From: a virus
IMG/VR virus record: IMGVR_UViG_3300025010_000082
Span: 1-51,411 of that record
Direction: 5' to 3' (one strand)
Length of the DNA: 51,411 nt
Shown here: positions 1 to 51,411 of the stretch, piece after piece
How the letters are laid out: each line of letters opens with the position of its first letter
Numbering within the stretch: position 1 is the first letter of the stretch
Notes under the pieces: generated by a model
Database searches by the model: none
The model's input: only the letters and a program-made list of their open reading frames with translations
Told to the model about the DNA's origin: nothing
Program-made: the position numbers and the translations under genes

Positions 1-270
1 GCTGAATCCGATAAGACCATTCGTCAGCGTATCTTGGAAATCGCCGGCATTACTGAGGTCAAAGTCGTTGACAAACTGACCGCCGATAACGTTATCCTGG
101 TCCAGATGACTTCGGACGTTGTTCGGATGGTTGAAGGCCTGCCCCTTACCACTGTTGAGTGGACTGAGGGCGGCGGGATGACCACGAATTATAAGGTCAT
201 GACGATCATGGTTCCGCAGATTCGTGCTGATCAGAATGGTAATTGTGGTGTAACGATTCTGAAGGCTTAA
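1..270 (+). CDS. Probable major capsid protein, C-terminal part
   Basis: The frame is open from the first base, so the gene is truncated by the window edge and only its last 89 residues are visible. The tail is a compact beta-rich segment rich in valine and isoleucine, ending in ...CGVTILKA. A short gap and the neck and tail genes follow, which is where a major capsid protein normally sits. The function is inferred from this position and the general look of the C-terminus; no diagnostic motif is visible. Another structural head protein is possible. Confidence 0.55.
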   Translation, partial: AESDKTIRQRILEIAGITEVKVVDKLTADNVILVQMTSDVVRMVEGLPLTTVEWTEGGGMTTNYKVMTIMVPQIRADQNGNCGVTILKA

Positions 271-300
271 TCCGCGCCCACAAAGAAGGCAAAATGATAC

Positions 301-329
301 TAGAATGGTGGATTGCGCCCACCATTCTA
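301..329 (+). terminator. Perfect stem-loop after the capsid gene
   Basis: An 11-bp perfect inverted repeat (301-311 with 319-329) encloses a 7-nt loop and is followed by only three T residues. It lies between the capsid gene and the next gene, a usual place for a partial terminator or mRNA-stabilising hairpin that keeps capsid mRNA abundant. Confidence 0.6.
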
Positions 330-360
330 TTTCATCCAAATAACCAGCAAGGAGGGCTTT

Positions 361-852
361 ATGAGTCTTTGTAAATACAGAAAGAAAGCAAAAACAGGAC
401 GGCATTGCTTCAAGTTTGACGGAAAGAGATATTCGGTCGTGCCTGGCAATATAATTGAAGTAGATGGTTCTGCTCTTGGGTCATTTATTGACGATTACGA
501 CTGTCTGACTCCGGTAACCAAAAGGACCAGCTTGCCGATAGCAAAAGAAGCAGATTTAACCAATACTTCAAACGGCCTGGGTTTGGTTAAGGTATCCCGG
601 TGGATGTACAATATTATTAATCCTGATAATCCGGACAAGCCCCTGAATGACAAGCCGATGAAAAAGGCTGAGGCTGAAAAGATCATGGGCGAAATGATGG
701 AGATCATCCCGGAACCTGATACTGACTTGTTTGAGCAGCTTGACTGGGATTCTCTGATCGGGATTATGGAAGAGGAAGGAATTGAGATCCTCGAAGAGTA
801 CGAAACAGAAGATCAACTACGCGATGCAATAGTAGCTGCTCGTCGTGGCTGA
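361..852 (+). CDS. Hypothetical head-region protein
   Basis: This encodes 163 residues. The start is ATG 361, preceded by AAGGAGGG at ideal spacing; an upstream TTG at 313 lies inside the hairpin and is unlikely. The N-terminal third is basic, with a short barrel-like segment (CFKFDGKRYSVVPGNIIEV). The C-terminal 60 residues are strongly acidic and helical. The position just after the capsid gene suggests a head-completion or decoration role, but I do not recognise the family. It overlaps the next gene by 8 nt, so translation is probably coupled. Confidence 0.6.
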   Translation: MSLCKYRKKAKTGRHCFKFDGKRYSVVPGNIIEVDGSALGSFIDDYDCLTPVTKRTSLPIAKEADLTNTSNGLGLVKVSRWMYNIINPDNPDKPLNDKPMKKAEAEKIMGEMMEIIPEPDTDLFEQLDWDSLIGIMEEEGIEILEEYETEDQLRDAIVAARRG

Positions 853-1510
853 TTTCTGGGAAATACCGGCCTTATGGCCAGGCTCGACTGTCTTCATTAT
901 CGGTGGTGGGGCCAGTCTTTTAAAACAGGATTTATCACTCATCCATAATCACCGAGTGATTGGAGTGAATCAGGCATATAAACTCGGCCCTTGGATTGAT
1001 GCTTGTTGGTTCGGGGATAAGGGATGGTACGAAGAGAATTTACCGGCCATAAGAGAGTATGGCGGACTGATTGCAACTTGCGCTGCTACTCTTCCAGGGC
1101 AAAGAAAGGCCAGGGTGAAATATGTTGGCAGAAGCAAACCATCTGGAATTGAGATCAAGAGAAGAAATGGTATTGCCTGGAATGGAAACTCCGGGGCTTC
1201 GGCGATCAATTTTGCCTATTGGCTTGGAGCAACAACTGTCGTCCTACTCGGCTTCGATATGCAGAATCCGGCTGATCCAAAGGATACGCAGTCTCATTGG
1301 CACAACGACTATGAAGTCAGGTTCGACAAAAAAGCAGGAAGACTACACGACCCATACCCAAGGTTTATGAAGTACTGGCCAGTAATAGCCAGGGATGCAA
1401 ATCAGGTAGGATTGAAGATTATAAACGCAACAGTCGGCGGCGCTCTTGAAACATTTGAACGAAAACCATTAGAGGCCATATGTCAGGATTTATCAGCCCA
1501 TACGTTGTAA
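845..1510 (+). CDS. Rossmann-like putative glycosyltransferase (DUF115 / GT42-like)
   Basis: This 221-residue protein starts at GTG 845 inside the previous gene. Residues 17-24 form a glycine-rich loop (FIIGGGASL) after the first strand. Around residue 138 there is a second strand ending LLGFDMQ, followed by an SHWH histidine pair. This GGG-S...GFDM...HxH layout resembles nucleotide-sugar-handling DUF115 and sialyltransferase-type proteins. It opens a cassette with an acyltransferase, two glycosyltransferase-like proteins and a sulfotransferase. The likely role is addition or editing of glycans on virion or host-surface molecules; the substrate is unknown. Confidence 0.5.
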   Translation: MADFWEIPALWPGSTVFIIGGGASLLKQDLSLIHNHRVIGVNQAYKLGPWIDACWFGDKGWYEENLPAIREYGGLIATCAATLPGQRKARVKYVGRSKPSGIEIKRRNGIAWNGNSGASAINFAYWLGATTVVLLGFDMQNPADPKDTQSHWHNDYEVRFDKKAGRLHDPYPRFMKYWPVIARDANQVGLKIINATVGGALETFERKPLEAICQDLSAHTL

Positions 1511-1977
1511 TTGATCGAGGGGTCAAGTTGGCTCTGACCGCTAAGATTTTCCATTTTGTTGTTCTTCGGGACAACGTGGAGATTGGCGAGAACTCGATTG
1601 TCGGCCATAATGTGGTGATTGAAAGGGATACGAAAATCGGAAACAATACGACTATTCAATCTCAGTGTCATATTACCGCAGAGGTCACGATCGGTGACAA
1701 TGTTTTCTTCGGTCCTGGAGTAGTAATGACCAACGAGAAGAATATCGCCAATCAGGGACGGGCAGTTCCAAAGATCGAGCGGGCCGTTATCGGCAATGGC
1801 GCTCGGATTGGGGCCGGGGCCGTGATTGCTCCTGGCGTAAATATCGGGAAGAACGCTTTCATTCATGCCAATTCTTTTGTGACGAAGAATATCCCGGCCG
1901 GTGAAGTATGGGGGGTTCCTCACGGAAAGAGTCGGGCAGTTAAGATTGGTATGGTGCCGGAGAGTGAATGGCTATGA
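1480..1977 (+). CDS. Left-handed beta-helix (hexapeptide-repeat) acyltransferase
   Basis: The 165 residues are dominated by hexapeptide repeats of the [LIV]-G-x-x-x-x type, for example VEIGENSIVG, KIGNNTTI, TIGDNVFFGPGVV and RIGAGAVIAPGVNIGKNA. The pattern predicts a left-handed beta-helix of the WbbJ/WlbB acetyltransferase superfamily, trimeric and acyl-CoA dependent. The C-terminus (VWGVPHGK) resembles the usual V-x-G-x-P-A-K end of these enzymes. The start overlaps the previous gene by 31 nt. Amino-sugar acetylation is the usual reaction; here the acceptor is unknown but probably belongs to the same surface-glycan cassette. Confidence 0.8.
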   Translation: MSGFISPYVVIDRGVKLALTAKIFHFVVLRDNVEIGENSIVGHNVVIERDTKIGNNTTIQSQCHITAEVTIGDNVFFGPGVVMTNEKNIANQGRAVPKIERAVIGNGARIGAGAVIAPGVNIGKNAFIHANSFVTKNIPAGEVWGVPHGKSRAVKIGMVPESEWL

Positions 1978-2603
1978 TTGATCAGATACCTTCAATAGTC
2001 GTTTGCCTTCGCTCTGGTGGCGATTATTACCCCGGCCATGTAAGAGCACTCGCAAGACAGATTGAACGCAATGCGACGATTCCTTATCGTTTTGTTTGCT
2101 ATACAGATCAGGCTGATGAACTCTTGGAAATAGAGACGGTCGAACTCGAAAAGAATTATCCCGGTTGGTGGTCATGTGTCGAACTTTGGAAACACCAGGG
2201 GCCGACGGTCGCCATTGGCCTAGACACGATGATCCTGAAGAATATCGACGACCTCCTGAAAATGGTTTGCCATATCCCGGAAGATGATTTCTTTTTGCTG
2301 GATTCGTTCTTTCATCCGGGAGAATTTATAAACGGGATGCAGGCTTGGAATGGTGATTGGTCCTGGTTGTATGATGAGTTTGACTTTGAGAAGGAATCAA
2401 AACTCCATCGTGGTGATGAAAATTACCAGATAGATGCCCTGCTGACTAAAGGTGTCGACTTAACAGCAATCCAAGAATACTTTGCAGGGATTTGTAATTA
2501 CAAACTCCATATTCGGAAGAACCTTGTGAAAGATCCGGGAATCATCATTTTCCATGGTGATCCCAAGCCCTGGCGGACGAATCTGTGGAGGTTAGTGGAA
2601 TGA
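1968..2603 (+). CDS. GT-A-like putative glycosyltransferase, copy 1
   Basis: The 211 residues carry a glycosyltransferase-A-like layout: an N-terminal strand (IVVCLRSGGDYY), a central GLDTMILKNIDDLL segment resembling the metal-binding D-x-D region of GT8-type enzymes, and a late FHGDPKPW motif. It is clearly paralogous to the next gene: both contain YPGWWS or WPGWWS, the shared AWNGDWSWLY, and FHGxPxP. An alternative ATG at 1974 would give a 4-nt ATGA overlap. The function is inferred from fold-level motifs only. Confidence 0.6.
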   Translation: MAMIDQIPSIVVCLRSGGDYYPGHVRALARQIERNATIPYRFVCYTDQADELLEIETVELEKNYPGWWSCVELWKHQGPTVAIGLDTMILKNIDDLLKMVCHIPEDDFFLLDSFFHPGEFINGMQAWNGDWSWLYDEFDFEKESKLHRGDENYQIDALLTKGVDLTAIQEYFAGICNYKLHIRKNLVKDPGIIIFHGDPKPWRTNLWRLVE

Positions 2604-3247
2604 AGCCAACAATGCCGGTATTTGCTTGTGTACTGAAGTTAGGCGGGGATTATATAGAAGAACACGTCCGGCTTCTTGCAGCGCAGGTACGAGCAAATAC
2701 GACGATTCCTTACGACTTCATTTGTTTTACAGATTCCAATGAAAAAATCGATGGTGTTGTTTCTATCCCACTGATTAATAATTGGCCGGGTTGGTGGTCT
2801 GTTCCTGAGGTCTTCCGGAATGTTGGCCCTACCGTTGTAACTGGAATTGATACTGTAATCAGAGGAAATATTGACGACCTGTTTAAGGTGGCCACTGACT
2901 CCACTGAAAAAGACTTTTGGATGATTCGTTCTTTCCGGCCTCCAGTCAGAACCATCTCAGGAATTATGGCATGGAATGGAGATTGGTCCTGGCTGTATGA
3001 GCAATTCGATTATGAGAAATTCTCCAGGCAACTTCGTGGAGAGGAAGATTATACGAATGCCAAACTGAGAGAGAAAAGAGTCATCCCAAAAATATTACAA
3101 GACGCTTTCCCGGAGAGCATTTATTCATACAAGCGACATTGTTCTGGTGGGATATCTTCGAATTGTAAAGTGCTCGTTTTCCATGGTAAACCCAGACCAT
3201 TCGAAGTTCCAACCCTTTGGCAAGAAATTGTAAAGGAGCATGCATGA
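2600..3247 (+). CDS. GT-A-like putative glycosyltransferase, copy 2
   Basis: This 215-residue paralogue of the preceding gene shares the PGWWS, D-T-V-I-x-G-N-I-D-D-L, AWNGDWSWLY and VFHGKPRP motifs in the same order. The start is ATG 2600, overlapping the preceding stop (ATGA) with GGAGG upstream; the in-frame GTG at 2585 is less likely. Two diverged adjacent copies suggest two successive sugar additions or different acceptor specificities. The assignment rests on the DxD-like segment and family resemblance. Confidence 0.6.
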   Translation: MKPTMPVFACVLKLGGDYIEEHVRLLAAQVRANTTIPYDFICFTDSNEKIDGVVSIPLINNWPGWWSVPEVFRNVGPTVVTGIDTVIRGNIDDLFKVATDSTEKDFWMIRSFRPPVRTISGIMAWNGDWSWLYEQFDYEKFSRQLRGEEDYTNAKLREKRVIPKILQDAFPESIYSYKRHCSGGISSNCKVLVFHGKPRPFEVPTLWQEIVKEHA

Positions 3248-3921
3248 AAGATCCGATTTTGGTAGTTGGTTGCGCCCGTTCTGGAACGTCTATGACGGCA
3301 GGCATGCTCAATATCTGTGGGGCTTTTGGTGGGGAGATGTATGGCCCTAGTATTGATGCCCAGAAGGGGATGTTCGAGAACTGCAAACTCCGAAACGACA
3401 TCGTTAAACCATACCTGAAAAAGATTGGTGCTGATCCAATGGGCCAGAAGCCACTCCCGAACAATCGCCAGGTCTTTGAAGTTTCCCAACCGGAAGCAGA
3501 TCATTGGAGAGATATTGTTCAGCGACTTATGATGTCTCAAGGATACAAAAGTGGTGAATGGTTCTGCAAGTGTACCAAGGCTGCTGGGATGTGGTATATG
3601 TGGCATAAAGCCTTTCCAAAAGCGAAGTGGATAATTATCCATCGGGACCATAAAGACATCATCAGGAGTTGCCAATTAACTCGATTCATGCGGGCATATA
3701 GGGATGAGGCGGGTTGGCAGTCTTGGATAGATCAGCATGAGAAAAGATTTGCTGAAATGCATACTGCTAAGCTGGATATATTTGATTTCTGGCCATCTCG
3801 ACTTTGTGCTGGAGATTGGGATTATGCCAGGCAGTTGATAGAGAGTGTTGGTTTGGTATTCAACGAGCCTATGGTCAAAGCCTTTATCGAGCCGAAATGG
3901 TTCAATGAGGAGGGCAAGTAA
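3244..3921 (+). CDS. Sulfotransferase-like protein
   Basis: The 225 residues begin with a P-loop-like 5'-phosphosulfate-binding motif (VVGCARSGTSMTAGML). About 120 residues later there is a strand plus arginine and serine (IIIHRDHKDIIRSC) resembling the 3'-phosphate-binding element of PAPS-dependent sulfotransferases. Together these support a sulfo-group transferase using PAPS. The start is ATG 3244, overlapping the previous stop. Its neighbours are sugar- and acyl-transfer genes, so the acceptor is probably the same glycan or protein. Confidence 0.72.
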   Translation: MKDPILVVGCARSGTSMTAGMLNICGAFGGEMYGPSIDAQKGMFENCKLRNDIVKPYLKKIGADPMGQKPLPNNRQVFEVSQPEADHWRDIVQRLMMSQGYKSGEWFCKCTKAAGMWYMWHKAFPKAKWIIIHRDHKDIIRSCQLTRFMRAYRDEAGWQSWIDQHEKRFAEMHTAKLDIFDFWPSRLCAGDWDYARQLIESVGLVFNEPMVKAFIEPKWFNEEGK

Positions 3922-4289
3922 TGCCTCGCGTAACTGACGCTGAAGTTTTTGCCATTATCGATACCACCTTGACTGATATCGATGTTTTTATCAATACGGC
4001 AAATATGATGGTAACTTCCTGGCTGGAAACTGCCGGATTGACCGACGAAACCCTGAAGGAGATAGAGAGATATCTTGCCGCTCATGTATTGAGTGTACAG
4101 GATCAGAGAGTTAAATCAACTGGCGTCGATGTTCTTTCCGAATCTTATCAGGGGCAGTGGGGCATGGGGTTGAATGGTACCAGTTATGGTCAGATGGCAA
4201 TTCTCTTGGATACCTCCGGAACTCTTGGGAAGATAGCCAAGAATGGGTATAGCAAATCCGCTTCCTTAAATATGATTGGGTACCACTGA
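3921..4289 (+). CDS. Head-tail connector protein
   Basis: The 122 residues are largely helical in the N-terminal half (AANMMVTSWL, then LAAHVLSVQDQR), followed by the extended stretch SYQGQWGMGLNGTSYGQMAILLDTSG. This layout is typical of small head-tail connector (gp6/gp15-like) proteins that form a ring below the portal. It begins the canonical order connector, stopper, tail completion, tail terminator, tail tube. The start overlaps the previous stop by one base. Confidence 0.72.
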   Translation: MPRVTDAEVFAIIDTTLTDIDVFINTANMMVTSWLETAGLTDETLKEIERYLAAHVLSVQDQRVKSTGVDVLSESYQGQWGMGLNGTSYGQMAILLDTSGTLGKIAKNGYSKSASLNMIGYH

Positions 4290-4645
4290 TGAATCTCAGA
4301 AAGTTTTTCAATCAGAAAGCGGTTTACTGGCCAACTCCAACTCCGGATGGGTATGGTGGATATACTTATGGTGATCCGATTGAAGTAGATGTTCGCTGGA
4401 CTGTAAAGCAAGAGAAGTTTTTGACTTCTCAAGGCGCTGGAAATGGAGTTGAGGAAGTCCTTTCCAGGGTTGTTGTTCTTTCTGAAACGGATTTTGATAT
4501 GAAAGGTAGGATGGCCTTGATGTTATTGGCGGATGTCGATAGTAGCGGAACTCCAGAAACAGAAGATGCACTGACCATCGAAGGTTTTGAGAAGATCCCG
4601 ACAATTAAAGCAGATCAATTTTTACGAAAAGCATTTTTGGTATGA
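4289..4645 (+). CDS. Head-tail joining / head-closure protein
   Basis: This 118-residue, mainly beta protein (TPTPDGYGGYTYGDPIEVDVRW) lies between the connector and the HK97 gp10-like gene, the position of head-closure (stopper) proteins. The sequence resembles small beta-barrel head-tail adaptors, with a conserved YG-x-P-I-E-V-D-V-R-W style segment. It overlaps both neighbours by a few bases. Confidence 0.68.
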   Translation: MNLRKFFNQKAVYWPTPTPDGYGGYTYGDPIEVDVRWTVKQEKFLTSQGAGNGVEEVLSRVVVLSETDFDMKGRMALMLLADVDSSGTPETEDALTIEGFEKIPTIKADQFLRKAFLV

Positions 4646-5103
4646 GTGAACTGAAAGGCTTATCGCTGGTTTTGAAGAATCTGAACAAAGCCATTTCTGA
4701 TATTGAACTCCATACCAAGGAAGGGTTGACCGAAGCTGCTCTGGTAGTAAAATACGATTCCGTTAAAGGAACTCCGATTGATCTTGGTAATCTTAGGAAT
4801 AGCGCATTTGTTCTTGTAACCGATCAACGAGAAGATAATCCAACTCCAAACTTTACAGGTTCTGATGCCGGCAAAATGTCCAGTGATCATTCAAGTCAAA
4901 TATCTGAAGGAAGAGGGATTGTAAATAAAGGAAAACATAGATTCAATGCGATCGTAGGATATACGGCCAATTATGCTTTGTGGGTTCATGAGATGCCGTC
5001 GCATTATAATTTTAATTCTGGTTCAAATAAGTTTCTTGAAAAGGCATTATTTAAAAACAAAAATCGTATTCTCCAGATTTTAATTAAGCGCGCAAAACAT
5101 TGA
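4642..5103 (+). CDS. HK97 gp10-like tail-completion protein
   Basis: The 153 residues show the typical gp10 plan. An N-terminal helix is followed by the segment TPIDLGNLRNSAF and, after a variable loop, IVGYTANYALWVHEMP and the C-terminal helix FLEKALFKNK. P-x-D-x-G-x-L-R-x-S and Y-A-x-x-V-H-E are hallmarks of this family, which helps attach the tail to the neck. It starts within the last four bases of the previous gene. Confidence 0.85.
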   Translation: MSELKGLSLVLKNLNKAISDIELHTKEGLTEAALVVKYDSVKGTPIDLGNLRNSAFVLVTDQREDNPTPNFTGSDAGKMSSDHSSQISEGRGIVNKGKHRFNAIVGYTANYALWVHEMPSHYNFNSGSNKFLEKALFKNKNRILQILIKRAKH

Positions 5104-5109
5104 AATGAT

Positions 5110-5511
5110 ATGAATTCTCCTTCCAAAGACATAAAAGATTACCTCTTGAGTCAATCGGACGATTCCAGTTCGACGCTTGATTTTACTTTCGGTACAAATC
5201 TTTTTATTTCTCTTTTACCAGAAACTTCTGTATTGGCTACGGCTATATTTGATACTTCCGGAATGACACCAGATCCGACAAATATAAGAAATCCTACTAT
5301 TCAGATATTGGTTCGAGGAAAGGTTGGAGGGTATGAAACGGCTTGGGCAAAGATGGAAGCAATTATGGCCGAACTTCATGCTTTGGCAAATACAACGATA
5401 AACAGTACACTTTATATTTTAATTTGGAAATTAACAGAACCATTTCATGTTGGGAATGATACACAAGGAAGACCTATTTTTTCGTGCAATCTGCGGATCA
5501 AAAGGGCGTAA
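5110..5511 (+). CDS. Tail terminator protein
   Basis: The 133 residues resemble the minor-capsid/tail-terminator family: an N-terminal helix (IKDYLLSQ), a beta-rich core including NPTIQILVRGKVGGYETAWAKMEAIMAEL, and a late PFHVGNDTQGRPIFSCNLRIKRA segment. The N-P-T-I-Q-I-L-V-R-G ... A-W-x-x-M-E pattern is typical. It sits directly before the tail-tube gene, as expected for a protein that caps the tail tube. A 24-nt gap with AGGAGG separates the two. Confidence 0.72.
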   Translation: MNSPSKDIKDYLLSQSDDSSSTLDFTFGTNLFISLLPETSVLATAIFDTSGMTPDPTNIRNPTIQILVRGKVGGYETAWAKMEAIMAELHALANTTINSTLYILIWKLTEPFHVGNDTQGRPIFSCNLRIKRA

Positions 5512-5535
5512 CAGTTAAAACAATAGGAGGACATT

Positions 5536-5955
5536 ATGTCAAATGCGGTATCTGGTGTAGGAACGACTTTTAAACGGTCGAACATGTTGAGCAGCGCGAC
5601 CTTTGCAGCAATTGCAGAGATCAACAGTATCAAAGGGCCGGACAAGAAACGGAATGTCATCGATGTTACCAGTTTGGATTCGACTGGTGGATATCGGGAG
5701 TTCATCGCTGCCTTTCGGGATGGGGGCCAGGTGGTCATGGACATGAACTTTACCAGGGCCGGTTACGACGACATGAATGATGATTTCGAGATTGAAACCC
5801 TCGTTGATTATCAGATCGTCTTCCCTGGATCAATCGGCACGTTTGAGTTCTCCGGCCTTGTAACAGATATTGGGAATTCGATTCCTTTGGATGATAAGAT
5901 CACCATGTCGGTAACGATCAAAGTCAGCGGCCAGAGCGGATTCCAGTCCACTTAA
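5536..5955 (+). CDS. Major tail tube protein
   Basis: The 139 residues have the shape of a short lambda gpV/HK97 gp6-type tube protein. They include FAAIAEINSIKGPDKKRNVIDVTSLDSTGGYREFIAAFRDGGQVVMDMNF, in which the I-x-G-P, ID-V-T-x-L-D and G-G-Q-V positions are typical, and a long final beta strand. A strong AGGAGG precedes ATG 5536. The next gene is the tail-assembly chaperone, so order and motifs agree. Confidence 0.85.
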   Translation: MSNAVSGVGTTFKRSNMLSSATFAAIAEINSIKGPDKKRNVIDVTSLDSTGGYREFIAAFRDGGQVVMDMNFTRAGYDDMNDDFEIETLVDYQIVFPGSIGTFEFSGLVTDIGNSIPLDDKITMSVTIKVSGQSGFQST

Positions 5956-5998
5956 AAAGTAGTTCAACCAGCAACAAATAACCAAGAAGAGGGAAAGA

Positions 5999-6400
5999 AT
6001 GAGCGAAAAAGTATTGGGCAAATTTGATGTACTAAAGGCCACCGAACTGAAGAGAGAATTGGTGCCTGTTCCTGAGTGGGGCGGCTCTGTGTGGGTTCAG
6101 GAGATGGACGCTGCTACCAGGGATCGGTTTGATGCCTGGGTGGTCAAGAAGGAAAGCAATGAAGTCGGGGGAATGAGGCTCAGAGTCTTGATCGCAACGG
6201 TCGTCAATGAGGATGGAACCTTGATGTTTTCTGACCTTGATATCCCTGATTTGATGAGCAAATCCTCCAGGGCCACCAGCCGCCTTTCTGATGTTGGAAT
6301 GAGACTTTCCGGAATGAATGAGGAGGCAGCTGCAGCAACAACAAAAAACTCCGAGCCCGTTCCGAACGACGATTCCTCTTCCGACTCTGTCGCGAACTAG
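5999..6400 (+). CDS. Tail assembly chaperone, gpG-like
   Basis: The 133-residue zero-frame product matches tail-assembly chaperones. The conserved middle (VWVQEMDAATRDRFDAWV ... LRVLIATVVNEDGTLMFSDLDI) is followed by a low-complexity tail rich in Ala, Ser and Asp. The last codons contain a slippery heptamer at 6343-6349, and the tail after it differs from the frameshifted product. The gene lies between the tail tube and tape-measure genes, where the chaperone binds the tape measure before tube polymerisation. Confidence 0.85.
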   Translation: MSEKVLGKFDVLKATELKRELVPVPEWGGSVWVQEMDAATRDRFDAWVVKKESNEVGGMRLRVLIATVVNEDGTLMFSDLDIPDLMSKSSRATSRLSDVGMRLSGMNEEAAAATTKNSEPVPNDDSSSDSVAN

Positions 6401-6729
6401 GATACCCGCACCCTGATCATCTACTCCAACACTTAACGGCAAGTCAGGTGGCGGAGTGGATAGCATATGCGGAGTTAGAACCGTTTGGGGCGGTACACGA
6501 ATCAAAGCTGTTTGGAATGGTTTGCGCAACAGTAGGGAATTTTTCAGTACTAGAAGGCAAAGATGAGGATACAGGGAAGAGAAGATACTGGGTTCCAGAA
6601 GACTTTGTCCCAAATCCTTTGGTCGAACCGAAAGTAATTGAGAAAAAGAAGCAGACCCCGGAAGAGATGGCAGCGGCATTGAAATCGGCATTTGGTAGCA
6701 GAAAAAGCAAACAAAGGCGCAAGAAATGA
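5999..6729 (+). CDS. Tail assembly chaperone, gpGT-like frameshift fusion
   Basis: After the -1 slip at 6343-6349, translation continues in the second frame for 126 more residues, giving about 243 in total. The extension includes LCRELGYPHPDHLL and LTASQVAEWIAYAELEPFG, the standard signature of gpT domains, which confirms that the frame is used. An isolated reading from GTG 6448 would lack the conserved R-E-L-G-x-P-H-P-D part, so a separate gene is unlikely. The end is basic (KSKQRRKK) and overlaps the tape-measure start (ATGA). Confidence 0.85.
6343..6349 (+). promoter_or_regulatory. Programmed -1 frameshift site (A_AAA_AAC)
   Basis: In the chaperone frame the codons read AAA AAC with an A before them, giving the canonical X_XXY_YYZ heptamer. 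A -1 slip here enters a frame that is open to 6729 and encodes a family-typical gpT sequence. This is the same arrangement as lambda G/GT. Confidence 0.88.
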
Positions 6730-9455
6730 TTGATATTGGTTCATTGTATACCAGGATTGAGGCTGATACTTCCGGCTTGAATAAAGCCGAAACGAATATC
6801 GCCGCTTTTGCTAAACGAGCTGCTGGATATTTTGCTGGGATAGCATCTGTTGCTGCTGTTGCTACAGCCATTAAAGAAGTAACTTTTGCCACAGCCAGGT
6901 TTGATACTCTTGGTGTGGTGATGGAAGTAGTTGGGAAGAATGCTGGATATTCAGCTCGGGAAATGGCCAAATACGAGCAGGAGTTGCGGAAGACGGGTAT
7001 CTCCATGACTTCTGCTCGTGAGACTTTAACCAAGATGTCTCAGGCCCAGATTGATCTTTCCAAGAGTTCGGAACTTGCCAGGATAGCCCAGGACGCAGCA
7101 GTAATTGGTAATATCAATTCGTCAGAAGCATTTGAGCGGATGATTATGGGTATCCGTTCTGGTGAGATTGAGATCCTTCGTACTATTGGTCTGAATGTAA
7201 GTTTTCAAAACTCTTATGTTGAAATGGCTGCATCTCTTCATAAGACAACGGCAGAATTGACAGAGAGTGAAAAAGCAACGGCCAGGATGAATTCGGTACT
7301 TGCTGAAGGTCCGAAAATAGCTGGTGCTTATGCTGGGGCAATGGAAACCCCAATGAAGAAGTGGTTGTCGCTTCAACGTTATATTGATGATACCAAAGTT
7401 AAATTGGGAGTTCTGTTTCAACCGGCTTTTGGTGTTCTTGTTGATTCTATTACAGACGGACTGAAGAAATTTGGTAACGTTCTTAATGAAACAAACTTAA
7501 AAGGATGGGGAGAAAATATAAAGTCTGTTCTGGAAGGAACTATTGCCTTCGGAAAGGCAATCCAAGGTCTTTCAAATGCATTAGGGACTCCAGGAATAGG
7601 CCAGCTTGCTATCGTTGGCGGTGTACTTGCTAAGTTTGGGCCTCAAGCGGCTATTGCAGCAGCGGGGGTTTTGACTCTTAATAATGAACTCGAAAAGACG
7701 CAGACCGGGAGTATCCAACAAGGTGCCAGGGCTTATAAAGGGTTTGCCGAAAACATCCAAAATTTGCTTGACGTAGCCGCTGGAACGAGGGATTTCAATA
7801 CTGGTAGAATTCTTACTGAAGTTGAAAAAGTCGAAAGGAAAATTGCTGGATTAAAAAATCAAAAAGCTACTTGGTCACTTTTTCCTGATCCTGGCGAAAT
7901 AGAAAGGCAGGCCAGTGTTGTAAAGGCGAAAATTTCTGAACTCGAGAAATCAATTCTCGATGCCAAGATCAAGGATGCCATTCAGGAAAGCATTTCCGAT
8001 CCTTGGAAGTCTGCTCCTCGTGAGGCCGCTATAGCTCAGAGAGCAATGGAAAACTCCCTGAAGTCTTTTAAAGACAATCAGGCAAGATCATTGAAGACTC
8101 TCCAAGATGAGTATGAGAAACACGCTGATGCTATAAAGAAGATTTCCGACGAGATAGCCCAGAATCAAATGTCTGGTGAAGAACTTATCCGTTCACTTCG
8201 GCAGTCTGGAATGGATGATTTCTCTGCCTGGAAAGACATCAAGAAAGAGGCTCAGGAATATGAACAGGCTGCAGAGAAAGCGGCCAAGGCAGGGAATTTT
8301 GATGAGGCTGTTAAATATGCTGATATGGCACAAGAGCGCTTCGTCAAACTGAATAAAGAAGTAAAGGAAGGGGGTAAAACACTCATCAGCACAAAACAGG
8401 GCTCTGCTGAGGCAATTGCTGGTGTTGAGCGGATGATCCAGCTCAGGGATGAAGCCTTGAAAGGCAGTAAGCAGATCGAAATAGATGCAGCAAATTCTGT
8501 AATTAAAGAGAGTAACTTCACTGTTGCTGCTCAACTTTTTGAAGATGTAAAAACGAAATCAAATGAAATAACAATGCAGACCTTCCCGGCTATGGGTGCT
8601 GCTTTTGATAAGGCATGGAAGGATGGTGCTAATTCGGCCAATGTTGTTTTTACAAATATAGATCAATCTCTCAATAAAACGGCGACGAGAATCAGTGAAA
8701 CTTTATGGGCTGTACCGAAAGATGGAGCTATTGGAATCGAAACTGAGGTCAAGAAAATTGGTGAAACCTGGACCAACGTCTCTGAAGGCGCAAAGAAAGG
8801 ATCAGCAGAAACTGCGAAGAAGCAAGTCGAGGATGTAAAAGGAGTTGGAAAAGAAATTAAATTGATTGATGGAGTCTGGACAAACGTCTGGGAAGATGCT
8901 GCCAAAGCTGCTGACTCTGCAATTGATAAGATGCTTACCGGAATCAAGAAAGTCCAGACAGAAGCATCCAGGATAAAGATCAGCGAGAAGTCAGCAGGAG
9001 GCTCTGTAGCGGGCTATATGCTCGGTGGAGCTATCCAGGCCCTCAGATTCGGCGGACAAGCGGCACACGCAGCAGCAGGGATGTACTTTCCTGGATATGG
9101 CGGTGGAGATCAGATCCCAGCTGTACTTGAGGCCGGTGAGGTTGTTGAAAGAAAGGAAGCTGTTCGTGAAGGCGGTTTGGATACCGCTCTTGCATTTAAT
9201 AATAGAGACTGGAAAACAGTGGTTCAGAATCTTCTCCCCAAACTCCGGATAGGTGGTCCTGTAATGCCTGGATTTCCACGGCAGGCATTTGCAATGGGAG
9301 GACCGGTTCAACAGGTATCTCAAGAATCGACTTCAGAATCAATCAGGAAATATTTTATTGCCGGCAGTCCAGAACCGATAACAGTACGAGCAGACAATCG
9401 AAATGGGGAACGGATCTTCGCTGAACTCCAAAAGAGATATCTCAGGAGATCATAA
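6726..9455 (+). CDS. Tail tape measure protein
   Basis: This is the longest gene in the virion block (909 residues). It starts MIDIGSLYTRIEADTSGL, the usual opening of tape measures, and is followed by long helices and hydrophobic stretches at about residues 31-48 and 295-320. The middle contains coiled-coil-rich segments (about 400-640), and the end is glycine-rich (GGDQIPAVLEAGEVV), a motif common near tape-measure C-termini. The length predicts a tail of roughly 130-140 nm at 1.5 Angstrom per residue. It follows the chaperone directly. Confidence 0.93.
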   Translation: MIDIGSLYTRIEADTSGLNKAETNIAAFAKRAAGYFAGIASVAAVATAIKEVTFATARFDTLGVVMEVVGKNAGYSAREMAKYEQELRKTGISMTSARETLTKMSQAQIDLSKSSELARIAQDAAVIGNINSSEAFERMIMGIRSGEIEILRTIGLNVSFQNSYVEMAASLHKTTAELTESEKATARMNSVLAEGPKIAGAYAGAMETPMKKWLSLQRYIDDTKVKLGVLFQPAFGVLVDSITDGLKKFGNVLNETNLKGWGENIKSVLEGTIAFGKAIQGLSNALGTPGIGQLAIVGGVLAKFGPQAAIAAAGVLTLNNELEKTQTGSIQQGARAYKGFAENIQNLLDVAAGTRDFNTGRILTEVEKVERKIAGLKNQKATWSLFPDPGEIERQASVVKAKISELEKSILDAKIKDAIQESISDPWKSAPREAAIAQRAMENSLKSFKDNQARSLKTLQDEYEKHADAIKKISDEIAQNQMSGEELIRSLRQSGMDDFSAWKDIKKEAQEYEQAAEKAAKAGNFDEAVKYADMAQERFVKLNKEVKEGGKTLISTKQGSAEAIAGVERMIQLRDEALKGSKQIEIDAANSVIKESNFTVAAQLFEDVKTKSNEITMQTFPAMGAAFDKAWKDGANSANVVFTNIDQSLNKTATRISETLWAVPKDGAIGIETEVKKIGETWTNVSEGAKKGSAETAKKQVEDVKGVGKEIKLIDGVWTNVWEDAAKAADSAIDKMLTGIKKVQTEASRIKISEKSAGGSVAGYMLGGAIQALRFGGQAAHAAAGMYFPGYGGGDQIPAVLEAGEVVERKEAVREGGLDTALAFNNRDWKTVVQNLLPKLRIGGPVMPGFPRQAFAMGGPVQQVSQESTSESIRKYFIAGSPEPITVRADNRNGERIFAELQKRYLRRS

Positions 9456-9835
9456 TGTCTATAACCCTTGGTGGCGTATCGCTTAATGATCATGTTTCCT
9501 GGAGAGGAAGGTTCAATCAGTCTATTGTTTCTGGTAATGAACGAGTAACGCTTGGTGGAAAGGTTATTCCTCAACGCGGGCCTGCAGGAACGGCTGAAAT
9601 AGTTCTTGAGGCTATCGAGGAAGATGATATCAGGAAAGGTTATTTTACCCAGGCTCAACTTACATCGCTAGAAGCATTCCGGCAATCTGGTGAAACTATC
9701 TCCTTGAATTATCATGGAGAAACAATAAATGTAAAGATCAAGATTGATGGCTTTGCTGTTGAAAAAACCCTGTGGCAATCCACTTTTACGGCTAACGAAA
9801 GATATATTGGAACAATTACATTGATGAGGGCATAA
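9455..9835 (+). CDS. Small tail-tip protein
   Basis: The 126-residue, beta-rich protein begins MSITLGGVSLNDHVSWRG and ends with the tape-measure-proximal module FTANERYIGTITLM. Its place just after the tape measure suggests a distal tail or tail-tip assembly component. It overlaps the preceding stop by one base (TAATG) with AGGAG upstream. I recognise the general phage-tail character but not a named family. Confidence 0.6.
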   Translation: MSITLGGVSLNDHVSWRGRFNQSIVSGNERVTLGGKVIPQRGPAGTAEIVLEAIEEDDIRKGYFTQAQLTSLEAFRQSGETISLNYHGETINVKIKIDGFAVEKTLWQSTFTANERYIGTITLMRA

Positions 9836-10869
9836 TGCAGAATTCTGATCTAAAGGTTTACAAACAAAAAGCCAATGGCCGAATGGATGGTGCCGCTCCG
9901 GTTACCAGCGGAGTTGTTCAGAACGTTTTCCCTCATGTGACCAGCGCCCAGAGGACTGCGGGGTTTTTCGATTACAAGAAAACATTCTGGAAAGTAGCTG
10001 ATGATGCCGATGGAACTCTAATTGATCCCTCGGTTTATACTGATGCTCCGACCCTTTCTGCTACCGATTATGTGACCATGTTTTTAATGGGTCAGAGAGA
10101 TGCTATTGAGGATTTGACTGGGTATTCAACTGGTAATGATTCGGAAAGGAAGTATGGAACTGCTTACCTGAAAAACAACATCACTGCCGGTGCTCAGACT
10201 CTTGTTGTAATAGTTAAAAATGCTGCTCTTGCTTCTGGTGCTGATTTGATTTTCGCTGATGGAGATAAGATTAAATTAACCGATAAAGCAACAGCAGATG
10301 CTCTTACCGGAAATGAAGAGATTCTGACTATAAATGGAACCCCATCTGTCAGCGGTTTGGAAATTACTATCACTGTTGATGAGGTAATTGCGAATAACTA
10401 TACTGCTGCTGGAACGCCGACTATTTCTTCACCAAGGGTTTCAAGTTTGATTGTTCCGACAGCAGATATAGAAACATCAGTAACTACTCCGGTTGTTACA
10501 AGTACAGCTGGTACTCTTGATACATCGACCTATCCAATTATTTTGGATAATATTGGTACAGTCGATGAAGATTGGACATTGACCTTTACTGATGCAACCA
10601 ATTATGCCCTAACCGGAGATAGCCTGACTGGTACGATTGGAACGGGAACGACAGCCGGTGATTTTACTCCGAATAATACCACATTTACCAAGCCTTATTT
10701 TACAATTGAACTGGAGGCTTGGGGCGGGACTTGGCAGGCTGGCGATACTGTGACTTTCACCACTCATCCGGCCGCTATTGGTATTGGTCAGAAGCGGGTT
10801 GTTCCCGCTGGATCTGCCAGTTTGGCCAATAACAAAACCACTCAGGTGATAGTAGGAGAGGCCGTTTAA
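9835..10869 (+). CDS. Tail structural protein, beta-rich
   Basis: The 344 residues are low in cysteine and charged residues and very rich in Thr, Ala, Gly and Val, with Ig-like strand patterns from about residue 120 to 310 (TPVVTSTAGTLDTSTYPI, DEDWTLTFTDATNYALTGD). The C-terminus (GIGQKRVVPAGSASLANN) resembles tail-sheath-like or tail-tip proteins of non-contractile phages. It is probably a virion surface or tail-tip protein. It ends 1 nt before the next start. Confidence 0.55.
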   Translation: MQNSDLKVYKQKANGRMDGAAPVTSGVVQNVFPHVTSAQRTAGFFDYKKTFWKVADDADGTLIDPSVYTDAPTLSATDYVTMFLMGQRDAIEDLTGYSTGNDSERKYGTAYLKNNITAGAQTLVVIVKNAALASGADLIFADGDKIKLTDKATADALTGNEEILTINGTPSVSGLEITITVDEVIANNYTAAGTPTISSPRVSSLIVPTADIETSVTTPVVTSTAGTLDTSTYPIILDNIGTVDEDWTLTFTDATNYALTGDSLTGTIGTGTTAGDFTPNNTTFTKPYFTIELEAWGGTWQAGDTVTFTTHPAAIGIGQKRVVPAGSASLANNKTTQVIVGEAV

Positions 10870-10870
10870 A

Positions 10871-11632
10871 ATGACTTCCAGGCAGCATACACTCCGGATT
10901 TCAATTGCTCAAGCAAGACGAAATAAAAACAATGATGACTTCGTCTTGCTTGAGCAAGATCCCTGGGATTCTTTTCTCGGGTACGTAACGAAGTTCGGAG
11001 TGTATGCAACTATAAATTCGATTCTTTTCCAGGAAGACGAGCCAGAGCCGAACTGTCCTCCTGCAATTATTGATGGGAATGTATATGCATATCCATCGAG
11101 GGAAGACCTCAACTATATAATCGGCTGTTCCTGGGGATCATTATCGTCAAGGCGCGTTCAAATTTTAGAGTTTAGTGAAGAGATCCAAGTCGATCTTGAA
11201 TTAGAATTAGGGCTCAAATATCCGGCTTTGGAGATTGTCTCGTCTGGATGGATAGGGCCTGTTTATACTTCCGAGGGTGATATAGTAAATCCAAAACCGG
11301 AAGCTACTATTACAATCGATGGCGCTTCACTTCCCGAAAAAGTATATGGAACACTCATCATAACATATAAAGTTTGTCGGCATACTTATGGTTTAAATAT
11401 TCAACCAAGACCTGATGCCAAGGAGAATCAACTTCAGTCTTTTGTTTATGCTTGTTGGGATGGTGGAAATACCTACATGGAAATGGATATTCCGGAAGGT
11501 TCCGAGACCGAAGAATGCAATTATAGAAATGCAGAACTTGATATCACACCGGACGATCAACCACCAGACCATGTTCCGCCAGAAGATGAATATATTGATA
11601 TTGATTATTGTACTGGGCTTGAGGCAATTTGA
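10871..11632 (+). CDS. Tail-region protein of unknown function
   Basis: The 253 residues include a beta-rich middle and an acidic, proline-rich tail (DDQPPDHVPPEDEYIDIDY). The first 45 codons contain a nested inverted repeat (10885-11007). The next gene has a similar opening (both begin with a stretch ending in Q-D/E-P-W), so the two may be paralogous pieces of a tail-tip complex. No catalytic motif is visible. Confidence 0.5.
   Translation: MTSRQHTLRISIAQARRNKNNDDFVLLEQDPWDSFLGYVTKFGVYATINSILFQEDEPEPNCPPAIIDGNVYAYPSREDLNYIIGCSWGSLSSRRVQILEFSEEIQVDLELELGLKYPALEIVSSGWIGPVYTSEGDIVNPKPEATITIDGASLPEKVYGTLIITYKVCRHTYGLNIQPRPDAKENQLQSFVYACWDGGNTYMEMDIPEGSETEECNYRNAELDITPDDQPPDHVPPEDEYIDIDYCTGLEAI
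10885..11007 (+). repeat. Nested perfect inverted repeats inside a coding region
   Basis: An 18-bp perfect inverted repeat (10905-10922 with 10940-10957, 17-nt spacer) lies inside a second perfect 12-bp inverted repeat (10885-10896 with 10996-11007). The 123-bp segment could form a long cruciform or mRNA hairpin at the start of the tail gene. Confidence 0.85.
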
Positions 11633-12576
11633 TGAGTGAGAAAAATCTCCAGATAAGGATTAGTCCAGATTCAAGTTTGCTTCTTGATAGCGAACAAGAA
11701 CCTTGGGTGAAACTTGAACAGAAACTGGAGTCAAAACTTTTTTATTATGCCTCGATTCGTGACATTTACAAGATGTGGACTTTGGCAGTAACAGGGGTAT
11801 CAGCAAGAACTTATAAGCCGATTGGTTGCCCTGTTGAGTTTATCGGATCAGATATTTATGTTTATTTGGGCTTTTATGCCTGGCCGAGTGATCCAGTTTT
11901 ACTTTATAATTTAGCTGCTTCGCTGGGAACTATTGGTCCAGTTCAGATCGTTAATTTACCAAGAGAATTTTCCGGGTTTGTGAATAACTCGAATACCTGG
12001 GATCTTCCGTATTACATGGAAGATGTTTCTGTTGAATGGGAAACACCAACTTTCAATTCTTATGGCGATAGTATTCCGGCTCCAAGCATTACCATAACAA
12101 ATAAAAGATTGGAATTTTCTACAGAAGTATTTGGAGCATTTCGAGTTAGGGGAAAGGCGGTTGGTGGATATTATCTTTTGACGATGATCCTCAATAAACC
12201 GATGACTCAGGAAGAAATAACTGAAGAAGATTTGAGAAACAACGTAATCCAGCAAATTCAAGACAGAAGAATCGTATTTTCTCCACCTCCAATTATTAAA
12301 TTGAATAGTTATAAAATAGAAAATTTGGAAAGTACCGTTACGGTTGATTGGTTGTCTTTGGATGGTGCTACTCAAACAGAAGAGTTGGAAATTGAGATTC
12401 CTCAATGCGTAAAAGACATCTTGGAATTTTGTCCCAATATGTACGAGACTCTGGTTCATCTATGTGAAGAAGTTTCAACCAGGCGAGTTTATTATTCAAC
12501 CTGTAAAGAAGATACCATTGTGGCAATTATAGATGGGAAAGATCCTTTCAACTTCTGCCAGGATCTGACCCCATGA
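11632..12576 (+). CDS. Tail-region protein of unknown function
   Basis: The 314-residue protein starts at ATG 11632, which overlaps the previous stop by one base. It shares the opening plan of the preceding protein (QIRISPDSSLLLDSEQEPWVKLE) and then has a beta-rich body and a cysteine-containing end. It is probably part of the same tail-tip set. No enzymatic motif is seen. Confidence 0.5.
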   Translation: MSEKNLQIRISPDSSLLLDSEQEPWVKLEQKLESKLFYYASIRDIYKMWTLAVTGVSARTYKPIGCPVEFIGSDIYVYLGFYAWPSDPVLLYNLAASLGTIGPVQIVNLPREFSGFVNNSNTWDLPYYMEDVSVEWETPTFNSYGDSIPAPSITITNKRLEFSTEVFGAFRVRGKAVGGYYLLTMILNKPMTQEEITEEDLRNNVIQQIQDRRIVFSPPPIIKLNSYKIENLESTVTVDWLSLDGATQTEELEIEIPQCVKDILEFCPNMYETLVHLCEEVSTRRVYYSTCKEDTIVAIIDGKDPFNFCQDLTP

Positions 12577-14336
12577 GTTATAAAAATTTAATTCTCAGAT
12601 ACCAGTTACCTCTTTCAGAATTGACTCCGGAAGATGAGTATTGGTTAACTATTGAGCAGGTAGTTGAAGATGAGCGAGCAACTGTCGGGTTTGTTGCCGA
12701 TACTATCGATGCCTTGTTTGATACGACTTTATGCGTAGAGAGTCAAGATGAAGAGCCTGCTGCCCCGGAAGAGCCTGTTACCCCGGATTCTTTTGAGGAT
12801 ATGGATGATGTTCTTGATAAGATAGGTGAGAAGACTGAAGTTGATATGTCAGCTTGTGAAATGTTGAGGTCTGGAACCTATCAAACTGATTTGAAGATTA
12901 TTAGAAGTCATCCTGATGTTCCTTATACATTGAGGTTGAGTGTTGGTAAAATTATTGAAACCGTTCTTTCTTCAGAATCGGTGAGTATTAATCAGAATGT
13001 AAAAAACGAATCTTCTGTTATTCTTCCATTTCCAGTTCAAACTGGATTGAGAGTTTCTTGGTTGGGGCAGGTAATTGGTAAAAACGGCGTGATTACTCCG
13101 CCGGCAATTCAGGCATTAGGAAATACTTTATTTTGGGGAGTTGAGGTAACTGGATCGCTTCGGGCTGAATTTGGAACTCTTTATGATCTGGTTACCGTAG
13201 AAATTCCAGGTATTCCAAATTATGTTGGATCTGAACTTGGGGAATCTCAGGGCGCAAATATTTTGGCTTTTTATCATTATCATGTTTATCGAGCTGATAT
13301 AAATCCACCAGAAGTAGACGAAGGATTGTTTGAGGAGGTGTGTGGGTATTCAGCATTAACCCGGGTTCCGCCAGACGAAGAACCCGAGCTAGAACCACCA
13401 CCTGAGCCAGTAATTCAATATGGTTGCATTGATTATTTTCCGCTTGCTCCCTTTGGATCACCGGTTACAGAACCTTGGTTTTTTAGAGAAAAATGTTGCG
13501 TTGATGGACAGCATGATGGGTGCAGCACACGAACATCACGGATTGAAGGTGGAAAGGATTTATCACAGGAAATTCGCAACCAGATGACCCTTGAATGGCT
13601 TGGGCCAATTGAATTTATTCCCCTTGGGCCGATTACTCCATACGGATGCGGGACTCGATATGAAGAGACGGTAATCAGGCCAAAGAACTGCTGTGATGAG
13701 GCCATGCCGATCGTTTGGGATAGCGAGAATTCAGTAGAGGTCTTGGCCCCCAATACCGCTGGTTTCGTCCAGGTTTCTGGCGGCGCCCCTCCCTATCATT
13801 GGTCGGTGCGCGGTCAGGGATTTGCGTTGAACCAACAGGGGAATTTGCGTGATGGCTTTACCGATTCCCCGCGCGTCTGGATTTATGCCCTGCACAATGC
13901 CTGTGGGTTTGCGCCGATTGAGGTTACCGACGGGTGTTCCGTTATTAGTGATGGAATACGATCGACGGTCGGATCGTGGCTCAATCTGGCCCAACCGACC
14001 ACTGTCAGGCCATGTGACATCAGGGGGGATCAATCAAATCTGATAGGCCACGCCAGTGATGGATCACCAATATTTGAGTTAATAGCAGGGCAGTATCGGG
14101 TGTGGCAGAATACACACGCAAACTATTATGGAGTTGATGCATATCCCCGTTGCGATATGTATCCAGTTGATCCAAGCAACGCCGAGCATTTTTCCTGTTT
14201 CGATGGGTTCGAATTATTGTTTAAGCCCAACGCCGTATACATCACAGATCACTGTTTCTGGGAACAACTAACCGAAACAACTGGCAGGACGTGGTATGCG
14301 GCACACACTAAATATATGTGGAAATGGGTGTGCTGA
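12573..14336 (+). CDS. Large cysteine-containing tail-tip protein, mosaic
   Basis: The 587 residues fall into an N-terminal half similar in style to the two preceding proteins, a proline/glutamate linker near residue 268 (PPDEEPELEPPPEPV), and a cysteine-rich C-terminal part with an Ig-like segment (FVQVSGGAPPYHWSVRGQG). From about 13735 to the end the DNA is noticeably richer in G and C than the AT-rich first part, which suggests the C-terminal domain was acquired by recombination. It is probably a receptor-facing tail protein. The function is inferred from position and composition. Confidence 0.5.
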   Translation: MSYKNLILRYQLPLSELTPEDEYWLTIEQVVEDERATVGFVADTIDALFDTTLCVESQDEEPAAPEEPVTPDSFEDMDDVLDKIGEKTEVDMSACEMLRSGTYQTDLKIIRSHPDVPYTLRLSVGKIIETVLSSESVSINQNVKNESSVILPFPVQTGLRVSWLGQVIGKNGVITPPAIQALGNTLFWGVEVTGSLRAEFGTLYDLVTVEIPGIPNYVGSELGESQGANILAFYHYHVYRADINPPEVDEGLFEEVCGYSALTRVPPDEEPELEPPPEPVIQYGCIDYFPLAPFGSPVTEPWFFREKCCVDGQHDGCSTRTSRIEGGKDLSQEIRNQMTLEWLGPIEFIPLGPITPYGCGTRYEETVIRPKNCCDEAMPIVWDSENSVEVLAPNTAGFVQVSGGAPPYHWSVRGQGFALNQQGNLRDGFTDSPRVWIYALHNACGFAPIEVTDGCSVISDGIRSTVGSWLNLAQPTTVRPCDIRGDQSNLIGHASDGSPIFELIAGQYRVWQNTHANYYGVDAYPRCDMYPVDPSNAEHFSCFDGFELLFKPNAVYITDHCFWEQLTETTGRTWYAAHTKYMWKWVC

Positions 14337-14677
14337 TGTTAACCGCCCTCAGCTATCGTGATCTCCAGAATATGGCTGTTGTCCTGCGTAATTTCGCCAC
14401 TTGCGATGATATTGCTGGCGCGATAGAGGCTGAGCTTAATTCGCGCCATCATGATCATCCTCTATCTGCGATATCACCAGCACCACGCCGGCATCCTGAT
14501 AACATCACCACATGCCGGGTCTGCGGAAAGCCTGCCGTGATCATGCCGCTATCACTGACCGATCGCAGTGTGTTTGCAACCCACGCGATCCAGTGCCAGA
14601 ATCGTCCTGCCAAGGATCGTCCATGGCAGGACGGCATGTGTGGCCATACTGAATATATTACAAAAGGCAATGAATAA
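14336..14677 (+). CDS. Small zinc-ribbon-like protein in GC-rich tail segment
   Basis: The 113 residues start at ATG 14336, overlapping the previous stop (TGATG). The second half holds TCRVCGK and a later C-x-N-R...CGHTEYI, four cysteines that could bind zinc. The whole gene lies in the GC-rich patch shared with the end of the previous gene and the start of the next. This suggests a horizontally acquired tail-tip module. The role is unknown. Confidence 0.5.
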   Translation: MLTALSYRDLQNMAVVLRNFATCDDIAGAIEAELNSRHHDHPLSAISPAPRRHPDNITTCRVCGKPAVIMPLSLTDRSVFATHAIQCQNRPAKDRPWQDGMCGHTEYITKGNE

Positions 14678-16923
14678 TGGCACTCTGGACTCCATTAGAA
14701 ACAACCACAGATCTATGGCATGACGCCGCAGATGCCACGACCATGACCATTGTCACCGGGGTCAGTGAGTGGCGAGACAAAAAAGGTAATGGCAAAAAAG
14801 CCTCGCAGGCCACAGGTAGCAAACAGCCCGTGGTTATTCCAGCCGGTCTGAATGGGCTGGACGTGTTGCGGTTCACGGCCGCCTCTCTGCAATGCCTGAC
14901 TGGCTCTGTCTCCTTGCTTCCTGGTGCAACGCAGGCCACCGTTTTCGTGGTTTATGCGCCTCGAGTCACCAGCGGTAATATGTCTGTTTTCGGTCAGACG
15001 GCGGGAACCGGTACAAACACCTGGCGAGATTTGGGATTTCGAACGGCTGGCGCAGTCGGAGATCCATACCTCGCAACGTATGCCGGAGACCTCACCGATT
15101 CTGTCGCCATCTCAGCATCGCCAAAGGTGGCGTCGTATAAATATGACGGCACGACGCTATCGTTATATCGCCACGGTGCGCTAATCGCCTCTGGTGCTAG
15201 AGCCCTTAATACCGTTAATGTGACCTATGAGATCGGACACAACGCCGGTGGTAGCTATCCTGATATGGATTTGGCGGAAATCATTGTCGTGCTGTCGGTG
15301 CTGTCGGATGCTGACCGGCAACTGTTTGATGGATATCTACATTGGAAATGGGGCCTGCAAGACAATCTTCCAGCCGATCATCCATATAAATCCGCAGCGC
15401 CGACCATCCCAGATACTACGATTCTCCGCAGACTACTCAGCCAGCCATATGCCCTCGAAGGGACCCTGCTGACCCTGTTGCCCCAGCTTTACCACCTCAC
15501 CACCCCGTTCACCGCCACCTGTTCCCAGTTCTATGGCCTGCAGCTGCTCGCCGTCCTGGCCCAGCGTTACGGCGATGTGCCGGCAGTACGGGCACATCTT
15601 GAGCAGTATTACGGCTCGGCCGATCTGCTGCGGCGCCTGCTCGCCCAGCCCTACGGCGACGCCTTGCAGTTGTGCCAGACTTTAGTTGAGAACTGGAATT
15701 TGCCCGGTGATTTGCTGGCAATTATGGAAATGAGGTATTTTATTTCAGAAGGAGATTTACGAGCTTTAATGTCGTATAATTATGATCTTTCTGAATATAC
15801 TTTACTTCGACAAAAGCTTGAACAAATTTATATTGCTGGATCAGATGCAGAGGAAGTGCAAGAACCTTTATTTTCTGTAACTACGAACAATGGCGAGTCG
15901 CTAAAGCCTCATCATATAAATATTGAAATCGATGAAGGCGAGTATGCAATAAAAGGAGAAATACACCTTGCGGATCAAAATGATTTTCTCCTTTGTAAAC
16001 ATATTGAAACTGAAATTATTATCCCGATAGATTCAACAGAATATCATTTACTCGTTGAGGGACCAAGGCAATCAAGGCCTGAGTGGGGCAGAGTTGAATA
16101 TTATATTCCTCTTGCTTCAAAAACGATTCTTCTTGATAGCCCATATGCAACACCAATAGATCAAGAATTTACTGGCGCATTGGCTTCTGTAATTGTTGCT
16201 GGTCTTGCCGCCATTAAGTCAATTACAGTAATTTGGCAATTGATTGATTGGTATATTCCAATAGGAGTTTTAACAGCAAACAACGAATCACCATTATCTA
16301 TAATCAGGAGGGTTGTAAATGCTGTTGGCGGGATACTTCAATCCTCTCCAGCTGGTGAATTGATTTGCCTTCCGGAATACCCGATATCAACAACAGAATG
16401 GGAAACTGTAACGCCAGATTTTTATTTGACTGATATGGATAACTTTTTTTCTGTCGATTCAACTTCTGATATTCGAGAAGGATATAATCGGTTTTTGATT
16501 TCGGATAAAGTAATTGATGAAAGTGGGTTGATTCTTGAACAGGTAGACATTGATGAGAATACCAAAGATATCTATGTTTATCAAGTTCCCTGGAATTCAC
16601 TGGAGCGAGTTATCCTCCATACTTCTGGTGGTGTTTGGGTATCAATAGTTGCTGAAGGAATTACCACAGAAGAAATAACAGAAATAGTAGAAATAATTGC
16701 CGGTGAAGGAATGACTCAGAAGCCTTTTTACAGTAAAGTTTCACACGATTATAAAGAGACCGAACTTGGATTAATTACCATAAATGAAGACAAAACAGTA
16801 TCTACTGAACTTAGCCAGAATTCATTAGTTGAAGTAGTTTACAATACGAAATATTGGAAGTTTAGAGTTCGGGATGCAGAGATAGAAAAAGTTCAGTTCT
16901 TCCCGGAGGCAATAGCAATATGA
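14677..16923 (+). CDS. Chimeric tail protein: LamG-like head, tyrosine repeats, hub-like tail
   Basis: The 748 residues show three zones. Residues about 1-240 form a LamG/jellyroll-type domain (DLWHDAADATTMT, WRDKKGNGKKASQ, LDVLRF) common in phage fibre proteins. Residues about 248-390 hold roughly ten degenerate 14-16-residue repeats of the form L-x-x-L-x-Q-x-Y. Residues about 400-748 are beta-rich and resemble tail-hub proteins. The DNA is GC-rich to about 15690 and AT-rich afterwards, so the gene is a fusion across a recombination junction. Host-surface binding by the first domain is inferred. Confidence 0.62.
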   Translation: MALWTPLETTTDLWHDAADATTMTIVTGVSEWRDKKGNGKKASQATGSKQPVVIPAGLNGLDVLRFTAASLQCLTGSVSLLPGATQATVFVVYAPRVTSGNMSVFGQTAGTGTNTWRDLGFRTAGAVGDPYLATYAGDLTDSVAISASPKVASYKYDGTTLSLYRHGALIASGARALNTVNVTYEIGHNAGGSYPDMDLAEIIVVLSVLSDADRQLFDGYLHWKWGLQDNLPADHPYKSAAPTIPDTTILRRLLSQPYALEGTLLTLLPQLYHLTTPFTATCSQFYGLQLLAVLAQRYGDVPAVRAHLEQYYGSADLLRRLLAQPYGDALQLCQTLVENWNLPGDLLAIMEMRYFISEGDLRALMSYNYDLSEYTLLRQKLEQIYIAGSDAEEVQEPLFSVTTNNGESLKPHHINIEIDEGEYAIKGEIHLADQNDFLLCKHIETEIIIPIDSTEYHLLVEGPRQSRPEWGRVEYYIPLASKTILLDSPYATPIDQEFTGALASVIVAGLAAIKSITVIWQLIDWYIPIGVLTANNESPLSIIRRVVNAVGGILQSSPAGELICLPEYPISTTEWETVTPDFYLTDMDNFFSVDSTSDIREGYNRFLISDKVIDESGLILEQVDIDENTKDIYVYQVPWNSLERVILHTSGGVWVSIVAEGITTEEITEIVEIIAGEGMTQKPFYSKVSHDYKETELGLITINEDKTVSTELSQNSLVEVVYNTKYWKFRVRDAEIEKVQFFPEAIAI

Positions 16924-17468
16924 ATTCTGGCGGACCAACAATAGTTGTAGATTTTGGGGAGTCGGTAGCCGAATCAGATCGTCAGTTTATTATCGAGTTG
17001 GATGAGGTAATGAATGTCGACGACCAAGGTGAAGTAAAAACTGAATTTTATAAAGATGATTTCATTTGGTTTCGGACTCATTACAATCATTCAAAATTGC
17101 AAGTTACCGCAATTAAAACCACAGCGGGTCAAGTGGTAGATCAAGGCCAGGTATCGAGATCAAAAACAGATGAGATGCTATTTGTCAATAACGACACTCC
17201 GGTCAGTGTCAATTATGAGATAGATGGTTCACCAAGTGCGGTCTGGTATTGCAATGAGGCTTCGTTAACTAAAACAGAAGGGGGATTGAAAGCCTCAAAT
17301 TCTCCTTGCATTGGAGATATTACATATTCATTTTCTTGCACTCTTTATCAGTTCAGACCGCCTCCTCTTTCTACTTCTGATTTTCAGAAAGTAGCGGATA
17401 GTCGAAAAATTGAATTGGATGAGGCGCAATATCCCATAGCCATAGTTTTTACCGTTGAGGCAGTATGA
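16920..17468 (+). CDS. Hypothetical tail-associated protein
   Basis: The 182-residue acidic, beta-rich protein begins with an ATGA overlap and ends in IAIVFTVEAV. Four cysteines are spread through the second half. It lies between the hub-like tail protein and two small genes, so it is probably a minor virion protein. No known family was recognised. Confidence 0.5.
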   Translation: MNSGGPTIVVDFGESVAESDRQFIIELDEVMNVDDQGEVKTEFYKDDFIWFRTHYNHSKLQVTAIKTTAGQVVDQGQVSRSKTDEMLFVNNDTPVSVNYEIDGSPSAVWYCNEASLTKTEGGLKASNSPCIGDITYSFSCTLYQFRPPPLSTSDFQKVADSRKIELDEAQYPIAIVFTVEAV

Positions 17469-17779
17469 GAATTCAAGTTGCCAGGCCCCCAGGAAACAAT
17501 CAAGGCCCAGACATCGTAGAATCGCTTCTAACGACTGAACAGGCCGGCATAGCTAGGGGTACAAGGGAAATAGATTATCATTGCAGTAATCGCAGTGTAG
17601 AGCGCGGAAACTGCACTTTGCTTCCTTATATGCCGGTTGGAAAATTGATGAATGTAACTGAAGAATCTGGCCAGTATCGAGGGAAGTTAAAACTATATGC
17701 CATAACGATTGATATCTCTGAAAATGGCAGGCAGTTTTCGGCCACAACTTCCATAGCAATCGAACGAGAAATGAGATGA
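17465..17779 (+). CDS. Hypothetical tail-associated protein
   Basis: The 104 residues overlap the preceding stop. The protein has a short beta domain (GKLKLYAITIDIS) and three cysteines, with no motif that I can name. The cluster context suggests a small virion assembly protein. Confidence 0.45.
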   Translation: MRIQVARPPGNNQGPDIVESLLTTEQAGIARGTREIDYHCSNRSVERGNCTLLPYMPVGKLMNVTEESGQYRGKLKLYAITIDISENGRQFSATTSIAIEREMR

Positions 17780-18009
17780 AAAAAGAAACTCTCATAAAGT
17801 TGTTTTCTCCTGAGAAGCAGATAAGCATTATTGCTACTGTTCAAAGAAGGATATCTGGCGATCTTTATCAATTGATTGATGATTCTGGAAGGCTTTTGCA
17901 AGCCAGGGGATCAATCCCAAGATATCCGGGTGATCGAGTCATTATTCAAAATGAGATAATTGTTTCGGCAATTGGAAAAGGAAAAGAAGTAAAAACATTT
18001 ATGGTGTAG
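17776..18009 (+). CDS. Hypothetical small beta-barrel-like protein
   Basis: The 77 residues contain strands with alternating hydrophobic residues and a GSIPRYPGDRVII turn, resembling a small OB/SH3-like barrel of the kind found in phage tail adaptors. It overlaps the previous gene by 4 nt. The function is unknown. Confidence 0.45.
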   Translation: MKKETLIKLFSPEKQISIIATVQRRISGDLYQLIDDSGRLLQARGSIPRYPGDRVIIQNEIIVSAIGKGKEVKTFMV

Positions 18010-18018
18010 GTGGACAAA

Positions 18019-18540
18019 ATGAAAACCAGTTCTATTTTAACAATATTGACAGTTACTCTGATTGCTCTAATTATTATTGCAATGACTTCCGGCTGCTCCA
18101 GTAATAATGATAACAAGCAGACTGGGCCAGGGGATACCACCGCAAAATATGATCCGTTTGCACAAGATGATACTGATAAAGCCATTGAGCAGGATATCGA
18201 TGCTGAGGAGCTCGAAGGAGTTGATTGGGTGGAGGTTCAACCTGTTCCTTATTCTGGCGCTGGTGAATTTTCTTCTGCAGTACGAAGCGTAAACACTTAT
18301 GGAGTTCGTAATGGCAATAGGCAGGCCTTCCGTGTCTTTCCAATGTTCAGGGGTGGAACTGCTATAGTTGTTTTTTCTGATCGGCCAAGAGAAGGTTATC
18401 GGGTCCAGTTAGGTAGAGCAAATCGAATCAGCAGTGGCCCCCATAATGGTTTTGTTGTAAAGAATTCAAAAGATAAAACCAATACATTTGTTCATTCGCC
18501 ATTTGGAAGACACCCATCTCGGGTAACTTTTCACCATTAA
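18019..18540 (+). CDS. Lipoprotein of unknown function
   Basis: The 173-residue protein starts at ATG 18019 after GTAGGTGG (GTG 18010 is less likely). It has a lysine plus a 20-residue hydrophobic stretch ending MTSGC, a lipobox, so export and lipidation are predicted. The mature part has a low-complexity acidic region and a basic C-terminus. Phage lipoproteins near the lysis cassette can act in superinfection exclusion or as outer-membrane spanins. The protein is longer than usual o-spanins, so the role is open. Confidence 0.6.
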   Translation: MKTSSILTILTVTLIALIIIAMTSGCSSNNDNKQTGPGDTTAKYDPFAQDDTDKAIEQDIDAEELEGVDWVEVQPVPYSGAGEFSSAVRSVNTYGVRNGNRQAFRVFPMFRGGTAIVVFSDRPREGYRVQLGRANRISSGPHNGFVVKNSKDKTNTFVHSPFGRHPSRVTFHH

Positions 18541-18553
18541 GGAGGAAACCAGC

Positions 18554-19180
18554 ATGAAAAGAATTGTTGCCGTAATTTTAATTTCGTTATCTGTATTATT
18601 GGTCGGGTGTGCTCCACATCAATTTGCCATGGATGATGGTGCTGTCCAGGTTGAGATGAAAAAGGAGATTTCAAGAACGGCTTGTTATCAGTCTCAAGCA
18701 ATGAATGGTCCAGACTATTCCAAACTGAGTGATATGGCCATTGTCATGATCGAGCAGCAGAAGGCTACCGCCCAATTGGTAGGCGCACTGACCGGCAAGC
18801 AGATTGATCCCTGTAGTAGTGGGACGAACTTGAACGATGTCTTAATCGCTGACTCCAACAATCGTAATAGGAGTGTCCAGGTTCTCGGAGGCGGCGCCCT
18901 CAAGCTCGGCGGGATAGTGGCCGGGGTGTGGGGCGCCACCGAGATCGTCGATTCAATCGGCAAGAATGCCGGCAGCACCTCGAATGTCGACACGGGCGGC
19001 GGCGATTCAACGGTCACCAACTCCCGCACCAATTCAGAGACCAACACCGACGTTTCCAACATCGGTGAAGAAGGCACAGCGACTACCAGCGGCAGTTTTG
19101 ATGCAACTGCTCCAGTAGCAGATCCTGTAGCCCCAGGCATAGACATTGTTGATACTCCGGTTGTAGTAACCGATAACTAA
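18554..19180 (+). CDS. Lipoprotein with low-complexity C-terminus
   Basis: The 208 residues begin MKRIVAVILISLSVLLVGC, a signal peptide with a clear lipobox (L-V-G-C), after a perfect AAGGAGG. A helical middle (MAIVMIEQQKATAQLVGALTGK) is followed by a Gly-rich hydrophobic segment and a Ser/Thr/Asn-rich tail. The stretch around 18880-19060 is GC-rich compared with its surroundings. It is predicted to sit in the cell envelope; exclusion or lysis roles are possible. Confidence 0.6.
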   Translation: MKRIVAVILISLSVLLVGCAPHQFAMDDGAVQVEMKKEISRTACYQSQAMNGPDYSKLSDMAIVMIEQQKATAQLVGALTGKQIDPCSSGTNLNDVLIADSNNRNRSVQVLGGGALKLGGIVAGVWGATEIVDSIGKNAGSTSNVDTGGGDSTVTNSRTNSETNTDVSNIGEEGTATTSGSFDATAPVADPVAPGIDIVDTPVVVTDN

Positions 19181-19368
19181 TGTCCTATATCTGCAAGACC
19201 TGTCGGCATTTATATGTTGGTGGGTCTAAATGCCCAGTTTGTAACTATCCAAATGAGGAAACTCATGAACGATTATCCACCTCCGCCAAAAGACAAGATA
19301 ATTGGGATAAAAGTGGATCTGAAGAAATTGGTAAAACTGATAAAACAGTTGTTCCAAAAGAAGAGTAA
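19180..19368 (+). CDS. Small zinc-ribbon protein
   Basis: The 62 residues open with CKTCRHLYVGGSKCPVC, two C-x2-C knuckles that should bind one zinc ion. The start overlaps the previous stop (TAATG), but no strong ribosome-binding site is visible. Its last third overlaps another short ORF in a different frame. The function is unknown. Confidence 0.5.
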   Translation: MSYICKTCRHLYVGGSKCPVCNYPNEETHERLSTSAKRQDNWDKSGSEEIGKTDKTVVPKEE

Positions 19369-19381
19369 GAAGCAGAAATGA
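19265..19381 (+). CDS. Very short basic protein
   Basis: This 38-residue ORF starts at ATG 19265 after ATGAGGA and ends with an ATGA overlap onto the next start at 19378. The product has a proline run (YPPPPKDK) and a strongly lysine-rich helix. It overlaps the zinc-ribbon gene in another frame. The ribosome-binding site and stop/start coupling, as elsewhere in this genome, are the reasons to regard it as real. Confidence 0.45.
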   Translation: MNDYPPPPKDKIIGIKVDLKKLVKLIKQLFQKKSKKQK

Positions 19382-19647
19382 AGTTCTGTTTTATTGGTTT
19401 CGCAATATTTTTGTTCTGTTCATGTGCTCCCAGGACAATGACTGGGGATGATTACATCAGGTTGATTATAGGAGACAAAGAGTATTATGAGATGGATCTC
19501 GCTGATAAAAAACGTAGGGCAATTCAAGGAAGCACTGGAAGCAGGGCAGCAAGTTTCAGATCCTGCAGGATGGAAGAATGTTGCCATTACTGCGAACCAA
19601 ATTGCTCTTATTCTAACCGCAGTTGTTCTTGGGTTGGAGGCTATTGA
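19378..19647 (+). CDS. Small lipoprotein overlapping the holin candidate
   Basis: The 89 residues begin with a short hydrophobic segment ending FCSC, a lipobox-like site. The first 50 residues look like coding sequence (TGDDYIRLIIGDKEYYEMDLADKKRR). The remaining 40 are an unlikely cysteine-rich stretch that overlaps the holin frame. An A6 tract at 19507-19512 sits where the meaningful frame seems to change. A frame change in the sequence, or a true nested o-spanin-like gene, are both possible. Confidence 0.4.
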   Translation: MKFCFIGFAIFLFCSCAPRTMTGDDYIRLIIGDKEYYEMDLADKKRRAIQGSTGSRAASFRSCRMEECCHYCEPNCSYSNRSCSWVGGY

Positions 19648-19807
19648 TGTTAAATTACCAGTAAACGACGAAGTAATAATCATTGTTTCTGGATCACTTG
19701 CTGGTCTTTTGAATGCTATAAACATCGTTTTGACAATTGTCACTACGAGAAAACTGAAAGGGGCAGATGCCTTAACTATTGGAACCCTAGAGGAGAAAAA
19801 ACCATGA
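19487..19807 (+). CDS. Putative holin
   Basis: The 106 residues contain an amphipathic start (FKEALEAGQQVSDPAGWKN) and two transmembrane segments (about residues 38-55 and 62-85, VNDEVIIIVSGSLAGLLNAINIVLTIV), followed by a charged tail. This size and topology, together with the nearby peptidase and lysozyme genes, fit a holin. The start is uncertain, because the frame is open upstream and no good ribosome-binding site precedes ATG 19487. Confidence 0.55.
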   Translation: MRWISLIKNVGQFKEALEAGQQVSDPAGWKNVAITANQIALILTAVVLGLEAIDVKLPVNDEVIIIVSGSLAGLLNAINIVLTIVTTRKLKGADALTIGTLEEKKP

Positions 19808-20067
19808 AGTATATTTTAATGTTTTTGCAGATGGTGCCAGCTATTATCGAAGCGGTACAAAAGATCGAGGAGTTCATTCCGGCTTCTGGTTGGGGAAAAG
19901 AAAAGATTACATCTATTCGGGAAAGCCTCAGCGTTATTTTCAAAGAGATTGATTCGGTCTGGCCGGCAATCGAAGTGTTTATTGGTGCTATGGTAAAACT
20001 GGCTAACCTTACTGGGGTATTCAAAAAACCTGAAGTTACCGAACCTGATACTGTCATAAAAGAATAA
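19804..20067 (+). CDS. Small lysis-cassette protein
   Basis: The 87-residue, mostly helical protein has a hydrophobic N-terminus and a second hydrophobic segment near residue 55-70 (WPAIEVFIGAMVKLANL). It overlaps the holin candidate by 4 nt. It could be a holin partner or regulator, but this is only position-based. Confidence 0.5.
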   Translation: MKYILMFLQMVPAIIEAVQKIEEFIPASGWGKEKITSIRESLSVIFKEIDSVWPAIEVFIGAMVKLANLTGVFKKPEVTEPDTVIKE

Positions 20068-20078
20068 GAGATATTTGA

Positions 20079-20134
20079 ACAAATTTTATATGGAGTTTTA
20101 ATATTAAATTTATGGAACTCCATATAAAATTTGT
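20079..20134 (+). terminator. 19-bp perfect stem-loop
   Basis: The perfect inverted repeat 20079-20097/20116-20134 with an 18-nt AT-rich loop lies in a 97-nt gene-free gap. The stem is AT-rich and has no long T tract after it, so it may be a weak terminator, a processing site or an mRNA-stability hairpin. Confidence 0.6.
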
Positions 20135-20167
20135 AATGAAATTTACAATCATCAAAGGAGAGGGTTG

Positions 20168-20575
20168 ATGTCAGAGCATGAAACGGAAAAATGTAATTTT
20201 GGGGAGGATGGGGTATGTGCTTTCCATGGCGTTGAAGTTGAGCGGAGACAGAGCGCGCGGATCTGGCAGTCTGGAATAGCTGGATGGGCTATCTTAATAA
20301 CAATGTTTGTGGCTGGAGCATATATATATGCCAGGGAAATAAAAGATGATATGCGTACTCAATATGTTACGGGCCTCAGTTCTGCGGTATCTGATATTAA
20401 GACTCTATCTAAACAGGTTGATACACTTGCGCAGGCTCAGGTAAGAACCGATGAGCGATATGTGTCTCTGATTGGAGCAATTAAAGATATGAATGGTAGT
20501 ATTACGACTCTGACATATATGATGTTTGAACAAAACAAACCCAAGTCCGATGATTCACGAAAGGTAAAGAAATGA
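20168..20575 (+). CDS. Membrane protein with coiled coil, lysis region
   Basis: The 135 residues start at ATG 20168 after AAAGGAGAGG. Residues about 35-55 are a transmembrane helix (SGIAGWAILITMFVAGAYIYA), preceded by a cysteine-containing cytoplasmic part and followed by an amphipathic coiled coil up to residue 110. One membrane span plus a periplasmic coiled coil fits an inner-membrane spanin or a holin-associated protein. No Rz family signature is visible. Confidence 0.5.
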   Translation: MSEHETEKCNFGEDGVCAFHGVEVERRQSARIWQSGIAGWAILITMFVAGAYIYAREIKDDMRTQYVTGLSSAVSDIKTLSKQVDTLAQAQVRTDERYVSLIGAIKDMNGSITTLTYMMFEQNKPKSDDSRKVKK

Positions 20576-21294
20576 TACTCAGAGACGGCATTACAGAAAC
20601 TCTTGATTATCGATGTGGGTTAATACCGGAAGTAAATCCTAGTGCTTCGTTATTTCCATTATATGCCGCAGCGCCTCCGGATGGTGGTATTGATCTTAGC
20701 AGGAGAGAGTTAATCAGTAAAAGAAGGGTCAAGAAGTTTGGTGACCCTATTCTTAACCAAGATGAGTGGTCTGCCTGTGGCGGGATGGCCATGACTGGTG
20801 CTCTTGAACACGAACCAGGTATTTGCTCCCTTGGTTCGCTCTGGGCACTCAATTTCTATTTTGATACTCAAGATCATGATCAATTCCCCGGCAGCGAAAG
20901 GCCGGGGGATCCAATTCAGGGGAAGGGAACCAGTTTAATTGCGCTTTGTCGAGAAGCCAAAAGAAGAGGCCTGATCAAAGGCTGGTATAACGCAAAAACC
21001 ATTGAAGAGGTTATTATCGGCCTTGGATATTATGGTTGTCCTATATTTGGTTTTGATTGGACAGATGGAATGTCCAATCCTGATCATAAAGGATTGTGTC
21101 ACCCTGTTGGAAGATCAATCGGTGGGCATGCTCATATAGGGACATTTGTTAATTTGAGAGACGATCTGATGGGCGGTCCTAATTCTTGGCCTCAATGGAA
21201 TAGGATAATGCATGGATTCTGGGTTATGAGAATTCCTGATGTTGAAAATAGACTCAAACGTGGTGGCGAATGCGTCTTTATTGATAAGGTATGA
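20572..21294 (+). CDS. Papain-like (C1-fold) cysteine peptidase
   Basis: The 240 residues carry the papain-family landmarks in order: Q63 and C69 in NQDEWSACGGMAMTGALE, H186 in GGHAHIG, and N204 in GPNSWPQW (matching N-S-W-G-x-x-W). The oxyanion glutamine, nucleophile, histidine and asparagine are therefore all present. There is no signal peptide. The gene sits between a membrane protein and the lysozyme-like gene, so a role in lysis, virion maturation or attack on host surface proteins is possible. Phage C1-type peptidases are uncommon. Confidence 0.75.
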   Translation: MILRDGITETLDYRCGLIPEVNPSASLFPLYAAAPPDGGIDLSRRELISKRRVKKFGDPILNQDEWSACGGMAMTGALEHEPGICSLGSLWALNFYFDTQDHDQFPGSERPGDPIQGKGTSLIALCREAKRRGLIKGWYNAKTIEEVIIGLGYYGCPIFGFDWTDGMSNPDHKGLCHPVGRSIGGHAHIGTFVNLRDDLMGGPNSWPQWNRIMHGFWVMRIPDVENRLKRGGECVFIDKV

Positions 21295-21296
21295 TA

Positions 21297-21770
21297 ATGA
21301 AAATCTCTGATGTTTTACAAGTTGTAATTTATCCCGGTTTGGCTTTGCTCCCAAAGCAAATGAATTCGCCGGCTGCAATAGCCATGCTATTAACGATAGG
21401 TCTGCAGGAATCGAGATTCCTCGATAGGCGACAAGTTGGTGGGCCAGCAAGAGGTTTTTATCAGTTTGAGAAGGGCGGTGGAGTAGCAGGGGTTTTGAAG
21501 CATCATCAAACCAGCATAATTATAAATGGAGTGCTTGATCGGCTCCAATATGATAGAAGTGTTTCTACAAGTTACTCGGCTATCGAACATAACGATGTTT
21601 TGGCTACGGCATTCGCCCGCCTATTGCTTTGGACACTACCAGATACCCTACCTCAAAAAGACGAGTACGAGCGATCCTGGGAACAATACATCGAGGCCTG
21701 GAGGCCAGGGAAACCACATCGACAGACTTGGAATGAATTCTACAGGCAGGCATGGGGGATTTTTGAATAA
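21297..21770 (+). CDS. Lysozyme-like endolysin
   Basis: The 157 residues begin at ATG 21297, with AAGG seven bases upstream (an ATG at 21291 also exists). The segment LLTIGLQESRFLDRRQVGGPARGFYQFEKGGG resembles the lysozyme/transglycosylase core, with E38 as the likely catalytic acid and the G-P-A-x-G-x-x-Q-F-E run typical of a group of phage endolysins. It is probably the peptidoglycan-cleaving enzyme of the lysis cassette and lacks a signal peptide, as expected when a holin releases it. Confidence 0.7.
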   Translation: MKISDVLQVVIYPGLALLPKQMNSPAAIAMLLTIGLQESRFLDRRQVGGPARGFYQFEKGGGVAGVLKHHQTSIIINGVLDRLQYDRSVSTSYSAIEHNDVLATAFARLLLWTLPDTLPQKDEYERSWEQYIEAWRPGKPHRQTWNEFYRQAWGIFE

Positions 21771-21985
21771 TGGGAAAGAACAATGCTGGTGAACTATTAA
21801 CCTTAGAAATCAACAAGGCACTTTGCAAGGACTGTAAAGAATGTGAAAAACTTCTCCCTAAATTCCGCTCTGTTTATAATGGGAAGATAAGCATTTCAGC
21901 CTGGGCATATCAGAGGGAAGATGTCAGGAGAGGGGTTGAGTCAGTTATTGAAGTTTGTAAGCAAAAAGCAATCTCTTTATATTGA
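21770..21985 (+). CDS. Ferredoxin-like small protein
   Basis: The 71 residues contain C19-x2-C22-x2-C25 and a distal C63, the four-cysteine arrangement of single-cluster ferredoxins (C-x2-C-x2-C ... C). The middle is helical (YQREDVRRGVESVIEVC). The gene overlaps the endolysin stop by one base. Iron-sulfur binding is suggested by the spacing, but zinc is equally possible. Its role in a lysis region is unknown. Confidence 0.5.
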   Translation: MGKNNAGELLTLEINKALCKDCKECEKLLPKFRSVYNGKISISAWAYQREDVRRGVESVIEVCKQKAISLY

Positions 21986-21994
21986 GAAAAGTTA

Positions 21995-22309
21995 ATGCAG
22001 TCACCGTTTCCAGCATTGTTGGCCTTATACCATATTGGTGTTATCGGAAAGATTGAGATAGACTACCGACACATGCATACCAATTTAAATGGAACATATG
22101 TCCGTCTTCATGGGAATCTTGGCAGTATAGATGGAAGATGGGATGAGTACAAAGAGTTTCTTGAAGTATCAGTGAATTGGAACAGCGTAGCGAATATCAA
22201 ACCAGTTTATAGTAAGCAACTTGAGGCCTGGTATATTTTTGCTGAGACAGAAAAGAAAGAGTTGAAGGAATATGCCAGATTGAAAAAGAAGTTCAAGGGG
22301 ATTTTATAA
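21995..22309 (+). CDS. Hypothetical protein, end of rightward block
   Basis: The 104-residue protein has a beta-rich centre (GTYVRLHGNLGSIDGRW) and a lysine-rich helical end. It is the last rightward gene and overlaps the end of the leftward gene by 17 nt. I see no recognisable domain. Confidence 0.5.
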   Translation: MQSPFPALLALYHIGVIGKIEIDYRHMHTNLNGTYVRLHGNLGSIDGRWDEYKEFLEVSVNWNSVANIKPVYSKQLEAWYIFAETEKKELKEYARLKKKFKGIL

Positions 22310-22571
22310 CTTTTTTCTGCTCCTCTATTTTTCTCAATAAACGCTCTGATCTTTTCCATTGCCGGTAATGGTTTTTGACTATTGCTGCTTGCAGTTTAAC
22401 CAGTTCGGCCTTTGCTTCTTTCCAGGTATTCCTTACTTTGATATAACTGGTTTCTTTGGATATCGGCGTGCCTGCAAGGAAAATTACATCCTCATTCTCC
22501 CGGACGATATCCACTTCGACAATTACTGGATCGACTTTGTCCGACCACATTCTGATGATGTAGCGTTTCAT
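22293..22571 (-). CDS. Hypothetical protein at the convergent junction
   Basis: The 92 residues begin at ATG 22571 in an ATGA overlap with the preceding gene. The sequence is beta-rich (KVDPVIVEVDIVRENEDVIFLAG) and then helical and basic. It ends 17 bases into the rightward gene, so the transcription units converge without a visible terminator. The function is unknown. Confidence 0.5.
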   Translation of the reverse strand: MKRYIIRMWSDKVDPVIVEVDIVRENEDVIFLAGTPISKETSYIKVRNTWKEAKAELVKLQAAIVKNHYRQWKRSERLLRKIEEQKKVIKSP

Positions 22572-22735
22572 TTGTTCCGCCATTTCCCGCAATGAAGACA
22601 ATATTGTTCTTTTGCTTTAAATCCATCAATGAGGCATATCCAATCGATATATTGATGCCAGCAAATAAAAGTTCTAATCCAACCAGTAAATTCAATAAAT
22701 TTAAGAAGTTTTTCTACAAAGTTTTCAAAAGTCAT
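22568..22735 (-). CDS. Hypothetical small protein with CxxC
   Basis: The 55 residues start at ATG 22735, one base after the previous stop, with GGGAAG upstream. The protein is aromatic-rich (WIRTFICWHQYIDWICL) and ends in CLHCGKW, one C-x2-C pair. The function is unknown. Confidence 0.45.
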   Translation of the reverse strand: MTFENFVEKLLKFIEFTGWIRTFICWHQYIDWICLIDGFKAKEQYCLHCGKWRNK

Positions 22736-22736
22736 T

Positions 22737-22937
22737 TCATCTTCCCCACCGCAAATCAAGTTCATGTGCTCTTTTTCTATCCCGTTGGCATCTTTTTATT
22801 TCTTCTTTCCAAATCTCCAGCCAGTTTTCTGCTTGCAATATTTTATCCCAATTTATATCTAATTTTGGATGGAATTCATTTCGTTTAATTACAAAATTAA
22901 ACCAGCACCAATCGCATATGATTTTCCATATTTTCAC
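22737..22937 (-). CDS. Hypothetical small protein
   Basis: The 66 residues start at GTG 22937, overlapping the previous stop (GTGA). The protein is rich in Trp and charged residues (CDWCWFNFVIKRNEF). It is part of a chain of very small coupled genes; the function is unknown. Confidence 0.45.
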   Translation of the reverse strand: MKIWKIICDWCWFNFVIKRNEFHPKLDINWDKILQAENWLEIWKEEIKRCQRDRKRAHELDLRWGR

Positions 22938-23125
22938 TTATTCTTCTCCATAAATGAAACAAGTCGAGCCCAGGTATACGGGCCAATTTGGCTATCTTTC
23001 TTTAGCTGTTCATAAATATCAAACAAAATGCTTTTGGCCTCTTCCAGGTCATTTAACTCTTCCCGGATTTTGTCGAGAATGTTATTCAAATCCTGTTTCT
23101 CAGGTAAGGAATTTACTTTTCTCAT
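22934..23125 (-). CDS. Hypothetical small helical protein
   Basis: The 63 residues begin at ATG 23125 after AGAGGATAAA. They are predicted helical and acidic (LNNILDKIREELNDLEEAKSILFDIYEQL). The gene lies immediately downstream of the Rad50-like C-terminal half and overlaps it by 4 nt, so co-expression is expected. The function is unknown. Confidence 0.5.
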   Translation of the reverse strand: MRKVNSLPEKQDLNNILDKIREELNDLEEAKSILFDIYEQLKKDSQIGPYTWARLVSFMEKNK

Positions 23126-23766
23126 TTTATCCTCTTGACTATTGTCTGCCTGCCCCGCATTGAAAACTCGTAAATACAATCCGCTACTTCAAGGAGGTCC
23201 TCCCGACTAGCCCGCTCATCGGCAATCATCACAATCTGCAATCCTGGCCAGTTCTTTTCCGGCCTTGGCTTGCAAATCTCAGATAACATAGCCAAGGCTC
23301 GCCGATTGGCCTCCGCCCCCTTGAGATGCTTGAAGGGCTCATCCAACCAAATGCTGGCACGGTTACGTGGTGATCTGAGGGACCAGAGAGCAGGGCGCAG
23401 GGCCAGACCGGCAATGTCGACGGAGCCAAGGCCACTATTGTCCTTGGGATTAATCCTTGCACCTTCCCGGACGAACCAGAAATCGACTTCGACCTTTTCC
23501 CGCCTGATTGTAAAATCAACAGAAAAATCATACGCGTCATCGAAGACCGATTGCAAGGCCAGCTTCGGCAATTCGGTTAATTGATATTTCAGTTCATCTT
23601 GAGTTGACTGGGCAGTCAATTGGATAATTACCTGCGCCTTTTCCGCATTGCGGAGTTCGCGACGGTGAGCCTTGGCGGCGGTTTGGGAGGCGGTAAGTTC
23701 CTCCTGGATCTTTTGCCGGCGACCTTTCAGTTGCTGTATTTTGTCTTTGAAGGGTTGCAAATTCAT
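23122..23766 (-). CDS. Rad50/SbcC-like ATPase, C-terminal half
   Basis: The 214 residues open with a coiled coil (residues about 1-65). Residues 108-130 (KDNSGLGSVDIAGLALRPALWSL) resemble the ABC signature helix in degenerate form. Residues 136-146 (NRASIWLDEPF) form a clear Walker B with D142-E143, and a D-loop-like helix follows. The Walker A half is encoded separately at 26289-27323. The two proteins should assemble into one ATPase head with an Mre11-like nuclease (24734-26152) for end processing. The start ATG 23766 overlaps the previous stop with GAGG upstream. Confidence 0.72.
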   Translation of the reverse strand: MNLQPFKDKIQQLKGRRQKIQEELTASQTAAKAHRRELRNAEKAQVIIQLTAQSTQDELKYQLTELPKLALQSVFDDAYDFSVDFTIRREKVEVDFWFVREGARINPKDNSGLGSVDIAGLALRPALWSLRSPRNRASIWLDEPFKHLKGAEANRRALAMLSEICKPRPEKNWPGLQIVMIADERASREDLLEVADCIYEFSMRGRQTIVKRIK

Positions 23767-24107
23767 TCTTTAACCTCGACAAAATATAGATTATCTATTT
23801 CGGTAATTCCGGACTCCCAATCACTAGTGGTATTTACTTTATAGGTATATATTTTCCCGTGCTCGATATTCTCAAGAATATTTTGTTTAGGAACGCAAAA
23901 AATATCCTCAACGATAAAATCAAAAACCCACCCACATTTTTCGCATCCTGGGCAGGATTTTCTTTTTAGCAAGCGGACTTCTTTTGATTGTTTAATTCTG
24001 CCATTTGAGCCCGCAAAAATATTTACTATTCCTCTCCAATATAAACCTTTACAATCTGGTTTTTTAGAATCGACGAGTTCAGATTTAAAATCATCAAAGA
24101 GTCCCAT
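23763..24107 (-). CDS. Hypothetical protein with cysteine motif
   Basis: The 114 residues begin at ATG 24107, with GGAG nine bases upstream. A CPGCEKCGW motif near residue 52 and a final beta-rich part are visible. It lies between the two Rad50-like halves; a link to DNA-end processing is only positional. Confidence 0.45.
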   Translation of the reverse strand: MGLFDDFKSELVDSKKPDCKGLYWRGIVNIFAGSNGRIKQSKEVRLLKRKSCPGCEKCGWVFDFIVEDIFCVPKQNILENIEHGKIYTYKVNTTSDWESGITEIDNLYFVEVKE

Positions 24108-24109
24108 AA

Positions 24110-24343
24110 TCAACTCCAATCATAATCCGCTTCCAGGCTTTCGACCGCAGCCTCGATCTCGGTATTGATCTTTTTGATCTTCCGTTCTTCCTTGGAAATC
24201 TCTCGTTCAATATCCTCGGCGGTTTCACAATCCTCTGCCGCCATTTGTTTCTGGATCTGGGTTTTCTCTCCCCGCAGTTCGGCCAATTCGGTTTTCCGTT
24301 TGGCGACTTTCTTGATCATATCTTGGATTTTTTGTTCGCTCAT
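24110..24343 (-). CDS. Small coiled-coil protein
   Basis: The 77 residues are almost entirely heptad-like and highly charged (KKVAKRKTELAELRGEKTQIQKQ; ISKEERKIKKINTEIE). It may pack on the coiled coils of the split Rad50-like ATPase encoded on both sides. No domain is recognised. Confidence 0.55.
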   Translation of the reverse strand: MSEQKIQDMIKKVAKRKTELAELRGEKTQIQKQMAAEDCETAEDIEREISKEERKIKKINTEIEAAVESLEADYDWS

Positions 24344-24531
24344 TTTTCAGTGGTCTCCAATTCGAAACTTGCAAAGAGATTTATTTCGGCATCCCGCAAT
24401 AAGCCAATTATTTTTTGATGTTCTTCTTCTGATATTCCCCAGCCTGGTCCGGGTAAAACATCTCTCATTATTACCAGGGCGGCAGATACCTTGACCCTAT
24501 TTGTTGCACAGAGATATTCATTTTCAGTCAT
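24340..24531 (-). CDS. Hypothetical small protein
   Basis: The 63 residues start at ATG 24531 after GAGGTTTGAA. They include a hydrophobic stretch and an acidic helical end. It overlaps the next gene by 4 nt. No function can be given. Confidence 0.45.
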   Translation of the reverse strand: MTENEYLCATNRVKVSAALVIMRDVLPGPGWGISEEEHQKIIGLLRDAEINLFASFELETTEK

Positions 24532-24539
24532 TTCAAACC

Positions 24540-24737
24540 TCAATTTTGGATTGTTAAACCAAGAATATCAACATATATTTCGACTTCTCCATATCTTGGT
24601 TTATCGATTTGATCGTCATAAAAAACAGGAGTGCGGATATCGATATAATCAATTTCAATATCCTTTAGGCTAAGTCCTTTGAGGTGAGCATCAACCTGAT
24701 CTTTAAACTTATTCCAAGTCATTTTATATCTGCTCAT
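24540..24737 (-). CDS. Hypothetical small protein
   Basis: The 65-residue protein starts at ATG 24737, overlapping the Mre11-like stop, after GAGGGG. It is predicted alpha/beta (KDIEIDYIDIRTPVFY then EVEIYVDILGL). The function is unknown. Confidence 0.45.
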   Translation of the reverse strand: MSRYKMTWNKFKDQVDAHLKGLSLKDIEIDYIDIRTPVFYDDQIDKPRYGEVEIYVDILGLTIQN

Positions 24738-26152
24738 TTCAACCCCTCATAATAACTCCATACCTTATCCCGGACCCCTTGGGTTATCAGGCCCTCACTG
24801 ACCGCCGCCTCCAGGTTATCATGGAAGTTAATCCCGGATACCACCTGCTCACCAAGTTTCTCCACAAAAGCATCCAGGCGGTTTTCCTTGGCCTTCTTGA
24901 TATCGATATAATCCCGATTGATAACCCCTTCCTCAATCGGCACATAAACCCTTTTGATTGTATTGGTATCTGCAAACCACAAAAAGACGCTGGGTTTAAA
25001 ATCAATCTGGTCGGCATCATTCCGCATCAAAGACCCGGGATTGACAAGAACTCGCCCATTCTCTTCCCGGGTAAAGGTTTGGTGGTTGTGCCCGCAGACG
25101 ATCAGATCAAAGTCCGGCAGCAGATCCATTACTTCCTTGGCGGAATAACCGACACAGCCGGGGAATGGTTCGAACTCTTCGTAAACCATGGCGTGAACGA
25201 GTGCGATATTTTTTACTCCGTCATCAAATTTCCATTTAGTCGCCTCTATTTTATGCCCCCAACCATAACCGTTTACAATTATTTTTTCTTTTTCTAACAG
25301 AAGCGGTTCATCTTCATAAGCCCGGGTTATAGTTCCAGCAGATTCAAGTACGCTCATCGCGCTTCCTGAATAATTTTCTAAAGACTTGCCAGGAAGGTCG
25401 TGATTTCCGCAAATCGTAAACATCCTGTTCGGTAAACTTGACATGGCCCAAACTAACAAGGAATGACTTGGATTTGATTTATATTTTTTATCAAATAAAT
25501 CCCCGGCATCAAATACCGGGCAGTTATGAAATATTTGTAACTCCTTTAACCATTCTAATTTTTTTGAAAAAGCAAGATTATAGTCATCGGTTCGACAAAG
25601 TGGCGAGAAGGAACGTAGTTCAATATCAGCCGTTAAAATTGCAGTAACTTTTCTTCGTTGTCTACCATAATTACGTTTTCCGTGATCAGGATCGAATTTC
25701 CTATGAAATTTTATATGTTCTTCTTGATTTGCAAAAAGGATTAGATTTTCTGGACGATCATCGTCATGAATTTTATTTCTATGATGTATTACTTCTTCTT
25801 CGAGAAGTTCTCTTCCTATTTCTTTTTCCATGACTACACGACATCGGCGGCGATAGCGCTCTCCGGTTTTTATTTTTACATAAACATATCCGCCATCATC
25901 GTACCATTTTCCGCCATTCCATCTATAGTGATTTTCTCCTTCCCGGGCGTGGTTAAATGCGATTAACCGTTCTCGCATTTCTGAATTTCTCGAATTATGA
26001 CCAAGGATAAATTTATTCCAACATCCTTTTTTTCTTTTTTTAACAGAAGACAACTCGACTTCTTGCCCGCATCCACAAGAACATTTTGGTGGAAGCTCAA
26101 TATCGGCAGTCAGGATGGCGTCGGCTTTTTTGGGTTGGTTGCTTCGTCTCAT
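24734..26152 (-). CDS. Mre11/SbcD-like nuclease with HNH insertion
   Basis: The 472-residue ORF contains a metallophosphoesterase: DAGDLFDKK, CGNHDLPG, LVHAMV and CGHNHQTF match the G-D-x-x-D, G-N-H-D and G-H-x-H motifs of Mre11/SbcD nucleases. The first motif is TADIEL, with Glu where Asp-x-His is usual. About 150 residues (21-170) form an inserted HNH homing-endonuclease domain with a zinc finger (CSCGCG), the EVIHHRNKIHDDDRPENLILF core and E-H-I-K-F-H. The nonapeptide AILTADIEL occurs before and after the insert. The enzyme should work with the split Rad50-like pair in end resection. Confidence 0.8.
   Translation of the reverse strand: MRRSNQPKKADAILTADIELPPKCSCGCGQEVELSSVKKRKKGCWNKFILGHNSRNSEMRERLIAFNHAREGENHYRWNGGKWYDDGGYVYVKIKTGERYRRRCRVVMEKEIGRELLEEEVIHHRNKIHDDDRPENLILFANQEEHIKFHRKFDPDHGKRNYGRQRRKVTAILTADIELRSFSPLCRTDDYNLAFSKKLEWLKELQIFHNCPVFDAGDLFDKKYKSNPSHSLLVWAMSSLPNRMFTICGNHDLPGKSLENYSGSAMSVLESAGTITRAYEDEPLLLEKEKIIVNGYGWGHKIEATKWKFDDGVKNIALVHAMVYEEFEPFPGCVGYSAKEVMDLLPDFDLIVCGHNHQTFTREENGRVLVNPGSLMRNDADQIDFKPSVFLWFADTNTIKRVYVPIEEGVINRDYIDIKKAKENRLDAFVEKLGEQVVSGINFHDNLEAAVSEGLITQGVRDKVWSYYEGLK
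25616..25642 (-). repeat. Second, recoded copy of nine codons
   Basis: This codes for AILTADIEL, identical in protein to 26093-26119 but using different codons for seven of the nine residues. It rebuilds the first strand of the nuclease domain downstream of the inserted HNH domain. Confidence 0.8.
25643..26092 (-). mobile_element. In-frame HNH homing-endonuclease insertion
   Basis: The insert encodes 150 residues of a typical HNH_3-type homing endonuclease, in frame with the host gene and without a start codon of its own. There are no splice-type residues at the ends (no Cys/Ser at the start, no His-Asn at the end), so it is not an intein. The open frame and lack of intron structure argue against an intron. 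The fused protein should keep a complete first strand, because that strand is duplicated after the insert. Confidence 0.75.
26093..26119 (-). repeat. First copy of nine codons flanking the HNH insert
   Basis: This encodes AILTADIEL at the N-terminal side of the HNH insertion. The second copy at 25616-25642 encodes the same nine residues but differs at 8 of 27 bases, all synonymous. Peptide identity with nucleotide divergence suggests recoding of the endonuclease target. Confidence 0.8.
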
Positions 26153-26292
26153 TGTATTGGCTCAATTGTAACTTCATAACCAATTTCTTCAAGCGCCTTT
26201 TTGATTCTTTGGGCCTCTTCCAAAGAAAGACACCGACGATTTATATATCGAAAAATTGGATGATTGCCTTTTACAAGGTATAAATATTTCAT
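26149..26292 (-). CDS. Very short protein coupled to the Mre11/Rad50 genes
   Basis: The 47-residue ORF starts at ATG 26292, overlapping the Rad50-like N-half stop, and ends in an ATGA overlap with the Mre11-like start at 26152. The product (KYLYLVKGNHPIFRYINRRCLSLEEAQ ...) has a beta-hairpin followed by a helix. Both ends are coupled to real genes, so it is very likely translated. The function is unknown. Confidence 0.6.
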   Translation of the reverse strand: MKYLYLVKGNHPIFRYINRRCLSLEEAQRIKKALEEIGYEVTIEPIQ

Positions 26293-27323
26293 AATCCCCT
26301 TCCACACTCACTACAGATATTTGGAATCTTTGCCTGCAGGTCTTTTAATTCATCCTCGACCTCAGCAATCTCTTTCCCTATTATACTAAAATCCGACAAT
26401 AATCTTTTCAGTTTTTTTACTCTGGCTGAAGATAATTCCAAGACCGCTGTACTGACCCTGATCTTTTCAAATCGACCCTCCACCCCCTCGAAGTTTTCCG
26501 CCGCTTCTTTCCTTTTTATAGCAGAATCTAAAGTCAGGATTCTATTTAACCTCGCAATCCGCGATTCCGCAGCCTGTACCGCCTGTAATTTCGCTTTTAA
26601 ACCCTCAAGCGTAGATTCGGCCGCAAGCAACCCCTCCTTGCTTATAATCGCATCCTCAAGCGTTTTTAAACTATCCCGCAATTTTTTCAGATTTTGAATC
26701 CTGGAACCGGAGAATATTTGCAGTTTTTGCATGGCATCAATTTGGCCGACCCGCTCCTCCATATCATCAATATCGACAAACTCTTCCAATTCCTTTTCCT
26801 TGGCTTCCGCCGTTGCCTTTTCCGCTTTCCATAATTTATCAAGTCGGTTTACATCTTCCTTGGCATTGGAGAGGGTCTGTTCAATTTCATCCAGGCCGGC
26901 AATCCGATTGAGTATACGGCCCCGCTCCCCGGAAGTTTCGAACATAAGGAAGGCTCGTTCAATCTGGGTCTGCAAATTGACATCATCAAGATCCAACAAG
27001 GCGGCAATATTGCCGGCGACTGAGGTGCCGGCATTGATTGGCTTCTCGTCGTTGAGTATATAGCTGTTTTCTGACTTATCCCGGACCCTCTTGAGGATAA
27101 AGCCGGGATTAATAAACTCACCAGTAACGGCTGTTGTACCATCCCAGTACAGGGGTCTCATCCACTCGCCACCGGGATTATTCTGGGTCAGCCATTTGTA
27201 GGCACGGAAAGATCCAGATTTACCCCGGTCGGTTTCCCCGACAAAAACATTCAGGCCTGGGGAGAATTCAAAAAAGGTATCTTTGTGGGATTCAAGATTT
27301 TCTATGCGGAGGGATTTGATCAT
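26289..27323 (-). CDS. Rad50/SbcC-like ATPase, N-terminal half ending at the zinc hook
   Basis: The 344 residues start MIKSLRIENLESHKDTFFEF, typical of SMC/Rad50 heads. Walker A is GETDRGKS (residues 29-36). Residues about 140-330 are a long coiled coil, and the protein ends CSECGRGL, a C-x2-C at 337-340 that matches the Rad50 zinc hook. The second arm and the Walker B half are absent and encoded at 23122-23766. The gene is therefore split exactly at the hook. Dimerisation through the hook and pairing with the other half are expected. Confidence 0.8.
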   Translation of the reverse strand: MIKSLRIENLESHKDTFFEFSPGLNVFVGETDRGKSGSFRAYKWLTQNNPGGEWMRPLYWDGTTAVTGEFINPGFILKRVRDKSENSYILNDEKPINAGTSVAGNIAALLDLDDVNLQTQIERAFLMFETSGERGRILNRIAGLDEIEQTLSNAKEDVNRLDKLWKAEKATAEAKEKELEEFVDIDDMEERVGQIDAMQKLQIFSGSRIQNLKKLRDSLKTLEDAIISKEGLLAAESTLEGLKAKLQAVQAAESRIARLNRILTLDSAIKRKEAAENFEGVEGRFEKIRVSTAVLELSSARVKKLKRLLSDFSIIGKEIAEVEDELKDLQAKIPNICSECGRGL

Positions 27324-27769
27324 ACCGATTCACCAGATAAAATAAGTGGAGATTCTGGTTCGACGTATTTTCCGGCAGGTATTGTTCTTTTCAAAGAAAT
27401 GATATCAGGATTTTTCAATGACCGATAAGTTTGCCCGCCTTCATCGGTCAAAGAAAGCTCGGATTCATTCTGAGCAATTTGTGCTTCATAAGTCGTGGTA
27501 AGTTTACCGGGGGTATTATAAATATTTGGTATCTTTATTTCGTGGATGAATTTATCCCCATTCTGAAACATCTTTATTACATAAATTTCGATTGGCCGGC
27601 CATTGAAGGCGATTTCAAAACCCAATAATTCCGAATCTGGGGTTTTCAGATAAAGGGTAATGGCATCATCAACCCATGACTCTCTTGGCATTAACGGGGC
27701 CGGTAGTTTTGGAATTAATGAGCATCCCAAAACCAAAATAGATGTTTTTATGAATTGTCTTCTGTTCAT
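27320..27769 (-). CDS. Tat-signal lipoprotein-like protein
   Basis: The 149 residues begin MNRRQFIKTSILVLGCSLIPKL, which contains a twin-arginine motif (RRQFIK) and a lipobox-like V-L-G-C, so Tat-dependent export with lipidation is predicted. The mature part is beta-rich. The start is ATG 27769, just after the stop of the endonuclease VII gene at 27771. An exported protein inside a recombination operon is unexpected. Its role is unknown. Confidence 0.6.
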   Translation of the reverse strand: MNRRQFIKTSILVLGCSLIPKLPAPLMPRESWVDDAITLYLKTPDSELLGFEIAFNGRPIEIYVIKMFQNGDKFIHEIKIPNIYNTPGKLTTTYEAQIAQNESELSLTDEGGQTYRSLKNPDIISLKRTIPAGKYVEPESPLILSGESV

Positions 27770-27770
27770 T

Positions 27771-28250
27771 TTATTTCCCGTAAAATTTTGGCCTGATCCC
27801 ATACTCCCGGAAAAGGCTTTTTAATTTAACCGTCAATATTCCTGACTTCGGATACTCAGGAAATTTTGCTTTCCCCGAATAATTTCCTTTCAGACTATTA
27901 TACGAAGATTTCATCAATTTTGGGGCTTTTTCTTTTTCGCTTGGATGAATAAATGGTTTGTGATCTTCCCTGAGATAATCGGCAGTCCTCGTCAGGAAGT
28001 TTGGTAAACGCACCCGACTGATCCCATAACGCCGGCAATTATTTTCCATTTTGCCCAGAAAGATATTGCAGGCCCGGCAAAGAACCCCGCGGATCTGGCC
28101 GGTCCCTTTTACTTTCTTTTTATGTTCATGATCCAAACAAATTTCATATTCATTTATTTGTCTCCGACAGATGGGGCACCGACCGTCTTGATCAAGGAGA
28201 ATATTATTACGGAGTTGGGGGAGTTCCGAATGTTTGAGTTGCTTGATCAC
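27771..28250 (-). CDS. Recombination endonuclease VII (gp49-like)
   Basis: The 159 residues have the endonuclease VII core: CPICRRQI, CLDHEHKKK, then GQIRGVLCRACNIFLGKMENN, giving the zinc cysteines, the D-H-x-H-x-K catalytic stretch and the R-G-x-L-C-x-x-C-N motif. This enzyme cuts Holliday junctions and branched DNA before packaging. The C-terminal half is basic. It overlaps the exonuclease gene by 4 nt. Confidence 0.88.
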   Translation of the reverse strand: MIKQLKHSELPQLRNNILLDQDGRCPICRRQINEYEICLDHEHKKKVKGTGQIRGVLCRACNIFLGKMENNCRRYGISRVRLPNFLTRTADYLREDHKPFIHPSEKEKAPKLMKSSYNSLKGNYSGKAKFPEYPKSGILTVKLKSLFREYGIRPKFYGK

Positions 28251-29077
28251 CGAAACATCATCTCCCAGTTATCGACTTTCTCCGCCAACTTCTCCAGGCC
28301 AAAAAGGTCGCAGATTGCACCAAACCCTTCCGGGTTGAATTCATCCTCCTGGATCTCGACAGATTGAGTTTTCGGGAATGGTAAATTAACGAGGATACCA
28401 TTTTTCTTTTTCATGGCTCGCTTCTCATCCTCAATAACCATGCTGGCAATTGTATCTTTCCCGAGGACTCCGGTCAAATATTTCAAAACTGTTTTCTCTC
28501 CGACCATATTGATGCCGGGGATCTTATCAGAAGAGCAACCGGCCAGAGCCTTAACTATTCGCCAATCTCTTGGGGCGATGCCATATTTCTTCCGGAAGGT
28601 TTTTTCATTCATTAAAGTTTTTGTTGCCGGTGAATACCAAGAACACTGGTCAACCAATTGCAAAAGATCCTCATCTCCGGTTAAAACGATTACTTGATTG
28701 GGATTATCTCGGACTAGCCTGGCCATGATATCATCCGCTTCAATACCGGTCTGCTGGTAGATATTTTTGAATCCCATGGTCGGCAGGACGAGGGTTCTGA
28801 TTGTGCTTATCTGCTTAACTATTTCGATCCGTTCGAGTTTTTCTTTATGGCTGGCCGGTGGCCTATTTTTATACCCGGGGAATATTTCTTTCCGGTAATT
28901 CTTGCGGGAATCAAAACAAAAGAGCGGCGATGAAATACCAAACTTTTTGCAATGGAAATAGATGGCCGTCAGGAAGGATTGAATAGCCCCGGTCCCGACT
29001 CCATTATATTGCATATTGCCGGTTGAATGGAAACCCCGCCAGCAAAAGAAATTGACATCAAAGGCAAGGTATTTCAT
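28247..29077 (-). CDS. 5'-3' exonuclease / flap endonuclease
   Basis: The 276 residues resemble T4 RNase H and T5 FEN: an N-terminal LAFDVNFFCWRGF, FCFDSRKNYRKEIFPGYKNRP, EADDIMARL and VLTGDEDLLQLV acidic metal-binding motifs, and a helix-3-turn-helix (LAGCSSDKIPGINMVGEKTVLKYL). It probably removes RNA primers and flaps during replication. It lies between a small helical protein and endonuclease VII. Confidence 0.88.
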   Translation of the reverse strand: MKYLAFDVNFFCWRGFHSTGNMQYNGVGTGAIQSFLTAIYFHCKKFGISSPLFCFDSRKNYRKEIFPGYKNRPPASHKEKLERIEIVKQISTIRTLVLPTMGFKNIYQQTGIEADDIMARLVRDNPNQVIVLTGDEDLLQLVDQCSWYSPATKTLMNEKTFRKKYGIAPRDWRIVKALAGCSSDKIPGINMVGEKTVLKYLTGVLGKDTIASMVIEDEKRAMKKKNGILVNLPFPKTQSVEIQEDEFNPEGFGAICDLFGLEKLAEKVDNWEMMFR

Positions 29078-29286
29078 GATCGTAGGGCTTTCATTTCATT
29101 GAAGAGGGATAACATCGATTCATGGTGCCTTTCTTTGCTGGCGATCTCGGCCCGGATTATTATGTCATTTAAACTGAAAACATAGTCCTTGGCGATTATT
29201 CCATTTGCAGAACAGGCATCGGCCTTTCGCCGGCACTTTTCAATCTCTTTTAGGAATTGGATTTCAAAGTCAATTTTCTTTGACAT
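29074..29286 (-). CDS. Hypothetical small helical protein
   Basis: The 70 residues start at ATG 29286 after AAGGAGGTAGT, an ideal ribosome-binding site. The protein is entirely helical and contains two cysteines. It lies between the recombinase and exonuclease genes. The function is unknown. Confidence 0.55.
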   Translation of the reverse strand: MSKKIDFEIQFLKEIEKCRRKADACSANGIIAKDYVFSLNDIIIRAEIASKERHHESMLSLFNEMKALRS

Positions 29287-29287
29287 A

Positions 29288-30418
29288 CTACCTCCTTTTC
29301 GGCTTCCGATCCTTCTTGAATTTATCTTGGATCTCTTCCCACAAATCAATGACCGCCTCTTTCAATTCAAGTTCCAATCCATCCTGCTCAATCGTTTCGA
29401 TAGCATCTTCCAGGCTATTATCCCCGGTCCAGTATTTTGTTCCTGGAGTAAACTTCTTCAGGTATTGGAGATTGGCAGTAATATCATCGATGCCGTAGTC
29501 AATCATAATCTGTATCTCCGCCGAACCCTTCTGGCCAGAAACTGTATTTTTGATGATCTTGACCTTGGAACAATGGCCATACTCGACATATACCTTTTTG
29601 CCATTGATTGTTTTTTCATCCCGGAGCCTGGCCGCAGGGGAAATCTCCAATCGAAGAGAAGCTGCATGAGGAACGGCATTACCGCCAGGGGTTACATATT
29701 TCGGATCAAAATCAGTCTTGGCTTTTTGGTTATCCCGGATCTGATTGCTACCGACGATCAACCATTTATTTGCCGTAATCTTCGGGGCAAGTTTTCGCAT
29801 CCATTGACTGAACTCCTTGGCCCTGGCAGAACCCCGCTTATCGATTTCCTCATCCCCCTTCTCCAATTCTCCGCAGAGTTGGGCAAAGGAATCGATAAAA
29901 ACGCCGTTAATTGGTCGGTTATCAAGGTCGAAGTCAGAGCAGGTATCCGAATCCCCGCACTCCCGGCACTTCTTCTGGCGGCGATTGTACTGACCGATAC
30001 AAGGCGGGCCATCCGGGTTCCAGGTCATGAGAGGCAGGAAGACATCGGCCACCTGATTTGGTACGCCGAACTCGCAATCATCCACTGTAAAATCAAATAT
30101 CTCGGCAAACTTTTTGCTCAGGCGGGCTTCTGCATCAAAGAACTTGACCTTACCTTTCTGTCGCTGGATACCGCCGGCAATCTCCGACATTAAAACGGTT
30201 TTGCCGCCTGAATTGGGGCCATAGATTTCCACAAGGATACCTCCGGGGATTCCGCCACCCCGTACCCGCTTGCCCATTATTTCCAGATCAAGAAGAGTTG
30301 ATCCGGTGGAAATCACTCTGGAGATATCTCCATCGTATTTCTCCGGAACCGGGACTTCCTCTTCAAGATTCTCTTTGATTGCCTCAATGTATCCTTCATT
30401 TGGTGAATTACGCCGCAT
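29288..30418 (-). CDS. RecA/UvsX-like recombinase
   Basis: The 376 residues carry GPNSGGKT (Walker A) and NGVFIDSFAQL (Walker B), and NKWLIVGSNQIRDNQKAK followed by VTPGGNAVPHAASLRLEI, the L2-type DNA-binding region of RecA. An unusual cysteine-rich insert (CIGQYNRRQKKCRECGDSDTC) precedes Walker B and could bind zinc. The start is ATG 30418 with AGAGGTCAGGA upstream. It is expected to promote strand exchange with the gp32-like SSB and UvsY-like protein. Confidence 0.88.
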   Translation of the reverse strand: MRRNSPNEGYIEAIKENLEEEVPVPEKYDGDISRVISTGSTLLDLEIMGKRVRGGGIPGGILVEIYGPNSGGKTVLMSEIAGGIQRQKGKVKFFDAEARLSKKFAEIFDFTVDDCEFGVPNQVADVFLPLMTWNPDGPPCIGQYNRRQKKCRECGDSDTCSDFDLDNRPINGVFIDSFAQLCGELEKGDEEIDKRGSARAKEFSQWMRKLAPKITANKWLIVGSNQIRDNQKAKTDFDPKYVTPGGNAVPHAASLRLEISPAARLRDEKTINGKKVYVEYGHCSKVKIIKNTVSGQKGSAEIQIMIDYGIDDITANLQYLKKFTPGTKYWTGDNSLEDAIETIEQDGLELELKEAVIDLWEEIQDKFKKDRKPKRR

Positions 30419-30737
30419 AACGATTCCTGACCTCTTGGATGATTCGTTCAATATAATATTGGGATATTTTCTTCTGCTCCAGCCAGATACCGGCAGACCT
30501 CAAAAAGTCGTCAAAATTGACATTTGTTTCACAATAATTAGCTACGACCCTTTCCGCAATTGCCCGGATTGAAGCATCAATATCAGAATGATCAATAATG
30601 AGTTTGGCGAACATGGCAGAGCGGGTAGTCTGGTGATGAAGGGAAAGGAGATCCAGTATTTCCAGTTGCTCCTTTGAAACAGAAGCGGAAATAATGATTG
30701 GTTTGCCAATATTGAGCTTTATTTTTTTATCTGCCAT
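30408..30737 (-). CDS. Ribbon-helix-helix-like putative regulator
   Basis: The 109 residues have a strand-helix-helix start (IIISASVSKEQLEILDLLSLHHQTTRSAMFAKLI) that resembles ribbon-helix-helix DNA-binding domains, and a long helical C-terminus. It overlaps the recombinase start by 11 nt. It might regulate the recombination genes. The assignment rests on secondary-structure reading only. Confidence 0.5.
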   Translation of the reverse strand: MADKKIKLNIGKPIIISASVSKEQLEILDLLSLHHQTTRSAMFAKLIIDHSDIDASIRAIAERVVANYCETNVNFDDFLRSAGIWLEQKKISQYYIERIIQEVRNRYAA

Positions 30738-30755
30738 ATCCTGAATTCCTATTTA

Positions 30756-30790
30756 AAAAGGGGCAAGAGGTTGATTCCCCTGCCCCTTTT
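30756..30790 (-). terminator. Rho-independent terminator after the SSB gene
   Basis: The perfect 10-bp arms 30756-30765 and 30781-30790 contain a G/C core and run into a T5 tail on the minus strand. They lie 27 nt downstream of the SSB stop. The arms also end in four T on the plus strand, so it may work in both directions. Confidence 0.85.
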
Positions 30791-30816
30791 CTATTACCGA
30801 TTGTTGAAGTTAAAGG

Positions 30817-32106
30817 TTAATTTCCGGCTTCCATTTCCTCCTGGCGGTCCATGCAAGCATCCCATTTCGGACAATCATTACATTCCGGTTTATTGTCGCA
30901 ATCGATACCGAATTTGTGGCCGCTCGGACATTCATCCTCGTCATCGACCTTTGCTTTTCCCTTCCGGCCGGCAGCTGATTTACTCTCCTTTTCCGATCGC
31001 TTTTCGGCCGGCTTGCTTTGAGAATCGAACTCCGCTTCGCAGGAATCAAAGACCTTGCACTTGGTGCATTTGCCCTTGGTATCGAAGTCTTCACCAAAGA
31101 CAAATCCGTGCGGGCATTCATCTTCCGGTTCTACCTTACGACCCCGGCGAGCAGGCCTTTCCGGTTCGAGTTCGGGTTCTTCCTGCTTTGCTGCCCTGGA
31201 TCTCCTGGCCGGTTTCTCTTCCTCTTCCTCCGGTTCGGGTTCTGATCTCTGCCGGCGACCCCTGGCCGGCTTTTCTTCCGGTTCATCATCGGCATCGGCC
31301 GACTTCTTGCGCCTGGCCGGCTTTTCTTCCGGCTCGTCATCATCCTTGTCATCGCCCTCCTCATCGATCTCAAGGAAGATATTCTGCAGCTCCTTGTAAG
31401 ACTTGACGACAAGGACTTCGTCCAGATTGATCACTTCGTCCAGTATTTCTTCAGGAAGGTCATCCCGCTCGATAAATGAAATATTTCCAGCAGACAGGAA
31501 CTCATGGCCAGCAAAAGACTCCTTCTCCCAACGAACCCGGATATCAAACCCACCTTCCAGATCCATGAAGGTCAGATATTCCTCGTTATCGGGGTCCATC
31601 AATTCTTTCTTGAATGGCTTCTCAAAGCAGGCATAAGAGAAGAACCAGAACATCGGATCGGACCATTTTTTGGTCTTGGGGTCCAGCACCTGCACATTAT
31701 ACATGACCATATCCTGCGGCTTGGCTCGATCCGCTTCCTTATCGGGGATCGAGGGGTCGGCCTTGGCGGCGGAATAATACTCCATAATGGGGCATGGTTT
31801 GCCGATTGACTTCGGGCTGATATAGGGCTTCTTGTCGAGGCCAATCTGCCGGAAACGCTTGAACGGTCGCTTATACCAGATATCGCCGGCCGGGGCCATT
31901 TCACCATCCGGGTGCTTCGGATCACTGACTACATATGGCAGAATTCTGAGCGTGGCCTTGCCCTCCTCTGGGCTATAAAATTGAGTTCCTTGCGGGATAT
32001 TCTGGAACATCGTCCCGCCCCCACCTCCCGGCCCGGCTACTGCGGCCGCTGCTTTTGCCCGGTCTGCTGCCGAGCCGTACTTACGCTTTGTTTCTTTCCT
32101 CGCCAT
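30817..32106 (-). CDS. gp32-like single-stranded DNA-binding protein
   Basis: The 429 residues open with a basic segment and a glycine-rich loop, and then the OB-type core with LRILPYV, CPIMEYY and MVMYNVQVLDPKTKKW (residues about 50-235). The C-terminal half has repeats of E-E-K-P-A-R and acidic clusters, followed by two related cysteine modules (DECPHGFVFGEDFDTKGKC and DECPSGHKFGIDCDNKPEC). It probably coats unwound DNA and uses its acidic tail to bind replication and recombination partners. Confidence 0.8.
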   Translation of the reverse strand: MARKETKRKYGSAADRAKAAAAVAGPGGGGGTMFQNIPQGTQFYSPEEGKATLRILPYVVSDPKHPDGEMAPAGDIWYKRPFKRFRQIGLDKKPYISPKSIGKPCPIMEYYSAAKADPSIPDKEADRAKPQDMVMYNVQVLDPKTKKWSDPMFWFFSYACFEKPFKKELMDPDNEEYLTFMDLEGGFDIRVRWEKESFAGHEFLSAGNISFIERDDLPEEILDEVINLDEVLVVKSYKELQNIFLEIDEEGDDKDDDEPEEKPARRKKSADADDEPEEKPARGRRQRSEPEPEEEEEKPARRSRAAKQEEPELEPERPARRGRKVEPEDECPHGFVFGEDFDTKGKCTKCKVFDSCEAEFDSQSKPAEKRSEKESKSAAGRKGKAKVDDEDECPSGHKFGIDCDNKPECNDCPKWDACMDRQEEMEAGN

Positions 32107-32296
32107 TTGTACTTACCTCCTTATGGTTGTTTTGATTGCTTTTGGTATAACTATTCATTTCTTTTATAATATCGAACTGGCCACGGAACCAAGCAGTCGA
32201 AGCCATTTTAACGACAATATAAAACCAGATGGGGAATACTATCCAGATAAATACCCCCAGCCCTACTGATTCCCAAACCGTAATATTATTCATCAT
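32081..32296 (-). CDS. Small membrane protein
   Basis: The 71 residues begin MMNNITVWESVGLGVFIWIVFPIWFYIVV, one transmembrane helix (about residues 12-31), and end in a polar tail overlapping the SSB start by 26 nt. The start overlaps the end of the UvsY-like gene. No strong ribosome-binding site is seen, and ATG 32293 is also possible. The function is unknown. Confidence 0.55.
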   Translation of the reverse strand: MMNNITVWESVGLGVFIWIVFPIWFYIVVKMASTAWFRGQFDIIKEMNSYTKSNQNNHKEVSTNGEERNKA

Positions 32297-32864
32297 CGAC
32301 GGGTGGCCGACTTCTCCGCGCCCTCCTTTGCTCTCGTTTCTCATCGACTTTGGCCCGGACAAGACCATCAGTGCTTTTCAGTTTTGCCTCCTCAATTTTT
32401 TGAACCAATTCTTTTAGAGGCCGGGGAACCAATGGGGCCGAGAACCAACCGGCCAGGCTCAACTTCGTGGCCTCTTCAAGAATTGTTTTTCGGTTATAGG
32501 CTTTTGATTTCTGGCCGTTGACAAGATCGCAAATATACTGTGCTTCGATCCATTCCGTCTTGGCTTCCAAGTAGTCGGGGTTGGTTCTGTAATAGGCCTC
32601 AATGGTAGCCCCGGTGGCCTTCTGTCCCTTGCCAAGACATCCTTCCGGATCTTTGGATACTTCCAGGACAAGAGTCGACCGCAGGAATTTGATTTTCTCT
32701 TCTGCTTTCCTAACCAACTTTTCACAATAAGCAGAGGCCTTGAGATACTTATCAAGGACCGAATTTTGTTTGCCCCATTCAACATCGAGTTGGTCGAAGT
32801 CAATTTCCAGCTCGGCAGGGTCAAGGCCAAACTTTTCGGCTATTTCATTTTCTGTCGTTTCCAT
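32286..32864 (-). CDS. UvsY-like recombination mediator candidate
   Basis: The 192 residues are mostly helical and charged. The middle (LDKYLKASAYCEKLVRKAEEKIKFLRSTLVLEV) and NPDYLEAKTEWIEAQYICDLVNGQKSKAYNRKTIL fit the small helical recombination mediators encoded next to gp32-like SSBs in many phages. It sits two genes upstream of the SSB in the same transcription unit. The assignment is by context and helical pattern, not by a diagnostic motif. Confidence 0.58.
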   Translation of the reverse strand: METTENEIAEKFGLDPAELEIDFDQLDVEWGKQNSVLDKYLKASAYCEKLVRKAEEKIKFLRSTLVLEVSKDPEGCLGKGQKATGATIEAYYRTNPDYLEAKTEWIEAQYICDLVNGQKSKAYNRKTILEEATKLSLAGWFSAPLVPRPLKELVQKIEEAKLKSTDGLVRAKVDEKREQRRARRSRPPVDDE

Positions 32865-32886
32865 TTTGATTTCCTTTTAAATTGAT

Positions 32887-32988
32887 TGAAGCCGGTAAGG
32901 ATTTGCACCTTACATGACTAACCGCTTCCAACCGCTCAGTTAATCCGTATTTTTGGGTATCGGCGTTTACCTATTCCGCCACGGCTTC
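32887..32988 (-). tRNA. tRNA-Leu-like gene with aberrant arms
   Basis: The 7-bp acceptor stem is perfect (5' GAAGCCG, 3' CGGCTTC) followed by A. The D arm has GCG/CGC with the AGG loop pair. The T arm is a 6-bp stem with loop TGCAAAT. The long variable arm has a 9-bp stem. The anticodon region is odd: a 4-bp stem with a bulged A and an 8-nt loop CCCAAAAA that lacks U33, with CAA as the most likely anticodon (Leu). At 102 nt it is longer than usual. It lies directly after a conserved promoter. Confidence 0.55.
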
Positions 32989-32995
32989 AAATTTA

Positions 32996-33046
32996 TCTTC
33001 TATCCTATTATACTTTTTTCAATCAGTTTTCTGCCGATTTATTTTT
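32996..33046 (-). promoter_or_regulatory. Conserved phage promoter-like motif, copy 1
   Basis: The minus strand has TATAAT (plus 33007-33012) inside AGTATAATAGGATAGAAGA, preceded by GCAGAAAACTGATTGAAA. Nearly the same block occurs at 44262-44312 and 50044-50090. It drives the tRNA-Leu-like gene and the UvsY-SSB genes. Confidence 0.65.
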
Positions 33047-33056
33047 GATTGACCGA

Positions 33057-34028
33057 TTAAAAAGGAATATCTGTTCGCTCATCATTGAAAACTGCCTTAT
33101 AACAAGCCAGGGTCAACCCCGCCTTTCCGGTATCATAAAACGGCTGGGAGAATTCATCCATGATCAAAAAAGCATGGAGGCTATTCTGTTTCAAAAGGAT
33201 TGTATTGCAATAACTCAACACTAACCGCCGGATACCCTCCTCATCCTGATCTTTCAGGCCACTCAGGATCTTTGCAATCTTTGACCAGGAGGTTTGGCTT
33301 TTTGCCTTCAGGAGTTCCCGGCACAATTCAATCCCTTCTGAAGTAAATCGCTCTTCCTCATCAATGATCTCCTGCGCCTGCTCTTCAGTCAAACCGATTA
33401 CTTTCTCCAGCAGCTTCATTGCATTGCGGGGATGGCCACCAGCCTTTTCAACAATCATCTCCACGACTGCGTCCGATACCAGCGACTTTTCCCGCCTGGC
33501 GGTCTTCTTGACAAGTCCGGCCATCAAGTCCGGGTCAATTGTCGATACCTCAAAGCTGGTACAACGGCCCCTGACGGTCGGTAGTAGGCGCTGCGGGTCG
33601 GTGGTGCAGAGGATAAAATAAACATGGCTGGGGGCATCCTCAAGCATTTTCAAGATGGCATTCTGGGCCTTGTTCTTCTCACTAGCCCCGCCAGTCCCGA
33701 GCATGTGGCACTCATCAATTAACCAAACCCTGCAGGTGCTTTCCGGATGTCTGGGCTTGAAGCGCATCTGGTTCTTGATTTCCCTGACGGTATCTATACC
33801 ATTGAATTGCGCCGAATCGATCTCCCGATAGTCATCACTCTTGGCTCCCAGCATATCGGTTATGATTCTGCCAATGGTTGTTTTTCCGCACCCAGTCGGG
33901 CCAGAAATAAGTAGGGCATGGGGGAAGTTTTCTCGGCGATCAAAAAGGCCTTGGATGGCTGCAATGGTAGTTTTGTTGCCGACCATTTGTTGCAGGGTTG
34001 CCGGGCGGAATCTGGTATCAAGCGACAT
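33057..34028 (-). CDS. Clamp-loader ATPase (DnaX/gp44-like)
   Basis: The 323 residues carry the AAA+ plan: FRPATLQQMVGNK (box II-like), GPTGCGKTT (Walker A, near residue 43), VWLIDECHML (Walker B), CTTDPQRLLPTVRGRC (sensor 1 and arginine finger region) and a helical C-terminus. This loads the DnaN-like clamp (38363-39364). The start overlaps the end of the zinc-ribbon gene by 1 nt. No separate delta subunit is obvious in this window. Confidence 0.9.
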   Translation of the reverse strand: MSLDTRFRPATLQQMVGNKTTIAAIQGLFDRRENFPHALLISGPTGCGKTTIGRIITDMLGAKSDDYREIDSAQFNGIDTVREIKNQMRFKPRHPESTCRVWLIDECHMLGTGGASEKNKAQNAILKMLEDAPSHVYFILCTTDPQRLLPTVRGRCTSFEVSTIDPDLMAGLVKKTARREKSLVSDAVVEMIVEKAGGHPRNAMKLLEKVIGLTEEQAQEIIDEEERFTSEGIELCRELLKAKSQTSWSKIAKILSGLKDQDEEGIRRLVLSYCNTILLKQNSLHAFLIMDEFSQPFYDTGKAGLTLACYKAVFNDERTDIPF

Positions 34029-34204
34029 TATATCTCCCGATCATTTAAATTGATGTTTTTATTTTGGTCGGTTAATTTTTTATTGGCTTCTTTAAGTTCT
34101 TCTATTTCTTGACGAAGAGCTTCTTTTTCATCCTGCTCTCTGCATTTTTTACAAAGGAATCCAGAATTTGACCAACCCCCACAACCAGAGCACATACAAA
34201 CCAT
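34028..34204 (-). CDS. Small zinc-ribbon plus coiled-coil protein
   Basis: The 58 residues begin at ATG 34204 after GGGAGGATATT. They start MVCMCSGCGGWSNSGFLCKKC (two C-x2-C pairs) and then form a charged coiled coil. It precedes the clamp loader. Possibly a DNA-binding accessory factor; no direct evidence. Confidence 0.6.
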   Translation of the reverse strand: MVCMCSGCGGWSNSGFLCKKCREQDEKEALRQEIEELKEANKKLTDQNKNINLNDREI

Positions 34205-34214
34205 AATATCCTCC

Positions 34215-34478
34215 CTAATTATCAATGAAAGAACAAAATTCTTTTTCTGACCTTTTTTCCGCTCCTCGCCCGGGTGGCGAAGTTCGCAAACGGGTATTTC
34301 TCTCCAGGCCGCACCAGTAGAAATTGAGTTGACCAGTCTTCAGGAGTTTTTCTTTCCAACCCTTCCGGATTTCATTATCCTTCCGGTAAGTAAATTCTTG
34401 AAGTGATTCGACCGTCTTGATAACTTTCTGTTTGCAATTGAAACAATCCCGGCAATGGAGTGACCAAAAAAGACTCAT
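34215..34478 (-). CDS. Small cysteine-containing protein
   Basis: The 87 residues begin MSLFWSLHCRDCFNCKQK, with C-x2-C-x2-C, then a mixed helical part and a basic arginine-rich segment. It starts with an ATGA overlap onto the preceding gene. The function is unknown. Confidence 0.5.
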   Translation of the reverse strand: MSLFWSLHCRDCFNCKQKVIKTVESLQEFTYRKDNEIRKGWKEKLLKTGQLNFYWCGLERNTRLRTSPPGRGAEKRSEKEFCSFIDN

Positions 34479-34636
34479 GATATTTTCTCGTAATCTTCAG
34501 GTTGATTCCAATATTCGCACGATGGGCATATCCAATTTGACCACATCTCCTCACCATCATCAAAATGAATAAAATCAGCCTTCATTTCTTCTATCGTCCC
34601 AATCCAACCGCATTCAGGACATTTATATTTATCCAT
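34475..34636 (-). CDS. Two-knuckle zinc-ribbon protein
   Basis: The 53-residue ORF starts at ATG 34636 and ends in an ATGA overlap with the next start at 34478. It reads MDKYKCPECGWIGTIEEM ... NWICPSCEYWNQPEDY. Two C-x2-C knuckles surrounding a beta-helical spacer are typical of a rubredoxin-like zinc ribbon. It lies 7 nt after the polymerase stop. Confidence 0.7.
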   Translation of the reverse strand: MDKYKCPECGWIGTIEEMKADFIHFDDGEEMWSNWICPSCEYWNQPEDYEKIS

Positions 34637-34642
34637 AATTGT

Positions 34643-37600
34643 TCAAAAAATAAATAGTGATTTAAACTTCTTCAGATCATCCCTTGTTGTTACATAATCA
34701 GGATCAAATGCATTTATTTGGGTCAGGATTGCAGTTACGTTTTTATTCACTCCCGGAATCTTCTCACTTGGAGTCGATGAGAAAAAACCTTTCCGCTGCT
34801 TCTCCCCGTGTTTGGCTGCAGCAATCTTTTCCGCTACTATTTCCCCGACGCCATTAATGGAGATGAAGGGCGCATACAAATTCCCCTTTTTATCGCAATT
34901 CCATTTGACCGCATCTGAAATACCAATCTTTGGTAAATTGATTTTCAAACCAAGCCGCCTGGCTTCCCTGATATATTCAATGTTTTTTGTCTTATCACCA
35001 AGGGTCAGACAGGAGGCAAGAAATTCATTGGGAAAGTATATTTTGCTATACATATCCCAATAAGTTATCATGGAATATTCTACAGAATGACTATTATGGG
35101 TTATCAAGCCATTTGATAACATGAAATTATGATATACCGGCATTTCAATGTCGTATGTTTCGAGGTATCCAACTTCTTCAATTGAAACCAGTGTCTTTGT
35201 AGTTTGAACTCTGCCTTTTGACCATCTCTTTTCTCTGCCGTTTGCATAATGTTCTTTTTTGTGGCATCCAGGGCAAAGCCAAGTTAACCAGTATGGGAAT
35301 TTATTTCCACCATCTAAATCTTTATGATGAACTTCCATTCTTTCGTGATATTTCCCACAGCATTCGCATGGACTTGCAGACATCAATTCTTTATATTCAT
35401 TTAATGCTTTTGTTTTCCCGTTTTTATAAGATGGGTTCCCTTCTCCTACATGAAAACCTTTTTGCGCTTTTGGATATTTCTTTCCTTTATTTGTTTCATT
35501 ACTTGGTTCAGGTTTATATTTCGGCAGTTCCAGCGCGCCAAATATCGAACCGATAATTGCTTTTTTAATTCTTTTCCATTCTCCATCGATAATAAATTTG
35601 TGGCTTCTGGTACACTCAACAAAAGAACCGTCATCGAAAGTATACTTATAGCAAAACTTAATTCCATTTTTGATAACTCTCAGTGATTTTTGCGGAACCC
35701 CTTTAACTCCATCAAAACTTATTAAATTTGGTTTGAGGCCTTTATTCCTTACTCCCTTTTTTGGATTTGACTCATACATATAATAAAGTTCCGCAATGGT
35801 CATGCTTGATTTTCTATTTTGATTTCCCCCAGTCAGTTGAATCAAAGTATTTCCAGCCAAGCACATATTAAACCCGTAACCACCAAACTTTGACATCATA
35901 TCCCAGATTTGAATGGCTTTCTTTTCTGTGATTGTTCCTTGATTTTTACAGCCCTGCAGAAACTCATCTTTATATTTATCAAAAGCGGCATGGCCCATAC
36001 TCTTGCCCATGACCTTCCTGATCTTGTTGCAGGTTGACATAGGGATGCCGGCCAATTGATTAACCGCCTTCATAACCTGCTCCTGATAAACTATTACACC
36101 GAATGTTTCCTCAGTCAGTTTATCAAAAATAGGATGGATCTTTTCGACCTTGGCTTTGCCTCGTTTCCTCTTGGAATATAGTTCGGTCATCCCGGATTGC
36201 ATAGGGCCAGGACGCCACAGGGCCGTTACCGCATAGAGCATTTGGAAGTTTTCGACCCCAAGTTCCTTGCAATAATTGGTCAGCCCGCTTGAACCAATTT
36301 GAAAAGCCCCGACCGTATTACCCTCGGATATTTCAGCAAAGACTTTCGGATCATCAAAGGCAATTTTTTTGTAGTTGATATCTATCCCATGGTTCTGCTT
36401 TACCATCCGCCGGCATTCATTCAGGATGGTCAGGGCGGAGAGGCCAAGGATATCTAGTTTCATCAACCCGCAATACTCTGCATTCCGCATATCCCAATTG
36501 GCCACAATGGTACCGGCCCGGGTAACAAGATTGCAGTTGTGGCCTTCCCGGAGATCCTTTTCGGAAATACAGACCCCAGCCGCGTGCTGGCCATGCCCCC
36601 TGATCTGTCCTTCGATAGATTGGGCCACCTCAATCACTTCCGGATATTTCTGACCGAATCTCCGGCACTCCGGAACCTCATTGAAAGACTTCTCGATCTC
36701 CTGGCCTACTTCAGCCTCTACCATCGCTTTGGCAGCAAAGTCGACCTCTGATAAGGGGATATCGAAAACGCGGCTTACATCACGAAGTACGCCCTTTCCT
36801 TTCATGGTCAGGAAATTGGAAAGGCCAACTACATTATACTCACCATATTTATCAGAAAGATATTTACGAACATCATCTCTCCGGATATCCTCAAAATCCA
36901 TATCGATATCCGGTAAATCTTTCCGCTCTTCCGAGACAAACCGAAAAAACTCTGTACCATAGATGAGAGGGTCGCAATCAGTGATATATAAAAGGTAAGC
37001 AACAAGACACCCGCCTGCCGAACCACGACCAGGCCCGGTCATTACATTATTCTTTTGGCACCATTGGATAAGATCCCAGACAATGAGAAAGTAGCGAACG
37101 AACTTCTTGGAGATGATCAGTTTCATTTCCATTTCGATTCGTTCTTTGTATGGTTTCAATTCCTCAAAAGTTCGCCCCCTGATTCTCCTTTTCAATCCTT
37201 TATAAACCATGTTCTCAAGAAACAATAATTCAGATTCATCATTAAACGATTTCTTGATACTTGGCAGATATACTTCTTGTTGCTCAATCCGGAAGTTTTC
37301 ACAAATCCTGGCGACCTTGCCGGTCATCCTGATTGCCTTCCGGATCTCATGGTCAGTTAAAACCCCTTGATCCTGGAAAGCCGCAACCATTTCTTCCTCT
37401 GAACGGAGAAAGAGGCCGGTGCAATTGAATTTCCATCTATTCGGATCATTCCAGGTTCTTTTCGATTGGATTGCCAGGAGTATTTCTTGATGCTTGGTTG
37501 CTTCGTTGGTCGGGTAATGAGCATCATTGGTGGCGACGATTTGAATCCCGAGTTCCTTGGATATCTTCAGGGCCAGTTTATTTACCTTTATCTGCTCGGG

Positions 37601-38107
37601 GATATCGTGTGGCATGACCTCCAGGAAAACCCGATCCTTTCCAAGCGCCTCAAAATAATTCTTGATCATCCGTTTATCTGTATCAAGAAGCAGATAAGAC
37701 ATGGAACAGGCCGAAAGGATTACCAGGCCATCAATATGTTTCAGGAGGGTTTTATGATCGATCCTAGGCCGGTGATAATACCCTTCGATATTGGCAATGG
37801 TCAGGAGCTGCAGAAGATTTCGCCAGCCAGTTTGATTCTCGACAAGTAGAGTAATATGATATCGAGTTTCACCTTTTTGTTTGATAGTCATATCCGGAAC
37901 GAGATACATCTCTGCTCCGATAATTGGCTTTATGCCGGCTTCAAGACATTGTTTTTGATGTTCTATTGCTCCGTCAATATTGCTGTGATTGCTGAGGGCC
38001 AAGGCGGTTTGTCCGAGTTCTTTGGCCAGGGCCGCATATTGCTTAGAAGTCCCGACTCCATCAAGGACGGAGTATTCATTATGGAGATGGAGGTGGCAAA
38101 AACTCAT
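34643..38107 (-). CDS. dnaE: DNA polymerase III alpha subunit with intein
   Basis: The 1154-residue precursor has an N-terminal PHP domain (CHLHLHNEYSVLDG at residue 4), the polymerase core with GPGRGSAGG and the catalytic DLPDIDMDF, the finger and palm motifs WRPGPMQSGM and FGVIVYQEQVM, and a short C-terminus. Residues 749-1005 are an intein inserted between GYGFNM and SHSVEYS, the conserved G-Y-G-F-N-K-S-H-A loop. The mature enzyme would be about 897 residues, shorter than bacterial DnaE because the C-terminal accessory domains are missing. It pairs with the clamp, clamp loader and DnaB-like helicase of this window. Confidence 0.93.
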   Translation of the reverse strand: MSFCHLHLHNEYSVLDGVGTSKQYAALAKELGQTALALSNHSNIDGAIEHQKQCLEAGIKPIIGAEMYLVPDMTIKQKGETRYHITLLVENQTGWRNLLQLLTIANIEGYYHRPRIDHKTLLKHIDGLVILSACSMSYLLLDTDKRMIKNYFEALGKDRVFLEVMPHDIPEQIKVNKLALKISKELGIQIVATNDAHYPTNEATKHQEILLAIQSKRTWNDPNRWKFNCTGLFLRSEEEMVAAFQDQGVLTDHEIRKAIRMTGKVARICENFRIEQQEVYLPSIKKSFNDESELLFLENMVYKGLKRRIRGRTFEELKPYKERIEMEMKLIISKKFVRYFLIVWDLIQWCQKNNVMTGPGRGSAGGCLVAYLLYITDCDPLIYGTEFFRFVSEERKDLPDIDMDFEDIRRDDVRKYLSDKYGEYNVVGLSNFLTMKGKGVLRDVSRVFDIPLSEVDFAAKAMVEAEVGQEIEKSFNEVPECRRFGQKYPEVIEVAQSIEGQIRGHGQHAAGVCISEKDLREGHNCNLVTRAGTIVANWDMRNAEYCGLMKLDILGLSALTILNECRRMVKQNHGIDINYKKIAFDDPKVFAEISEGNTVGAFQIGSSGLTNYCKELGVENFQMLYAVTALWRPGPMQSGMTELYSKRKRGKAKVEKIHPIFDKLTEETFGVIVYQEQVMKAVNQLAGIPMSTCNKIRKVMGKSMGHAAFDKYKDEFLQGCKNQGTITEKKAIQIWDMMSKFGGYGFNMCLAGNTLIQLTGGNQNRKSSMTIAELYYMYESNPKKGVRNKGLKPNLISFDGVKGVPQKSLRVIKNGIKFCYKYTFDDGSFVECTRSHKFIIDGEWKRIKKAIIGSIFGALELPKYKPEPSNETNKGKKYPKAQKGFHVGEGNPSYKNGKTKALNEYKELMSASPCECCGKYHERMEVHHKDLDGGNKFPYWLTWLCPGCHKKEHYANGREKRWSKGRVQTTKTLVSIEEVGYLETYDIEMPVYHNFMLSNGLITHNSHSVEYSMITYWDMYSKIYFPNEFLASCLTLGDKTKNIEYIREARRLGLKINLPKIGISDAVKWNCDKKGNLYAPFISINGVGEIVAEKIAAAKHGEKQRKGFFSSTPSEKIPGVNKNVTAILTQINAFDPDYVTTRDDLKKFKSLFIF
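35093..35863 (-). mobile_element. Intein with HNH endonuclease domain
   Basis: The 257-residue intein starts with Cys (CLAGNTLI, block A), contains CTRSHKF (block B), and ends YHNFMLSNGLITHN followed by Ser (+1). The centre holds an HNH-type domain (CECCGKYHERMEVHHKD, then WLCPGCHKKEH). All catalytic splice residues are present, so it should splice. HNH in place of LAGLIDADG is less common but known in phage inteins. Confidence 0.9.
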
Positions 38108-38352
38108 GATTTACCCTTATCGAATTCCATTACTGGCAATGCTTCAAATCTAAATTTTGTAAAAAATGGAGTTTCATTCGATGACTCAAAATGTGTTATT
38201 ATACATTTTTGGATAACAGAAAACTCTGGAATCATTTTTGGAGTTCCTTCGGCAAATAAATCAAGAAGTTCATCTATTCGCCTTTTATTTTCATTATCCT
38301 CTCTGATATCTTTATTAGATATTGTAGTTTCAAAAACTCTGATATCCTTCAT
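38104..38352 (-). CDS. Hypothetical small protein
   Basis: The 82 residues start at ATG 38352 after GTGAGGCTGAT, within the gap between the clamp and polymerase genes. The sequence is acidic and then beta-rich (IPEFSVIQKCIITHFESS). It overlaps the polymerase start by 4 nt. The function is unknown. Confidence 0.5.
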   Translation of the reverse strand: MKDIRVFETTISNKDIREDNENKRRIDELLDLFAEGTPKMIPEFSVIQKCIITHFESSNETPFFTKFRFEALPVMEFDKGKS

Positions 38353-38362
38353 ATCAGCCTCA

Positions 38363-39364
38363 CTACCCAACCAGCGCAACTACATGCCTGAAATCATCCC
38401 CCTCAAACAACAAAGCCCCATTCCCGACTATGCACTTCCGTAAATTCTTGAGGATATCAATCAGGAAAGAAGGATCGACATCAAACTCGATTTTCTCCCC
38501 TTTGTATTTACAATTGGCCGTTTCTTCCAGCCATCCATAATCCCCTTTCCCCTTGATGATCATGGTTCGATCTTCGACCGCTACCGTCACAAAATCACCA
38601 CTTGCTGAATCCGCTGTGAATACCCCGGCTCGATCCAGCATCTCCAAAACCCCAGCCGGGAAATGAAGTTCCTTCCCCTTCACTTCAAGGAATTGTTCAA
38701 CCTCCGGAAATTTGCCGGCCAGGGTCCTGGCCGAGAAAATCAACCCGTCATTGGCATGGAAATGAATCCAGCCGGGGGAATGAGAAAGGCGCTTGACATC
38801 ATACTTAACCAGGAATTTGACAACCGATGCCGGCAGCAGGATTGGTTCGGATTTGACCTCGGCATCAAAATTAACCTGAATGATCCGGAAATCATCGGAA
38901 GCAGTCACGACCTCGCCATCAATATAGACGCAGGTTAAAAGAGGTTTGCTCAGATCCTTGGCGGCGCAGTAGCTGGCAATAGAAATGGCCTTCAGGAAGT
39001 TATCCGGCAGCTTGGTAAATTTGGTATGCTCGATATCGACTTCATCCAGCGGGAGCATTATTTCGGCTTCCAGTTTGATGCCGGCCTTACTCCGCTTTCC
39101 CTTGATGATCAATTCGTTTTCGACGATACCAATTTCAATTTCCTCATCCTTGATTTTAGAAAGGAGGGAATACAATTCATTGGCTCGGACAGCTCCGTTG
39201 ATCTTGGATTTAAATGGTTTCCAAACCGATATTTCATCATTGAAAGTCGTGATTGAATCGCCAGCAAAAACAAAACTGGTTGATTGCGCAATAATGTCTT
39301 TAGTGGCGAGGCCTGGCTTTACTTCTTCCAGGGCGGCTATCAATTCCGTTCTTTTTAACTGCAT
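38363..39364 (-). CDS. DnaN-like beta sliding clamp
   Basis: The 333 residues have the three-domain clamp layout with FVFAGDSITTFNDEISVWKP at residue 30, KLPDNFLKAISIASYCAA, VVTASDDFRIIQV, and a second and third repeat of the same fold. AGGAGAAGAGC precedes the start. It follows module E of the repeat array and overlaps its last 65 bases. It provides processivity to the DnaE-type polymerase. Confidence 0.85.
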   Translation of the reverse strand: MQLKRTELIAALEEVKPGLATKDIIAQSTSFVFAGDSITTFNDEISVWKPFKSKINGAVRANELYSLLSKIKDEEIEIGIVENELIIKGKRSKAGIKLEAEIMLPLDEVDIEHTKFTKLPDNFLKAISIASYCAAKDLSKPLLTCVYIDGEVVTASDDFRIIQVNFDAEVKSEPILLPASVVKFLVKYDVKRLSHSPGWIHFHANDGLIFSARTLAGKFPEVEQFLEVKGKELHFPAGVLEMLDRAGVFTADSASGDFVTVAVEDRTMIIKGKGDYGWLEETANCKYKGEKIEFDVDPSFLIDILKNLRKCIVGNGALLFEGDDFRHVVALVG

Positions 39365-39518
39365 GCTCTTCTCCTATTAAGGCATTGAATACGATAGTAG
39401 AACCGAAGTTATTCCCGAGTATATGATGGTATGATAAAAGGCGCTTATTGATTTTTAAAGCAGGAAGATCCGCCCCCCCCTCATGGCCTGGTGCGGTGCT
39501 TGCTAAGTATATTTTCAT
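39300..39518 (-). CDS. Orphan N-terminal module E (with G8 tract)
   Basis: The 72-residue ORF opens MKIYLASTAPGHEGGADLP, with a run of eight G/C bases (39473-39480) encoding the glycines, and then INKRLLSYHHIL. This is the same start-tract-RLLSY plan as the other five modules. The current tract keeps the frame open. The last third overlaps the clamp gene and looks non-homologous. It starts inside module F. Confidence 0.55.
   Translation of the reverse strand: MKIYLASTAPGHEGGADLPALKINKRLLSYHHILGNNFGSTIVFNALIGEEHAVKKNGIDSRPGRSKARPRH
39473..39480 (-). repeat. Homopolymer of 8 G/C in module E
   Basis: Eight C on the plus strand (G on the coding strand) lie a few codons after the start of module E. 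Such tracts slip during replication. One base more or less would remove the RLLSY part from the product. Confidence 0.85.
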
Positions 39519-39672
39519 CTTTTCGATTGGTCCCGGTTTTACAATATTGATCAAAATCCGCTTCTTTTTCCTTAGTATGGAAATAACTCAAGAGGCGATG
39601 CCGGCCATTTGCTTTGGTCAGGGATTCCCCTTGTGATATTTCCAGGAGCCAGGTTGCGAGATACAATTTCAC
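39481..39672 (-). CDS. Orphan N-terminal module F
   Basis: The 63-residue ORF starts at GTG 39672, overlapping the stop of the TGT-like gene (GTGA) with AGGAG upstream. It begins VKLYLATWLLEISQGESL and later has RHRLLSYFHTKEKEADF. It lacks a homopolymer. The product stops before any catalytic TGT motif. Confidence 0.6.
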   Translation of the reverse strand: MKLYLATWLLEISQGESLTKANGRHRLLSYFHTKEKEADFDQYCKTGTNRKDENILSKHRTRP

Positions 39673-40559
39673 AGGGAAAAACTCCTCGATACCTTTGGTT
39701 GAAACGGCCACGGCCAGGCCCGCCAGTTCTTTTCCAGATCCAGGAAATAGATAATATTTAGTTCATCCCGTTGCTTGTAATCATTGGAAAGACCCCCCTC
39801 AATTATCTTTTCAACCTCCCGCTTCCCGCCGGCTTCCTTACCATTCCATTTCTCATCGTCTTTCAATTCATACTTGGCATCAACCACCCGGAATTTGGAT
39901 ACCCCGACCTTGAACCCTTTGGCGGTAAAATACTTTTCAATATTCTGTCGGGCAATTGGGGAAAAGGATTCCAAATGCTTGCCTGCTTCGTTCTTGCTGG
40001 GGCTGCGATTACTGACCTGGACCTTCCAGCAGTCCTCGGAATAATCATATTTTCCATCCTTGAATTTCGGGACATAGACCCCACCCATCCGACCGGTCAT
40101 TACCCAACTCGTACTATCAACGGACCACCACGGGTATCTCCGCATCAAGGAGTTACTGGTCAAGCCAAAGCCATGCACCTTGATGATTGGCATCCCGTCT
40201 TTATCGGTCAGGTAATTTTTCCAGATATCATCCAGCCAAATTCTCAGGTCAGGGGTCGAGATGGGAACCATGCCGCCAAGAGCAATATAATCATAGCCTC
40301 TGGATAAGTACATCTGCAGCCACTTGGGATCTTCCCCATAATGGAAACAGGGCAGGGGATTGACCCCGGCCTTCTCCATACGCCGCTGGTTTCGCCAGGT
40401 ACCTTCTGGGGAACCAATAACATCAAGATTGGCATAGACCTCAAGATGATCCTTGTGGGCTTTGATGAAATCGATATACTCGTTAATATCGATTTCTACG
40501 CCCTGGGTAAATGCCGAGAAAGCGCCGGAGTCAAGGAAGATGTCGACTTTAGTTTCCAT
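39669..40559 (-). CDS. TGT/DpdA-like transglycosylase domain
   Basis: The 296 residues visible from ATG 40559 contain DIFLDSGAFSAFTQG, which aligns with the D-S-G-G-F catalytic strand of tRNA-guanine transglycosylases, then YDYIALGGMVP (like Y-x-I-G-G-L), KVHGFGLTS and WSVDSTSW, where the Asp matches the nucleophile. These fit phage TGT-like DpdA proteins that swap guanine in DNA for a 7-deazaguanine. The frame is open upstream through a GA tract to ATG 40699 (module D), so the intended start is probably there. FolE, QueC, QueD and QueE nearby supply the base. The end overlaps module F (GTGA). Confidence 0.68.
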   Translation of the reverse strand: METKVDIFLDSGAFSAFTQGVEIDINEYIDFIKAHKDHLEVYANLDVIGSPEGTWRNQRRMEKAGVNPLPCFHYGEDPKWLQMYLSRGYDYIALGGMVPISTPDLRIWLDDIWKNYLTDKDGMPIIKVHGFGLTSNSLMRRYPWWSVDSTSWVMTGRMGGVYVPKFKDGKYDYSEDCWKVQVSNRSPSKNEAGKHLESFSPIARQNIEKYFTAKGFKVGVSKFRVVDAKYELKDDEKWNGKEAGGKREVEKIIEGGLSNDYKQRDELNIIYFLDLEKNWRAWPWPFQPKVSRSFSL

Positions 40560-40699
40560 AGATAGTTCGAAGGCAAATGGTATATTAAATTGGTTTTGAT
40601 AAATATCCCAGAAAGAGAGCAGGCGCTTGTTAATCAGACTTTGCCATTTCCTCTCTCTCTCTCTCTCATTCCTGGGGTGCCGGCAAAGTTGATTTTCAT
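40560..40699 (-). other. Module D: out-of-frame N-terminal extension of the TGT-like gene
   Basis: From ATG 40699 the frame reads MKINFAGTPGMRERERG and stops at 40634-40636. In the frame of the TGT-like domain the same DNA gives ...ERERKWQSLINKRLLSFWDI and then runs into the catalytic part. The two are separated by one frame step inside a GA repeat, so a loss of one GA unit would give one protein of about 342 residues. The current state is off, unless translation starts at ATG 40559. Confidence 0.7.
40651..40667 (-). repeat. GA dinucleotide tract (8.5 units) in module D
   Basis: Seventeen bases of alternating C and T (plus) or G and A (coding) lie 10 codons after ATG 40699. Removing one unit or adding two restores the frame to the TGT-like domain. 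This length is in the range where slippage is common. Confidence 0.85.
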
Positions 40700-40702
40700 G
40701 AT

Positions 40703-40867
40703 TTACAATTTCTTTTTCTTCTGCTTTATTATACTATTATTCGTGATTTTTAGATGATAAAAAGAATGCAATCTGGTTTTAAATAGGCGCTTATCAATCA
40801 GTTCAATCTCCCTTTTGCAATACCCGGGACTGCCCCCCCCCGGAACCCCTGCTAAATAAATCTTCAT
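40703..40867 (-). CDS. Orphan N-terminal module C (with G9 tract)
   Basis: The 54-residue ORF reads MKIYLAGVPGGGSPGYC and later IDKRLFKTRLHSFYHL. The glycines are encoded by a run of nine G (40833-40841 plus C). It is open in frame and ends 4 nt before module D. A TATAAT (plus 40728-40733), similar to the other leftward promoters, lies in its 3' end, upstream of module D. Confidence 0.62.
   Translation of the reverse strand: MKIYLAGVPGGGSPGYCKREIELIDKRLFKTRLHSFYHLKITNNSIIKQKKKKL
40833..40841 (-). repeat. Homopolymer of 9 G/C in module C
   Basis: Nine G on the coding strand code for the Gly-Gly-Gly part just after the start. The present length keeps module C open. Confidence 0.85.
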
Positions 40868-41038
40868 TTCTTTTGGATGAAACCTTGGATGAAATATTTA
40901 AACATCTCCATTACCGATTTATCACAGATAAGATAATGATAAGCCATGAGTCTGCGGGGGGGGGCAAGTTCCATTCTTTCGAAATAGCTTTTCTTCTTTT
41001 ACTCGGTCAGGGGTATTGCCGGCAAGATAGATCCTCAT
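40864..41038 (-). CDS. Orphan N-terminal module B, out of frame at a C9 tract
   Basis: From ATG 41038 the read is MRIYLAGNTPDRVKEEKLF and then ends at 40922. One base less in the tract (40956-40964) would continue into RRLMAYHYLICDKS and end in an ATGA overlap with module C at 40864. The shared motif after the tract and the coupled stop show which frame was intended. The module is probably off at present. Confidence 0.6.
40956..40964 (-). repeat. Homopolymer of 9 G/C in module B
   Basis: Nine G on the plus strand (C on the coding strand) separate the start of module B from its RRLMAYHYL part, which is in the -1 register relative to the start. An 8-nt tract would join them. Confidence 0.85.
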
Positions 41039-41196
41039 GACTTTTTATTCAGGTTAATTACGTTCATTATTTTATTGCCTCTGGAGAGATCATGGAATGA
41101 TATCAGACGCCGATAAACTTAAAGTTTATCGGCGAAATACCGCTCTCTGCCTTTGGTATTCATAACCGAGTATCCAGAGGCCAAATAGATTTTCAT
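41035..41196 (-). pseudogene. Orphan N-terminal module A with internal stop
   Basis: From ATG 41196 (ATGA overlap with the glycosylase gene) the read is MKIYLASGYSVMNTKGRERYFADKL and then TAA at 41119-41121. In the same frame after the stop comes VYRRLISFHDLSRGNK, the conserved second part, ending in an ATGA overlap with module B. The stop lies in the centre of a perfect palindrome (41108-41134). The module may be a broken copy or a read-through or recoding signal. Confidence 0.6.
41108..41134. repeat. Perfect 27-bp palindrome inside module A
   Basis: 13-bp arms (41108-41120 and 41122-41134) flank a single central base. The sequence interrupts module A between its start and its RRLISF motif, where the other modules have their low-complexity tracts. 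It could be a protein-binding site, a target of site-specific recombination, or an insertion. Confidence 0.85.
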
Positions 41197-41516
41197 TCAA
41201 TACCCTCGATTCTCTCCCGGCAAGCAGGGCACCTACGATGCAATTCTTTCTTATTCCCCAAAGCATCTATCTCGCATGCTGGCTTCTTTCTGAAACTGAG
41301 AAGGGGAGAATTATGATTCATTCCTCGAAATACCATCTCGGCGGATAATTCTTCGTGCCTCTGTTTTATTTTTGCTGGATCGACTAAACCCTTATCAATA
41401 TAGCCCTGAATGGAAATTCCTTTCCGGATAGTCCCGACGAACATATGCATTTCGACGTGCTCCCCGAGAAGATGTTGTTGACAAAGAAGGCTAGGTTCCA
41501 CTCCCCACATTCTCAT
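41193..41516 (-). CDS. DenV-like pyrimidine-dimer glycosylase family protein
   Basis: The 107 residues begin MRMWGVEPSLLCQQHLLGEHVEMHMFVGTI, and the Q-H-L-L-G-E-H and M-F-V-G segments match the endonuclease V (Pyr_excise) family, which removes UV photoproducts or acts as an AP lyase. The usual catalytic Thr2 of T4 DenV is not present, so the catalytic details or substrate may differ. The C-terminus has a cysteine pair (RRCPACRERI). The last bases overlap module A's start. Confidence 0.6.
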   Translation of the reverse strand: MRMWGVEPSLLCQQHLLGEHVEMHMFVGTIRKGISIQGYIDKGLVDPAKIKQRHEELSAEMVFRGMNHNSPLLSFRKKPACEIDALGNKKELHRRCPACRERIEGIE

Positions 41517-41556
41517 TGAGTCAATCCCCTATTTTAAAATCAGGAAAAGTATATTC

Positions 41557-42423
41557 TTATGTCCGGATCAAACTCAATAACTCGGATCTTGCTTCAGGCT
41601 TAGTTAAAAATACGCCTTTCATTGAAGAGGTGACCATAGTAGAATGCTGCTTTCCGACTCCCCTCATTCTGATACAGAAATGATCCGCTTCAATTATGCA
41701 AGCGGCACCTTGGGCATTCAATTCATTCATGAGAATTGATGTTACCTGATCACCTATTCTCTCTTGAATTTGTAATCTTTTGGAAAAGATATCAATCAGT
41801 CTTGCGAGCTTTGAAATACCAATAACCTTGCCTCCAGGGATATAGGCGACATGCGCTCGGCCTACAAATGGTAATGCGTGATGTTCGCACATGGAATATA
41901 ATTCAATATCCCGTAAAAGGACTATTTGATCATATCCATCTGATTCAAAAGTTTTTATAACATCAGAGGGATTTTGTTCATATCCGCTGAAAATTTCTTT
42001 CCAGGCTTTAATCATTCGTTTTGGAGTTTCTTTTAATCCATCCCGATTTAAATCCTCCCCGATAAATTCTAAAAAGCGCGATGGGATATCTTCCGCAGAG
42101 GTGTCATGGCCCTGCTCAGTAACTTCCCATGGAAAGACCAACCATTCCATTGGATCAGTCTTTTCAAAAAGAGCAATGAATGGGGTAGTGGGATAAAGCT
42201 TTGTATATCGATCTCTTGTTGATCCTGAATCAATGAGATCATCAATAATATAGTCGGCTTCGGCAGGCCTATTCACAACTCCACCTTTACAAATGCCAGC
42301 TAGAAGATATGCAGGGGCGATGCCTCCCCTTGGAACCCCATAAAAATTTCCGCCATCTCTGATATTCCCACAAATATCATAACATTTCTTCTCTACTTCT
42401 TCATTTGTAATAATTCTTTTCAC
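41557..42423 (-). CDS. folE: Phosphoribosyltransferase-GTP cyclohydrolase I fusion
   Basis: The 288 residues combine an N-terminal PRTase-like part (GVPRGGIAPAYLLAG near 29-43; YIIDDLIDSGSTRDRY at 58-73) and FolE from about 110 on. FolE motifs are EDLNRDGLKETPKRM, MCEHHALPFVGRAHVAYIP and QERIGDQV, with the zinc ligands C179, H182 and C250. GTP cyclohydrolase I makes dihydroneopterin triphosphate, the first step to 7-deazaguanines. The PRTase part may salvage a base or nucleotide. The gene lies in the same operon direction as queC, queE and queD. Confidence 0.88.
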   Translation of the reverse strand: MKRIITNEEVEKKCYDICGNIRDGGNFYGVPRGGIAPAYLLAGICKGGVVNRPAEADYIIDDLIDSGSTRDRYTKLYPTTPFIALFEKTDPMEWLVFPWEVTEQGHDTSAEDIPSRFLEFIGEDLNRDGLKETPKRMIKAWKEIFSGYEQNPSDVIKTFESDGYDQIVLLRDIELYSMCEHHALPFVGRAHVAYIPGGKVIGISKLARLIDIFSKRLQIQERIGDQVTSILMNELNAQGAACIIEADHFCIRMRGVGKQHSTMVTSSMKGVFLTKPEARSELLSLIRT

Positions 42424-42628
42424 GGAGCCTCCTATTAAATATCCTTCTCCAGATATAGGAGCGGATAAAAGAGATTACTGTATAAAATACGGTGATGCCA
42501 AAGGCTTTTGATACCGAGGTTGAATAGCCAAAAAGATGCAGGATGGGCGGGGTAACCATCCACGAAATAAAAAAGCCGGTCCCGATATTTAACCCAGCTT
42601 CCAGTAGTGACCCCCTTCTACTCTGCAT
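42401..42628 (-). CDS. Two-TM phage protein (DUF7220-like)
   Basis: The 75 residues begin at ATG 42628 (MQSRRGSLLEAGLNIGTGFFISW), overlapping QueC by 11 nt. Two transmembrane segments (about 14-34 and 40-60) and a basic RSYIWRRIF end match the small DUF7220-type phage membrane protein. Its function is not known. The ribosome-binding site is weak. Confidence 0.65.
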   Translation of the reverse strand: MQSRRGSLLEAGLNIGTGFFISWMVTPPILHLFGYSTSVSKAFGITVFYTVISFIRSYIWRRIFNRRLREKNYYK

Positions 42629-43277
42629 ATTGAATCGGATCGACCAGACCATTCTCGGCAAATGCTTCCAATCTTTCAGTACACGACCCACATTTTCCAC
42701 ATGAATAAAACTGATCCTTGTAACAGGTACGGGTCAATTCAAAAGGAACTTTGTGCTCCATCCCGATCTTGACGATATCTCCTTTACTCATCCCCAGGAA
42801 AGGGGCATACAAGGAAACCGAATACTCAGAAGCGGTTTTGATGGCCAGATCCATACTTTCCTTGAAGGCAGGCCGGCAATCCGGATAGATGGCATGATCC
42901 CCGGCATGGATACCGAGTGCTACTGCGTCGTATTCGAATGATTGGGCCAACCCCGCAAGGATAGCCGAGAAGATCATATTCCGGCCAGGTACGACCGTTT
43001 GTACCATGGTCCGGTCTTCATAATGGCCTTCCGGGATTGATCGGGAATCTTCTTTCAGTAGGGCCGACTTGAACCCGGCAAAGATTCCGGAGATATCCAT
43101 TGACTGCCGCTTGATACCGTAATGATCGGCAAGTTTCCGGGCCGCTTCCAGTTCATACTGATTATGCTTTGAGCCATAGAAGAACGAGATGGCAAAAACT
43201 TCATTGCCAGTCCCGAGGAGGGTCCCGAGTAAGGCAGCGGAATCCATCCCGCCGGATAATGATAAGACGATTTTCAT
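42618..43277 (-). CDS. queC: 7-cyano-7-deazaguanine synthase
   Basis: The 219 residues open MKIVLSLSGGMDSAALL, the PP-loop ATP-binding motif, followed by VPGRNMIFSAI and the zinc-binding CYKDQFYSCGKCGSCTERL. QueC converts carboxy-deazaguanine to preQ0 using ATP and ammonia. The length is normal. It is the last enzyme of the preQ0 branch present here; no QueF-like reductase is seen. Confidence 0.95.
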   Translation of the reverse strand: MKIVLSLSGGMDSAALLGTLLGTGNEVFAISFFYGSKHNQYELEAARKLADHYGIKRQSMDISGIFAGFKSALLKEDSRSIPEGHYEDRTMVQTVVPGRNMIFSAILAGLAQSFEYDAVALGIHAGDHAIYPDCRPAFKESMDLAIKTASEYSVSLYAPFLGMSKGDIVKIGMEHKVPFELTRTCYKDQFYSCGKCGSCTERLEAFAENGLVDPIQYAE

Positions 43278-43307
43278 AAATCACCTTTATGAAATGAGAG
43301 GATAAAC

Positions 43308-43335
43308 AAAAAGCCGGATTGGGTACCGGCTTTTT
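43308..43335 (-). terminator. Bidirectional terminator downstream of the winged-helix gene
   Basis: The perfect 10-bp arms 43308-43317 and 43326-43335, with A5 and T5 ends and an 8-nt loop, lie between the 43356 gene and queC. Confidence 0.88.
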
Positions 43336-43355
43336 CTGAAAATGAAATGGATCGG

Positions 43356-44201
43356 TTATTTCTTGGCTTTGCTGGCGACCTTCCAACCCTTGTCGCTGTT
43401 TTCGATGGTGAAGTCCTGTTCCTTGTTGATGCGATTCGGCACCTGGACATTGATGGTTTTTTTCATGGCCACGGCATCGCGATCCGGGAACTTCTCGACC
43501 AACACCGCCAGAATTCCCTCCTTGGTAATCGGCCCCTGCTCCTTGATTGTGGTAGCGATGGTCTTGATGACGCCAGGGCCTTTCAGGTTCGAACCGTCCT
43601 TTTTGGCCTTCTCGGCTTTGACCGGTTTATCCTTACCTTTTCCGGCCTTGGCGGGCTTCTCGGCCTTTGCCGGTTTGTCCTTGGCCTTCTTGGTAATAAC
43701 CGCCTGCACTCCCAGCGCCGTCAGGACTTCCCATGCTTCGGCGCTGAATTTGTCGGTATCGAAAACCTGACACTCACCCTTGTCGTAGCAATTATCATGG
43801 ATCAGTTTCTTGAGGCCGTCGATGCTGGATTTCTCACTGGCTTCAATTGCCGGATCAAGATCCATGACCTTGTTCATTTCCTCTATCAAGGAGACCAGGT
43901 CTTCCCGCTCGATCATCGGCTCGGGCTTTTTCTCTTCCGGGACATCGTCGCCATTTTCATCACCTGCATCGGCGGCGGCAATAACCAGACCTTCCGGCAA
44001 TTCAATTTCCAGGGCGCAGAGGACGGCGTGGGTTTCGGTCGTCAGGGAATCCCCTTTGTCGAGCAGGCCGGCAGCGACCACAATGGCCTTGGTCAATTCA
44101 TCGGTTTTTACACCGACTGTCTTGATCTTGGGGTCGGGGTCCAGCAGGGTATTCAATTCCTTTGCGGCGGCAATCAGTTCGGGGCGCTTGGGTTCACTCA
44201 T
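43356..44201 (-). CDS. DNA-binding-like protein with duplicated domain, Lys/Ala linker and winged helix
   Basis: The 281 residues contain two related N-terminal modules (RPELIAAAKELNTLLDPDPK near 6 and REDLVSLIEEMNKVMDLDPA near 98), a Lys/Ala-rich linker (residues about 165-200) and a C-terminal winged-helix-like region (GVIKTIATTIKEQGPITKEGILAVLVEKFP). The whole is reminiscent of nucleoid-like proteins. Promoter copy 2 is just upstream and a strong terminator just downstream, so it is a stand-alone, probably highly expressed unit. The function is inferred. Confidence 0.5.
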   Translation of the reverse strand: MSEPKRPELIAAAKELNTLLDPDPKIKTVGVKTDELTKAIVVAAGLLDKGDSLTTETHAVLCALEIELPEGLVIAAADAGDENGDDVPEEKKPEPMIEREDLVSLIEEMNKVMDLDPAIEASEKSSIDGLKKLIHDNCYDKGECQVFDTDKFSAEAWEVLTALGVQAVITKKAKDKPAKAEKPAKAGKGKDKPVKAEKAKKDGSNLKGPGVIKTIATTIKEQGPITKEGILAVLVEKFPDRDAVAMKKTINVQVPNRINKEQDFTIENSDKGWKVASKAKK

Positions 44202-44261
44202 GGTAGTTCTCCTTTATTCTTGGTTTGGAAATCCTGGCAAATGGCCACAATGACCATTTTT

Positions 44262-44312
44262 ATCTTCTATCCTATTATACTGTTTTCGAATAATTTTCTA
44301 CGGAAATATTTT
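44262..44312 (-). promoter_or_regulatory. Conserved phage promoter-like motif, copy 2
   Basis: The minus strand has TATAAT (plus 44274-44279) inside AGTATAATAGGATAGAAGA, preceded by GTAGAAAATTATTCGAAA. It is positioned to transcribe the 43356 gene; the start of that gene is about 65 nt downstream. Confidence 0.65.
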
Positions 44313-44338
44313 ACATTCCGGCAAAATAAATTGAAAAA

Positions 44339-45010
44339 TTACCTCTCAATTTTTGAGTCAGGCCAAATTGTTTTATGAATCTGGGTATTTAGAATGCAGT
44401 GGGTCAATCCATCTTCGACCATCCATTCCCATAATTGAGCCGCGGTTAAGGGAAGAACCGGGGAAAGAGCTATGCCGGCCGCGGTTTTATCAAGTTCGTT
44501 TATAATTCTCTTTGCCACCAGAAAGTCCCATTCATCCTCAATCGGGAATTTGAAAATCACGAGATCCGTTGATTCAATTTTTTTAAGGTGCGTTTCAGGA
44601 AGGATCAATGAACCAGAAACCCCGCTCCCCGGCATCTTGATATCAACCACCCAACAATCCGGATGCTCAGGCAGGATATCCAGGGGAAGCGTTCCATTTG
44701 TTTCAACGCTGGTCATATATCCTTGGATATCAAGTTCTCTGATCAATGCCTGCAGGCCATTCTTTTGCAAGAGGGGTTCTCCACCGGTAATCAAAACCCG
44801 CTCGCAATTGAAAGGTTTGATCTGCTCGATTATTTCTTCAACGGTCATCTGGGTGCCGGTAGCATTGATTGACTGCTTGGTATCACAATAATGGCAATTT
44901 AAATTACAACCAGCAAAACGGATGAAAATAGTCGGGGTGCCTTGCGGCCAGATATTGACCTCCCCGGAAATCGAAAAGAAAATCGACATGATATTAATCT
45001 TTGTTTTCAT
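44339..45010 (-). CDS. queE: 7-carboxy-7-deazaguanine synthase
   Basis: The 223 residues have FFSISGEVNIWPQGTPTIFIRFAGCNLNCHYCDT with the radical-SAM C-x3-C-x2-C at C35, C39 and C42, and then LITGGEPLLQ. QueE is the third enzyme of the preQ0 pathway and turns CPH4 into CDG. ATG 45010 overlaps the QueD stop; M8 is an alternative start. Confidence 0.93.
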   Translation of the reverse strand: MKTKINIMSIFFSISGEVNIWPQGTPTIFIRFAGCNLNCHYCDTKQSINATGTQMTVEEIIEQIKPFNCERVLITGGEPLLQKNGLQALIRELDIQGYMTSVETNGTLPLDILPEHPDCWVVDIKMPGSGVSGSLILPETHLKKIESTDLVIFKFPIEDEWDFLVAKRIINELDKTAAGIALSPVLPLTAAQLWEWMVEDGLTHCILNTQIHKTIWPDSKIER

Positions 45011-45378
45011 GCTTTTCTCCAGGTGGCAAAGGAATCATCTGTTTCAGAAACCTGCACCCGGATCAAACCCATTCCGATTGGGGTTTCCATTATCCGGCCG
45101 GCAATCCAATTGGCGATGGTCTCGGCGGTGGGATTAAAAGGTTCGAGGATATCATTCAAATAATGATGATCGAGTTGGTCAATAATCGGCTCGACAATCC
45201 TTTTGATATCCTTGAAGTCAATTACCATGCCCGGGTATGGTCTTGGTAATTGACCATACTCATTGGTGAATTCGACCTCCACATTACTGTTGTGGCCATG
45301 AACGCGGGAGCAGTCTCCATCATACTCCGGTAAATGATGGGCATAACAAAAACTAAACTTTTTGGTTACTGTGATCAT
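45007..45378 (-). CDS. queD: 6-carboxy-tetrahydropterin synthase
   Basis: The 123 residues show FSFCYAHHLPEYDGDCSRVHGHN (zinc ligands H15, H27, H29 and catalytic C23), VIDFKDIKRIVEP, LDHHYLND and PTAETIANWIAGRI. QueD belongs to the 6-pyruvoyl-tetrahydropterin-synthase family and makes CPH4 from dihydroneopterin triphosphate. It overlaps the queE start. Confidence 0.93.
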   Translation of the reverse strand: MITVTKKFSFCYAHHLPEYDGDCSRVHGHNSNVEVEFTNEYGQLPRPYPGMVIDFKDIKRIVEPIIDQLDHHYLNDILEPFNPTAETIANWIAGRIMETPIGMGLIRVQVSETDDSFATWRKA

Positions 45379-45388
45379 ATTTTCTCCT

Positions 45389-46921
45389 TTAATAGCTTCC
45401 TAAAAATGGTCGGCCCATTTCGAGCCGCTGGCAAATAGTTGCATATTTCTTTCCTCGCTTCCCACTTCGAACAATTAACTGATTAATTCTGAATAACCCC
45501 AGCTCAGCTTCCCCATCGGTTTGATTGAGACCAAAGAAGGCAGTTGTATGGCTGTACTTTCGCTTATCCTCGCTGTAATTGGAGAGATCCAACCAGTCCT
45601 TGCCATAGCTGGCTCCATCGGCCTGTGTCGGGCAAACAACCAGGCAATGCCATTTATGGGCCAAGGCCCGGATCTTCAGCCACTTCATATTCTCTTTCTG
45701 CCGGAAATCCATCCGCTGGTCTTCCAAGTCAGGAGCCATAATATCCGGGTAATCAATCAAGACGACATCGGCTGTAAAGCCGCCTTCGTGCCAGATAGCC
45801 AATTGATTATCAATCATTTTCGGACTGAGGGTATAAGCCGGATAATCAGCAAAGTTCCAACCAGCCCCCCGGAATCGCTTTTGGAATTTGCGCTCAATAT
45901 TGTAAGCCTCTTTCCAGTTCAGGGGTTCAATCTTATTCCGGACCTTGAACCATGGCGCTCCCAGAAATTCTTTTTTACCCTGGCATTTGGTACATGGGGT
46001 ATGGTCGCTTCCGTATTGCTCAAAGGCATCGGCATAAACCTGTTGGATGTCTTTGAAGGCTGGCGGTTTGTCTCCCCGGATTGGCGATTCCCCGCAGCCA
46101 GCTGGGCACTGGCCATTCTGATTCCAGAAGCAATCAACTACCGGGATCATCAATTCCCCGCAGTATTCCTGCTCATTGGATTTCCTGGCCATATAGATAT
46201 ATTTCCGGAGCTCCATTTCCTCCCGGTTCATATCGCCGGCCGCAAAGAAGGCTACTTTCTTACCGGTTCGCTGGGCTTGGAATCCAATATCGGCCAGAAA
46301 CCAGGTTTTACCGGTTTTTTCACCACCTAGCAATCCAACAAATCCGCCACGAACGAAATGCCGGTTCCAGAGCTGCCCAAGCTTGCCAGGGTACTCGACA
46401 ATCGGTTCCTGGATATCTTCAAAGATTTTTTGCGTCCTGGTAATATCGTCGGCGAAGAAGTCATGATTTATATTTACCGCTCGTTGAATTTGCTTATTGG
46501 TAGCAAGCAGTACATTGGCCTCTAGCAGGTTCCCCCGCTGGGCCTCGGCCTTGATATCATCCGCCAGGCGAACCAGCCTGTTTTCATCGAAGTATGCGAA
46601 AGTTTCATCGATCAGGACTTCCGGATTGTTCTCAGCCTGGGTTTGATATTCATCACTCAGGTCATCAAGGATGCTACCAATATCCTCCGATTCTTCCTGA
46701 TTGAGTTTTCCCCTCCTGGTATATGATTCAAAGATGATGCCAATATCTTCCAGGGGCGCTTTTCCGTGTTTATTGAAATACCGGATACACCAGGAGGCAA
46801 TCTTTTTTGCCGCTTCGTCCTTGAGGAGATCGGCATTAAATACGGGGGCTATTTCCCGCAGGTATTGGTTATTGGTAATCAGGCCGATGGCAATTCGGCG
46901 CTCGATGAATTGGGAACTCAC
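45389..46921 (-). CDS. DnaB-like replicative helicase
   Basis: The 510 residues (start GTG 46921; TTG 46933 also possible) have an N-terminal helical domain (about 1-110) and a RecA-like ATPase with GFVGLLGGEKTGKTW (Walker A), KVAFFAAGDM, DVVLIDYPDIMAP (Walker B) and CLVVCPTQADG. A cysteine-containing segment near residues 270-310 (CPAGCGES, CTKCQG) is unusual. It probably unwinds DNA at the fork with the DnaC-like loader from 50092. The start is only weakly supported. Confidence 0.82.
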   Translation of the reverse strand: MSSQFIERRIAIGLITNNQYLREIAPVFNADLLKDEAAKKIASWCIRYFNKHGKAPLEDIGIIFESYTRRGKLNQEESEDIGSILDDLSDEYQTQAENNPEVLIDETFAYFDENRLVRLADDIKAEAQRGNLLEANVLLATNKQIQRAVNINHDFFADDITRTQKIFEDIQEPIVEYPGKLGQLWNRHFVRGGFVGLLGGEKTGKTWFLADIGFQAQRTGKKVAFFAAGDMNREEMELRKYIYMARKSNEQEYCGELMIPVVDCFWNQNGQCPAGCGESPIRGDKPPAFKDIQQVYADAFEQYGSDHTPCTKCQGKKEFLGAPWFKVRNKIEPLNWKEAYNIERKFQKRFRGAGWNFADYPAYTLSPKMIDNQLAIWHEGGFTADVVLIDYPDIMAPDLEDQRMDFRQKENMKWLKIRALAHKWHCLVVCPTQADGASYGKDWLDLSNYSEDKRKYSHTTAFFGLNQTDGEAELGLFRINQLIVRSGKRGKKYATICQRLEMGRPFLGSY

Positions 46922-46923
46922 GA

Positions 46924-47400
46924 TTAAGGCCAAAGAGGCAAACTACAACCATCGCAAAAATCTCTATCGAATTTTGCATCGTATGATATAGTAGGTTTTA
47001 ACCCTTCATCGAGACAAGTACAGTATTTTTGCTGAATTTCTTTATTATCTCCAGCGGGGTTCTCAATCCAGTTCCGTTTTAATACTTCATCGATAACCTT
47101 GGATGTTTCTTTTTCCGAATCAACCCCAAAATGAGAAAGAAGTTGCTGACCAAATACGCCAGAATCAACTACTCCATCGGCAATCTGATTGATATTGAAA
47201 CCATTAATCCCGCCCCTGATTGCCTGGATTCCTTTCAGGATATGATGCGCTACTTCACCAACCTCTTCGGCCATTCCAAGGGTGAATTGCATGGCAAGAA
47301 TCATATCGATAAGTTGATCCTTGGTCATTGCTTCATATCGGGAGCGGGGAAAATTTCGCTCTTGCCATTCCTTCAGTTCTATTTGTTTTAGATCAATCAT
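46924..47400 (-). CDS. MazG-like nucleotide pyrophosphohydrolase with zinc tail
   Basis: The 158 residues have the all-alpha MazG signature (QFTLGMAEEVGEVAHHILKG with E-E-V-G-E and a later ADGVVDSG) and a C-terminal cysteine module (CTCLDEG ... DFCDGC). Such enzymes hydrolyse unwanted nucleoside triphosphates; in a phage with modified bases they may clean the pool of the unmodified or aberrant nucleotide. It overlaps a possible 18-codon ORF upstream. Confidence 0.72.
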   Translation of the reverse strand: MIDLKQIELKEWQERNFPRSRYEAMTKDQLIDMILAMQFTLGMAEEVGEVAHHILKGIQAIRGGINGFNINQIADGVVDSGVFGQQLLSHFGVDSEKETSKVIDEVLKRNWIENPAGDNKEIQQKYCTCLDEGLKPTISYDAKFDRDFCDGCSLPLWP

Positions 47401-47572
47401 TTTTTATCCTCTTTTCTATTATTAATGAAATGCCAGTCTTTCCTGGCTGTCATCGGTTTGCAAAATCTTTCAATTTTGCCATTACCCTTATTAGGGGAAT
47501 TCCAAGTAATCGCCTGTCGGCTCCTTGGTTATGGGGCGCCCAACCGAAACCCACGCTTCATTGATGCCTTAG
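47401..47572 (-). other. 172-nt gap with coding-like traces
   Basis: No clear gene. An 18-codon ORF (MTARKDWHFINNRKEDKK) ends with an ATGA overlap onto the MazG-like start. A third frame reads NEAWVSVGRPITKEPTGDY without an obvious start codon. No hairpin with a T tract is seen. These may be remnants of small genes. Confidence 0.35.
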
Positions 47573-48439
47573 TTATAAAAATTCCTCCCAAGGCATCATG
47601 TTCATTATCCGCTGCATATCTGGATGGGCCGATTTCACTGTTCGCAGTTTCCTGATATGCGCCCACTCTGCTGCATCAGCCGTTACCACGATCTCAGTCT
47701 TCAGTGCATTAGGCAGAACGGCTCGGGCTTGTTGAGGCGACAAAGGTCCTTCAGGTTTTACCATATAATGATACGCAGTCTCAGCATCTTCGCAAGCCAG
47801 CATAAATTGTCGGTATGTATCATCTGGCCATCCCTCAAGGTCTTCTGGCTCAATGAACTCCATATCCTTGCCGCCGTAATTCACATACCTAGTACTCTCC
47901 TGGGCAAAAGAACAAGGACGGTGTCTTACTAACTCATGACTGACTCCGCGATCACAAATGAATTTTGCTGAATAGCGGTGAAGTTGCTTTGGGATTTCAT
48001 CGTGAGGGCAGAGCTGCCATTGGTCGGTTATTTTAGGCATTGGGGTACCAAACAAATGGCCGTAATTCTCTATGAATGGCCTGAAATAATAAGAGGCCCA
48101 CCTTATATTAAGCCCCTGTTGGTACCATGCCGTGAGGCTTCCTCCGATGTATGTGTACTCAGAATCATCCAAAACGGTAAGATACTTGCCGACCTGTCCT
48201 TGCAGTCGAATAACTGGATAGTCCATCCTGCGAGTTCGTACCACAAAATTCGAGTGCTCAACCATAGCCAGATGCCCTGCCTTGATCAGCTTCTTGACGA
48301 ATCCTTCTGCACTATTTTCAGTGATCTTGTCCTCTGATTTGTAGCAGGTTCTGCCGGCCATCTCGATAAACTTGAGAGCGGCATTGTATTCTGTTGGTAC
48401 GGCTCCGTAAAATTGAACGCTTGGTTTGATTATTTTCAT
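47573..48439 (-). CDS. thyX: Flavin-dependent thymidylate synthase
   Basis: The 288 residues carry the diagnostic R-H-R-x7-S motif (RHRPCSFAQESTRY, residues 172-185), NFVVRTRRMDYPVIRL at the N-terminal half and VLPNALKTEIVVTADAAEWAHI. ThyX methylates dUMP to dTMP with folate and FADH2. The protein is longer than many ThyX enzymes by about 50 residues. It overlaps the upstream gene by 4 nt. Confidence 0.95.
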   Translation of the reverse strand: MKIIKPSVQFYGAVPTEYNAALKFIEMAGRTCYKSEDKITENSAEGFVKKLIKAGHLAMVEHSNFVVRTRRMDYPVIRLQGQVGKYLTVLDDSEYTYIGGSLTAWYQQGLNIRWASYYFRPFIENYGHLFGTPMPKITDQWQLCPHDEIPKQLHRYSAKFICDRGVSHELVRHRPCSFAQESTRYVNYGGKDMEFIEPEDLEGWPDDTYRQFMLACEDAETAYHYMVKPEGPLSPQQARAVLPNALKTEIVVTADAAEWAHIRKLRTVKSAHPDMQRIMNMMPWEEFL

Positions 48440-48753
48440 AGTTTCCCCTTCTGAAGAAAGTCAAAAACTTCTTTCCGCGAGACAATACACATTGGCCAGC
48501 TATTGACAGTCCCGGCACAGATACAAAAATTGTCTGAACCATCCGGCGCAAATGTTCCCAGCAAGTCGGAGACATAGTAAGATTCATGTCCAGTTGGACC
48601 GCCGATAAACTGCAGAATATCTCCGCGTTCAGTCTTCTTTAGCACCATCTCCAATTCTTTGTCCGGCAGTGAAATGACTCTTCGATTGGTATACTGCTGA
48701 AATGTTCGGTCCCAGTCGGCTTTTTCCATTGACCATCTGCTATTTATTTTCAT
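48436..48753 (-). CDS. Hypothetical protein
   Basis: The 105 residues start at ATG 48753 with GAGATAATC upstream. They are beta-rich in the middle (RRVISLPDKELEMVLKKTERGDILQFIGG) and have two cysteines. It is translated in chain with the MazG-like candidate and ThyX genes. The function is unknown. Confidence 0.5.
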   Translation of the reverse strand: MKINSRWSMEKADWDRTFQQYTNRRVISLPDKELEMVLKKTERGDILQFIGGPTGHESYYVSDLLGTFAPDGSDNFCICAGTVNSWPMCIVSRKEVFDFLQKGKL

Positions 48754-49039
48754 GATTATCTCGTTCGTAAATTGCCTGGCGTAAATAAACCACCAAATCC
48801 AAAGCCTCCTGATATGCATCTACCAGAGGATCTCGGCCATTAAAAGGCTGCAGCCTGGTATCATATTTCTGTTCGCCAATCTCATCTCGTTCTTTCATAT
48901 CGGCCAAAACGAGATCCCAAACGGCCGGGTGATTGTTTTTGATTGGTGGCGGTTCGGGGGTATTTAAAATACCCTTCATTCTTTTCGTACCGCATCGGCA
49001 AATATGAAAACCACAGTCTTTACACATACTGATTCTCAT
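48740..49039 (-). CDS. MazG-like / dNTP pyrophosphohydrolase candidate with zinc motif
   Basis: The 99 residues begin MRISMCKDCGFHICRCG (Cys motif) and contain VWDLVLADMKERDEIGEQKY ... GRDPLVDAYQEALDLVVYLRQAI. The Y-x-E-A-x-D-L-x-x-Y-L-R-Q run is a frequent phage protein motif, related to MazG-type helices. Start ATG 49039 overlaps the previous stop; ATG 49027 is an alternative. The exact substrate is unknown. Confidence 0.55.
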   Translation of the reverse strand: MRISMCKDCGFHICRCGTKRMKGILNTPEPPPIKNNHPAVWDLVLADMKERDEIGEQKYDTRLQPFNGRDPLVDAYQEALDLVVYLRQAIYERDNHENK

Positions 49040-49248
49040 AATTTTTTATTTATTCCGTTTTTGATTTTTCTTTGTTTAGCTGCCCATCGAGATAATTTTC
49101 CACCGGAGGTTTTGCTGACATAAGCGCTATTATCTTTACCTAATTTCCTCCGAGCGGCACGATTCAGTCTTTCTGGTAATAAATCATACCCCTCTGGTGC
49201 TGGAGCGTCATATTCAACATTTACTAAGTGATTGGTATTTACATTCAT
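49036..49248 (-). CDS. Small basic protein
   Basis: The 70 residues are strongly basic in the second half (RAARRKLGKDNSAY ... GGKLSRWAAKQRKIK), suggesting nucleic-acid contact. Such short proteins are common in phage early regions. No family name is known to me. Confidence 0.5.
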   Translation of the reverse strand: MNVNTNHLVNVEYDAPAPEGYDLLPERLNRAARRKLGKDNSAYVSKTSGGKLSRWAAKQRKIKNGINKKL

Positions 49249-49249
49249 T

Positions 49250-49384
49250 TTATCCCCAGATAAGTTGTTTTAAATAAATTATTCCAGACCCCATAATGGT
49301 TATTGACAAAACAAGATATACAAACCAAAGACATTTTGCCCACCATGGCATTCCATCAAGAGGTGTACAATCATCGTCTTTCAC
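49250..49384 (-). CDS. Small single-TM protein
   Basis: The 44-residue ORF starts at GTG 49384 after a perfect AAGGAG with 6-nt spacing. It reads MKDDDCTPLDGMPWWAK and then a transmembrane helix of about 20 residues (LWFVYLVLSITIMGSGIIYL). It ends one base before the next start. The ribosome-binding site and membrane pattern make it credible; the function is unknown. Confidence 0.65.
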   Translation of the reverse strand: MKDDDCTPLDGMPWWAKCLWFVYLVLSITIMGSGIIYLKQLIWG

Positions 49385-49421
49385 TTTGGTCTCCTTATGA
49401 ACTTTGTTTATCTTTTTACCC

Positions 49422-49450
49422 AAAAAGCCCCATCCTCGGAAGGTATGGGG
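49422..49450 (-). terminator. Terminator at the end of the noncoding unit
   Basis: A stem from 49428-49433 and 49445-49450 (six main pairs plus more inside) is followed on the minus strand by T5 (plus 49422-49426). It would stop a leftward transcript from the 50044-50090 promoter. A near copy of the hairpin at 49708-49730 has no T tract. Confidence 0.72.
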
Positions 49451-49622
49451 GTAAGCCCTTTTCAGAACTTCTGTTCTTTTTGGGCCGATCAGATTGTGAT
49501 CTGTTGCTTAGTTGGCTATCGCCTGTGTGATTTCTTGCTTGCCCTTTTTAGGGGCTCTACATGGCTCTACCTCCATTCGGTTGTTGTTGGCGTTTCCGAG
49601 CACCATTCGGTTTCTTTCAAAA

Positions 49623-49691
49623 AGGGCGAGCGGGGATTGAACCCGCACCAAGGCGTGACAGGCCTTGAGCTACCAGTTGCGTTATCGCCCC
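49623..49691 (-). tRNA. tRNA-Asp(GTC)-like gene
   Basis: The anticodon arm is perfect (AAGGC CTGTCAC GCCTT, anticodon GTC). The T arm is perfect (GCGGG TTCAATC CCCGC). The acceptor stem pairs GGGGCGA with TCGCCCT. The D arm is weak (only two of four pairs; ACGC and GCTC), and the variable loop has only three bases. At 69 nt it may be a diverged or degenerate tRNA-Asp. No encoded CCA is seen. Confidence 0.6.
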
Positions 49692-49707
49692 GGTTTCACT
49701 GCCACAA

Positions 49708-49730
49708 CCCCATCCTTTTCAGGTATGGGG
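49708..49730 (-). repeat. Second copy of the terminator-like hairpin
   Basis: The 23-nt stem-loop has the same arms as 49428-49450 (CCCCAT and ATGGGG, with CCT and AGGT inside) but a different loop and no T tract. It lies just 5' of the tRNA-Asp-like gene in the leftward direction. It may be a processing signal. Confidence 0.65.
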
Positions 49731-50043
49731 TCTTTGAGCAGGCCTCTAAAAGAGGAGATTATGTTTTATATCTTCCTATTTCTGTCATTGCGCCGGAAGT
49801 TACAGCCATTCTCAGTATGGCCGGGCGCTTTGAGAATCTGCGTTAACCATAATCATATTGTGCGGAGCCAATCCGCTCACCAGTGGATTGCCCTGGTGTA
49901 ACCGTTTTATCGGAGAGCAATGGTCGCGGCCAAGCTGCTGAGTCGGCCCGCGTGAAATCCCATTCGCCACTCCAAGGTTCTATATGATAGACAAGAAACA
50001 TTTAATTTCCAGTTATTGGTTAATTTCAATTACTTTCAATCTT

Positions 50044-50090
50044 TCTTCTATCCTATTATACTTTTTTCAATCAATTTTCTGCTGATTTAT
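50044..50090 (-). promoter_or_regulatory. Conserved phage promoter-like motif, copy 3
   Basis: The minus strand carries TATAAT (plus 50055-50060) in AGTATAATAGGATAGAAG, preceded by GCAGAAAATTGATTGAAA. It is close to identical to copy 1 over about 45 bases. It lies after the DnaC-like gene and before the gene-poor unit. Confidence 0.65.
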
Positions 50091-50091
50091 T

Positions 50092-50808
50092 TTACGACAA
50101 CTCAAATATATTGCACCAATCCATGATCCGCCTGGTCAAACGCTCATCTCCATACCGCTTGGCAATCTGATCAATACTGAAATTGCTAGTAAAAATGGTC
50201 TGCTTATCCTCTTCATACCGATGGGTCAAAATCAGATACATTACCGTGAAAGCCCACTCAGTTGGCTTCTCCACTCCAAAATCATCTAAGATCAGAAAAT
50301 CCACATTCTTGTATCTATCCATGATCGCCTGCTCTTCCCCGGCGGAGAGCTTAAATGATTTCTGAAGATTCTGGATCAGCTGCGGGGATGTTTCGAAAAG
50401 AAAAGTGGCGCGGGGATTCAAATGCTCCTTGACCGTATTGTATTGCTCCATATGATAGAGCATGGATGAAACGGCGAAGGTCGTTTTTCCGATACCGGCC
50501 TTACCAGGCAAGAATAGGCTTTGTTTAAAGGTTTCGGGGATGGGGATAGATGAGGCCACCTTTTTGTTTTCGGTCGAGTCTTGGGTCATTCTCAGCACTC
50601 TACGGGCGGTCTTCGATGGGACACCGGCTTCGGTAAGATGGGCTAAGATACTTTTGGATTGAAATTTATTGGTATAATAACAAAGCCGGCATTGATCGTT
50701 GCAGCCGAAACTTACTTTTTCCCCGCATTGGCATTTTTGGTTTTTGACTTCTTCTTGGAGTTTATTTTCAAGGGTTGGCAAAAAAGCACAATACATTTTA
50801 GATTTCAT
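50092..50808 (-). CDS. DnaC/IstB-like helicase loader
   Basis: The 238 residues have an N-terminal cysteine cluster (CQCGEKVSFGCNDQCRLCYY) and then an AAA+ domain with GKAGIGKTTF (Walker A), VDFLILDDFG (Walker B), TIFTSNFSIDQ (sensor 1) and DERLTRRI. This layout matches phage DnaC-type loaders that deliver the DnaB-like helicase (45389-46921). It overlaps the gene at the right edge by 11 nt. Confidence 0.85.
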   Translation of the reverse strand: MKSKMYCAFLPTLENKLQEEVKNQKCQCGEKVSFGCNDQCRLCYYTNKFQSKSILAHLTEAGVPSKTARRVLRMTQDSTENKKVASSIPIPETFKQSLFLPGKAGIGKTTFAVSSMLYHMEQYNTVKEHLNPRATFLFETSPQLIQNLQKSFKLSAGEEQAIMDRYKNVDFLILDDFGVEKPTEWAFTVMYLILTHRYEEDKQTIFTSNFSIDQIAKRYGDERLTRRIMDWCNIFELS

Positions 50809-51411
50809 ATTTCTCCCAATTGGTTTTGTCGACTTTTATTTTTTTGTCTCTTCCTGGCCTGAGTGAATAATCAATATTGCCGGAGACCCCTGAGCCATTG
50901 GCAACACCTGGTTGTTTCTTTTCGTAGTCCTGTATTTTTTCATTCAGGTATTTTTCGAAGTTTTTGGGGCGGAATAAAGTTTCTGGATTGAAATAGTTTG
51001 GGTGCTCTTGAAAATATGGATCATGGACTTTTGTTTCTAGGACATAAAAACAATCCTGTACGGAAAACCCATCCTTCAGGCGGGATATTATATATTTCAA
51101 ATTTTCAGGAACTGGCCGAAACCCTCTTGGTTTGGAGCCAAGTTGGTTAAGTCTGGAAAGAACTTTTGTTGCTTTTCTTTGGAGGGTTTTATTTAAATTA
51201 GTTTTGGAAGTTTCTTTTTCAGAATCATTCGGCAACTGTTCCGCAGGAACATTGCCTATATCTTTTCTATAATCTATATTATCTATTTTATATATTATAT
51301 CCTCGGTGTTTCTACCGGGGGGGGTATCGGTACTTTCACCGGGGCCTATAGGTATTTCTACCGGGAGGGGGGCAATCATTTTTAACAATCTTTTTTCGAC
51401 TTCTTTTGAAT
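50798..51411 (-). CDS. Replication initiator-like protein, N-terminus missing
   Basis: The frame is open to the window edge, so the N-terminus is cut off; at least 204 residues are present. Residues after the middle match the conserved phage C-terminal module (SRLNQLGSKPRGFRPVPENLKYIISRLKDGF ... NPETLFRPKNFEKYLNE), typical of initiator proteins next to a DnaC-like loader. A C8 tract (51317-51324 on the plus strand, G) lies in a low-complexity linker. It likely recruits the helicase loader to the origin. Confidence 0.7.
   Translation of the reverse strand, partial: SKEVEKRLLKMIAPLPVEIPIGPGESTDTPPGRNTEDIIYKIDNIDYRKDIGNVPAEQLPNDSEKETSKTNLNKTLQRKATKVLSRLNQLGSKPRGFRPVPENLKYIISRLKDGFSVQDCFYVLETKVHDPYFQEHPNYFNPETLFRPKNFEKYLNEKIQDYEKKQPGVANGSGVSGNIDYSLRPGRDKKIKVDKTNWEKYEI
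51317..51324 (-). repeat. Homopolymer of 8 G/C in the initiator-like gene
   Basis: Eight C on the coding strand encode the TPPGR part of the linker. It is the fourth G/C homopolymer of eight or more in this window. A slip would truncate the protein before its C-terminal module. Confidence 0.85.

Follow-up and report, generated by a model that had tools for sequence, protein, structure and literature searches.

The window analysed here (the whole stretch of 51,411 nucleotides of viral DNA, IMG/VR record IMGVR_UViG_3300025010_000082) carries on its minus strand a stop-free open reading frame of 472 codons (24734-26152) whose translation reads MRRSNQPKKADAILTADIEL, then an HNH module, then ..RRKVTAILTADIELRSFSPL... 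This frame is predicted to encode a chimeric protein of 472 aa, composed of a native stub, the HNH module and a complete Mre11/SbcD-like phosphoesterase. The SbcC/Rad50-like partner gene that lies upstream (AAA_23; 26289-27323, minus strand) is unaffected. The interval that separates the SbcC-like gene from mre11 (26149-26307, minus strand) differs by lineage, with a 52-aa ORF in the window and an unrelated 57-aa ORF in the relative L004.

The nonapeptide AILTADIEL is found twice in this frame, at 26093-26119 and at 25616-25642, on either side of the HNH module. The DNA of the upstream copy (GCCATCCTGACTGCCGATATTGAGCTT, 26119-26093) and that of the downstream copy (GCAATTTTAACGGCTGATATTGAACTA, 25642-25616) differ at 8 of 27 bases, all of them synonymous, which confirms what the initial annotation had reported of the flanking repeat. 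In 2000 residue shuffles of the 472-aa protein the longest exact repeat was 6 residues, never 9. Between the two copies, Pfam places HNH_3 (PF13392, E 7.7e-6, above the cut-off) at residues 105-144, and a Metallophos domain lies downstream of the second copy. The nine residues agree between the copies because AILTADIEL corresponds to the conserved motif I of the phosphoesterase, which many clade members have in identical form. No ATG, GTG or TTG occurs in frame from codon 108 to the second copy, so that a separate translation start for the Mre11 part is ruled out and, with the usual start codons, only the fusion can be translated.

Comparison with uninserted relatives

We compared the locus with five IMG/VR contigs (L001-L005) whose version of this gene cluster is about 90% identical to the window in DNA. 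Their mre11 gene starts MRRSNQPKKADAILTADIELRAFQPTCRTDD (NHPKK in L001 and L003), opening with MRRSNQPKKADAILTADIEL and running directly into the phosphoesterase, with a single AILTADIEL and no insert. The window matches them over two stretches, with no match between. One, at 26097-26152 (92-96% DNA identity), lies in the native 5′ remnant of 20 codons (26093-26152, minus strand), which holds the start codon and the upstream AILTADIEL; the other, at 24732-25214 (89-92%), covers the native 3′ part of mre11 (24734-25214, minus strand). The native sequence breaks off after codon 18-20 and is followed in frame by the HNH module; the native sequence resumes at about 25214, and the whole forms one open frame. 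The entire block that we read as foreign (25215-26096, minus strand; 882 bp) replaces about 401 bp of the relatives (5036-5436 in L002).

The HNH module is present in the window and absent at the same site in L001-L005. The initial annotation had suggested comparing relatives that lack the insert with the upstream copy, and had named uninserted relatives with two copies as evidence against its model; L001-L005 match the upstream copy and have one AILTADIEL, so that this objection does not arise. On this sequence comparison, the upstream copy is the native one. Among the 80 loci of the wider mre11 family, none has two AILTADIEL copies or an N-terminal HNH fusion.

Extent and origin of the diverged segment

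The downstream AILTADIEL is only the opening portion of a longer diverged stretch after the HNH module, about 435 bp (about 145 codons) from the 5′ half of an mre11. This foreign part (25215-25651, minus strand; residues 168-312) starts with RKVT, includes the second AILTADIEL and shows 55% protein identity and 57% DNA identity to the close relatives, with the DNA identity rising to about 90% at 25214. A changepoint analysis against three relatives placed its right end at 25214 (2-lnL range 25192-25219, lnL gain 68-84), with an identity of 0.56-0.58 before this point and of 0.89-0.92 after it.

At identical residues, codon agreement is 37-47% in the foreign half versus 70-80% in the native half. 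When the relatives are compared with distant clades, synonymous codons are equally saturated as in the foreign half, which points to foreign DNA and not to fast protein change. Such synonymous divergence, together with the sharp boundary, rules out faster evolution of the 5′ half as an alternative to exchange. Furthermore, the HNH has a GC3 of 23% and the foreign half one of 31%, compared with 56% in the native stub and 58% in the native 3′ half. Because they share this low GC3 and adjoin each other, the HNH and the half-gene look like one import that arrived together. In the tree, the mre11 3′ half groups with the close relatives, among L022/L023/L025 (99/95), and the 5′ half, which has no close relative, shows a branch length of 1.25 changes per column; an AU test, on the short 5′ half only, did not reject its grouping with the close relatives (p 0.50). 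The identity jump, the synonymous codons and the composition indicate that the 5′ half is foreign. The AILTADIEL repeat is the overlap of the native stub and the foreign half, rather than a designed patch.

The initial annotation had described a synonymously recoded duplicate of the target. What we found instead is about half a diverged gene, with non-synonymous changes beyond the nine residues (55% protein identity). Its broader idea, that the element brings its own recoded piece of the host gene and thereby keeps the nuclease, holds in that a diverged piece appears to have been imported and the phosphoesterase is complete; it fails in that this piece is not a nine-residue synonymous recoding.

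The predicted Mre11-like domain

In the AlphaFold model, the phosphoesterase (residues about 168-472) has a pLDDT mostly of about 95; strand 1 (residues 171-174) is built from the second AILTADIEL copy, and the first copy is disordered. The top Foldseek matches of the phosphoesterase are Mre11 and SbcD structures, and the calcineurin-like fold expected of Mre11/SbcD is found together with the phosphoesterase motifs GDLFD, GNHD, H320 and GHNH; at motif I, DIE replaces DxH. The model indicates that a complete Mre11-like domain is rebuilt behind the 20-residue stub, and the gene probably yields a single fusion protein in which the HNH forms the N-terminal part and the Mre11-like nuclease still works. 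Since the fusion keeps a nuclease that is predicted to work, the element would persist without a splicing device.

Asp-x-Glu at motif I (25616-25642), and not the usual Asp-x-His metal-binding pair, is a feature of a clade of this Mre11-like family (loci L022-L034, L046, L075, L078 and L088); the wider family has DLHLR.

The HNH module and its junctions

The HNH module (25652-26098, minus strand; about 148 codons) has a zinc-ribbon-like start, C-x-CGCG, and an HNH_3 core in a Pfam stretch at about 25721-25840, with the match to PF13392 above the cut-off identifying the HNH catalytic core. The motifs HH, RPENL and EHIKFH are intact, and HH, ENL and EH..H are kept in the alignment with relatives; the core reads RCRVV where most relatives have EHRLV. 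In the full AlphaFold model the HNH is poorly predicted; a model of the HNH by itself is confident for the catalytic part but not for the N-terminal one. Its top structural match (Foldseek) is the homing endonuclease I-HmuI (PDB 1u3e), a weak match (E 0.83) with a shared HNH_3-type core; I-HmuI, however, is intron-encoded, and there is no intron here.

Free-standing phage relatives of this HNH exist, and their initial Met aligns with Ile18 of the fusion (MTTIPAGLCQCGCG versus IELPPKCSCGCG), which puts the left join where the HNH begins, at eight bases that read GATATTGA. These bases (26097-26104, minus strand) are common to the native gene and the second copy, and it is here that the likeness to the relatives stops. 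On the right side of the HNH, RKVTAILTADIEL can be aligned to MKASAILTADIEL in L006, so that the donor mre11 probably began there. The start codons of both the HNH and the donor mre11 are missing.

We propose that the locus is a three-part chimera that arose by recombination with an unsampled donor phage, probably through HNH-driven homing with co-conversion, and that received an imported HNH and half a gene; from the sequence evidence above, we put the probability of this reading at about 60%. The donor would have carried an HNH homing-type gene directly ahead of, or already fused to, a diverged mre11. The HNH would have cut the recipient mre11 near its 5′ end, with the donor serving as repair template. 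On the right side, repair via mre11 homology would have co-converted about 435 bp, and the left side would have been joined at the short 8-base match at the HNH start. Loss of the recognition site by divergence is not needed for this reading, since the insertion alone would separate the site. Searches of viral contigs, phages and bacterial genomes with the HNH, the foreign half and the family profile found no donor with an HNH next to this mre11. The left junction was not found in any other viral contig, and the chimera is known from one contig. A stronger version, in which the HNH and a replacement 5′ half of mre11 travel as a fixed homing unit that invades mre11 by in-frame fusion, rebuilds the interrupted nuclease and makes a working HNH-Mre11 fusion without intron or intein, appears doubtful.

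Alternative explanations

The same chimera could have been produced by ordinary phage recombination at mre11, with the HNH as a passenger and not the driver. Phage genomes are mosaic, several other exchanged stretches are found in this region among the close relatives, and the RCRVV core, which differs from that of most relatives, leaves the activity of the HNH less than certain. Against this, the boundary coincides exactly with the start of the HNH, whose frame and core motifs are intact, and nuclease genes at exchange boundaries are an established pattern (PMC10448857). We regard a passenger HNH as possible, though unlikely. An assembly artefact that joined two phages would agree with a single contig and with a left junction absent from all other viral contigs searched; it is improbable, since this junction has only 8 bases common to the relatives, too few for the usual assembly join, the frame is kept at both junctions and the phosphoesterase motifs are all complete.

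Very improbable is the strict form of the initial model, a short, purposely recoded copy of the target that keeps the host protein and escapes the element's own nuclease. The nine-residue copies do differ at synonymous sites only, but the divergence extends over about 435 bp with 45% of the residues changed, and the nine residues are a motif identical across many relatives. We give even less credit to removal of the HNH block, whether as a self-splicing intron, as an intein or by ribosomal bypassing between the matching copies. A skip from copy to copy would yield MRRSNQPKKADAILTADIELRSFSP.., the exact uninserted form, but the block is in frame and fully coding. No group I or group II intron was matched in Rfam up to E 1 in 25100-26400 under lax thresholds. 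The ends of the block, EL/PPKCSC and RRKVT/AILT, have no Cys or Ser start and no His-Asn end as an intein would, and there is no intein model among the Pfam matches of the 472-aa protein; intein ends are visible, in contrast, in the DNA polymerase III alpha of the same contig, which contains a probable HNH intein. The HNH block far exceeds in length the stretches that ribosomes are known to bypass, which counts against bypassing.

Relation to known mobile elements

In fungal mitochondria, mobile ORFs import a foreign gene end, which takes the place of the native one, as described for atp6 of Allomyces macrogynus and for atp6, atp9, cox2 and nad3 of Glomus sp. (PMC3630166). The initial annotation had pointed to a similar logic in such endonuclease ORFs, a parallel that we found, with the phage case as its mirror image. 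As in Allomyces and Glomus, an endonuclease ORF interrupts a gene, a diverged foreign piece adjoining the nuclease restores it and a native remnant stays, in some of the fungal cases all in phase. In the fungal ORFs the foreign C-terminal end precedes the nuclease ORF, with the native 3′ end remaining as a leftover, an arrangement not found here, where the foreign N-terminal part follows the HNH and it is the native 5′ stub that remains and supplies the start codon. Furthermore, the fungal ORFs encode LAGLIDADG or GIY-YIG nucleases in a mitochondrion, whereas here an HNH of a phage is fused at the protein level.

Co-conversion of flanking sequence in phage homing and host genes split by mob genes have been described (PMC2988022). 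As with Seg and Mob, the free-standing homing endonucleases of T4-like phages known for co-conversion and marker exclusion, the nuclease lies next to or within an essential gene of replication or repair, and the donor flank is expected to come along (PMC2988022). Seg and Mob, however, are separate genes or split the host gene (mobE in nrdA, mobA in gene 60), whereas here the HNH is fused and the host protein is in one piece. Nuclease genes also mark boundaries of genetic exchange between phages (PMC10448857); the islands in question are large and nuclease-flanked, whereas here the nuclease marks one edge and the exchange lies within one gene. No description of an in-frame homing nuclease fusion of this layout in phages was found in the literature searched, the coverage of which was incomplete; this agrees with the initial annotation, which knew no phage case of this form, though co-conversion itself is known (PMC2988022).

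If homing with co-conversion is the correct reading, a selfish nuclease inhabits an essential gene without splicing by bringing a spare, diverged part of that gene. This spare-part logic is known in fungal mitochondria, and a phage case in mirror orientation would make it general. The host gene is a break-processing recombination nuclease whose kind (T4 gp46/gp47) may take part in homing (PMC2988022), so that keeping it functional would serve the element. The locus also illustrates that what looks like a short "recoded repeat" next to a nuclease may mark the edge of a far longer stretch of exchanged DNA.

Other free-standing HNH genes (PF01844; PF13392) are found elsewhere in the same cluster in L001 (2807-3454) and L002 (2717-3151), at points where the window has none. 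Such nearby HNH genes in the relatives favour the reading of the locus as a product of homing. In the window, the DNA polymerase III alpha gene (34643-38107, minus strand) contains a probable intein with its own HNH, which has a CLAGNTLI start, an LITHN-S end, a CECCGK..HHKD core and a weak match to PF14890.

Follow-up and report, generated by a model that had tools for sequence, protein, structure and literature searches.

We identified in a viral genome a tandem array of short protein modules around a dpdA-like gene, and consider it likely that this is a repeat-driven, phase-variable array of DpdA N-terminal modules, a phage contingency locus which probably varies DNA modification. The array occupies positions 39300-41196 on the minus strand of the window, the whole stretch of 51,411 nt that was analyzed, and consists of six modules of the MKIYLAG...RLLSY-like type. 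Switching by the repeats is well supported, and the phage population probably turns modules on and off at random; the role of the standalone modules we infer. The array switches dpdA itself and at the same time encodes a family of short proteins. All six modules with both motifs that a first-pass annotation had claimed are present on the minus strand, and it had rightly singled out module D as the only one that runs into the dpdA body. The order on the minus strand is F, E, C, D-dpdA, B, A and then the polymerase clamp, with module starts at 41196 (F), 41038 (E), 40867 (C), 40699 (D), 39672 (B, a GTG) and 39518 (A). FolE flanks the array on one side and clamp/DNA polymerase III genes on the other. 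The features are as follows.

38363-39364, minus strand: DNA polymerase processivity factor (clamp), overlapping the end of module A
39300-39518, minus strand: module A (MKIYLASTAPGHEGG...KRLLSYHHI), in frame with G8
39473-39480, minus strand: module A tract, C8 on the plus strand
39481-39672, minus strand: module B (VKLYLATWLLEISQG...RLLSYFHT...YCKTGTN), intact, without a tract, overlapping the dpdA stop
39669-40559, minus strand: dpdA catalytic body (LDSGAFSAF...), 296 aa, with its own ATG just 5' of the DSGAFS motif
40560-40699, minus strand: module D (MKINFAGTPGMRERER...KRLLSFWDI), the dpdA N-terminus, out of frame at the GA repeat
40652-40667, minus strand: (GA)8 repeat of module D, (TC)8 on the plus strand
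40703-40867, minus strand: module C (MKIYLAGVPGGGSPG...RLHSFYHL), in frame with G9
40833-40841, minus strand: module C tract, C9 on the plus strand
40864-41038, minus strand: module E (MRIYLAGNTPDR...RRLMAYHYL), frameshifted by C9 (coding strand)
40956-40964, minus strand: module E tract, G9 on the plus strand
41035-41196, minus strand: module F (MKIYLASGYSVMN...RRLISF), interrupted by TAA at the palindrome center and ATGA-coupled to E; intact allele in contigs L004 and L014
41110-41132, no strand assigned: perfect 23-nt palindrome CCGATAAACTT-T-AAGTTTATCGG, with the in-frame TAA at its center
41557-42423, minus strand: FolE (GTP cyclohydrolase I)
42618-43277, minus strand: QueC
44339-45010, minus strand: QueE-like radical SAM protein
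45007-45378, minus strand: QueD (6-pyruvoyl tetrahydropterin synthase family)

With FolE, QueD, QueE and QueC, the genes adjoining dpdA are those of a 7-deazaguanine DNA-modification operon. The dpdA body matched PHROG 887 (queuine tRNA-ribosyltransferase) with E=4.3e-58 and the PADLOC DpdA with E=9e-6, and these matches, together with the operon, uphold the TGT/DpdA-like identity proposed for the gene. The residues D-S-G-A were invariant across 39 aligned sequences. In a predicted model of DpdA from the relative L081, the body was modeled with confidence from near the DSGAFS strand onwards and residues 1-56 at the N-terminus had low confidence; the model matched phage queuine tRNA-ribosyltransferase structures with probability 1.00. 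The structure matches in the PDB were TIM barrels and weak (best E=2e-3), TGT was absent among the 50 PDB structure matches listed, and a sequence search of the PDB with the DpdA profile as query gave no match. The catalytic DSG motif is thus found on a TIM-barrel body, as in a DpdA/TGT-like transglycosylase. In phage CAjan, dpdA is essential for the modification of its DNA (PMC6884629), and the operon genes and the PHROG 887 body are common to that system and the present one.

In the window allele, the reading frame spans both motifs in modules A (G8), B and C (G9). It shifts at the tract in E (C9) and D ((GA)8), and a TAA stop interrupts F. The tract types reported in the first-pass annotation were all recovered, namely three G/C runs, one GA repeat, a palindrome with a stop in F and a tract-free module B. 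As in simple-repeat contingency genes, the repeat lies inside the coding part and its length sets the frame. When G/C runs of at least 7 nt and dinucleotide repeats of at least 5 units were listed, four of the six tracts of the whole 51 kb window fell in the 1.9 kb array, and in an earlier set of 96 modules the repeat density inside modules was 84 times that of the remaining sequence of the same contigs, which places the array far above chance.

Tract lengths were then compared between contigs. L003, L004 and L005 are relatives with about 90% identity that have modules of the same kinds but differ from the window in repeat lengths and in the set of modules. Among these and the window, the tract of module E is C9 in the window, C8 in L003 and C7 in L005 and is in frame in L003 only, and the tract of module C is G9 in the window and G8 in L003 and L005 and is in frame in the window only. 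Relative to the (GA)8 of the window, the GA repeat of module D is shorter in L004 and one unit longer in L005. Module D is out of frame in all four, so that no ON dpdA allele and no complete in-frame DpdA N-terminus occurs among them; in other phages the N-terminus is in frame. L029 and L014, which come from different metagenomes, are identical at 3733 of 3734 nt, the sole difference being G7 versus G8 in module A, which is off in L029 and on in L014; the end of the L029 contig falls inside the C tract of the neighboring module. L015 and L018, both assembled from metagenome 3300028888, overlap end to end with 129 of 130 positions identical, and here again the sole difference is a tract, G8 versus G9. 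This break looks like an assembly split by a mixed population. The array of L015/L018 is a distant one of the same kind and lies upstream of a gene with PHROG 887-matching relatives in L022 and L023. Invariant tract lengths had been named as evidence against a switchable locus; as far as checked, the lengths differ among relatives, between near-identical contigs and between contigs of one sample. These differences, together with breaks at the tracts, support a cassette controlled by slippage, and recombination, the other mechanism that had been named, takes place as well, as the gain, loss and replacement of modules among relatives show.

Pattern scans independent of reading frame and tract yielded 114 distinct modules on 53 contigs, and the search for similar tandem arrays that had been suggested showed that dozens of other viral contigs carry them; genome-contig matches that were module-free in the scan (L059-L063, L067 and L068, among others) were left out. 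Modules without a repeat between the motifs were intact in 60 cases and broken in one, as opposed to 29 intact and 24 broken with a repeat (Fisher P=4.9e-9, related contigs not being fully independent). Tracts were borne by 24 of 74 intact modules, against 3.0 +/- 1.6 expected and a maximum of 9 in 1000 rounds of synonymous recoding, and this excess indicates that the repeats are more than a by-product of the amino acids. RE-rich stretches had a strong preference for AGA and GAG codons. Errors of sequencing or assembly in homopolymers could produce some of this variation, given that the compared contigs are metagenome assemblies and that runs such as G8-G9 are error-prone. This is very improbable as a general explanation, however, since GA repeats, which are less prone to such error, also vary, since unrelated phages have tracts at the same place, between the two motifs, and more of them than synonymous recoding predicts, and since a tract is all that distinguishes L029 from L014 in 3734 positions.

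Close relatives were also compared with respect to selection. In modules B, A and E, pN was far below pS, in E on both sides of the tract. The part of module D located 3' of its tract had pN of 0-0.013 and pS of 0.23-0.41 despite the out-of-frame state in all four alleles. Several modules are broken and the duplicates are short, as would be expected of decaying duplicates of the dpdA N-terminus. Decay is hardly credible all the same: it is contradicted by pN far below pS around the tracts, by breaks almost confined to tracts, with tract-free modules almost never broken, and by subfamilies conserved across distant phages. The simple decay named beforehand as the alternative is not what the alleles record. 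The constraint on D while out of frame means either that the tract often regains frame or that slippage during expression bridges the break. Both polymerases and ribosomes can slip on homopolymer runs. If the tracts were recoding sites rather than genetic switches, with ribosomal or transcriptional slippage bridging the frame breaks and all modules made at some level, one would expect purifying selection even on segments whose frame is broken in every allele sampled, as is seen here. We regard this explanation as improbable, because the tract in the DNA differs in length between contigs from a single sample and between contigs that are identical elsewhere, tract types and positions are not the same between modules, and roughly one in two modules with a tract is in frame; to our knowledge, long GA repeats are not typical recoding sites either.

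Module F has a different kind of interruption. In L004 the center base of the palindrome is flipped, giving AAA for TAA, and the palindrome of the intact L004 allele is the exact reverse complement of that in the window. Template switching that flips the center base would convert TAA to AAA and back in F. Alternatively, the difference may be a point mutation; in this one allele pair, the F alleles of the window and L004 have 12 other differences in 162 nt.

Overlapping stop and start codons had been described between the modules, correctly so for F and E: read in the frame that holds the second motif, each has a 4-nt overlap between its stop and the following ATG; read in the ATG frame, the two are 54-80 nt apart. 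Across all contigs, the spacing from stop to next start in the second-motif frame was most often -4. A recognizable ribosome-binding site was missing at about 60% of module starts. On the basis of these overlaps and missing sites, an off-state module may also reduce the translation of the module that follows it.

To what protein do the modules belong? When aligned with hhalign against fused DpdA N-termini, standalone D modules scored 99.5% and standalone B modules 96.9% probability, and the profile comparison with TGT-like proteins that had been proposed as a check thus ties B and D to the DpdA N-terminus. Distant phages share the same subfamilies (A, APG; B, TW; C, PGG; D, TPG; E, NT; F, GYSV; X, NG), and C, D and E are fused to the DpdA body in some phages but stand alone in others. 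Subfamily B is conserved, with A6, T7, W8, L18, R26, L27, S29 and Y43 invariant in 23 phages, and is nearly always tract-free, which implies that most B copies are not switches. The structure model of an isolated module B had low confidence and was set aside, a PHROG search with the six module peptides found no family, and tblastn with the B and D consensus modules gave no match in 50,697 cultured phage records.

The linkage to dpdA was assessed from the other side by a search with the DpdA body only, which gave 68 distinct loci. Standalone modules were found nearby at 60 of these, and the reverse-strand control returned a single match across all 68. A body without an in-frame N-terminus (split, defined by at most 31 open codons upstream) was present at 21 of the 68 loci, 20 of which had a standalone module; the remaining one, L202, is truncated within the body by the end of its contig and has an F-like module immediately upstream. 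Several split bodies have a ribosome-binding-like site of their own. Standalone modules were also present at 30 of the 35 loci with fused DpdA. We therefore rejected the idea that modules exist solely to complete a split enzyme (20/21 for split versus 30/35 for fused; all non-fused versus fused, P=0.71), and the modules must have a role beyond supplying its missing half. Among 15 array records that were searched, 11 contained dpdA, and the four dpdA-free ones are fragments of at most 23 kb.

The presence of standalone modules at 30/35 loci whose fused DpdA is presumably complete is also what would be seen if they were independent small effectors derived from the DpdA N-terminus, for example inhibitors or decoys directed against host defenses, linked to dpdA by operon position only and kept phase-variable by the responses of hosts. 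Genes in contingency loci usually face an antagonist, and B-type subfamilies are conserved proteins of about 50 aa with invariant residues of their own. We consider such effectors rather unlikely in view of the tight linkage with dpdA (60/68 DpdA loci; 11/15 array records) and of the fusion of some subfamilies to DpdA in other phages, which suggests action together with DpdA.

Given these findings, we favor the phase-variable array of DpdA N-terminal modules and propose that it would work as follows. The modules are paralogues of one another and homologous to the N-terminal ~50-60 residues of DpdA, probably comprising the first two TIM-barrel strands and helices; that they correspond to the first two strands is our assumption from the motif order of TGT enzymes. 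Slippage at the repeat (G, C or GA) that separates the two conserved motifs, presumably during phage replication, would turn most modules on or off. In module D it would set whether the DpdA body receives an N-terminus, and elsewhere it would select which of the standalone modules of about 50 aa are made and probably also set the translation efficiency of coupled downstream modules. Phages also gain, lose and exchange modules. The standalone modules may cooperate with the DpdA body by serving as alternative N-termini, and the benefit would be a varied 7-deazaguanine DNA modification in the face of host restriction. A more far-reaching version, which we put forward as a tentative possibility, is a combinatorial split enzyme in which the DpdA body pairs with any of several exchangeable, often slippage-switched N-terminal modules.

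Repeat-driven switching is well known in bacteria. Bacterial phase-variable restriction-modification enzymes (e.g. PMC4889913) resemble the present case in that a DNA-modifying enzyme is switched by repeats; here, however, the switch is on the phage side, there are several N-terminal paralogues instead of one switching gene, and no methyltransferase is involved. In phages, polyG contingency genes of Campylobacter phage switch a receptor-binding protein (Sorensen et al. 2021, Cell Rep 35:109214; via PMC11868660). As far as that secondary account describes them, these share with the array phage-borne simple repeats, a slippage switch and the resulting population diversity, but they concern a receptor-binding protein. 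The array consists instead of tandem N-terminal modules of an enzyme, lies in a DNA-modification operon and has GA repeats in addition to G/C ones. It was the one described case of phage repeat switching that we found in open-licence PMC papers, and the same literature yielded nothing on this array or on phage phase variation in DNA modification and no report joining phage repeat switching with dpdA modification. The cultured Aminobacter phage Erebus and Pseudomonas phage PSASB_03, which have a similar gene neighborhood, each encode one fused DpdA whose N-terminus is of the module type (e.g. MKLYLAGIYTSNF...YYLESYHYIHK); no modules or tracts were present around the fused gene in these two phages.

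In the present case repeat switching is located in a phage DNA-modification operon, among proteins of about 50 aa without a PHROG match. Modules stand beside most related dpdA genes in uncultured viruses, though the B and D consensus is unmatched in cultured phages, and gene callers will miss or mis-split such genes. If the combinatorial split enzyme were true, a phage population would hold many DNA-modification specificities at once and could stay ahead of host restriction; the enzyme would be the phage equivalent of specificity-switching restriction systems. The array offers a testable route by which phages might make their protection against restriction more diverse.

Over a 23-nt palindrome (window 41110-41132), the stop-bearing allele of module F is the exact reverse complement of its uninterrupted counterpart in L004, a relative about 90% identical to the window. 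Judging from this one observation, a flip of the palindrome's centre base could be a second type of switch. The window also differs from L004 and two similarly close relatives (L003 and L005) in what lies between FolE and the array: in these relatives FolE-like sequence reaches the array directly, whereas the window carries a short additional ORF there. This ORF and three other window genes are:

41193-41516, short pyrimidine-dimer glycosylase-like ORF
24734-26152, fusion of an HNH endonuclease with a calcineurin-like phosphoesterase domain
34643-38107, DNA polymerase III alpha
50798-51388, gene with a replication-initiation-like match

Inside the last of these, close to the window end and in repetitive surroundings, lies a G8 run (51317-51324) that is perhaps also slippage-prone. 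Residues 768-1005 of the polymerase gave a weak intein-splicing match, under the Pfam cut-off.

In two of the compared contigs, dpdA carries an in-frame insertion that makes it about 310 codons longer than elsewhere:

L008 63-1913, dpdA with insertion
L039 263-2107, dpdA with insertion

The insertion may be an intein, as suggested by a weak LAGLIDADG match in L039.

A second, more compact array class was observed in eight contigs (L009, L011, L013, L015, L017, L018, L022 and L023), with MKIFLAG-type starts in tandem and G8-9 or (AG)7-10 tracts, upstream of a different PHROG 887 gene (FLLDSGAFTFM). Near relatives within this class differ in tract length.

Modules or arrays were also present on contigs binned with Thermoplasmata, Pacearchaeota, Spirochaetes, Sulfuricurvum and PVC genomes (L064, L065, L066, L069 and L073); these may be wrongly binned viruses, or may hint at hosts.
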